DNA of 46,231 nucleotides, taken from Plicaturopsis crispa FD-325 SS-3. Taxonomy: Eukaryota; Basidiomycota; Agaricomycetes; Amylocorticiales; Amylocorticiaceae. The translations under genes were made by a program, and so were the position numbers. The notes beneath the pieces are model-generated. The model was not told the DNA's origin, made no database searches, and saw only the letters and a list, made by a program, of their open reading frames with translations. The stretch covers positions 665,209 to 711,439 of the forward strand of contig KN832559.1 of the NCBI GenBank assembly GCA_000827205.1. The letters run 5' to 3'. How positions within the stretch are numbered: the first letter of the stretch is position 1; each line of letters starts with the position of its first letter. Shown one piece after another: positions 1-46,231 of this stretch.

Positions 1-537
1 GGCTGTGCATGGCCTTGGACTCATGGGTCGTCCGCGGGTTACCTGCAGGATCGCAGAGGATGGAAGGATGGACTGAGTGAGGGGGTGCGAGGCACGGAGG
101 ATTTGGTGAGCAAGGGGGTGCTTGGGGCAGGGGTTGCATGCGTGTCGGACGCGATGCTCCAGGGGGTGTGTAGGGATATTTGGAGCATCGGGTGGTGAAG
201 GTGACCGCGGGAATCCGGATCGGAGATCGGAAGCGCACAGTGTCGTGCCAGCGCGCTCGTTGTACTGTTCTCTACCTGATTATATCGTGTTCCCTCTGGC
301 CCTTGCTGCGTCATCTACGGAAACCTTCAAGGCGATATCCAACACGAGTGCCTTCAGGTAAAAGTACTACTTGAGGCCTGAGGCCCGGGGAGATAATCGG
401 CTAATCGTGCATCGGAACCCGGATGAATCTTGCTCGCGCCACAAGCCCCCTCGTCGCGGTGTGCGTCCACAAGGATCCTCTTGACAACTCACCACCACCA
501 CAAATTCTTGCTTTCATCTGGTGTACAGACGACAGCC
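1..537. other. Left edge and upstream region of the sirtuin gene
   Basis: I see no gene here. Short frames exist on both strands but none has splice logic, a recognisable motif or protein-like composition. The last 100 bases contain a run of CACCACCACCAC and a pyrimidine-rich stretch just before the sirtuin start, which fits a short fungal promoter and 5' leader. The far left may be the tail of a neighbouring gene outside the window. Confidence 0.4.
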
Positions 538-2438
538 ATGACCCTCTTCCTCCCGCTGGAGGAATCATCTAGCTTCCCCCAGTCGCCGTCTTTCCTCACC
601 TCATGCGCGGATCCAAAGGCTCAACTTGCGAAAATTGTAAGAGCCGTCATGAAAGCAAAGAGAGTCGTCGTTGTCTGTGGTGCGTTGGAATGGATACGGA
701 AGGGATTACCATTTATCTAATATATCTGTTTTTGAAGGCGCTGGAATCTCGGTACAGGCTGGGATACCTGATTTTCGATCCCCAGAGGGACTCTTTCAGT
801 CCCTGAAGCGGGATAATCCACGAGAGTCGTTGGCCTCGGGAAAGGATCTTTTCGACGTGTCTGTCTTCAATGTAAGCATAGCTTTCTAATTCCGCGCCAC
901 ATCTTGTGTGCCGGAGACTCGCTTCTGACCCCGTACGTCAGTCCGAGCATACCACGTCTCTCTTCTGTCAGATGATTGCACAACTTTCCACGCTTTCGCG
1001 CGCCGCTTCACCGACTCCGTTCCATCGCATCCTTCGCTCTCTGGACGACCGAGGCAAGCTTCTGCGCGTCTACACACAAAATATCGACGCCATCGAATCA
1101 AAGTCTGGTCTTTCATTCGGCGTCCCGGAGTTTGACAGTAGGCGGAGCAAGCCCAAATCGAAAGGAAAGGCCATTGCCACTGATGTTGAGGCACCCACCT
1201 CTGCTGCACTTCTTTCGCCTCACCGACTCCCCTCTCCCCCGCTTGAAACGCCGCGGTGTATACCGCTCCACGGGACAATTGAGATGCTTCACTGCCAAAC
1301 GTGCACCCACTCTGTCCCACTCCAACACCACCTGTCTGCACTGTCCTCTGGAACCCCACCGCAATGCCCAGAGTGCACGGCGATGGAGGAAACGCGTCAG
1401 CTCGTGGGTAAGCGTGCACGCGGCGTCGGAAAACTGCGGCCGTCCGTAGTTTTATACAACGAACAACATAAGGATGGCGAGGGCGTTGGTGAGGTAGTAC
1501 GGAAGGATCTCGTCGGTGGTAGCTCGAAGGGCAAAGGTGGAAGTCGGAGCGGGCCAGACCTGCTACTCGTCGTCGGGACGAGCTTGCGCGTTCCAGGAAC
1601 AAAACGAATAGTGAGGGAGTTTGCGAAAGCCGTCCATTCACGTTCGTCGGCCAAGGAGACGCCCATTTCGTCAGGACTGCACACCCCGTTGCCGTCACCT
1701 CGACGAACGCCACCGTCTGAAGAGGATCCGCCAATCACATCTGTATATCTCAATCTCGACTTTCCAGTGCCGACGCGAGAATGGGAAGGTGTATTCGACG
1801 TTTGGCTGCAGGGTGATGCGCAGCGATTTGCAGCCGTCTTGGGCGAAGAAATCGACCGGGAGACACGAGCGAAAGAGGCCGCGGTCGAGAAAAAGCAGCG
1901 GAGAGACGAAGAGGCGCTGATGGAGCAGGCACGAGAAATGGAGGCGACCAGAAAATCTTCATCGGCAAAGAAGAGAAAGGCGGATCCACCTGGGAGCGCC
2001 CCGAAGCGGCGAAAACTCACCCCTCCAACACCTAAAACAACGACCTCGAAACCCAAGGCGCGAAAACACATCCCCTCGCCGCAAGCCACGAAACTGTACA
2101 TCCGGATCCCTCCCCGTCCTCCGAAACATCTGGTACCGGAAGTCTACATCAAAAGTCTGCCCGTAGCTTCCATGCAGACGCCCAAATCATCGCGCGTGCA
2201 CACATTCGCAGCATCGACGACCCCTCTACCTCGCAGTTACTCGAGGAAGATGCCCGGTTCAACTGCGAAACGGAGATCAGCAGGAGACGAAAACCTGGAC
2301 ATGAGCTCCGACAGTTCCGACAGTGACTCCGACGATATGCTACCGTCGTTTCACCGAGAGATGTCACCTCCCCAACCATCCCCCGAGCTGACTGAGAAAG
2401 CACTCCGGAGGATCCAGTGCGGCCTTCGAGGTGGCTGA
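538..2438 (+). CDS. Sir2-family NAD-dependent protein deacetylase, Hst3/Hst4 type
   Basis: Three exons (538-679, 738-871, 942-2438) give about 590 residues. The Sir2 signature is clear: GAGIS at about 48-52 followed by PDFRSPEG, TQNID at 137-141, catalytic His202 in the IPLHG segment, a zinc knuckle of Cys210/Cys213 and Cys234/Cys237, and GTSLR at 304-308. The LYNEQH segment is typical of the Hst3/Hst4 branch. In that family the enzyme removes acetyl groups from histone H3 Lys56 with NAD+ in the nucleus and protects genome stability; that role is inferred here. A loop of about 40 residues lies between the NID motif and the catalytic His. The 250-residue C-terminal tail is basic, Ser/Pro-rich and ends in an acidic Ser/Asp run, so it is probably disordered and may carry a nuclear signal. 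The start is the first ATG in frame with the conserved core. Confidence 0.93.
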
Positions 2439-2727
2439 ACATCTGAGATTATAGTCGAGTTCGCATTGCCTGACGCTATTTGCTATCATTATTGTACCCC
2501 TACTATACCCTACTCTAAATATCTTTATAACTGATAACTGTTTGTGTATACACTTTTTGCTCACGATCGTCCTCATATTCTGTGCACCCAGCTATGCAGC
2601 ATTGGTGCAGCAAGTTTGCACTGGTGTCTCCCCAGGTCTCCCCGCGGGCCGCGCTGGTGTTTCTCACGCCACAGACTGACGCGTCTCGATCTTCGCGTCG
2701 CCTCCAAGTCTCTTCGCATCTACCGTC

Positions 2728-3177
2728 ATGTCTGCTGCATCCACATCGAAACCACCCACGGAGAAACTGAAGGCGTCCGAGCCGCCTGCGAAGGCAGAGG
2801 AAAACGCGCAACCCCATCTCGGTGTTCTAGAGGAGGACGATGAGTTCGAGGAGTTTGCGGTAGCAGGTGCGTACAGTATGGTCGTGTCGCACATATATCT
2901 ATTGGCTAAACTGCGTCTATTAGATTGGGATGACTCCCAGACCGACCTTGCACACCTGGGGGGCGCTGCCCCAGGATCTGCGAAGTCCGGCGGCGATAAA
3001 TTATGGGAGGATAACTGGGACGATGATGATATCGAGGATGAGTTCAGCGTGCAGTTAAGGTACGCATGTCCTCTCCTTCTTTGCAAGCAAACAGTGACTC
3101 ACGCCGTTTCTTCGACTAGGAATGAGCTTGCAAAAACAGGAAAAGGGAAAGGTGGTGACGACGCTATGCAACACTAG
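2728..3177 (+). CDS. SEM1: 26S proteasome regulatory subunit Sem1/DSS1
   Basis: Three exons (2728-2866, 2924-3059, 3120-3177) encode about 110 residues. The family hallmark is two acidic, tryptophan-bearing patches. The first reads EEDDEFEEFAV followed, across intron 1, by DWDDS. The second is LWEDNWDDDDIEDEFSVQLR, followed by the helix that starts NELAK. In yeast and animals Sem1/DSS1 is a disordered chaperone-like subunit of the proteasome lid that also binds TREX-2 and BRCA2-type partners. It is a little longer than the 70-90 residues usual for the family because of a Lys/Pro/Ala-rich N-terminus and a Gly/Ser-rich insert between the patches. It lies about 290 bp downstream of the sirtuin on the same strand. 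Confidence 0.95.
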   Translation: MSAASTSKPPTEKLKASEPPAKAEENAQPHLGVLEEDDEFEEFAVAGAYSMVVSHIYLLAKLRLLDWDDSQTDLAHLGGAAPGSAKSGGDKLWEDNWDDDDIEDEFSVQLRYACPLLLCKQTVTHAVSSTRNELAKTGKGKGGDDAMQH

Positions 3178-3420
3178 TCGTGCTTCTCGCCGCACATGTA
3201 TTTTTGCCCAATTTCGCGATGTTTTCTTGCCCTTCAATTTCTAAGCGCAGACTCTTGCAGCAAGTGAACGTTGTGCAACTGTAGGACAGTGTTCATCTAC
3301 GGCGACAACAAATGGATAGAACAACTAAAGTACTAGGTAAAACATTAAATAAGCATGACATTTCAAGCACGACTGTCTTCCCAAACCCAAGAGAATCAAG
3401 CAAAGTGCAAGATCGCCTTC

Positions 3421-5902
3421 TCAGACGGTCTGAACGACCGGCTCTTTCTCGTCGATCTTTTCGGCTGAATTGTTTGATACGACGGTAGTGGTCTCACTGG
3501 GGAGGCCCATATGCGAGGTGTCATAACCATTGGCCTCGAGATACTCGCGGAACTGCAGTGTATGAAGAGGATGCAATCAGTAAGCATAGAGTGACGAGTT
3601 GCACAGCGCTTGAAACAGACCTTCATATCCTCCTCGACCATGCCATCGTGGTCCAAGGGCGTGATGAAGAAGTAGGTTATCCCGGCACTGAGGACGGCGA
3701 GGGCGCTACCAATCCAGAAAGGACCTGTGTTCCCTTTGACACTGTCCGAGCCACCGAAAGCGTCGATCATGGCCGGGAACGCTGCACGCATGCGCATCAG
3801 CATCACCACACATGCGGAAGAGATATTTGGACGTACCCCAGTCTCCAACGAACGCGCCAACCTTGCCTGTCAAAAAGTCAGAAATGATGCGTTTGCGGCG
3901 TCGAATAATCTGGGCCCTACCTATAGCGGCAGCGAGTCCGTAGTACTGACCACGAACTGCGGTGGGGCCAGTCTTGGAGGCAAGCAGACCAAGGCAGTTT
4001 CCGGGACCGACCTCGCCGAGGGCCAAAAAGATACCATAAACAACCTTTGGAGCGAGAGCGTGTCAGTCAGCGCGTGCGGGCACATACCGAGCGAATACTC
4101 ACAGCAAATGCAGCTACATGGTCTGCCAGTTTGGTGTAGAGGCCACTCATGATGAAGCCAATTACGGCTTGGGACAAAAGACCCGTAATCTGGGGCAAAG
4201 TGGTGAGAATGAACTCATATCCCAGCTCGAGAGACATACCATGGTTGCTTTAGGTCCAAGGTAATCAACGATGAATGCACCACCAAGAGTACCGGGCATG
4301 TAGAACAGACTGTGGTAGTAGTTAGCAAGAAGTACGCAGGTCCGACTCGAAGTGAAAGGCCGTACTTGATTATGACATTCCAGCCCAAAACCACGGTGAG
4401 AGACGTGTTTCCACCCGTGACACTACGCAAGATAAGTTAGTTGGCGCAAAAAGAGGGACCCACGAAACAGAACATACGTGTTCACTACCGTCGAAGAGTA
4501 AAGTCCGAACTACATAGACGTCTGTCAGTGGGCTTGACCATTGGCAAATGTACACAGAACAACGAACCGGGTAGCTGCAATGCAACACATGGTCAGTGCC
4601 TTTCACAGAAATACAAGTTGAAGAGCATACGTGATGAAATCATAAATGAACCACGTAAGGCTGAGGGCGGCCATTCCCTTCCAATAGCGCTTGATAATTA
4701 ATTTGTACGGGATCTTGGCCCTCTTCATGCCAGATTCCTTGTAACGCGTCGGCTCCTGCATGTTCATACGCCATATGAACACCGCCACGGCGGGGACCGT
4801 GCCGAGACCGAGAGAAAGACGCCAGACGGCGCGGAGGTGATTCTCGCCGCAGCTGTTGCGAAAGATTCAGCGTTACACATAGACAGTGGGCAAGGCGAGG
4901 TGACCGACATCCAGAAGAGAACAAGCGGCACGAAGGCAGAGATGACGAATCCGAAATCAATCATGGAGTCTGTGGATAACGATGAATACCACTCCTGCAA
5001 AGCGTCTCGGGGAGAGATAATGCGTACTGGTAGCAAGTGCAAACCACCGATGTTGCGAGTTTTTGTTCACACCCGGCTCTTCAGACTGCTCCGAAGCCGC
5101 AACGGACCCGCAAGGGTACTCAGCACCCACTCCGATACCAAGGAAGAAACTATGTCACGGTTCGAAGTGAGATTTTACTATTATAAACGATCATGCATTC
5201 GTGCTCACCGGCATGCGCTAAGCATAGATAACATTCCCCCTACGCTGTGGTGTGCCCCGCTGGACGCAGATGATAGTGCGGAGAAAAATGCAACAATGCC
5301 GGCTGCCAACATCTGCAGAAGTAGTCGAGATTATTAATTCCGCCATATCCAGTGGGAGGGGGAGAACACACCATTCCAAATTTCCTTCCAAGTTTATCGG
5401 AGAGGTAGCCGAACACAAGCATGCCAACGACGGTTCCAGCAAATCCGACACTGGTCAGGACGTTGCTGTAATTATTCTTCGCAAGAGCGGCCTTCCCGTA
5501 TATTCTCGTCAAAACTGGTCACCCCCGTATGTTCATTTTCATTCCCAAGCGTGAGCAGAGAATCTCTTACTCGTGTTAACTGCAATATCGTTATCAGAAG
5601 TCGTGCCAAAAGCTATGCATAAATCCTCGACGTACCATTGCCGATGACACCGTTCGCGTATCCTGAACACGAGGATGAGCACCGTCTCTGTGTAGCCTAA
5701 ACTCGACACATGCACGTACCATCCGAGAAGAGGGCGGTACCACATCTATTGAGAAGAGACCAAGCCGACGCAGAGAAAGCAGATAGCGCGCTTAACGTCA
5801 GATTCAAGTTCGAGGACGCATGCGGAAAATGGCGTACGCGAATATCAGCGAGACGCTGGCGAATTTCGACCTCCTCTGCACCGGCGCAATTCCGTCGGCC
5901 AT
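3421..5902 (-). CDS. MFS transporter, Git1/phosphate-permease-like
   Basis: Eighteen exons give about 492 residues: 5838-5902, 5720-5745, 5636-5662, 5571-5579, 5372-5514, 5209-5312, 5028-5149, 4909-4969, 4631-4852, 4568-4574, 4478-4509, 4366-4422, 4240-4309, 4103-4189, 3921-4044, 3837-3866, 3621-3781, 3421-3552. Every junction is GT-AG and phases agree. MFS hallmarks include the loop motif [12 protein letters not shown], the segment [16 protein letters not shown], a central cytosolic loop with MQEPTRY, and YDFITYPFGLYSS. About twelve membrane helices are expected. The closest family I recognise is the fungal glycerophosphodiester/phosphate permease group (Git1-like, plasma membrane H+ symport), but the substrate is not readable from sequence. 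Exons 4 and 10 are only 9 and 7 nt long. The tail is hydrophilic, ending near EKEPVVQTV. Confidence 0.9.
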
Positions 5903-7671
5903 CGTAAGGAATGGAAAAGAGAATAAAAAGAGGTGGTGTGCAGGATCCGGGTACGCCTCAGGCCCACTGTACTTAACCCATCCGCTATCATTTTGATTTT
6001 CATGATGGCCCGGTTTAACTATCGTGGCGATTGATCTGCGTCGCTCGGATTCGAGCAAGGGGCAAGCTGCTGCTGCACATGGAGAGTTTCGAGTTTTCTG
6101 ATTGGTACAAAGATTGCGAGTGGCAGGGGTCGAACCGGAGGCATCACGAAGCGGCCTTCACTTCTGCACAGAGCGCACGTTTGCAGTGCCGACCTGGTGC
6201 CAGTCTTTCTTTTACACCAGCTACCAGGGTCCACCGTCCAGGACCTGTGCACGACCGCCGTATCTCGCCGCCGGTATCGACGAGGAACAGCAGAAAATGC
6301 TATGTGGGTGTTTACTACATCTTTCTTAGATTGGTACTGATCTCGTCGCCTCGAACTCAAATAGCAGAAAAGATCGTTAACGCGCTCTTGATATTGTGCG
6401 GGAAAGCCAGCGGGAGTGCGTAACAATCACCATCCACAAGGGCGATGTCCGCAGTGTATCACACGCAGCGCCCCCCATCGAACGTGGCTGCAACGGCGGA
6501 CGTGACATGTCAACATAAATATCGACACAATCGCGCTCTATCTCGCTTGCATTTCGAGATGGCGTTCGCACTCCTGGCATTTCGCAAGCCTTTACACAAT
6601 GGAGCAGGACGTTTTAGGCGCATTCTCGCCCCGGAGCAGAGACTTCGCATACAGGCGACAACATAACGTCCGACTGTGACGGGAGTTCCCCTCTGGCGAT
6701 CGTCTGTTCAAAATCTAGGACCGTCGGCTAGGACCCTGGGGACGCCGGCATGCCACCTATAATTATCTGGCTACATACAGAACCGCACTGTCAAGTTAAC
6801 GAGTCCTGTGAGTTCCCACCTTTTAAAATAGTATCTGATGTCACCTTGTGATGCTCAGAAATCGTGTGCAGAGGCTTGCAAGGAGGCTTGAGATAAGTCC
6901 TAGCCTGCGCAAAAGCTTCCTGCACGGGTTCATTCAAGTTCTGAGGAGCAATTCAGACAGGTATGGCGGCAGCTCCAATAATCACGTAGCCGCCGCGTCG
7001 GCCATGACCATTCCCTTCCCTTCACCGGCGATGTGCTCCACTCCGCATCCACGACAGGACGGCGAATCCAAGCTTTTTGGCCCCGCATTCCTTCCTTAGA
7101 ACACACGCAAGGGTAGTATCGCTCTACGCCAGCCTGGCGACGGTCGCAGCCTCGACATGGACGGCGCAAGAAAGACACGCGAATTAGTCCCACACAAGTC
7201 GCCCTGGGCATGCGCCAGGGGGCCCTTATTATTGCATCTATGTACTCGAGAGAGTCGAAGAGACCGTTGGAACTGTAGTTCAAAGCCGTCCGCTTATTCG
7301 GCCCTGGCATCGTAGAGCTCCTCAAAGCCCCTTTTCCTTAGACTGGTAACCCGTCTGACTATGAGCAAGCGTCGATAGTCTACCTTTTCCTATCCGAGAC
7401 GTCCGGATTCTAACACCCCCTTTTCCGCCGCATAGTACCGGACACAGGATGCAAGGGGCACACTGCGCAGGGCTGCAACTGTACGAGAGCATACAAGTAG
7501 TAGGGGATTGCATGCAATTTCGCTCTTCCCAGACCGTACAGCTACAGTACAACACGACATAAAGTACATACATGCCCAAGATATACATAGCAAACACGGA
7601 CGAAGGCAAAACATCATTGCCTACAGTGCACGATATAAAGATGAATAAGATATGAGGCAGCTGGATGATTA
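5903..7671. other. 1.8-kb intergenic region without a recognisable gene
   Basis: No frame here has splice continuity or a family motif on either strand. The right part (about 7330-7671) contains AT-richer DNA suited to a 3' flank of the leftward gene that ends at 7672. The left part should include the promoter of the transporter that starts at 5902. A patch near 6115-6160 superficially resembles the T-arm of a reverse-strand tRNA but does not fold as one. Confidence 0.4.
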
Positions 7672-9351
7672 TCATCCAAAGTAGGGAACGAGACCGTATG
7701 GGACACCGGGAATGTCAGTGTAAACCATCCCAGACATTGCAGGGGGCCCCGAGTAGCCCGCATACTCGGGAGCATCAGACCTGAAACGTTGAGGCGCACG
7801 GCTACGCGAGTCGTTCGAGCGACGTGCCCTTAGACTCGGGTTATAAGCAGCCCCGTTCTGATACTGCTGTGCCCAATGGCGGAAAGGGGCCGACGAGGCG
7901 AAGCCAGCCGCGGCAAAGTGCGCCGCGACATCGAAAAGGGTCATATCGTCGATGTTTCCCCCGTGGAAACGATAGGGCGCGAATACGGGTTCGGTGGCGA
8001 CGGATATGCCCTGGCTGGCGATGCAGTCAGAGAGGGAGCGACCTTCTTGCGTGAAGAGCTCAAGGGCTAGAGCCGTGAAGCGGGCCCGCAAAGCCTTCGT
8101 CTCAGGGTCTTGCGTATCTACTTCTGGCCGCAGACGAGCCATGACACGGCTCGCCTTGAGATCACTCAGATTGGGCCTGCCGCTGGTGTTCATGCGAACG
8201 CCTCTTGGCCAGGAGGAGGGGTGGGCGGTAATATATGCCGCCCAAACGTCCACAGGGTCATCGGCGCGGGGGGTCACCGTTGCAATCCTGACCGGCGGGG
8301 CCGGTGGACCCGAATGATGCGGAAGAGGAGTCGACGCGGGTGTTCCGGTCGACCAGGCTGGGTTCCGCCAGTTGGCCAGGAGATAACGCTGTAGTTCGGT
8401 TTTCTGATTCGCAGGGGTTTGATGCGCCATCGCACACAACGCCTTTACTTGCTTCAGTGCAGCGTGATTTCCCGGGGTATTCGCAGAGTCAATGAGACTC
8501 TGAAGGCGTACTCGGTCAGGTGACTGGATAGGGTCGGAGGAGGTAGCAGCGGCGGATGTGCCTGGGACTGGTTTGGACGGGAGCGGATGAGTGGGCCTGA
8601 GAGGGGGTTGGCTTGGCGGACGGCTGTCTGAGTGAATATATGCTGCAGTATCCGTTGCAAAGGGCGCTGGAGCGGATGCGGTCCATGGCACGGATGAGTC
8701 GATGCTGTCTTCAATTTTGATGGACATTTCCGCTTTTGTATACTGCTGAGGCGCATGCAAGTCACTGTTACCGGCCTCGGTGGTGACCAGAAGCATGTTC
8801 TCTATTTCACTAGCTTCTGCGTCGTCCGACGCCTCCTCAACCTGTACCGAAAAGGACGGCTGAAGGGTGCGAGACTGCTCGGCGCGGACACGGTCCAGCT
8901 CAGCGCGAAGATCGGCGAGCTCGCGATGGGCATGGGCCGTCGACGATTCTTGCATAGTGAGCTCGGCGCGCGCGTCGTCGCGCTCTATGCGATAGCGTTC
9001 GCGGTCCTGGAGCAGAGCAGCATCTTTTTGACGCTGGTGATGGCGGCCATCGACGAAGCCATTGTTGTAAGGGACCTCGAAGGTATGTGTGTGGTGCTGT
9101 TGGCGAGCGAGGCCGAAGGAAGACTGGGCATCGTGATCATTGTCTGCTGCGTCTGCGAGATGGGCCGTGTATGTACTGCAGGTTCGGCAGCGGTCTGAAT
9201 GGACGATACCGACTCGTTGATCATAATGCCAGGGAGCCGGTGCAGGCGAGGATGAAGGATACGAGGCTCTTTGTCTTTTGCGAGATGGACCTGGCTCCCA
9301 ATCCCACAAGTCACTGTCACGACCGCTCCATCGATTTGGCATGCGCGACAT
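7672..9351 (-). CDS. Uncharacterised single-exon protein with coiled-coil segment
   Basis: An uninterrupted frame runs leftward to a stop at 7672. The open frame extends up to 9588, but the first stretch has irregular composition, so I favour the ATG at 9349-9351 that begins MSRMPNRWSG (about 559 residues); 9588 is the alternative. I do not recognise the family. From the N-terminus one sees a Trp/Arg-rich start, a charged segment of about 60 residues with heptad-like spacing (RIERDDARAELT and onward) that should form a coiled coil, a Pro/Ser/Thr-rich linker, and a more ordered C-terminal half with conserved-looking blocks (PVDVWAAYITAHP, FTALALELFTQEG). There is no signal peptide or membrane segment. 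A lack of introns among intron-rich neighbours may point to a retro-derived or lineage-specific gene. Confidence 0.6.
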   Translation of the reverse strand: MSRMPNRWSGRDSDLWDWEPGPSRKRQRASYPSSSPAPAPWHYDQRVGIVHSDRCRTCSTYTAHLADAADNDHDAQSSFGLARQQHHTHTFEVPYNNGFVDGRHHQRQKDAALLQDRERYRIERDDARAELTMQESSTAHAHRELADLRAELDRVRAEQSRTLQPSFSVQVEEASDDAEASEIENMLLVTTEAGNSDLHAPQQYTKAEMSIKIEDSIDSSVPWTASAPAPFATDTAAYIHSDSRPPSQPPLRPTHPLPSKPVPGTSAAATSSDPIQSPDRVRLQSLIDSANTPGNHAALKQVKALCAMAHQTPANQKTELQRYLLANWRNPAWSTGTPASTPLPHHSGPPAPPVRIATVTPRADDPVDVWAAYITAHPSSWPRGVRMNTSGRPNLSDLKASRVMARLRPEVDTQDPETKALRARFTALALELFTQEGRSLSDCIASQGISVATEPVFAPYRFHGGNIDDMTLFDVAAHFAAAGFASSAPFRHWAQQYQNGAAYNPSLRARRSNDSRSRAPQRFRSDAPEYAGYSGPPAMSGMVYTDIPGVPYGLVPYFG

Positions 9352-9747
9352 TGAGCGCTTTAGCGGCGTCTGAGCGGCGTCAAAGATACTACTTAGATAG
9401 TGAACAGAAAAAAGGGAATCGTCGCGGTGCAGCAGCACTGTCGCGGAGTCCTGATGAAGTCCGCGAAAATCAAATGAAATTCTGCAAGTCCATCCCGTTT
9501 TCCGATCCGTAGCCCCTGAGGCCGGTGGTTCGCCATCCTCCAAGTTGCTCTGCTCCTTTAGATTCTTGCACTTCAAAGCGACCGCCAAACTTGTCCATTG
9601 CTCGACTGGACATCCGCCCGGTATACGGATTGTTTTGTGTTTTGTATCCGCCTACATCCGTTTCGCGACATGACGCTTCTGCCAGAGAGTACCGCAACTG
9701 CCGCCCGCTTGCATCCGCACACCCTTCCCCCAACCGCACAGTTCAAT

Positions 9748-9810
9748 CGCTATAAGACACAGCATGATTCGTTTGAATATTCGGTCTCTCTCTCTCTCCC
9801 TTCCCTCCTC
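9748..9810 (+). promoter_or_regulatory. Probable core promoter of the amylase-like gene
   Basis: A TATA-like TATAAGA lies about 140 bp before the amylase-like start codon and is followed by a long pyrimidine run (TCTCTCTCTCTCTCCC). This arrangement, a TATA box and then a CT block near the transcription start, is common in highly expressed genes of filamentous fungi. It is a pattern match only. Confidence 0.35.
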
Positions 9811-9889
9811 GCCAGCGAGGACTTCTCCATTCAATACCGCCAGTCACTCCTCACGCTTCATTCGTGGTCTGACTTGAAGCGCCGCCAAC

Positions 9890-12800
9890 ATGATCTCCAA
9901 AATCAAGGACATCTATGGGTACGTCATTCACAGCCGTCTTCATTCAAAGGCCCCTTAACTCAACTGACTTTTATCAGCCTTGCCGCCATTCTGGCCTACC
10001 TGGGTCAGGGCGAGTCAAATGCCGGCTCAACCGCCGTCTCCGGCTCAGCGCCCGCGGAGTCTGCTAACTACTTATACTCCCGCGCATCCACTGAATACAA
10101 GGATGTCATTGCTCAAATGTTCGAGTGGGACTGGTTAGTCACATTGCACCCTCAGACATTCTGAATCGCAATAACCCCCTGTCTTTCGTTTATAGGAACA
10201 GCGTCGCAGACGAGTGCACAAATTTCCTGGGGCCTGCTGGGTACGGTTATGTACAGAGTATGTGACCCTTTTGGCTTCCCCAGCGGATATTTTTATATCT
10301 TGAATTTACAGCGAGCCCCGCCAACGAGCACGTCAACGGCTCGGAATGGTACACGGACTACGAGTCTGTCACTTACAACATCACATCCAAGCGTGGATCC
10401 CGTGCTGAATTCAAGGCTATGGTTAAAACTTGCGCCACTGCCGGCGTCGGTGTTATCGCTGGTGCGTTGCTTGTACATGTTTGCGGTCGACAGCTTACTG
10501 AATGATTCCTTTCTTCCTGATAGACGTTGTATGGAACCACATGGCAAACGGCACAGGAGGTGTAGGTGTTAACGGCTCTGAATTCACTCACTACGACTAC
10601 CCTGGCATCTACTCGGCGGAGAATTTCCATCACTGCGGGCTCGAGGCCAATGACGACATTGTCAACTACACCAGCCGTGCGGAAGTGCAGACTTGCCAGC
10701 TTGCGGGTCTCGCAGATCTTGCGACCAACTCGTCCTTTGTGCAGGATCGTCTTGCCAAGTACGGTGACGACCTCATCTCGCTGGGCGTGGATGGTTTCCG
10801 TCTGGATGCCGCCACCCGTAAGTCTCCAGCCTTTTGGTTTGCGATATGTTCTTCTAACCGCCGGCGCGACCATAACAGACATTCCCGCCAAAGACATTGC
10901 TGCCATCCTGGCCGCCATGAAGACCAAGCCTGCGTTCGTCACCCAGGACGTGCTCTACGGACAAGGGGAGCCCATCACTCCCAATGAGTACACCCGCAAC
11001 GGTGATGTCCTCGAGCCCCGTTACACCACTGAACTGTTCAACGCTTTCACGACTGGAAACCTTTCCGGCCTTGAGGTGCTGAACGGTCGCGGATGGGTCA
11101 AGAGCAGCAAGGCCAACACCTTTGTTGTCAGCCCCGACACCGAGCGCGTGAGTCATCTTGACGGTATTTTTCGTGGCGCCATCGACTGACATATATCCAC
11201 AGAATGGCGAGTCGTTGACCTTCAACTCCACCAACAACACGTTCATCCTCGCTTCCGTCTTCAACCTTGCTCACCCTTACGGAAGGCCCACTGTCCTGTC
11301 GAGCTACTACTTCGCCGACAACGACACCAGCGTCGGAGCGCCCAACAACGGTCAGTAGGTTCTGTCTTTGACGCGCAGCTGGTGCTAACTCTCTACCTAC
11401 AGGCACCGGAGACTGCGAGACTAACAGCGGATGGATCTGCCAACATCGTCAGCTCCAGATCGTCGGCATGGTTGGCTTCCGTAACAACGTCAAGAACAGC
11501 TCCCACCTCAACAACTTCGTCTCGGGAACCAGCGCCCAGATCGCCTTCGGGCGTGGATCTGCTGGCCACGTCGCCATCAACAACGCAGACTCTGAGTGGA
11601 CTGTTACACTGAAGACTTCTCTTGAAGACGGCTCGTACTGCGATGTCGTCGGCGGCTACGTCAACAGCGCAGGAAACGGCTGCTCCGGAACTGCGTACGT
11701 CCTTCAGATTTTCGCCGATCGTGCTGCGACTGATACGTCGCTCTGAATTTTAGGGTCACTGTCTCGTCTGGCTCGATCACCATCACTGTACCCGCTAGGA
11801 ACGCAGTTGCTCTGCACACCGGTGCCATGTTCTCCACCAGCAGCGGCAGCGGCAGCGGAGGTAGCGGCGGCAGCGGCGGAAGTGGCAGCGCTGGCACCAC
11901 CGTCGTCAGCGGTGGTACGACCATCGTCAGCGGCGGCACGACCATCGTCAGCGGCGGCACCACCATCATTGGAGGTACTACCATTGTCGCAGGCACCACC
12001 AAGACCAAGAAGCCTACCGGCAAGAAGACCACTGCTAAAGGCTCTACCACCACGGCTGCTGGCGGCGGCGGTGGCGGCGGTTCCGGGGCCACTACGACAG
12101 CTCCTGCCGCTACAACGCCCGCAGCTGCTACCACTGATGCGTCTGGCACCACCAGCACCTCAGCAGCACCCTCCGCATCTGTGACTGCATCTTTCGCCGT
12201 GACCGCTAGCACAGCCGATGGCGAGGTAAGTTGGTCATGCATCATGGCGCGAGATGGATATTAACGCCGACTCTCGCAGAACCTCTACGTTGTCGGTAAC
12301 ATCCCCGAGCTCGGCAACTGGGATCCTTCTGGTGCTGTGAGTGTGCTCGAGATTTTGCTTCAAGGCTTTTGCTGATCGTCTACACAGGTCCCTATGGCTG
12401 TCAACAGCTCCGCTGCTGTGACGCGCAAGAGAGATACCACCAATGTCTGGACCGTCATCATTGAACTGCCTTTGATCACGCGTTTCGAGTACAAGTACCT
12501 CAAGAGGGCTGCTGACGGCACTGTACGTTCTCTTCTTTAATTTTGTTCCGAACATGGCTAATGTTGTGCGGAATAGTTCACGTTCGAGTCAGGCCGCAAC
12601 AGGGTCTACCGCACAGGTGGCAACCCCGGTCAAATCTTCTTCTGCGCAGTCTTCAAGTGAGCCTTTAATTTGCGCCTATTTTTGCGCTGTTGCTGATGGG
12701 CTTTGAAGCAACAAAGCGTCGACTGCTTGTGCGCCGGCTACAACCTCTGGCGCCTCCTCGTCGGCGACAGTCAGTGCTACCGCCACCGACTCTGCTACTG

Positions 12801-14313
12801 TCTCCGGCTCTGCGTCTGCCTCGAGCGTTGCGTCTGCCTCGAGCGTTGCCTCCACCTCGAGCGTTGCCTCCACCAGCTCGAACAGCACGACCTCTGCCAC
12901 TGACAGCGTCAGCGTCAGCTCGACCGCCTCTGGCAGCGCCAGCGTCAACGCGACCGTCACTCTGACTACCGCCACAGATGTTACTACCTTCACGACAACG
13001 TCGACTGGTGTTAGCACGACGGCGGTCATTACGTCGACCGCAACTGATGTTACAACGGCAACTGTCACGGACTCCACGACCGGTACAGACTCTACGACTG
13101 CATCGGCCACGTCCACCGCGACCGACGTCTCCACCGCGACCGACTCTACCACCGCGACCGACGCAACCATCACCGCGACTGATTCTACTACCGAGACTGC
13201 AACCACCACCGCAACTGACACTGCCTCTAGCTCAACTATCAGTGCTTCTGTTGCGTTTGCGGACACTGGGTCAACTGAGGACGGCGCGGTACGTCGCAGC
13301 GCATATCCAATCTTTTTTAGTATGCTGACTATCCCTGGTTTACTAGACTATGCTCGTGTCCGGCAACATTGATCAGTTGGGCAACTTCAACCCTGCGGAT
13401 GCCATCGACATGTCTCCGGACACAACTGCCAAGAGGGACATGACCACCACTTGGAGGGTCACAGTCGAGATCCCAGCAGGGACTAAGTTCGAGTACAAGT
13501 ACCTGATGAAGTACGCCAACGGAACGGTACGTAGCCACACTTTTAGTCCTTGAACCATTCATTGACTCTCCCTCCAGACTGCTTTCGAGACCGGCGCGAA
13601 CAGGCAATTCCAAGCACCTTCCAGCGGCGGAACTGCAACTGCCAGCGGACAATTCGAGTATGTCATTTTTCTTTTCTGCAAATAGCGTCGGTCCTGATGT
13701 AGATCGCAGTAACACCTCTTCCTCCACCACGAGTGGCAGCGCTTCCGCGACCACCACCGACGTTGTCACAACGTCCACGGACTCGAGCACGACTGCTGTT
13801 ATCACGACCACCGCTACCGTCACTGCGACAGAGACCTCGACCACTGACGTCTCGACTGCAACGGAAACCTCGACTGCTACTAGCACAACCGCGACCGATG
13901 TCACCACCACAACGGACTCCACGACCGCTTCTGTCACGGAAACCGCGACTACCACGGTTACTGATGTCTCGACTACGCCCTCGACCACGGCGACCGATGT
14001 CTCCACGACAGCTACCGATGTTTCCACGACAGCTACCGATGTCTCCACTGCCACGGAGTCCACGACCGCTTCTATCACGGAGACCGCGACTACCACGGCC
14101 ACCGATGTCACGACCACGGCTACCGATGTGAGCACGACGGAGACCACTGCAACAGAGACGTCGACCGCGACCGAGACATCGACTGCGACCGAGACGCCGA
14201 CCGAGACGTCGACTGCGACCGAGACGCCGACCGAGACATCGACCGCGACAGAGACGCCGACCTCGACAGAGGCGTCGACGACCGCAGAAGAGACGACGAC
14301 CGTAGGACCTTAG
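9890..14313 (+). CDS. Secreted GH13 alpha-amylase-like protein with two CBM20-like domains
   Basis: Sixteen exons give about 1195 residues: 9890-9918, 9978-10133, 10196-10257, 10312-10461, 10524-10817, 10879-11147, 11203-11350, 11403-11694, 11754-12225, 12280-12336, 12388-12522, 12577-12656, 12709-13288, 13347-13526, 13578-13657, 13710-14313. A short hydrophobic leader precedes a GH13 barrel: QMFEWDW, region I DVVWNH (133-138), region II GFRLDAATH with nucleophile Asp227. The usual catalytic Glu of region III is Asp254 (VTQDVLYG), and region IV reads SPDTER instead of NHDTER. After the barrel come a Gly/Thr repeat linker, a CBM20-like module (YVVGNIPELGNWDP), a Ser/Thr-rich linker, a second module (LVSGNIDQLGNFNP), and a 200-residue Thr/Ser-rich tail without a GPI-type end. 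Expected role: binding and perhaps hydrolysing starch or glycogen outside the cell. Activity is doubtful given the two changes. Confidence 0.9.
11902..12000 (+). repeat. In-frame 21-bp minisatellite coding VSGGTTI repeats
   Basis: About four to five imperfect copies of a 21-bp unit (GTCAGCGGCGGCACGACCAT plus one base) encode a Val-Ser-Gly-Gly-Thr-Thr-Ile repeat between the GH13 barrel and the first starch-binding-like domain. The unit length is a multiple of three, so copy-number change would keep the frame. It probably forms an extended, O-glycosylated linker. Confidence 0.8.
13716..14310 (+). repeat. Thr/Ser-rich degenerate coding repeat (protein tail)
   Basis: The last exon of the amylase-like gene is built of short degenerate units that translate to variations of TATDVSTT and TATETST. 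Tandem near-identical stretches are visible around 14000-14060 and 14150-14260. Such tails in secreted fungal proteins are heavily O-mannosylated and act as stalks. Length polymorphism between strains is likely. Confidence 0.75.
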
Positions 14314-14711
14314 GTGCTTTACGAATATTTAGTTTGGGACATTCAGCTTGCGCCATGTATTGTTTTGTTATGGACACTTCACACATTCTTACTGCTCTTT
14401 GTTTATTGCATATGTTATGAATTTTATTCAAGCGGATATTGACATTCGCTACACATGAAAAACGCGCAAATTCGACATGAAAATTTAGTGCCCAAACTTC
14501 TACAGATACCTCCTCCCTTTCACTCTTAATTTCTCAGTCTCTTAATTTCTCAGTCTAACCAACTTTCAGTGTGCCGTCGCGACTCGCGCGTTGCACGCGT
14601 TACGCGTTACGCGTCACATGCTTGTTAACTCATTGACAAATGACCAGGCTTTTGCCCGTGAACTCTCTCATTCTCACCTTCAAGTTCCAACTTGATCTTG
14701 CAAGCAAAACA
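14314..14711. other. Intergenic spacer between amylase-like gene and next gene
   Basis: This spacer should hold the 3' end of the amylase-like transcript (AT-rich after the stop, with TTTTATT-like stretches) and the promoter of the following gene. A direct duplication of CTTAATTTCTCAGTCT lies near 14525-14556, and a GCGTTACGCGTTACGCGT run at about 14597-14614. I see no gene. Confidence 0.4.
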
Positions 14712-16776
14712 ATGGCTGGAGCTAACTACATGGGTGGTAAAAGGTCGGTCTCGCTCATGTTGCACACGTATCGGAGTTGATGTAGGACACTCGTCAGAAA
14801 TGTAGCCAAGGCTCGTGCCAAAGATGGTACCAGTCGTTTGCAGAAGGGACATTTCAGTCGCCAGCGCTTGGACATTCTCAACAAAGGGCTTGGTGGATCT
14901 AGAGACGCACTGCATTCAGGGAATACGCAGGCTGGAAACGCGCTAGTGCCAGATATCGGTCTTGCCCATGCACAACGACATCTATCCAATACAACGAACT
15001 GTGGATCACCGCGACACGAGACGCACACTCAGCTACCAGAAATTACGGCCATGGATCAAATGCACGGTCGACGCGATGCAGGCTTAGTTTCCAAAAACAC
15101 CAAAAAGCGGACCTCCAAGGTTCTTGACACACTGGACGCCTCTGAGCGTACGTGAGCTCGTAACATTGTGTCTCATTGTGCGCTAGACAGTACCGGATAG
15201 CTGACACGTATAGCTGCCAGCGATTTCTATTAGGGCAGAGCTTGATCGATTGCTTGCTTTGCCGGACCTTGCAAGCCTTTCTACGCGTCGACGCCGACAG
15301 CAACCAACTCCAGATCTTCAAAGCATACCAGTAACCCAAGGCTCAGAAAAGCGTCCAAGAAAGAAGCCGGTGAGGATTTACACGCGCGCCGTCTATGCCG
15401 ACGCTCACATTCCGTGCTACGGCTCGCTGTAGCACATGAGTACGCCAGACTCACAACGTCCAAGACTTCCTCTTAGGCAGCATCCGGAGCCCCGCGAGAT
15501 AGGACCCTCGACCATCAGTTCCGAGTCGAATCAAGATGTTTCTCGTGTTCCAGCCACCTATAGCCCTGCGAACAATGGTCCTCCAGTAGAGGAGGATACG
15601 GCTGCCGACGACACTTTTATATCGATGGATCTCGACGATAGTACGGTTGCCGATGAAGCTGACTACACAATGCTCGACTTTGCAACACCTGAAGTGCCTA
15701 GCCTCAAAACTTCGGACAAAACGCCCGCTTCTCGCTTCTCGTTCGATCCACCTGTGCACCGTATGCGCGCCGCAAGCAGCTCTAGTTCGTCGTCATCAGG
15801 GTTTGGGCTCCCTCAGCTTTCAGAACCGTCGCCATTTGTTACCAAGGCCAAGGCTCGTCCCGCCGAAAGAGCGTTCGTTTTCTCAGGACCGTCCTACTCG
15901 CGTCGCTTTACCCCTCTACGAGATACTGCTCAATCAGACCTTTCGAAGAACGCTATTTTCTCACCGCGCACGTCGACTCCCGCACAACGACCTCAAATGC
16001 TTTCCCGTCCCAATGACTTTCCGCCGGACCCACTGCTTCAATATCCATACGAACCTTTGAGGACCCCAGCTGCTGACAGGTCCTCAACTTCTAACGGTTG
16101 CCATCGCACAAATTCTACTGCTAGGACATTATTCGACGAGGCCGACCCCTGGTCCGCTATCGGAAAACTCTTGAACCTTGAGCATGTAGTACCGCCGCCT
16201 CAGTCAACCTCCGCCTTTTCTCTGGAATTGCTGAAGATGAATAATCGCAAAGGCGTAGGCTATACATGCAACAACGAAAAACAGAACGATACACTGCCGC
16301 GTTTCTCAGACGATCTGGATCTATCCGGCAATGAACCATTAGCTTTTGCCCACCACTCGGTGGACTCGGACTCAACTCACTACACTTCGCTATTGCCAGC
16401 CTTGGATATATCGCCCCGACCGCCCCAACAGTCTTCCCAGGCTGCGGACGGACCGGAATACACGCTGACGGACATTGACAATGTCACCCGAAAATCGCCC
16501 GATACGGGTTCTCTCGATGCTTTCGCCGCCATCCGACGATTCCCGCTGTCCCCCGACGCCAAGAACGATCCCGACAAGCAAGGCAACGGACCTGTACCCA
16601 GTCCATCGACGAATCCCGCCAACGACGACGCCGAGCTGTTTGCCTATGCCCGAACGAAAATCGACCCCCACTCGACGCCATCAACTCAGACGAACATGCC
16701 TTCTCGTAGCCCGGCGTGGTTCGAGGGTCCCTGTTTATTTTTCGACCAAGCAGTGATCGATGAAGACATAGAATGA
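14712..16776 (+). CDS. Uncharacterised Ser/Pro-rich protein
   Basis: Four exons (14712-14743, 14786-15147, 15221-15369, 15433-16776) join in frame to about 628 residues. I do not recognise it. The N-terminus is basic (MAGANYMGGKR, then TLVRNVAKARAKDG) and could bind nucleic acid or carry a nuclear signal. A short helical segment (RAELDRLLALPDL) precedes a basic run (EKRPRKKP). The long fourth exon is mostly low-complexity Ser/Pro/Asp sequence with a nine-serine run (about 15775-15801) and two more ordered motifs, PWSAIGKLLNLEHVV and, at the extreme C-terminus, GPCLFFDQAVIDEDIE. The last exon could be read alone as an open frame from 15436, but the upstream splice keeps the frame and uses consensus sites, so one gene is more likely. 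Confidence 0.6.
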
Positions 16777-17281
16777 CCCGGCTTTAGTGCGGGTGGATGG
16801 AAGGTGTCGATCCGCAGTCTTCCCGGTACGCCCACTGCATAAGTTAGAATCCGTTAAGTGTTACTTACTCCTTGCATGCAGCGCTTGAGAGCTCATTCGC
16901 TTGTTAAAATTTACTTCGTTGTGCTGCCTGCTTTATACCAAGAATTGTTGCAAAAAGGTTTCCGGACTCGGCGTTTGAATTGTCCCGTGGAGGTAGTGAT
17001 TGTGCTAATCGTGAGCCGCCTGACGTTGTCATTCTATCTTCAACTCTCTGCTCTCACGCATAAAATGGTCAATGGTATGTCCTTGGAATACTTCTGCGTC
17101 GTGGGAGCTATAGTCTTATTTATGTTAGTTCCTCAGGTGTATCACCGTGTAAATGGAGCTCCTGTTCGCACAGGATATAAATCTGAAGTTCAATGATAGC
17201 GAGAATCAGCCCATTCATGAGTCCTTTATAGCTCCCTCTTTCGACGATGGCTCGTCTCTGTCGCTCATTTTCTGGACGAGA
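16777..17281. other. Intergenic region upstream of the carboxylesterase
   Basis: No gene is supported. Short frames here are hydrophobic by chance and lack splice context. The last 250 bases should include the esterase promoter; TATA-like AT-rich patches occur near 17115-17125 and 17176-17182 (ATATAAA). Confidence 0.4.
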
Positions 17282-19699
17282 ATGTCTCCTTTGATTCAGC
17301 TGGCGGCTCTCTTGTCATTTTTCTCCGCTGCGTCGGCAACTCTAGAAGTCAATCTCACATCGGGGGTGTTCCGCGGTGCTGCTACTGCCAACGGGACTGA
17401 GACGTGGCTCGGCATTCCATATGCACGTCCTCCCGTGGGCTCCCTCCGGTTCAAAGCGCCTCAAGTTCTCCCAGCACCGGTAACTGGCGATGTGGTTGAC
17501 GCGACGGTCTTCGGGAACGCGTGCCCGCAGCCGCCGAGCGCAGCTTTGGGTGCGCCCATCGGTGAAGACTGTTTGTTCTTGAACGTAGGTGTCACAATAT
17601 GCGCTTCATTTCGCGGGATTGATCACCTCTGTATTTTCTTCATAGGTCTATAGGCCGGAAAATACCAGCTCGACCGCGGGTTTGCCTGTTCTTGTCTGGA
17701 TTCATGTGAGAGCTGCGCTCGCTAACGCTATCATTGACTTAATGGTTGGCAGGGTGGCGCGTACACTACGGGGTACGCGTAAACAACGTCGCTCTGGTGG
17801 ATGAGAGACTGAGATGTTCCATATCAGCGCTGCCTCAGCCCCATCCACCGATCCCACACGTATGCATGGAAGTCTTGTTTCCTTATCAATCTCAAACATA
17901 ATTTCACCAGGTATAATTCAACGAGGCGTGGATACCAACAAATCGATTGTCTTTGTATCCGTGTGAGTGATTTCGTCGATCGCGTGACCCTCTAGCCCTC
18001 AATTACTCTTGTCAGGAATTATCGCCTAAATACCTTCGGCTTCGTGAGTTGAACATTGCCATTGATGTTGTGTTGCATATAAACAGTTTGGTTCATTAGC
18101 TTTCCAGCGCTCATGTAGCACCTGAAGATTTAAATGCCGGTCTATTAGACCAGCGCGCTGCACTAACCTTCGTCCAGCAAAATATCGCGAAATTCGGCGG
18201 AGATCCATCCAAGGTATGTGAATGCGAAGACTTGGACATATCGCTGTTGAATCTTTGTTCGTTCATTTAGGTCACGATATGGGGTCAGGTTCGCGTCCAA
18301 ACAGCCGTTCTATGTCCGAGTGCTCACCGTCTAGCTAGTCCGCTGGTGCAGGAAGCGTTGAGTTCCACTTCCTCTTCCCGTCGTCTACAACACTGTTCCG
18401 CGCAGGAATAGCAGATTCATCTACTGGCCCATTGTACGCTTTCGCTTCAAGTGTCTGAATGACGGTCAACTAACCGTTGTCCATACAGCAAAAACTCACC
18501 GTTTGCCGACCAATACGACGACCCGGCATTGCCATTTGGTCGCCTACTCACGATGACCAATTGCTCAGCTGGATCCAGTTCGGTTTCGTGTCTTCAAGAC
18601 GTACCTTTCGAGGCAAGTTACCATATACTTCAAGGCTGTTTCGGGACTGACATCCCTCCGTAGACTCTCCTGAATATCAGTAATGAGATGATTGAATCGA
18701 CACTTAACACACAATTGTGGCAGCCGTCTGTGGGTCCACCCGGAAGTGCAATACCAAAACGCGCGTCGAGTAAGATTGCCAGTGGAGATTTCCTACATCT
18801 TCCTTACATCGGTGGTACGAACGTGAGACGCCCCACTATCTTCCGCAACCCGGAGAACAGATATTAATGTGACTCGCGCATAGCTGAACGAGGGCACAAC
18901 GTTCAGTCAATCCGTCTTCAATCTCAATCTCCCTCCCGACGAGCAGACAGCGGCCTTCGAGAACTTCATCACGCACTGCCTAATCGACAATCGCACGCTC
19001 ACGACCGACGTCCTGAACAAATTCGTGTCCCTCTTCCCGGCGAACGATTCCACGGAAGGCGGGCCATTCAACACGGGCGATTCCCTCTTCGATCGCTCGG
19101 AGGCGTGGTATACGGATCTCATGTTCCTCGCTCCGCGGAGAGCTTTCTTCGAGAAAGCGGCGAGCTTGCAGCCGATGTTCGCGTATTATTTTACGGAGTT
19201 CATTCCCGGGAACGACCCCAGCCTTGGAGGTACGATTTTGGAAGCATCAGATGCCACTGTGATGTACTCACTAATTGTGATCCAGTCTTTCACGCGTCAG
19301 AGCTGGAGTTACTCTTTGGGCCCATACCCGCTCGCGCAGTCGACGTCGAGACCGATTTCGCAAATCAGATGGTAGACTTCTACCTGAACTTCATACACAA
19401 TCTAAACCCTGGACGTGCGTGATTAGGCCATTCTTACTGATTCTTGTCCACGCTAAGAGAAACCTACGTTGTAGCCCAATGGCCAGCATACGACTCAAAG
19501 AAGCAAGTGCTGCAGCTCATGCGGGATAACATCACGCTTATTCCAGACGGTACGATGTCGCCTTCCCCGGGCCTTTTTTCTGTTCTACCCGGTACTTATG
19601 TGGTTGTGCTGATCGGCGCATTTGTATGTTGCAGACTTCAACGTCGACAAGACGCAGTTCTTGAGCTCGCAGGAAGTCCTTGACGCATTCGAAAAATAG
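17282..19699 (+). CDS. Secreted type-B carboxylesterase/lipase
   Basis: Fifteen exons give about 539 residues: 17282-17584, 17646-17705, 17753-17772, 17828-17859, 17911-17962, 18016-18043, 18100-18213, 18271-18288, 18339-18433, 18489-18612, 18664-18822, 18884-19229, 19286-19414, 19475-19549, 19635-19699. A signal peptide (residues 1-19, cleavage after SAASA) is followed by the carboxylesterase fold: [23 protein letters not shown], oxyanion-hole [20 protein letters not shown], nucleophile Ser210 in GQSAGAGS, Glu338 in NEGT and His453 in VFHASE. The triad is complete, so it should be an active ester hydrolase outside the cell; substrate unknown (lipids, plant or fungal esters). Intron 10 uses a GC donor (GCAAGT at 18613). 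The length matches the family. Confidence 0.93.
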
Positions 19700-20021
19700 A
19701 CCGTCAATGTCTTTTGTATTTCTTGAGCAGAGTGCGCAGTTGCCCGTAGCCCGCACCATATTTTCTGTCACGATCTCGTATCGAAAAATGGTTGTAGTAT
19801 AACACTGAGATTGGACAATTTTGCATTACCGTTCCGTTAGACGTTTCGCTCACGACTTGAGGCAAAACCTAGCAGGCGGTAATGAATTCTGCAAAGGTAA
19901 GTAATACACGGAAGGCACCCTTCATTCATAAGTAGCAATAACGGAGCGTCACGGAGGGGGACTTGCGCGCGATGCGACTGCTCACATAACAGCCAGTCTC
20001 CTCCCGGTAGAGACATGGGGG
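19700..20021. other. Spacer between two convergent genes
   Basis: The esterase (+) and the amidohydrolase (-) end toward each other here. The spacer should contain both 3' ends. I see no gene or repeat. Confidence 0.45.
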
Positions 20022-23000
20022 CTAGAAAAGATCAACGACACCCCGCCTAGCGGACACGACGCCTACGACCTTGCTCTCGAAGTCGAACACATCGCCCCCT
20101 TCGTATACCACGAGATCCTCCGCGGCTGCGTCCGACCATTCCAGTCCCAACGCGCTCTCGAGATTGGTCGTGGCCAGCGCGAGTGCCTGCGCTTTGCTGA
20201 CCCTGCCGTCGGATTCGAGCGCAGCCTAGAAGGGTGGCACAAGGACAATCAGTACCGACGGTTACCTCAGAACGCAGCAGGACGCCTCACCCAAGCGAGA
20301 TCCAAACGCGTGTTCCGCGCGGTGTACTCGTCAATCACACCTATAGCAACATTAACATTGTGCGACAGTAGCGTCGTCACACTGCTTTCGTAGGACAGCG
20401 GCGGGCCGGGCAGGCTAGCCGAGAGACGTAAGCCCATAAGCGTCTGAGTACGAAGATGAGATAGTGAGGACGCACATCCGTCTATGATCCCAGGTTGTCG
20501 GGTATGGCCGTGCTGAAGCCAATACTACGCTGACACCGGCCTCCCCGATCTCTTTTGCGAGGAGGTGCGCCTCCGCGGCGCCGGTGAGGGTGAGGCGGAG
20601 ACGGTGGCCGGTGTGATCTTCGACTTCTGCCTTGAGCCGCAGAAGTGTAGCGATGATATCGGCGTTTTGAACTTCCACGACTAGCGGTATGATGCCCTGG
20701 TATTATGACTCCGTGAGCAAGCTGTGTATTTCCGGAAATGCTATAGTAAATATGGCATTACCTGTTTGACCCGAGCCCATGCGTCGAGCGACTCATCGTC
20801 CGCGTCGAGCAATAGTTTTCGGAGCACGGCGACCTGCGTGCTAACGCTAGCGGAAATACCATGGCTAATTGCCACATGCAACGCCGTCTCATCCTGGACC
20901 ACCGCCCCTTCCTCCAGCGCATGCCGAGCCCCCGTCCCAATCGCCGTCGACAGACCGGAAAAGAACGCCGCGCCCACAGGCGCCACGATGGACGTCGTAA
21001 CGCCCGCGCGGTACGCCAGCCTAGTGGATCCGGATAGTTATCTCAGAACCAGATCCGAGCTTTGAACGGGGGGACAACTCACAGAGCATTCCTGCTGCCA
21101 AACTGCAGCCCGTCCACCGCGCGGATGGTCGGTGCCTTGTCACCCAGTATGCTAGGTACGCTACCGGTGAGGAGGGGGTCGTGCACGACGCCGTCATTGG
21201 TCGACGGCTCTAAGCGTATCTCGCTTAGGCCGATGGGGGACCCGAATGTCGTTAGCCCCGGGGCTAGCGCACCGCCCTTCAGGTCCACAACCTCGTTTTT
21301 GGAGCTGCTACTACGGTTCACGCTGGAAAGGCAGGCGGTGCCGGGGGCGGCGCAGGTGATGCTGCCATCGCTTATCACGACGGTGTGCATAACCTCCTCG
21401 CCCTCGTCCGCGTCCGCGAACATCGCCCCGCCCGCACGCGTGTATAGGCTCTTCACGTTCGTAAAAGTGACATGTGTAGCCTCGCGCTTACGCACATCGA
21501 GCGGCGGCAGCCCCTCCCACTCCACCGCCTCCTTCGCCTCCCGATCGAAATCCGGCGTCCTGGGCAGCACCTGGAACGCCTCCGGTTTCGCGGACTTGGC
21601 GGGGGCGGATAGCTGCGGGATACCGTCTATGTAGACCTGTGCGGGGGTGGCGCCCAATGCGAGGGGGTGCGAGTCCCATATCACGATGTCTTAAACGAAT
21701 GTCTCGTCACTGAACTATTATGCCGATGGGTGGAAGGAACTTACCAGCGTCGTACCCTGTCGTTCGAGATACACATCATCAGCACACCACACATACAGCG
21801 TACCAGGCAAATGTACACTGTACACACACACATACCCTCTTTGATGCTACCCATACGGTGCCCGAGGCCCGCAGCGGCAGCGGGGACGGAGGTGACGGAG
21901 GCGAGCGCGAGGTGCGGGTCGAAGCCGTAGTAGTGCACTAGCGCGGCCTCGAAGAGGAGGTAGCGGCTGTTGACCACGGGGTGGTCGGACTGCGTTGCAT
22001 AATGAGCATAAATGGGTGAAAGGTGGGAGGGGGGGGGTGCAGACCTTCATGACGACGGGGATACCGTGGGAGGCGAGGATGCGGGGTGCGAATTCGGAGC
22101 CTGTGTTATAGTGAGATGTGAGATGTGTTCCCTCAATACTGGAGGGTGAGGTAGGGTAAGGCAGACAGACCTCGGTACGCTTCCCGCTTTTTTCTGGCGC
22201 CACAGTGAGTAGTGAGACATCGCTCCGAATGACCTGCCAGTCACCCTCGTACGCACCTCGCATTCGACGCAAACAGCGCTATAGACGGCACCCCTCCCTA
22301 TCATAGAGTCCCAAAGACCCACAGTCAGCGACGCCGCACACAGCAGGGAGGCTAACCACAATATTAGTTACCCATGTCTTCTTCAGCAGATCCGGAACGA
22401 GGTACGTCTCGCCCGCGTGGTGGAACGACGCTACCGGGAACTGGAATTCGTTTGACAGCTGCTCGATATTGAATATGTCGTCAGTAAGTAAGTAAGAGCT
22501 GTGAATGACCGTATTGAACGAGGGTATGTATATGAGGGAAGGACTGACCCTGACTATCCCGTCCAGGTCGACAGCCTACCACGCCTCGTTATTCATTATC
22601 ACTGATCAGAGTCGCGGCCAATCTGGGGACGGACCTCGTAGCAGTGAATCGACAGCTACACCGGCGAACCGGTTAACGATATAATTAAATGACAGCACAG
22701 GGGCCGGCGATATCCGAGCACCCACCTTGACCTTCCCTCTCAGCACGTCCACCAACGCCTCCCACTGCAGGTCCTCGGGAAACGCCGCGTCGTCACCAAG
22801 TTCACCAAGCTCACGCCACAGCCCCGCCTCCGCCTTCTCGCAAAACCGGTCCTGCGCCTCTTTGATCTTGCGCGCCTCGTTGTACGCGTGGCGGAAGCCC
22901 CATGCCGAGTCCATGCGGGTCTGGGCGTAGGCGCGGGAGGGGTTCTCGCCTGTAGGCACCGACGCGTTATTGAGTTGTAGCTGTATCCAAGTAAGTGGAG

Positions 23001-24017
23001 GGATGGGAGATATGACTTGCCGCAAGCGTGCCTAAGGATTCCATGTTTAATAAGTGTCGCTAAGTAAGGTGATTGGTGAATTTTCTTACTTCATATGTCT
23101 CCACCGCGGTGTCAACGCGTGTTCAAAGTGGCTCCCGTTGAGCGTATACGGCGGCTCCACGAGCATCGACGTCGGCGAGCGCTCTGCCGTCGGCCGCAGC
23201 TTCATCACGAACGCCTGCCCGCCTGCGTTCATGTCCACCCAATAGTCAGTTCACTCCTCCACTGGATATCGGAATGGTACACTGGCGCGCGGGACTGACC
23301 GATGCTGTTAGCGCTCCCGGGGAGGATTTGCGCAGTGGTGACGCCGCCGGATATGGCGAGCTCGTACGCTGCGTCGTGGGTGTTCAGGGCGTCGATACTG
23401 CGCAGCCACGGCAAGATCGGGGATTTGGAAGAGTTCCCGTCGCGCGCACCTTTTGCCGCCGCAGGTATCAGTCCAACTCCCAACTCGTTCTACTTAGAAC
23501 ATGTCATGATGAGCGACGCACCGCGCAGTTCAGGCGAGCTGTATACCCCGAGATGGGAGTGCAGATCGACGAGACCGGGCGTCACCCACGAGCCGTTCGC
23601 ATCCACCACCTGGACATTGCCTTGCACGGTAGAGAGAACGGACGGCGGGATGTACCCCAACGCCTTGATGATCCCCTTGTCGAGAAGCGCGTCGCCGAAG
23701 ATGATCTCCGTCCCGTTACGCGCGCCGGTCCAGAATTTCGCGTTCTTGATAAGCACGGGCGCGGTTCCTGGGACGAACCTGTCTGATGCGGCGCGGGAGT
23801 GGAAGTGCGGGGGTGGCCCTGCGGGGGAGCGGGTGTATTGGCAGCGGTCGAGGACGTGCTGTCGGTAGGCCTTGACGCGAGCGGGGAGGGGTGGGGTGGG
23901 CCAGTGGTGGGCCGAGGTATAGCATAGGGCTAGGAAAAGGGGGAGTACCACTAGAGCGAGCAAGAATGGGTGGTATATTTGTCGACTCCCGGGTTGCGCG
24001 AAGGGTAGCCCTTTCAT
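20022..24017 (-). CDS. Membrane-anchored double-domain amidohydrolase (CE9-like)
   Basis: Eighteen exons give about 949 residues: 23522-24017, 23300-23449, 23090-23222, 23021-23031, 22726-22949, 22635-22655, 22549-22575, 22372-22458, 22257-22297, 22171-22193, 22045-22100, 21836-21989, 21745-21756, 21083-21689, 20762-21020, 20476-20696, 20291-20414, 20022-20225. One membrane helix (about 17-35) follows a short basic N-terminus, so the bulk should face the vacuole lumen or outside. The first half is a metal-dependent amidohydrolase: HxH in VDLHSHLGV (about 152-154), HACGENPSR, His342 (HCYE), His367/368 (SFHHAGE), Asp425 (SDHP). The second half repeats the fold but lacks the HxH. Such proteins are often labelled carbohydrate esterase 9 or amidohydrolase; substrate unknown. 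Exons of 11 and 12 nt and one GC-AG intron (donor at 23020) are notable. Confidence 0.9.
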
Positions 24018-24379
24018 GGTTATCTCTTCCTAGTAGTCGCGGTGACCAGTGGAGGTTCAGTACAATGTCACCAATAGTCTTCTGGTCCAATTGAGCGCGC
24101 CTTGTATGTTCAAGTCGCCAGCCCAAGCTAGCATTCACACAAAGAAAAAAGAGTGGGAATGAGCGAAGATAAGGCCGCCCGTACTCCGCCCGTGCACCAT
24201 CTCGGCATCGCTGCTGTTGCAATGCTCACTTCCTCGGACTCGGCGCTTGATGTTTACTAGGTCCGAACTACTTAAGTTATCTAACGCGTCTTGACGAAAC
24301 TCAGTAAAGTGCTACACTGGTAGAACGCTCGCCCAGGCTACAGTCTTACTAGTCATTCAGCATTGCCGAAACGATTCAA
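24018..24379. promoter_or_regulatory. Divergent promoter between amidohydrolase and HIT genes
   Basis: The two genes start 362 bp apart on opposite strands, so this interval should hold both promoters. I can point to no defined box beyond AT-rich patches. Shared regulation is possible but unproven. Confidence 0.5.
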
Positions 24380-25168
24380 ATGGCAGTAAACTCGGATGAC
24401 AAGTAAGTCATCAAATGATTTTCTCCTGCTCAAGTGAGACATCATTCTAATCGTCCAACCGCACTTGCCTCTAGATGTCTATTCTGCTTGATAGTCAAAG
24501 GTGCACGGCGCAATTCCCCAGGCTAAGATCCTGTCTCATCGCCGTGTAAATAGGTACCATCCCGAGCTTCAAGATATACGAGACCGAGCATAGGTGTGTG
24601 CCAAGGTTCCATGTCGAACAGACGTCTAATCTAAATGTGTACAACTGCATTTCAGCCTGGCCTTCCTTGATATAAGCCCTGTAGCCGAGGGGCATACTCA
24701 GGTGATACCAAAGTGTGAGATCACCGCCCGACGCGATACGCTCGTAACATTGAGCTGATCGCTCGTATCATTCCGTAGACCACGCGAGGACTATCGGAGA
24801 CCTGCCCGACGAGTACTTGCGCGACATAGGCCCTGTGGTCAAGAAAGTCGCTTTGTCTACGGGCGTAGAGCAGTACAACGTTCTGCAGGTTCGTCAATCC
24901 CTGCTCTACGTCGCCGTTCCGAGACTCAAGGTTCCATGTTCTAGAATAACGGCAAGCTAGCATTCCAGGTGAGCTCTTACGATTCCACGCTCACATCATG
25001 CTTACCGGCTATCGAAAGCACGTCGACCATGTCCATTTCCATGTCATTCCGAAACCTAGCGAGTCGGAGGGCTTGGTCCTCAAGATCGACGAGAACTGGC
25101 CTCAGAAAAAGGTCGATAAAGAAGAATTGGCGGCTACTCAGGCGAAGATGACGGCCAAAATTACCTAA
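24380..25168 (+). CDS. HIT-family nucleotide-binding hydrolase (Hnt1-like)
   Basis: Seven exons (24380-24402, 24475-24500, 24554-24593, 24656-24714, 24779-24888, 24945-24968, 25019-25168) give about 143 residues. The histidine triad is explicit: H98-V-H100-F-H102-V-I, followed by PKP. CLFC at residues 9-12, the KIYETEHSLAFLDI block and GHTQVIPK are typical of the Hint/Hnt1 branch, which hydrolyses AMP-lysine and related phosphoramidates in cytosol and nucleus. The C-terminus has the usual Trp-containing tail (ENWPQKK). Length fits the family. The start is the only ATG in frame ahead of CLFC. Confidence 0.94.
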
Positions 25169-25306
25169 CTTCGTGCAGCCAATCCATGTGTGCTACACAC
25201 ACCCATGTAACAATAATGTTTGATTGAATGAAACAGAACGATCGTGTATACTTACAATTATCTACTCGTCGCAAACATGAGCATTAGTGATTCAAGATGT
25301 ACATAC

Positions 25307-26686
25307 TCATATAAATCCTATACCCAGCCAATGTCCAAGGGCCAAGAACAGAGCCGACGGTCTGCTAATGTCCGGCGCCAACTTACAGCCAACCAATCCT
25401 CTCCGCGTCCACGCGTCCACCATGAAATGGCACCAAAAGACCAGCCATCCGAATGTCCATATCCACCCAGCCACGCCCGCGACCCTAACGCCCGTAATTT
25501 TCTTCCACCCTTGCTCCAGCATGATGCCCACGCCCATCATCAAGAACGCGCCCGTAACGTGGCTCAATTCCGTCCCGAACCCCATGCCCCACATCCCCGC
25601 GTCGTGCATGAGCCCCGAGAGGAGGAACGCGCCCAGCACCCCGCCCACACGGCCAGCCAATAAAGAAAGCGGCTGCGCGCCGAGGCGGATGAACAGGCGG
25701 CGGAACGTCTGGTGCCACCGCGTCGCCCAGAACTCGGTCAGCGACGTCGATAGGTACGGCGCGTCGAACAGGAGCGGCCACTGGCTCGGCGCTTGTCCGA
25801 AAACGAATATCCCGACGAGCGTGAAGAGGTCGTACGTCGCTTGCATCGCGCCGTAGATGCAGAACCCCGCGATGAAGGTGAGAAAGGTGGATTGTGCATA
25901 CCGCGCTAGGGGCGGGAGGGAATGGTCTACGATGCTGCCTCCGTGGGCGGATCCGATAGAGTCGGGATACGTATATTGTATGTAGAATTGAATTAGGTCG
26001 GCCATGATCCAGTGGCGTAGCATGGAGTAGAATGTGGCGAGAGCAAACGCGGTGGTTGAGTGCGTGGGGCGCGTCTCGCGGGGGATGCGGAGGCCGGAGG
26101 ACCATTCCCAGCCTAGCCCGCGTAGATTCGATGCTAGATCGAGTCCTTCCCATAGAGCGCGCGTTATGCTCCTTGAAGCATCATCCTCATCTGCGGGTTC
26201 GGACGCGTGTTTGGTGCGTCGTTCTAATGGCTTTTGCGAAAACGTCCAGTCTATGAGGCGCATCGCACCTGCGAACATCGCAATCTACGCGCCATACAGT
26301 AACGAGCATCAGTACTTTCTTTCCTCATACAACAGCACCCGTACTAGCGGGACTCACACATAGCCCGAAATTGAGGTGCCGGTGCCTCTCGGGCTCCTCA
26401 CAGCCTGCCGCGAGGTCGAGCGTCGTCGCGATTCGAAACGCATTCCACAGGGATATCGGCAGCAGGGCGACACGGATGTAGAATGTGTTGGGCAGCAAAG
26501 CGAGGACTGCTGTGGCATAATAGCACAGCAGAAAAGGGAGGAAATCCGTTAGGGCTGCATCAAGGGTGAGCGCGTGTCGTTGGCTGGGGTCCGGGATGAG
26601 GTGGTCCAACCTGTTGGGACTGGTCGGTCAGATGCAGAAGACGCGACATTTTTGGATAGGTTTACTACTGACCGTGGCATGGGCAT
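25307..26686 (-). CDS. Wax-synthase/MBOAT-like membrane acyltransferase
   Basis: Three exons (26673-26686, 26358-26610, 25307-26284) give about 414 residues. The first exon is only 14 nt (Met-Pro-Met-Pro plus two bases); it is the only splice choice I found that enters the second exon in the right phase. The protein is strongly hydrophobic, with about eight likely membrane helices, a DLAAGCEEPERHRHLNFGL loop near residue 80, and the wax-synthase core around EFWATRWHQTFRR with the likely catalytic His in LSGLMHDAGMWGMGFG. In fungi this family sits in the ER and transfers acyl or acetyl groups to alcohols, including terpenoids; the substrate cannot be told here. No terpene or polyketide genes lie nearby. 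Confidence 0.86.
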
Positions 26687-27033
26687 CGAAAGAATAGTAG
26701 GTGGTTTCGTACCAAGTCAAAAGACTTTGGACGACGAAAATTAAATGAGGCGCATAACGCGTCATAAGCGAACAAGAGCCTCGTGGTTGAGGCGGATGCA
26801 ATATGCACTCTTCCTCGCGTACTTTGTTCATGATTTATACAGGATTTGAACGCGCCGTATAGCTGAGGCCCGGGCGGTCATCTAAACAGTGCTAAGGACG
26901 AGATATATGATCTCTACTTGGAACAGAGCTACATATATAGTGAGCGTCAGTTTTCTTGTCGGAGTTTGACGCGTATTGACTTCGATCTTTCCAGACGCCC
27001 TAGTTTGCTAGAGAAAATCCCAGCAGCTAGTCC

Positions 27034-29589
27034 ATGGCAGAGACGCTACTAGCTCTGCTGCTGGTCACCTCATCTGCAAAAGGATCCAGTCTCGTCTACC
27101 GTTGGCCCCCTTCCCCGACATCATCTACCCGACTAAGCCGCCCGAAACCTCCAAACGTTCTGGACCCTTCCCAGCTCGACAATCCTTGGCGAGCGGCTAC
27201 CTTCTCAGAACAAGGAAACGGGGTCAATGGGATCGTCCCTATACCAGCCATAGGGGAAGACGACAACGATTACGAATGGACGAGGCCGGACACCAGCCGT
27301 GACAGGTCCGTGTCGTTCTCACGTGTCGCCTCCCGACCCTCTTCCGGCAGAAATTCCCCTTCCAAGGACGAGGTGTACGATACCGACCACGTCGACGATG
27401 GCCCTGTCAAGGACGACGACTTCGACGGCTTGTTCGGGTACTCATCCGAGTTCCTCGCGGGACTGTTGTGTCCGCAGAGATCGTTGTGTCACCAGAAATT
27501 TGAGATGGTGGTGGACGATCTCGCGTTCATAGGGCATCCGGTGTGCGCAGAGACGGACGGGACGTGGCAGTTCAAGGCGGACAAGAATCGACCTGGCGCG
27601 CGCGGAAGAGGCTTTAGAAACCGACAGCCGTCGACCGTGGACGAAGAGAACATCACACCGATTTCGCCTGATGTTTCGTCGCCGGGCGAGCTGCGTCCTC
27701 CCGTAAAAACGGCGTGGCTGCAGACGTTTCATTTCGTTGTTGTCCTTGACAAACCGGATCCGTCGTCTTCCGCGTCGGGGAACGTCTCGAAATACTTCAG
27801 CTTGATATATGAGCAAATTGCGTTCACTATCACCGCAGTGCTTTTCCAGGAGCAGGTTCTCTCGAATTTTGTCGAAGCAGAATGCGACGTGCTTGGGGCG
27901 CTGAAGGATGAGTACATGAAGAAAGGCCCGTTGTCATCCTCTCTGCGTTATGTGTCCCCAGTCGCTGATGCTATAGATGTAGGTGTACCATTCTCCAAGT
28001 ACATGGAGGACGCTATGAACGCCTCAACGATTGCCCCGGCTATGCGAACTCTATGGGAAGCCATCAAGAATTCCACTGTGGCCAATCTCACTATCAACGC
28101 GCTGCCCCTGGAAGTCCAGCTCCCGCCCTACCTCGATACACTCCTCCATAGCGAGGAAGAGAGCGAACAGGATCTCGTCGATTTCCGAGACGAGATCGAG
28201 AATAGCGCTTGGGGCCCCGAGATGGGTTTCGGGTGGAGACTACCCGCACTCAATCCGTGGAAGAGCTTGCTGCTCTTGGACGACCCCAGCGAGCACATCG
28301 TGGACCCCTCTCTGGGTTTGAGTGGAGTACCTGCCAATTCCGAGGAGAGGGCGCTCGCCGAGGGACTCGTTCGCTTCTTTGAGACCGCCTCTGTGACGGT
28401 GTCGTGCGTATATTCATTCGAATTCGTCCTGCACTGTGCCCTGAGCGTATGGTTGTCTATTCAGTCTGGCTGACATGGCAAGCGCTTTGGACTGGGACCT
28501 AGAAGCCCAGGTTTTTCCCACCGTGCGCTGGCTTGTACAACATCGCCGCGCTAAAGTCGTGGACCGCGTCCACTCCGGGCTGAAGACCGTGTTCGTACTA
28601 CCACCTAAATTCGATACACCGTGCGTCTCCCTCTTGTCCTACACACCGTTCATCCCACCTTACATCGCCACAGATTGGCCAAACTATCCGAGGAATTCGC
28701 AGAAGCTTTCTCGCACGCGTCAATCATGTCGCTCCCGGAGCTCCTCTCCGCCATATCCAAGCAAAGCGACACCCACTTCTTCGAGGCCGTCGTGCACGAC
28801 AAGCGGCTCATCCCTCTCTACCGCGACGTCGTGCTGTGGATGCTCAAGCGCGACCTACTCATAACCCTCCGCCTCCGGATCCGCGTAGTCGCGACGGCAG
28901 AGCTGAAAGAGCGCGTCAGCACCGCCCGTGAGCGGTCAAGGGCCGTCAAGCGGAAATCGTCCAAGACTCGCAGAAAGGGAACGGACGATGGCCACGCCGT
29001 GGTGCTGCCGCCGCACGAGTCGTCCGGCATCGCGTGGCTGTCGCTCTCCCCGAAGAGCGCGCGCAGGCACTCGCGGCGCCTGCCTTCGACGGACTCGGGG
29101 AGCAGCAAGGCGAGCGATCTGACCGGGTCCGCTATCTGGGAGGACGAGAAAGACGCGTATGCAGAAGAGGAGGAGGAGGAGGGCGATTCGGAAGGGGACG
29201 AGGTGCTCGCGGATCCGCGGGAGCATGATTTCACACCGTCGGTGATTAGTGATCCGTTCACCGCTACGCCGCTCGAGAGACGATGGCTCTCTGCGATGTC
29301 GGAGGACATGGAGCCGCACCTTGCGAAGCGTTTCGAATTGTGCGTTGGCTTATATGAGGCTGGAGGATGACGTTTGCTAATGTGGTCTCTTTAGGATAAA
29401 TCGTTATTTCGATGGGAAGACGACGGACGATGAAATCCTGTATCAGACAGGCATTTCGCGGAAGCAGCTACGAGAGGTCTTGCACCATTATGAAACCTAT
29501 GTGCGTCCCATAATCAAAGTCTCTCTTATGCCTATCGTTGACTGAGGTGCCCGGTCTTTCAGCTCAAAACGTTTACTCATCCATCGTAG
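27034..29589 (+). CDS. NPR3: Nitrogen permease regulator 3 (GATOR1/SEACIT subunit)
   Basis: Five exons (27034-28403, 28465-28620, 28674-29339, 29395-29500, 29563-29589) give about 774 residues. Family landmarks are the N-terminal longin-type start (LLALLLVTSSAKGSSLVYRW), LFGYSSEFLAGLLCP, KFEMVVDDLAFIGHPV, FHFVVVLD, the winged-helix region after RVHSGLKTVFVLP, and the C-terminal segment KTTDDEILYQTGISRKQLRE ending in LKTFTHPS. With Npr2 and Iml1 it forms the GAP complex that turns off Rag GTPases and hence TORC1 when amino acids run out, at the vacuole surface. The long Ser/Arg- and Glu-rich insert (about residues 600-700) is probably disordered. Confidence 0.93.
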
Positions 29590-29708
29590 CATGCTACACA
29601 ACGAAGAGGTTTATTTTCGTATCTATCGTACATACGTGCTGATTATCCTCAGCTGGCTTGATGGTCTTCTCCATACTGTTTTCCTGACCCTCGTACTCGC
29701 ATTATGTA

Positions 29709-30732
29709 TCACCCTGGCAATTTACTGTAATCTTTATGCACCCATCCTAGCAAACGCGCCGCTTTGCCACAATCGAAGAACCCAGTGTGCCCGCTGATCG
29801 TCTTTCCCTCCTTGATTGGGACATCAGGCCAATACGTCGCCTTCAGCGTCTCCGATGCGGCATCCTCGAATATGATATCCGGCGCAGCGATGAAGAACCG
29901 CTCGTGGCCCCGCCACCCGTGGTTATCTTCAGCCACGGCGAGAATGAAGGCTTCTGCAGATGAGTCCTCCTGGACCCAGCCCCAGAGGTCTTTGCTCGCG
30001 CGAGCCGGGTCTTGCTCGGCCGCGTATGCCTTGTATGGGACGGACCAGTGGAGGCGGAGGCTCGCGATGCGCATCGACGGGTATCGTCGTATTATAGTGT
30101 CCGCCTGCAGCTCACATATGCTGTCATGTATTCCGTCAGGCATTTGTTTTGGCCATAGTAATATAGTGCACGCGCGGGCTCACACTTTGGAGAGACCGTA
30201 CGGCTCATCGGGGAGGCAGGGGTGGTCCTCGTCGATGGGGAAGTACTCGAAGTGCGGATTTTCGCTGTACACCATGGTTATGACGTTCACGGACGACGCT
30301 TGGGCAATCCTTGTGATCCCTAGCTGTGGATGTAGACTGTGAGCGATGTCAAAACACGTGTTGACTCACGTACCTCGGCCGCGGCGCGTAGTATATTCCA
30401 CGATATAACGACGTTGCTGGACATCTATCAGGATAATCGCGTTTTATGGAAGAGGATATCAATGCATACCTGTTATGAGTGATCACTTTGTAATCGCCAG
30501 AATCAGGGAACGCTGCGAGCTGGACGATAGCGTCACATCCGCTCAGGGCGTCCAGAGTTTTCTGGTAGTCCTTCAAGTCCACTGATAGGAAGACAAAGTC
30601 ATCTGTCTGGGACTCTGCGGCGTCTGCTGCTGGCGAGTAGTCTATGCCGACGACTTTGTGGCCTTTCTTCAGCGCGAACTTCACGACGCGACGTCCGACT
30701 CGTCCGTTGCAGCCTGTAACCGCGATTTTCAT
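29709..30732 (-). CDS. NAD-dependent epimerase/dehydratase (extended SDR)
   Basis: Four exons (30470-30732, 30374-30416, 30184-30323, 29709-30120) give about 285 residues. The Rossmann start is plain (AVTGCNGRVGRRVV, TGxxGxxG at 6-13), followed by an Asp after strand 2 (GIDYSP) that favours NAD(H), the DAIVQLAAFP strand, SSVNV, and the catalytic Tyr144-x3-Lys148 (YGLSK). The C-terminal part is short, like uronate-dehydrogenase or small sugar-epimerase-like SDRs. The junction after exon 3 uses the second of two adjacent GT donors (AAAGT/GTGAGC), which alone keeps the conserved VICELQAD segment. The substrate, probably a sugar derivative, is inferred. It lies tail-to-tail with NPR3. Confidence 0.9.
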
Positions 30733-31215
30733 GTTTCGTGTGTGCAGATGTCAAGATAGACAAAACAACGGCTGCAACTCTCGAACGGTGTTAACGGATA
30801 ACGATGCGTGCGGGGAAGGTAGGTTCTCTGCGCATGTGACGTCGCTTTTATCTGAATCTCGTCGTGCCGCCGTTTGTTACATGGCTATTCTACGGGCAGA
30901 AATCGGTCCTGCTGGTGCGGTACGCCAGATTAGAAAAGGTCTCTAGATGTGACTATGCACTCGTACCTAGTTATTTCCATCTTTGTAGAACTGGAACGCA
31001 CAGGTCGAAAGCAAGTCGAAAGGACTGGATAAAAATATGGTGTACAGTGTCTCATTCAGGGGCTATTTGTGCGCCCAAATTCGCACGGCAATAATGCTTA
31101 CGTCACGCGATCGACAATGGCGACTCGAGTCGGGTGCGAAACTGCGATTCAGAACTTCTTGCCATTTTTCTCCTTGCTTTACACCACCACAACCTATCCA
31201 AACTACGCGCGCACA
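30733..31215. promoter_or_regulatory. Divergent promoter between SDR and SRA-domain genes
   Basis: This 483-bp interval separates two divergent starts and should hold both promoters. No specific motif is supported. An upstream in-frame ATG exists at about 31117 for the rightward gene, but its added N-terminus looks like leader sequence. Confidence 0.45.
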
Positions 31216-32766
31216 ATGGACTTGGAGGACGGAGAAATACCCGAGGATGCTTATTTTGAAGCTATTCAACTCGAGTATCCTACATATCTCGATCGGTTGC
31301 AGTCGCGACAGGCCACACCACAACCTTCACCATCAACAGCCGTCCAGACGGACACAGGCTCGACGTCGTTTATTCCTGCAACATTATCTGCCCAGACAGA
31401 GAAAAACCATGCATCCTCGAGCTCGCCATCGCCGCGCGACATTAGCTCGAGAATTCCTGCAGCCGATGATCCACAACCCGGTCCTTCGTCCTCGCCCGCA
31501 CGAATTGCCGAAGAGAGTGGTCCCGACAAAATCCTTGGACCTGAAGCCTTGCAGAACCCTTCGTACCCATTCACTGACCCCCAGACACCTCTCAAGCATG
31601 AGGGAGATCAGTCGCAGCCCGACGCGCCATCCAATAAACGAAAGCGAGTAGCCACGCCCAAACTTCCCCCGCGGCCCAAGGAGAAAAACCCGTACGTCTT
31701 CGGGCATGTGTTTGGCAGCCGCGTGGGGCAGCGATGGACTACACGGTGCGTTCGACAGGCTCCCGTTTCTCCGCGACGACGGCTAAATGTGCTCGTGCGC
31801 TGCAGCTACGAGTGCTCTCGCGACGGTGTCCACGCACCCACACAAGCCGGGATACACGGCGGAAAGGAAGGCGCGTACTCCGTCGTCCTTTCCGGCGGAT
31901 ACTACGAGGACGATCGCGATTACGGTGACACATTGTCAGTTTCGCATCACACCGTGCCCTCGTCGTTCTCATTTCCCCCCTCTCTAGCACCTACACCGGC
32001 ACTGGCGGCCGCGACAACACCTCGGCCAACGGAAAGCGTTCTTTCGTCCGTACCCGTCTTCCTTCTCCACGCGTCTCTCGCTAACCCGTGTGCACGCAGC
32101 TCAAAGTCGGCGCGTCCCAAACGAGCGATCAGTCGTTCGAGCACCATCACAACAAAGCCTTGAAAGTAGGTACTCGCTGCCGATTTTTGGCACGAAACGC
32201 ATTGAACAAACCCATGGCAGGCATCTGCGGCGACGCGTAACCCCGTGCGCGTTATACGGGGCCACAAGCTGGCATCGACGTACGCCCCGGCTTGGGGCTA
32301 CCGCTACGACGGCCTCTACCGCGTCACAGACGTATGCATACCATAGCCCCTCCGCGGTCGCGTACTAACAAGATCTTGCAGGCGCGATTGGAGTCCGGCA
32401 CTGCCGGGAAGCTGGTCTGCAAATTCAGTTTCGAGGTCAGCTTTTCATTTCACATGATGCGCGGTGTGCGCTTACCGTATGGGCACGCAGCGGATCCACG
32501 ACGACGGCGACTATGATATCCCGCTCAAACCTGCGCCGGAGGCGACGCCGGCGCGGAAGCGCAGGAAAGGGAAGGGGAAAGATGGGGAAGTGCAGGTGAA
32601 GGACGATCCGGATCCGGTCGGGGAGCGTGACGACGACGACGATGGTGCGTGTAGTACCAGACGTTGTTGTCTATGAGTGCTAACTTGGTCTTGCACAGAT
32701 GACGCACACGACAGACCGGTGAAGAGGGAACGGTTAGACGACAATGCCAATCTATCCTGGGCTTGA
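31216..32766 (+). CDS. SRA/YDG-domain protein
   Basis: Eight exons (31216-31745, 31806-31934, 31988-32045, 32100-32165, 32221-32331, 32382-32435, 32491-32644, 32699-32766) give about 389 residues; the exon 3/4 junction has an alternative (32037/32107). An acidic Ser/Pro-rich N-terminus with a KRKR patch precedes the SRA fold: FGHVFGSRVGQRW, HAPTQAGIHGG, EGAYSVVLSGGY, TYTGTGGRD, NKALK, VRVIRGHKLAS, and the name-giving YDG in YRYDGLYRV, then CKFSFER. The SRA fold in UHRF1 and plant SUVH proteins flips out 5-methylcytosine, so a role in reading DNA methylation or its oxidised forms in the nucleus is likely. No RING, PHD or SET domain is present; the tail is Lys-rich and Asp-rich (KRRKGKGK). Confidence 0.92.
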
Positions 32767-33441
32767 TTTATGAACGCTTTGTTCACTACGTCTTCACTTA
32801 TATCTAATGTTTTCATGTCTTCATCTTGGATATACCTCACTCATGCACGGATACCGACGTAGACCGATATTGTACATATCTTCATGTATGCTCTGCTTGC
32901 TTGTTTTCACTGCTACTCAAATCTATGCCATATTGTCGGATTGGTTTTCACTTCTCTCTCTGTTAACTTCACGATTCCGCAACGTTTCGTCCAAAAGGGC
33001 ATAAATAACAAGAAACTGATATCGTATCAGAGAAAAGAAAGATGAGCACCAAGGAACAGGAGGAAAGCCAGAAGGGGAAGATAAATGAGGAGAACCAGGG
33101 AATCGAGCGTGAGGGGAATCGACATAGCGCGTGCGTAGGGGGAATCGATATCGTACGTAGTATTGGGTAAGGTTGCGGATGGACACGCGAATCCGGGACT
33201 AGGACAGAAAGTAAGTATTAGAGAGTGTGAATGGCGAGCATAGATCCTACATTCAGTCAGCGACGCTATCAGACATACGACGGAGGGGGCAGGCTCACAA
33301 ATGACGTGTGTACAGTGATGGATGTAGACGCCGGGCGGGCGGATGCCTGAGCCTCGTATGCAGAGACGTAGGCGTACGGTATCCTGCATTCAGGCCATGC
33401 GGTCGCCGTTCGAGTATCTCGACATGGGATGGTGGTGGCGA
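32767..33441. other. Convergent spacer
   Basis: This is AT-richer DNA between the SRA gene (+) and the Pro/Ala/Ser-rich gene (-), whose 3' ends face each other. No gene is recognised. The final 20 bases or so next to 33442 are shared with the second copy of the Pro/Ala/Ser-rich gene. Confidence 0.45.
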
Positions 33442-35900
33442 TCACTCTTCGTCGGGTATCTCACCGGCGTCGTCAGGGATGACGGGGATACTGGCTGGCT
33501 GTGGTTTCGTCTCGAGCAGGTTCACCATGTCTTCGAGGTCGGTGGTGGACTTGACGGGCGACGCTTCGGGTGCGGTTTCAGTCGCTGGCTCGTCGGCGGG
33601 AGCGTCTTGAGCTTCATCGGAGGCGTGGTGGAGGTCGGACGCGGGGTCGTGCGACTCGGGTTCGGGGGCGGCCTCAGGCTCAGCGACGGCCTCCGCTTCT
33701 TCGTGCTCTGGCTCGTGGGCTGGTTCTTCTTCGACGTGAGCATCAGCCTCAGCCTCAGGCTCGACCACGACTGGTGCCGGGGACACTGATGGCTCGGTGG
33801 GATGTGCCTCTTCAGCTTCAGCTTCGTGGGGTATGCTCTCCGCGATCTCCTCATCATGAACCGGCTCCTCGACATGGGGCTCTTCTGCTTCCTCGCCCGA
33901 TCCTGGCTCGTGCACATGCTCATGGTCGTCACTGAGTCCATTCTCGTGCGACGACGGGTCGTGGTGATCGTCGTCCGACGCCGCCGCACCATTACCCGCC
34001 TTCTTCACCGCCGCTTGGCGAGCGACGCGCGGTTTCAACGGCCCCTTCGCCGCCGCCCCGCCGCGCGCAGGGGTGGCCGTCTTCGCACCCCTTGCGGGGC
34101 TGCTCGACACGGGGGTGCGCGCGCGCGAGATCGACGCAGCGGTAGGCTTGCTGAGGCGCTCCGCCGCGCTGCTGCTGAGCGTCGTCTTCTTCGTCGGCGT
34201 CGGCGCGGGGGGCTGGTTGCGCGCCTTTGCGAGCGAGGCGGCCGTCGGCGCGAAGAGGCCGGACCCGGAGGAGGGTGTCTTGGGGCGCGTGGCGGGTGTC
34301 TTGGGCCGCGACGGCGTGGAGGGGGTGCTCTTGGGCGTGGGTTTGGCGTGTCGTGTGGCGGACGTCGTGGAGGTCGTGGAGTGGCCGGTGTGCTGCGGCT
34401 TGATCGGCTGGGACGCGGACGTGCTGAGGGAAGAGGCCTTGGGCGTGGGCGATTTCACGGACTGCCTAGCACTGGTCTTGGGCGTCGGCGCGGTGCCCAT
34501 CGAGGCTCGTCCAGGTGGTATCTTGACTGGGGACGTGACCCGTGCGGCAGCGGCTTTGGTGGGAGCAGCGAATGAGCCGATGGTCGACTGCCGTTGCGGT
34601 GGAGGAGACTTTGGTGCCGGGGCAGGAGCTGGAGCTGGCTCTGGAGACTTGGGCGGATCGGGGATCGCGACTGCGGGCGGCGAGGTGGCTGCGATGCTGC
34701 TCGGCGGCGAAGTAGGCTGCGACGCGGGTGGCGTAGCCTTCAGCGATGGAGATGCCCACAGCGGTGCCGCTGCGACCACTGCCGGTTTGTCGTTGACAGT
34801 GAAAGACTTTGGCGGCCATTCCCTCTTCTCCTTCACCTCCTCCTTGGCGGAATCGCCTGTGGTATGTGACGCGACGCTCGAGGAGCGGCCAACAGATGGT
34901 GAGCCAGACGCTGGCGGTGGCTTCTTCTGCTCAANNNNNNNNNNNNNNNNNNNNNNNNNNNNNNNNNNNNNNNNNNNNNNNNNNNNNNNNNNNNNNNNNN
35001 NNNNNNNNNNNNNNNNNNNNNNNNNNNNNNNCGCAGCGGTAGGCTTGCTGAGGCGCTCCGCCGCGCTGCTGCTGAGCGTCGTCTTCTTCGTCGGCGTCGG
35101 CGCGGGGGGCTGGTTGCGCGCCTTTGCGAGCGAGGCGGCCGTCGGCGCGAAGAGGCCGGACCCGGAGGAGGGTGTCTTGGGGCGCGTGGCGGGTGTCTTG
35201 GGCCGCGACGGCGTGGAGGGGGTGCTCTTGGGCGTGGGTTTGGCGTGTCGTGTGGCGGACGTCGTGGAGGTCGTGGAGTGGCCGGTGTGCTGCGGCTTGA
35301 TCGGCTGGGACGCGGACGTGCTGAGGGAAGAGGCCTTGGGCGTGGGCGATTTCACGGACTGCCTAGCACTGGTCTTGGGCGTCGGCGCGGTGCCCATCGA
35401 GGCTCGTCCAGGTGGTATCTTGACTGGGGACGTGACCCGTGCGGCAGCGGCTTTGGTGGGAGCAGCGAATGAGCCGATGGTCGACTGCCGTTGCGGTGGA
35501 GGAGACTTTGGTGCCGGGGCAGGAGCTGGAGCTGGCTCTGGAGACTTGGGCGGATCGGGGATCGCGACTGCGGGCGGCGAGGTGGCTGCGATGCTGCTCG
35601 GCGGCGAAGTAGGCTGCGACGCGGGTGGCGTAGCCTTCAGCGATGGAGATGCCCACAGCGGTGCCGCTGCGACCACTGCCGGTTTGTCGTTGACAGTGAA
35701 AGACTTTGGCGGCCATTCCCTCTTCTCCTTCACCTCCTCCTTGGCGGAATCGCCTGTGGTATGTGACGCGACGCTCGAGGAGCGGCCAACAGATGGTGAG
35801 CCAGACGCTGGCGGTGGCTTCTTCTGCTCAAACCGGCCAATGAGGTTTGCTACGCTCGCACGAGGCCTTTCGTCCGGCAGTGGCCTGTTTGGTATGGAAA
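33442..35900 (-). CDS. Pro/Ala/Ser-rich protein, copy A, broken by an assembly gap
   Basis: A leftward frame ends at 33442 with the tail PVIPDDAGEIPDEE. I do not recognise the family. After ASVANLIGRFEQ near the N-terminus, the sequence is Pro/Ala/Ser/Lys-rich with many Ser/Thr-Pro sites and a repeated motif (LFAPTAASLAKAR and RLSKPTAASISRAR), then an acidic Glu/His/Pro-rich C-terminal third. This composition recalls disordered cytoskeleton- or chromatin-linked proteins, but nothing decides it. The frame is interrupted by 97 Ns (34935-35031), and 800 bp on either side are identical, so the copy as assembled carries a spurious repeat. The true start is unresolved; the right boundary given is where the conserved-looking frame fades. 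Confidence 0.65.
34135..34934. repeat. Left copy of an 800-bp exact duplication flanking the gap
   Basis: Every base from 34135 to 34934 appears to recur at 35032-35831 (offset 897); the translated frames on both sides match residue for residue. The copy ends exactly at the first N. Confidence 0.93.
34935..35031. other. Assembly gap (97 Ns)
   Basis: A run of undetermined bases inside copy A of the Pro/Ala/Ser-rich gene. Both ends abut the same 800-bp sequence, the usual sign of two contig ends that overlap but were not merged. Confidence 0.99.
35032..35831. repeat. Right copy of the 800-bp exact duplication flanking the gap
   Basis: This is identical to 34135-34934 and begins exactly after the last N. 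It continues without a break into the N-terminal part of copy A. Confidence 0.93.
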
Positions 35901-36213
35901 TCGCGCGTGAGATGGTGGTGCGATATACCAGACGACTGAACGTACATGGGTGGTGCTGCGGAACTTTGCTTGGAAGCGGGAAAAGAGTGGATTACTGAGT
36001 TTCAGAAATAATATATAGACGTGTAGAGAGGTCGTGGGGCAGTTTAAAGGCGATACCAGAGCGAGACGGAGAATGTCGTTGGGAGCAGGAGACAACGGTC
36101 TCATGTGCACCGTGTATCATACATAATTCTTCCGCCACCCGATTCCGTCGAAGTTCTTTCTGTCATGCATCTATGCAAGTGATTATTGGAGTCTTCAAAT
36201 GAGCACATATCGT

Positions 36214-37140
36214 CTATTGGCACAGCGGGTGGATGACCGTCGTCCGCGTGACCTGGCCATTATGCATTTGTAGATTACAAGTTTGTACACGATCCAAGCC
36301 CTGAAACCAAAATGCCAGAATTTCCCCTTTCTCATTTTCGCCGTCCCTCCTCATACCTTCGCCGCGGCGCAAGGCCGGGGCGTAACTTCGGTATCTGTGA
36401 AGAATGTAAGTGCCGCGTGCGGCGTGAGGCTTACCGTACGTCGGAGTGCGCGGAATGGGCCTTCGTAGCCGCGTAGTTTCGTCAGTCGGTGCAGGGAGTC
36501 TCGCAGTATCATGAAACTCACCGTTTTCGAGTCCTCGCGCACAGGGTTTGCGCAAACTCGATTTACCGGGAAATCGCGAGAGCCGTGTCTTGCTTGTGTA
36601 CAGAGCATGCGGATAGATAGCGGCTTCGAGCCACCGCGGCACTGCTGATGATCTGCAGTAGATCCTCGGGTCAACGTCACGACGCGCGTACTCACCTCCT
36701 CGCCACGATTGCACGCGCGTCTGGCACCTGTAAAGCGTTCGCCGGTGACTGCGCGGTGCCGCATTTGTCGAAAGGGTCCGCGCAACAAGCACGACCGTCC
36801 GAGGAGGATCTTGCGGGTGTCGTAGGTGCGGAGAGCGCGAGACGATGCAAGGTGCGGCGGGGACATCCCGAGCAAGTCGGCCGATAAGCTAGAGTGGATA
36901 ATCCCAGGTCAGCGCTGGATGAAATGAATGCAAGGAACAAGACGCGCACTCACGTCATCGCGGCGTTCGCGTGTCCAAAGTGATCAGAGCGCCTACCCGA
37001 CGAATGCTGAAGATCAGTCACACTCAAGCAAAGAAAGCGAGAAAGCTTACCACACGATGAGACCTCCAAGCCAGCGCGACCGTGCTGACAATCGCAACGA
37101 GACTCCCCCCTAGCATATACGCTCGCCTCGGGAGATGCTG
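36214..37140 (-). other. Possible small spliced frames continuing from the tandem array
   Basis: On the minus strand several well-formed introns can be read (for example donor at 37050 with acceptor near 36998, donors near 36954, 36693 and 36522, and a 56-nt GTATGAGG...TTTCAG intron near 36300-36355). The exon at 37051-37140 encodes a hydrophobic segment (MLGGSLVAIVSTVALAW) that could be a membrane helix and connects by a good intron to the last unit of the tandem array. I recognise no family and cannot fix a single reading frame, so this is a candidate transcribed region rather than a gene call. Confidence 0.3.
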
Positions 37141-37196
37141 CTCAAGAAATGGAAGGGTAAGCAAACATACTATACCCGCATAACGAAAGGGCTCAC

Positions 37197-39117
37197 CGGA
37201 CGCCCGAAAATCGAGAAATAATGTATTCTCCCCGTCGCGGCGGTGACAGCGAGGCCTCCCGTCGAAGTGTGTTTACCCGAGGGCTGCAAGAAATTGTCGA
37301 GTCAGTAATGTAAAAAGGTTAGAAAAGATTTGACTTACATCGTGATCGTCGAACTCGAGATCGGGCAGAGGTCCGGATCGCGCATCACGGTCGGCGGACG
37401 CCCAAAAATCGAAAAATAAATCACACCCTTCTGCACGGGCGGTGTGGGTGTACCAAGCAAGCCGAGAGGCCCTGCAGGCTTCGCTCCTGATTGCTCACTC
37501 GCGCAGCAAGACGTGGGATTCGCCGAGGACTGCAGCAAATAGCCGAGGTTAGTATTCCGGACTAGTATGCGAGAAAGCTTTCGAGGTACCTATGATCGTC
37601 GAACTCGAGATCAGGCAGAGGCCCTGACCCTTCGTCGACTAACGTCGATCACGCTCGCCGGACGCCCGAATATCGAAAAATAATTTGCTCCCTCCACCAC
37701 GACGGACATGGCGGCAGAGAGGCCGCGAGGCCTCGCTCCCTATCGCTCGCTCGGGTCTCGCGTAGCGAGTTGTATGATTAGCCGAGGGCTGTAAGAGATA
37801 GCCGAGGTCAGTAGTGTGCGGACATACGAGACGACAATCAGCTTACCTTGTCATTGTCCAACTCAACATGAGACTCCTGGTCGGCAACGATGCGCACGAC
37901 GCTCGCCGGACGCCCAAAAATCGAAAAATAAATTTAACCCCTCTGCGCGGGCGATTTGGGTGTACCGCGCAAGCCGCGAGGCCCTGCGGGCCTCGCTCCC
38001 AATCGCTCGCTGGGGTCTCGCGTAGCGAGACGTGTAATTAGCCGAGGACTACAAAAAATACTCGATTCAGTAATGTATGAGTATACGAGAAAGCTCTTGA
38101 CTTACCTTATCATCGTCGAACTCGAGATCAGGCAGAGGCCCTAACCCCTCGCAGACTGACGCACGCCACTGTTGCCATATATATCGAAAAAATAGATTAC
38201 TGCTCCCTCCATCACAGTGGATTGGTGTATACGAGAGCCGCGAGGCCCTGCGGGCCTCGCTCCCAATCGCTCGCTCGGGTCTCGCGTAGCGAGACGTGGG
38301 ATTAGCCGAGCAACTGTAGGAAATAGCCGAGGTCAGTGAAGTAGGAATCTACGAAACGACATTGAACTTACTTGACGATCGTCGAACTCGAGATCGGGCA
38401 AAAGCCCAGACAACTCGTTGTCGTCGTCGAGTACCGCCCGGCACGCTCGCCGGACGCCCGAAAATCGAAAAATAAATGCGCGAGCGCATACCGTGGTTCC
38501 AAAGAAGCCGCGAGGCCCTGCGGGCCTCGCTCGCTATCGCTCGCTCGTGTCTCGCGTAGCGAGGCGTATTGTCAAGGGAAGACTGCAGGAGATAGCCGAG
38601 GTCAGTGATAGAGTACACGGCTATACAATCAATATTACACTTACGATATGAGGACTCGAAATAAAGCAGACTCGGACGCCTCATCGTCGTTGACTGACGA
38701 CAGCGCAATTGACGCCTACCGTAGGCGGCGGACACCCGAGTATTGAAAAAGGGAAGCCGCGAGGCCCTGCGGGCCTCGCTCGCGTAGCGAGACGTGGGAT
38801 TGGCCGAGCATCTGCAGAAAATAGCCGAGGTGAGTAAGTTGGGACAATACCAGAAAGCTGTCGACTTACCTTATCATCGTCGAACTCGAGACCAGGCAGA
38901 GAGGCGCCAACACCGTCGGCTACCGTGCAGCGGGACGTTGAAAGAGCGGGGCGCCGAAGATACCGTGGGAGGAGCAACAGACGCGAGGCCCTGCGGGCCT
39001 CGCTCTCTATCCATCGCTCGCGCCGAGCGCAGCGGCGCGAGATCGTACCCGAAGGACTGCAAAGAATGGCCCAGGTCAACGTTGTTCGACGATGTACACA
39101 ACGTGACAAGACTTACG
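37197..39117 (-). repeat. Tandem array of exon-intron units (about 8 copies)
   Basis: A unit of about 250-270 bp recurs head to tail. Read on the minus strand, each unit has an acceptor (TTTCTGCAG type), an exon-like block, and a donor (mostly GTAAGT). The blocks are 37197-37283 (truncated), 37339-37529, 37590-37788, 37847-38048, 38106-38313, 38372-38582, 38645-38811 and 38870-39056, separated by introns of 55-62 nt; one more donor lies at 39116. Blocks share TCCTCGGCTAAT at the start, RYARPERAIGSEARRASR-like coding, a GCGAGGCCC hairpin, TTTTTCGATTTTCGGGCGTC (FSIFGRP-like), and CTCGAGTTCGACGATGATAA at the end (LEFDDDK). Most blocks are one base over a multiple of three and contain stops in some frame, so a single long protein is unlikely. 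It may be a decayed repeat-domain gene or a spliced non-coding transcript. Confidence 0.8.
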
Positions 39118-40445
39118 AACAGGAGAATATAGCTACTAGCGTCGAGCCTCGACGTCTTGGGGCCGAGATTGCGAGCACTAAATGCTGCTCGCGGGGCGCC
39201 GGAATATCGGGTTTGCGAGTTTGGGGAGGGTTACGATAGCGTTTAAGTGGTCGCCCGGCCAGGCTGCGGGCCTCGCAAGTAATCATGCTCGCGTCTCGCG
39301 TAGCGAGACACTTAGAGGGAAAGACCTAGATGTTCGGTCAATACTGGTGCATAAGAACTTGATTGGGGGAGAACGACGTACCCGGATAAACGTCCCGGGT
39401 TGCGATACGTCGATAGAATCGACGGCACCTACGAAGCGAGCCTGCGAACGGCCGGGGATGGGAGCACAGCATAGCGCGATAGACAATACCCCCAGCTCTC
39501 TACCCCGTGCTCTCGAGAGTAAATGGCTTGCGCTCGCACTGGAATGCTTCCATGCGACGCTCTGTCAGGTTTTTTATAAAAAGAATCTATATTCATGGAG
39601 AATGACCTGCAGTCATCTGTCAGCGTCGTCTGAGATAAAATCAAGGAAAAATTGACGCACTCGATTATATACCCATCCATCGTCCTCGTCACTCCTTTCC
39701 CTTCGTCCCCGTATGCCCACGTCTGTGCCCAACGAACGGTGCCCGTACGGCGAGTTGACGGCGGTCGGAGGCAAGCAGCGCAGTGGCTGAAGTCGCGCGT
39801 GAAACCGATGGCCGCGGAGTGCGAAAGCGGTGGCGCTGAGACTTCAGCGTCGAGCGGCGTCATTCTTGTCCTCTCCCAGCCATCTGCCGCATCAAGGATG
39901 GTCAGTGCGTGCCATAGAATGATGCCATGCATAAAATAATAGTGACTTACGGATTGCAGATCGTTGTGGGAGTAGTCGACCTCAACGGAGGATGTCCGAA
40001 AGAAAGCCACAGAGGACAAGGCGAGCATTATGACTGTAATAATACGGGGGATGCTGTCCAAATGGTGGAACGAGACTCACAGTACATATACTGCGCAGAG
40101 GCTACACGCTGCCCGAAAATACATAATACAGGTCAGTGGCCGCCGCCGCGCGCCGCACCACATTTCGGCATTTGATGCTCCATTGGAAAAATAGGTAAGT
40201 CCGAAATTATGCTCCCGAAATTCACTGATGCGGGCGCGCGCCCCTTCCGACGGCCTCCAGGCATCAATTTCTGAGTTGCCCGCCATTGTTCCTCCGCTTC
40301 TCAATATTTGGTAAGCCGTAACATCCCTGAAAATAATTTTTACCTTTCCTTTTGCAGACACTCCGTTACCGTCTGGTGCCTGCCAGCAAATATTATCCTT
40401 GGCACGGGCATTCAAATTATCATATGTAAGTGTATTTCACGGTTT

Positions 40446-40522
40446 CACCGGAAACTAGCCCAGGGACAATGGAGCTTGCAGGACAAATGCAATCTCGATT
40501 GTCCCTGGACCTGTTTCCGGTG
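40446..40522. repeat. Long imperfect inverted repeat (stem-loop)
   Basis: The left arm CACCGGAAAC plus CCAGGGACAAT is mirrored by ATTGTCCCTGG plus GTTTCCGGTG on the right, with a 4-base internal mismatch in each arm and a loop of about 27 bases. An RNA from either strand would form a hairpin of about 25 bp. It could be a small foldback element or a small-RNA precursor. Confidence 0.75.
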
Positions 40523-42800
40523 GTGCAGCGGCCTGGGCCATGCCGCGGTGGGCAGCCGCTCACATCACCAGTGCAAGTTAGTGACATTCACACTGAGTAC
40601 ATTCTTGGCTGAGACTCAGAGCACTGGCACCCATGTTTAGTATTTCACTGAGTTTGAGTTACGGACCACGGTAGACGGTAGAATCTGAGTTAGCATCAGG
40701 AGTCGGAATCTGCGAGCCAGGTTCCAGCTCAAGACTAGGGCAATGACTTGCTGAATGTTGAGAAATTGATCAGCATTTCAAGGCTGAACACATATCACTT
40801 TTGTGGCGTCTCTGCGGCCAGTACTATTGTGATTTGGGCCCCTAGTACAGTGATAAAGTGAGGCGGTTAGCAGATGGTTTGTAGAAGTGGGCTCGGATGT
40901 CCAGATTCAAAGCACTCATCTTGAAATATGCCGACTTCAAGATGCATCCAAGGCAGAATTAGATAAGGCTTAGTAGTAGTAAGCATGCATCCAACTACTC
41001 TGATGCTATCCCTCGTTGCACAAGTTGGGCTAAAATCGATGGGGACAGGGAGGGAGTAGCAATGGATGCTATCAGAGAGCCTGAGTCCAGAATACTAACC
41101 TTCGGACTGCTAGATTTCAGAACTGTATTTTGAAGACATATGCACATACTGGAATTATCGAGACAACAGACAGACTGTTTGCGAGAAATGTATGTGGGAT
41201 ACACGAGCAGAAACGGGAGCAGGACGATCGATGTGCAAGTCAAGAATTCGGAAACTGGACGCGGAAACTGCGTCGATCTTCAAGTTTAGAATTTCCTGTA
41301 AACTTGTTTCGAACACTCACCATTGGTTTTTCTATACAAAAGCAGCGCTATACTGGTTGCCCGTAGTCTACTGGTATACCATTCCATTAATCACAACGCC
41401 GGGACTAAGCTGCCTTCATGGTATGCACCATTTACTTTCGCGCGTTGAGAAACGCGTCGAGTAACGGACTGTGAGTTACTGATTTCCTGGACATTAAAAT
41501 CTCATCTAACCGACCGCATCTTAATGAAAAATAGATCGCTTGTGGACGGCTACGTGTTTGCCGAAGACAACACGAGGCTACGCAACGCTCTGTTCAAAAC
41601 CGCCAACCCTGTCAGCCCACTTTCAAGTCGCCCCATCGCCGTCGCGCCGCGCATCACATTCCTTGCTTCAAACCGCTCTCGCTTTCATCAGTACTCACCC
41701 GACACCTCTTTGCAGCACACCATCGCATCTCTGGCGATATCCTTGGCTCGCACACGACGGCCGAATACGCGCGCAAAGCCCTGCGCTGTCGCCGTCTCTC
41801 GGACGGCAGCGATTCACAACGGCTCAGGGATCTCAGGGTACAATTCCGAGGTCTGGGTACGCACAGTGTCGACTCCACGCAGGCCGTTGCCACCTCAATT
41901 CCGCGGCCTCCGTACTGTCGACCCTGCACGGCAATACTCGCCTCGCCCCAATTCCTGCAAATATGACGCGCATTCTAGCTCAGGACCCTGCCCGCCAAGG
42001 CCGCCTGCGCGACGGAAATACATTTTGTGGGACGACAGTACATCCGCGCGACCAGAAGGAGGGAGCAACAGGTACGCCAATATATTGTATCACGTACTTA
42101 CAGAAATACGCGAGACGCCGCGCGTTGAAACGCGCGACACATATTTTGTGCGAGCTTCTTGCGCGGAGAATCCGGAGAAGGTTAGCCGAGGATGGGCGGT
42201 ATAAAAAGGTGCGCGATTTCTTTCTTGCTTTCAACATTCTCCTCCCATTTGATTCCGCCCTCAATCCCCCATATCGGTCACCACCTCCGATCCTCTCCTC
42301 GTTGCTCGCTCCAGTGCCGAGCGGCACTTGTTCGTCGGCGCGGCGGCAGGTAGGTTGAGACGTTTACATGCCCGCCCCCGCACTCACACACTCTCGCCGT
42401 CTAATTGCATTCGTCCGCCGCGGCGCTGCGCATGCGCGTCGCTGTCTGCAATGTTGCCCGAGCCGCCGACACCTTTCGCGATTTTTTAGCGGGTTGGAAC
42501 TGACCGGACTCCCCTTCCACCCGATAGGCGCAAGGCGGTGTACACGATGAGCGAATCAAATCCGCCGTCGAGCGCGCCCTGATTACAGACACTCGACGAG
42601 ATCTGTAGGTCGTTGCCCAATTGCCGCTTCGAGTATGACACTGATTGTTCACTTTCCGGACGACAGCTACACGGCGTAGGGGCGGCGTGCTCTGGGTGGC
42701 ATTCTCCACGTCGCAGCCCGTAGAGAACGACTGCACGTCGCTCTCGTCTTCAAACCAAGCCCGTACGGCATTCGACCGGGACGCGAGGACATGGACTCGG

Positions 42801-42847
42801 TACGTGATTCGTTGTGGGCATGTCTTCTGTTTAACGTGCGCACTCAC
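42801..42847 (+). pseudogene. RING-finger fragment, copy 1
   Basis: The frame IRCGHVFCLTCALT has the C-x-H-x2-C-x2-C spacing of the second half of a C3HC4 RING finger, the zinc fold of many ubiquitin ligases. The first cysteine pair and the rest of a RING gene are not visible around it. It recurs about 396 bp downstream, so it is probably part of a duplicated gene remnant. Confidence 0.4.
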
Positions 42848-43196
42848 GTCTCGTCTGCGTCGGACACGATAGGGTGCATACCGCACGCTATTCGTCGCGG
42901 GGATGCATATCCGCCTTACACATCATCAATTGACGTAGTAGACAACCTGCCTCCCCCCTAGAAGTACGCCGTCCCGCCCCGCGCTTTGCGTATATCGTCT
43001 TCTTAACATAGCGTTCGGGCGGGACAAGTAACGTAGTACAAGCTAGGAGAGCGCTCCCTCCGCCCGTGCTCTTCAATCGTTACGCGCATGGCCCCGCCGT
43101 CCTTCAGGCCTCAGGTGTCCTCGATGGTAGATCTTGTCGGTCGTTAGGTCGAGCACCGCCTATCCTCTCTGTAGACACACGACGAGGTAAGCGCCG

Positions 43197-43247
43197 TACG
43201 CGATTCGTTGTGGGCATGTCTTCTGTTTAATTAACGTGCGCGCTCAC
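43197..43247 (+). pseudogene. RING-finger fragment, copy 2 (4-bp insertion)
   Basis: This is nearly identical to 42801-42847 but TTTAACG has become TTTAATTAACG, a duplication of TTAA that shifts the frame after CGHVFCL. Just downstream the frame offers STCDVCLQRG, a Cys-x2-Cys pair. It looks like a broken duplicate. Confidence 0.4.
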
Positions 43248-44773
43248 AGCTCTACCTGCGACGTCTGCCTCCAACGCGGCAAGGTAATACTCGCGCGCGC
43301 GCACGATCCACAGCGGGCGCGCACCGTGCATGAGTCTAGTAACGTAGTCCACGGACTTCCCTTGGGATCACGCCCTCCCGTTGCTCTGACTCCCTGGCGG
43401 GAACATCTGGGGCGGCACTGAGTCATTGCATCGCGCAGACCGGGGTCGGGCATATCCTCGTTGCACCAGTAGCTCGTGTGCTGCGTGACCGCCCTCGGCG
43501 TGCCGTCGAGAATGTGCCGTGCACATGAGATGAGGTACGTGAGCTCGCAAAGCTCCGCCGAGTTTTACTTATCCCGTCGTCGCAGCTTGTGTAAATGTGG
43601 TGAGGCCGCGGACATAGTCGTTGCCTCGTCTCTCCGCTTGCCGACCATTGGCAGGAAAACAGAGTCGAAGGATGGCAGAGTGCCGTTACGAACAAATTGT
43701 GTACGGTCCGAGTCGGAACAAGTCCGTCGAATGAGATGGGGCCGTACATTTACATCCCCCGTAGATAGAAACCATGTTATCGTACATGCTATGAGTTTAA
43801 TACATTTGATTAACCTTCTCGTTAGCATACGGCTTGAGTACTTGAGTCCTGGTGCACGCGCGATGAAGAAAACGCCGTGATATTCATCTATTTACCTTGT
43901 GGTCAACGAGGATACGCGTCGGGCATCTTCTACAACGCATTTCACTGGCTGTCATCGGGAGTCCCGACAGCGCAGGAGCACTGGGTGCATGATGCGACAG
44001 TTTCTGTCGACGGCGCGAGGCTCTGCAACAAATGTATAAATGTGCGTACTTGTACATGACCGTAATTCTACAAAGAAACGGGTCTCGACGACGCAGCAAT
44101 GGTCCGCCGCACCCAATAAAGCGTTTCCCGAGCGCGCGTATGCATCGCGCACTCGACTCGAGTGGTTCCTAGTGAGTGCGGACCTTTGGGCGAGAAAAAA
44201 CACATGCCTTCCTCGAGAAAACCAGTTTCCGCGTCGAAAATCTGGCCTCGCCGCCGAACGCAAGCACCGCGGGCCAAGCGCAACCGTCAGTCATCGCCAA
44301 GGAGTACCCCCTACGAGGTCCGATGGACGAGAGAACCCTTGCTGCAAAAAAATAAAATGCGAAAATCGGGCAAAATCGGTCAATCTCACCAAAATCGCAA
44401 CGGCGCGACGACTACGGCACTCCACGTCCCCTAACCAGCGACGTTCGTCTCGTAGAAACATTCCCCGTCGGGGACGAGTACGCAGGAGGCCCGCGCTGAC
44501 AAAAATAAAATCAGTCAAAATGCGAAAATGACCGCCCAGATTGAAAAAAGGCCTTCCTACGACGAATACGACAGCGCCGAGGCCGCGCATTGAAACGCAG
44601 CATCGCACGAATGCCGCACACCGGTGGCAGGAGTCGTTGAGTGCCGCGGCTCAAATCTGAAAAAAATTGCATGAGTTTTCGCGAAAAAAACACACCAAAG
44701 GAGAAGAAACGGACCTCCCGCAACGAGCGCGTCCGACCGTTCCCTCTTCGCCGGTCTGGGATGGCGGTAGCGA

Positions 44774-46231
44774 TCACTCTTCGTCGGGAATTTCACCGGC
44801 GTCGTCAGGGATGACGGGGATACTGGCTGGCTGTGGTTTCGTCTCGAGGAGGTTCACCATATCTTCGAGGTCGGTAGTGGACTTGACGGGCGACGCTTCG
44901 GGTGCGGTTTCAGCGGCTGGCTCGTCGGCGGGAACGTCTTGAGCCTCGTCGGAGGCGTGGTGGAGGTCGGACGCGGGGTCCTGCGACTCGGGTTCGGGCG
45001 CAGCCTCAGGCTCAGCGACGGCCTCCGCCTCTTCGTGCTCTGGCTCGTGGACTGGTTCTTCGATGTGAGCATTATCCTCAGCCTCGGGCTCAACCACGAC
45101 TGGTGCCGGGGACACCGATGGCTCGGAGGGATGTGCCTCTTCAGCTTCAACTTCGTGGGGTATGCTCTCCGCAATCTCCTCATCATGCACCGCCGGCGGC
45201 TCCTCGACATGGGGCTCTTCGACTTCCTCGCCCGACCCTGTCTCGTGCACATGCTCATGGTCGTCACTGAGTCCATTCTCGTGCGACGACGCGTCGTGGT
45301 GATCATCGTCCGACGCCGCCGCCGCCGAGCCATTACCCGCCTTCTTCGCCGCCGCCTGGCGTGCAGGCGCAAGCCCAACGCGCGGTTTCAACGGCCCCTT
45401 CGCCGCCGCCCCGCCGCGCGCAGGGGTGGCCGTCTTCGCACCCCTTGCGGGGCTGCTCGACACGGGGGTGCGCGCGCGCGAGATCGACGCAGCGGTAGGC
45501 TTGCTGAGGCGCTCCGCCGCGCTGCTGCTGAGCGTCGTCTTCTTCGTCGGCGTCGGCGCGGGGGGCTGGTTGCGCGCCTTTGCGAGCGAGGCGGCCGTCG
45601 GCGCGAAGAGGCCGGACCCGGAGGAGGGTGTCTTGGGGCGCGTGGCGGGTGTCTTGGGCCGCGACGGCGTGGAGGGGGTGCTCTTGGGCGTGGGTTTGGC
45701 GTGTCGTGTGGCGGACGTCGTGGAGGTCGTGGAGTGGCCGGTGTGCTGCGGCTTGATCGGCTGGGACGCGGACGTGCTGAGGGAAGAGGCCTTGGGCGTG
45801 GGCGATTTCACGGACTGCCTAGCACTGGTCTTGGGCGTCGGCGCGGTGCCCATCGAGGCTCGTCCAGGTGGTATCTTGACTGGGGACGTGACCCGTGCGG
45901 CAGCGGCTTTGGTGGGAGCAGCGAATGAGCCGATGGTCGACTGCCGTTGCGGTGGAGGAGACTTTGGTGCCGGGGCAGGAGCTGGAGCTGGCTCTGGAGA
46001 CTTGGGCGGATCGGGGATCGCGACTGCGGGCGGCGAGGTGGCTGCGATGCTGCTCGGCGGCGAAGTAGGCTGCGACGCGGGTGGCGTAGCCTTCAGCGAT
46101 GGAGATGCCCACAGCGGTGCCGCTGCGACCACTGCCGGTTTGTCGTTGACAGTGAAAGACTTTGGCGGCCATTCCCTCTTCTCCTTCACCTCCTCCTTGG
46201 CGGAATCGCCTGTGGTATGTGACGCGACGCT
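44774..46231 (-). CDS. Pro/Ala/Ser-rich protein, copy B, 5' truncated by window end
   Basis: This is the same protein as copy A, read leftward to a stop at 44774, with its N-terminus beyond the window. It runs without a gap through the segment that is duplicated around the Ns in copy A, showing that the intact gene has that segment once. From about 45400 to the end it seems identical to copy A. The C-terminal third differs by scattered substitutions and small in-frame indels (VGLAPARQAAAKK against VARQAAVKK). Similarity stops about 20 bp past the stop codon. It is either a recent duplicate or an assembly product; function is unknown, as for copy A. Confidence 0.7.
   Translation of the reverse strand, partial: SVASHTTGDSAKEEVKEKREWPPKSFTVNDKPAVVAAAPLWASPSLKATPPASQPTSPPSSIAATSPPAVAIPDPPKSPEPAPAPAPAPKSPPPQRQSTIGSFAAPTKAAAARVTSPVKIPPGRASMGTAPTPKTSARQSVKSPTPKASSLSTSASQPIKPQHTGHSTTSTTSATRHAKPTPKSTPSTPSRPKTPATRPKTPSSGSGLFAPTAASLAKARNQPPAPTPTKKTTLSSSAAERLSKPTAASISRARTPVSSSPARGAKTATPARGGAAAKGPLKPRVGLAPARQAAAKKAGNGSAAAASDDDHHDASSHENGLSDDHEHVHETGSGEEVEEPHVEEPPAVHDEEIAESIPHEVEAEEAHPSEPSVSPAPVVVEPEAEDNAHIEEPVHEPEHEEAEAVAEPEAAPEPESQDPASDLHHASDEAQDVPADEPAAETAPEASPVKSTTDLEDMVNLLETKPQPASIPVIPDDAGEIPDEE

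Follow-up and report, generated by a model that had tools for sequence, protein, structure and literature searches.

The window analyzed here, a 46,231-nt stretch of DNA from Plicaturopsis crispa FD-325 SS-3, carries on its minus strand an array of eight introns and seven complete exon-like blocks (positions 37284..39116), defined by splice sites, alignment and pattern counts. Read along that strand, the introns lie at 39116-39057, 38869-38812, 38644-38583, 38371-38314, 38105-38049, 37846-37789, 37589-37530 and 37338-37284, and all are short, within 55-62 nt (60, 58, 62, 58, 57, 58, 60 and 55 nt, respectively). Every donor is GT (GTAAGT in six introns, GTAAGC in one and GTACCT in one) and every acceptor is YAG, in agreement with an earlier note on this DNA, which had placed eight minus-strand introns of this size with consensus splice sites at the same positions. 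The blocks between them measure 187, 167, 211, 208, 202, 199 and 191 nt, five of the seven having a length of 1 modulo 3, and the units align together as a single diverged repeat family; the note's account of drifted blocks of 167-211 nt, most of them 1 modulo 3, was borne out by these measurements. The array is absent from the Tandem Repeats Finder listing, probably because its copies are too diverged.

A search of the same genome, which the note had suggested for the unit, was performed with the array on 33.2 Mb in 49 contigs (the assembly contains gaps) and identified related arrays on C1 (three), C12, C28 and C3; all evolutionary evidence presented here accordingly comes from paralogs inside one genome. 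Six loci are full: three on C1, whose arrays (C1a, C1b and C1c) are about 10-12 kb apart, and one each on C6 (the window), C12 and C22. All six combine an array with a motif block and a 77-nt hairpin, the C22 locus with its hairpin, motif block and array having been found via the loop-proximal part of the hairpin. Array-only fragments of two units and about four units are present on C3 and C28, respectively, and the hairpin and motif patterns (up to three mismatches) had no match on either contig. With very common words skipped, at least 30 array DNA matches were obtained, all of them in family loci. Introner-like elements, in which the same intron is spread across many unrelated genes, were rejected as a candidate since the array matches are confined to these loci.

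Several other sequences were noted near the paralogs. A 92-nt stretch on C10 (L021:4951-5042; C10:242950-243041, minus strand) is 80% identical to the region directly past the C22 array and adjoins an N run of at least 14.9 kb, possibly marking a further family member hidden in the gap. Beside the C22 locus, C22:223861-225006 is 97% identical to a stretch about 20 kb away and is probably part of a protein gene. A short inverted repeat adjoining the C3 array fragment (L012:5438-5494), to which two microRNA models match far below threshold, is perhaps a small mobile element. Directly downstream of the C12 locus, at L014 ~2300-1960 (minus strand), there is exon-like sequence, which we take to resemble the start of a glutathione S-transferase.

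A donor-branch-acceptor pattern was matched eight times in the sense direction and once in antisense within the window array, compared with a mean of 1.78 and a maximum of 6 in 50 dinucleotide shuffles; the eight sense matches comprise seven of the eight introns named in the note plus an extra one at 37590-37643, with 39057-39116 missed. The same pattern gave sense/antisense counts of 9/2 for C12, 10/0, 7/0 and 6/0 for the C1 arrays, 2/0 for C3 and 3/1 for C28, counts that include overlapping alternatives (shuffle means 0.6-1.5) and that for C3 and C28 stay within what shuffles reach (at most 4 and 5). Across loci the array introns are 50-65 nt long, apart from one overlapping alternative of 70 nt. 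Of the seven C1b array introns, six were traced to the other two C1 loci (the first C1b intron mapping to a partial upstream copy in L011), and GT and AG were retained in 12 of 12 cases, even though the interiors of these introns are 67-97% identical. The one exception, outside this mapping, is the first donor of the C1c array, which is GC.

The array forms the middle of a gene-like minus-strand locus of about 5.9 kb, extending from ~42209 to ~36308 and reaching about 3 kb upstream and about 1 kb downstream of the repeated units. At its 5′ side lies a conserved block (41861..42249, minus strand) with a TATA-like CCTTTTTATA in the 42209-42194 stretch. This block is 76% identical to C12 over 399 nt and 67.7-70.3% identical to the three C1 copies over 201-232 nt, and its CACCTTTTTATA is identical across the four aligned loci. 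It could be aligned in five of the six full loci; for C22 there was no blastn match and only a similar TATA-like string, seen by eye. Judging from its sequence, the block probably contains the core promoter and the region in which the transcript would start. Within a stretch conserved with C12 and at least partly with C1 (41588-41499), alignment of five copies defined a motif block, TTTTCATTRAGAT..TCGSTTAGATSAGA, at 41499..41542 (minus strand), in which C22 matches C6, C12 and C1 by blastn (81-83% over 42 nt). Its pattern occurs at six places in the genome, one per full locus and always on the same side of the hairpin, and the reversed control gave none; since the pattern was built from the family loci, this shows that no seventh was found and is not an independent discovery. 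A convincing common fold was not found for the motif block.

Further along the minus strand, the 77-nt hairpin is followed by a conserved block defined by alignment (40113..40440), the two together (40522-40113) being 73% identical to C12 over 416 nt and at least partly kept in C1. Beyond the array, a probable last intron of 40 nt (36395..36434, minus strand, GTAAGCC...CACAG) is proposed, followed by a probable 3′ terminal exon (36308..36394, minus strand) recognized by alignment with C12, to which it is identical in 84 of 87 bases by eye. Conservation begins directly past the acceptor. In the genome search the stretch 36425-36276 reached 85% identity over 150 nt and involved C6 and C12 only; the terminal exon did not fold more stably than expected (z 0.95 and -0.32).

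The 77-nt hairpin itself (40446..40522, minus strand) has a 7-nt loop and resembles a microRNA precursor in its stable stem and small loop (MFE -51.3, z -10.2). Sliding-window folding of the window locus ranked it as the strongest structure (z -7.4, the next being -4.3), and all seven copies at the six loci fold with z-scores of -7.4 to -10.3. The loop-proximal stem is nearly invariant and the basal stem covaries: in the seven-sequence alignment 11 of 29 pairs carry compensatory changes (14 cells), a result seen in 0 of 500 shuffles, and controls slid by 1-3 columns yielded at most four pairs with double changes. The seventh copy arises from the third C1 locus, where two hairpin copies (L011:2753-2828 and 4198-4273) flank a 160-base gap and represent either a local duplication or an assembly artefact.

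Such a hairpin raises the question of whether the locus is a host gene for a small RNA, with the hairpin as the functional product and the hairpin exons passive or stabilizing in the primary transcript. In the passages of PMC9757828 on well-supported fungal microRNA-like loci, short hairpins of animal-like length are typical, and the present loci resemble these in having one compact stable hairpin each (two in C1c). They differ in that the hairpin, here a predicted one, sits in a gene-like locus with an array of hairpin exons. We consider the host-gene explanation unlikely: it gives no reason for the array to have retained its splice sites and its exon hairpins as well, C3 and C28 keep arrays although they lack a match to the 77-nt hairpin at up to three mismatches, and the invariant part, about 9 bp per arm, is shorter than a small RNA of 20-22 nt.

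Most of the repeated exons contain a GC stem capped by a G-N-A triloop. In most array exons a small hairpin comes first (commonest form GTCTCGC-TAC-GCGAGAC), followed by the GCGAGGCCC-GCA-GGGCCTCGC hairpin. On the minus strand of the window the latter, with its flanks, is found at 38982..39005 in unit 1, 38758..38781 in unit 2 (whose exon is shortened), 38509..38532 in unit 3, 38239..38262 in unit 4 and 37975..37998 in unit 5; unit 6 has a degenerate copy, the palindrome GCGAGGCCTCGC at 37725..37736 with the triloop lost, and the copy in unit 7 (37463..37486) is weakened by three mismatches to the commonest sequence. In unit 4 the stretch 38235-38330, which covers the start of the exon and 17 intron nucleotides, has a folding z-score of -3.4. 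When the 24-nt palindrome with its flanks, GCGAGGCCCGCAGGGCCTCGC, was searched in the genome (up to three mismatches), 45 matches were obtained and the reversed string gave none; all 45 are within the arrays of C1, C6, C12 and C28 and all read G-N-A by eye, a loop not demanded in that search. The exact palindrome had no match in viral contigs. In 13.4 kb of arrays, triloop hairpins with a stem of at least 6 occur 57 times, 39 times with a G-N-A loop; 80.2 kb of control sequence holds 21, none of which has that loop. The array copies are related by descent and not independent, and the orientation of the hairpins, being a consequence of tandem duplication, provides no independent support either. 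Altogether 56 exon hairpins were counted over eight loci. A 16-base pattern of CGTCC type (up to one mismatch) was matched 14 times in forward and 3 times in reverse orientation, compared with 5 and 0 for the reversed control; 7 of these 17 sites lie outside the family, and the genome search suggested no target for this motif.

The stems vary in sequence. At one position of the stem, C28 and C3 have a G-C pair in place of C-G, and in C22 the stem sequence is replaced (GGCAGCGC-GAA-GCGCTGCC) with stem and loop retained; many C12 hairpins are imperfect. Across 29 distinct exon hairpins, standard pairs fill 90.5% of pair cells compared with 75.2% after shuffling, and 31 double changes were counted compared with 10.8 (0 of 2000 shuffles), figures favored by the selection of these sites partly for likeness to both arms. 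Because the sites were also selected by the G-N-A loop, the loop is no independent evidence in that test. Among 21 units of similar sequence the double-change pairs numbered 3, against 2.7 in shuffles (293 of 500 reached it), and the strong signal emerges only on adding C22, whose eight hairpin copies share an origin and are largely one change in descent. Past the hairpin, C22 units resemble those of C1 (mean local score 20.4 compared with 16.1, sd 0.36 and maximum 17.2 in 60 shuffles); compared with C6 units they showed no likeness beyond shuffles (17.2 and 16.7, sd 0.47). Compensatory stem changes of the kind that mark a structured lncRNA were therefore found in the 77-nt hairpin and, with these selection caveats, appear to be present in the exon hairpins as well.

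Every stem is also a palindrome in DNA, and the copies are dispersed over several contigs, so a role of the array at the DNA level was considered, in which a DNA-binding protein would recognize the palindromes, or these would extrude as stable mini-hairpins, within a mobile or structural DNA element. G-N-A mini-hairpins are unusually stable as DNA, and mini-hairpin DNA features in aptamer work. A DNA-level role leaves two observations unexplained, the one-directional GT..AG and branch signals and the conservation of the last exon beginning at its acceptor, and it is judged improbable on an analysis that, among the marks of a transposable element, covered inverted repeats within 150 nt.

The coding potential of the arrays was assessed in several ways, since the earlier note had offered, besides a spliced repeat RNA, a decaying gene family grown by exon duplication. 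The array introns are of a size typical of fungal genes. In the spliced frame of C1a, mismatches at codon positions 1, 2 and 3 were 60/61/51 against C1b and 70/72/60 against C1c, whereas an RNF220-like control exon gave 10/12/25 and 8/9/29. Only 1 of 11 exonic indels between C1a and C1b and 1 of 23 between C1a and C1c were multiples of three (2 of 34 overall); the control exon shows codon bias but also carries non-triplet indels, so one of its copies may be damaged. Codon periodicity in three array segments was low (z -0.89, 1.29 and -0.47), the control exon reaching 2.0 (p 0.05). The 700 nt past the C1a array gave z 3.7 (p 0.002), which is the kind of signal expected of protein sequence and may reflect coding exons of another gene. 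Also 3′ of the C1a array, at L009:7459-8142, is an exon that matches the RING finger at 37.8 bits (cut-off 27) and, weakly, RNF220 at 25.6 bits (cut-off 26); its copies beside the other C1 arrays differ through non-triplet indels.

Sixteen ORFs of the arrays and their flanks matched no Pfam family at E≤0.1 (a 17th sequence was the RNF220-like control). A single ORF, of 143 aa and from the array, was searched against the genome and gave three matches, all in the window's own array, so that the search for an intact homologous protein gene, by which the note would have judged the units to be simple pseudogene copies, returned the array alone. Long stop-free runs, on the other hand, count in favor of a protein and against a noncoding reading. 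After splicing they reach 397 codons in C1a and 391 in C12 (0 of 100 shuffles each), 288 in C1b (3 of 100) and 197 in C6 (7 of 100), and without splicing 425 in C1c (0 of 100) and 342 in C1b (1 of 100). They are attributed here to an A-poor, repeated sense strand. Few stops interrupt any frame of the C1 arrays, and along the C1a run each of the three frames reads through the palindrome; since all frames are nearly free of stops and frames shift between copies, the runs were set aside as a sign of coding.

For a protein gene enlarged by exon duplication, codon-position bias and triplet indels were thus lacking in the C1 arrays, and neither Pfam nor the search of the same genome produced a recognizable or intact protein relative. 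Compensatory stem changes are likewise unexpected in a decaying protein gene. A decaying or frame-rotated protein family is accordingly disfavored and regarded as highly improbable. The duplication of exon-intron units that the note envisaged stands; the decay from a protein does not agree with the ORF search, the Pfam result or the conservation of splice sites and pairing. Its statement that splice sites are better kept than any reading frame is upheld by the retention of GT/AG in 12 of 12 mapped cases, compared with 2 triplet indels in 34, and retention of splice sites without a retained frame, as read from these alignments, is the behavior of a spliced structured lncRNA.

Known classes of RNA were sought with Rfam in the window and in five loci (L001, L010, L012, L013 and L014; L009, L011, L015 and L016 were left out). 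The window had no match at the gathering score, and the five loci at E≤1 gave just three matches, all sub-threshold. No tRNA genes were found in the window. One match in L014 (7083-7184), of snoZ279 type, scored 27.1 bits compared with a cut-off of 54, lies outside the L014 array and was judged to be due to chance. The layout of the locus recalls the tandem exon-intron arrangement of snoRNA host genes in the passages of PMC11028025, in which case the functional RNAs would be carried by the introns. Introns of 50-65 nt could not accommodate a box C/D RNA, no Rfam snoRNA reached the gathering score where searched, and the lone snoRNA match is the one rejected above; a host of intron-carried small RNAs is disfavored and is the least probable of the explanations considered. 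A literature search did not find such a family among the titles listed, its coverage leaving out most subscription papers and preprints.

Two other regions of the window drew attention. A 97-base N run (34935-35031) falls within a protein gene (minus-strand ORF 33442-35991); the 100 bases leading up to it are repeated 700 bases past it, probably as an artificial duplication at the gap, and the 60 bases past it recur at 34135 and, unexpectedly, at 45488. A cluster of short repeats at 11838-14302, with units of 12, 18, 21, 24, 30 and ~39 nt in multiples of three, is probably a low-complexity coding region.

Taken together, these data show that architecture, splice signals and base pairing are kept in this family and reading frame is not. 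It is very likely, on comparison of the paralogs, that the family encodes a spliced, structured noncoding RNA, and the best reading of the unit alignments is that it grew by exon-intron duplication. The note's proposal of a spliced repeat RNA gains support from the kept splice sites, the compensatory changes in the hairpins and the same architecture at six loci. For the reading as a whole, in which the array supplies the exon-rich central part of a minus-strand lncRNA gene, one of six full paralogs in this genome, we estimate a probability of roughly 0.6. RNA polymerase II would transcribe the gene from the TATA-like site near 42209, and removal of the short introns would join the exons into one RNA. 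This RNA is predicted to present about six to twelve GC stems, mostly G-N-A-capped and in most cases leading into a U-rich stretch and a motif of CGTCC type. The likeliest mechanism, put forward tentatively and by analogy, is that the joined hairpin units serve as repeated protein-binding sites and the RNA as a multivalent scaffold or sponge; protein binding is a guess, made because many copies of one small stem-loop are most likely to be used for multivalent protein binding, as in Xist repeat A. Valency would shift as whole exon-intron units duplicate or disappear, in the manner of tandem snoRNA host genes. The separate 77-nt hairpin would be a likely substrate for an RNase III of Dicer type and may, given its predicted fold, yield a microRNA-like RNA.

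The comparison with Xist repeat A is one of working principle and not of membership. The passages of PMC12101419 describe a lncRNA with 7.5 to 9 tandem units, in each of which a GC-rich core is joined to a T-rich spacer; a high degree of structure is predicted, and SPEN binds the helices rather than a sequence motif. The fungal units differ in that each has its own exon and intron, six paralogous genes exist and the stem sequence is replaced at one locus; a sequence relation is not expected. In the parts of PMC11028025 that concern SNORD115/116 and rat Bsr, tandem units in noncoding genes are gained and lost by recombination; in those genes the functional RNA is intronic, whereas in the fungal array the introns are ~60 nt and the structured part is exonic. 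Fungal lncRNAs are presented in the passages of PMC8113380 as RNA polymerase II products that are usually spliced and give no protein, and no paralogous family with conserved structured exons appears in those passages.

The family may represent an undescribed class of fungal RNA gene, though we put this forward with some reserve. Its features, as deduced from the six loci, would be interchangeable hairpin-cassette exons, stems whose whole sequence can be exchanged with the pairing and the G-N-A loop retained, a valency set by duplication and an upstream microRNA-precursor-like hairpin in the same transcript. To our knowledge, lncRNA families whose structure is under demonstrable selection are rare in fungi. 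With six full loci and 56 exon hairpins, this family would offer natural replicates for the study of lncRNA function, and because so many replicates occur in one genome, the roles of repeat number, hairpin sequence and splicing would be testable by deletion of exon units.
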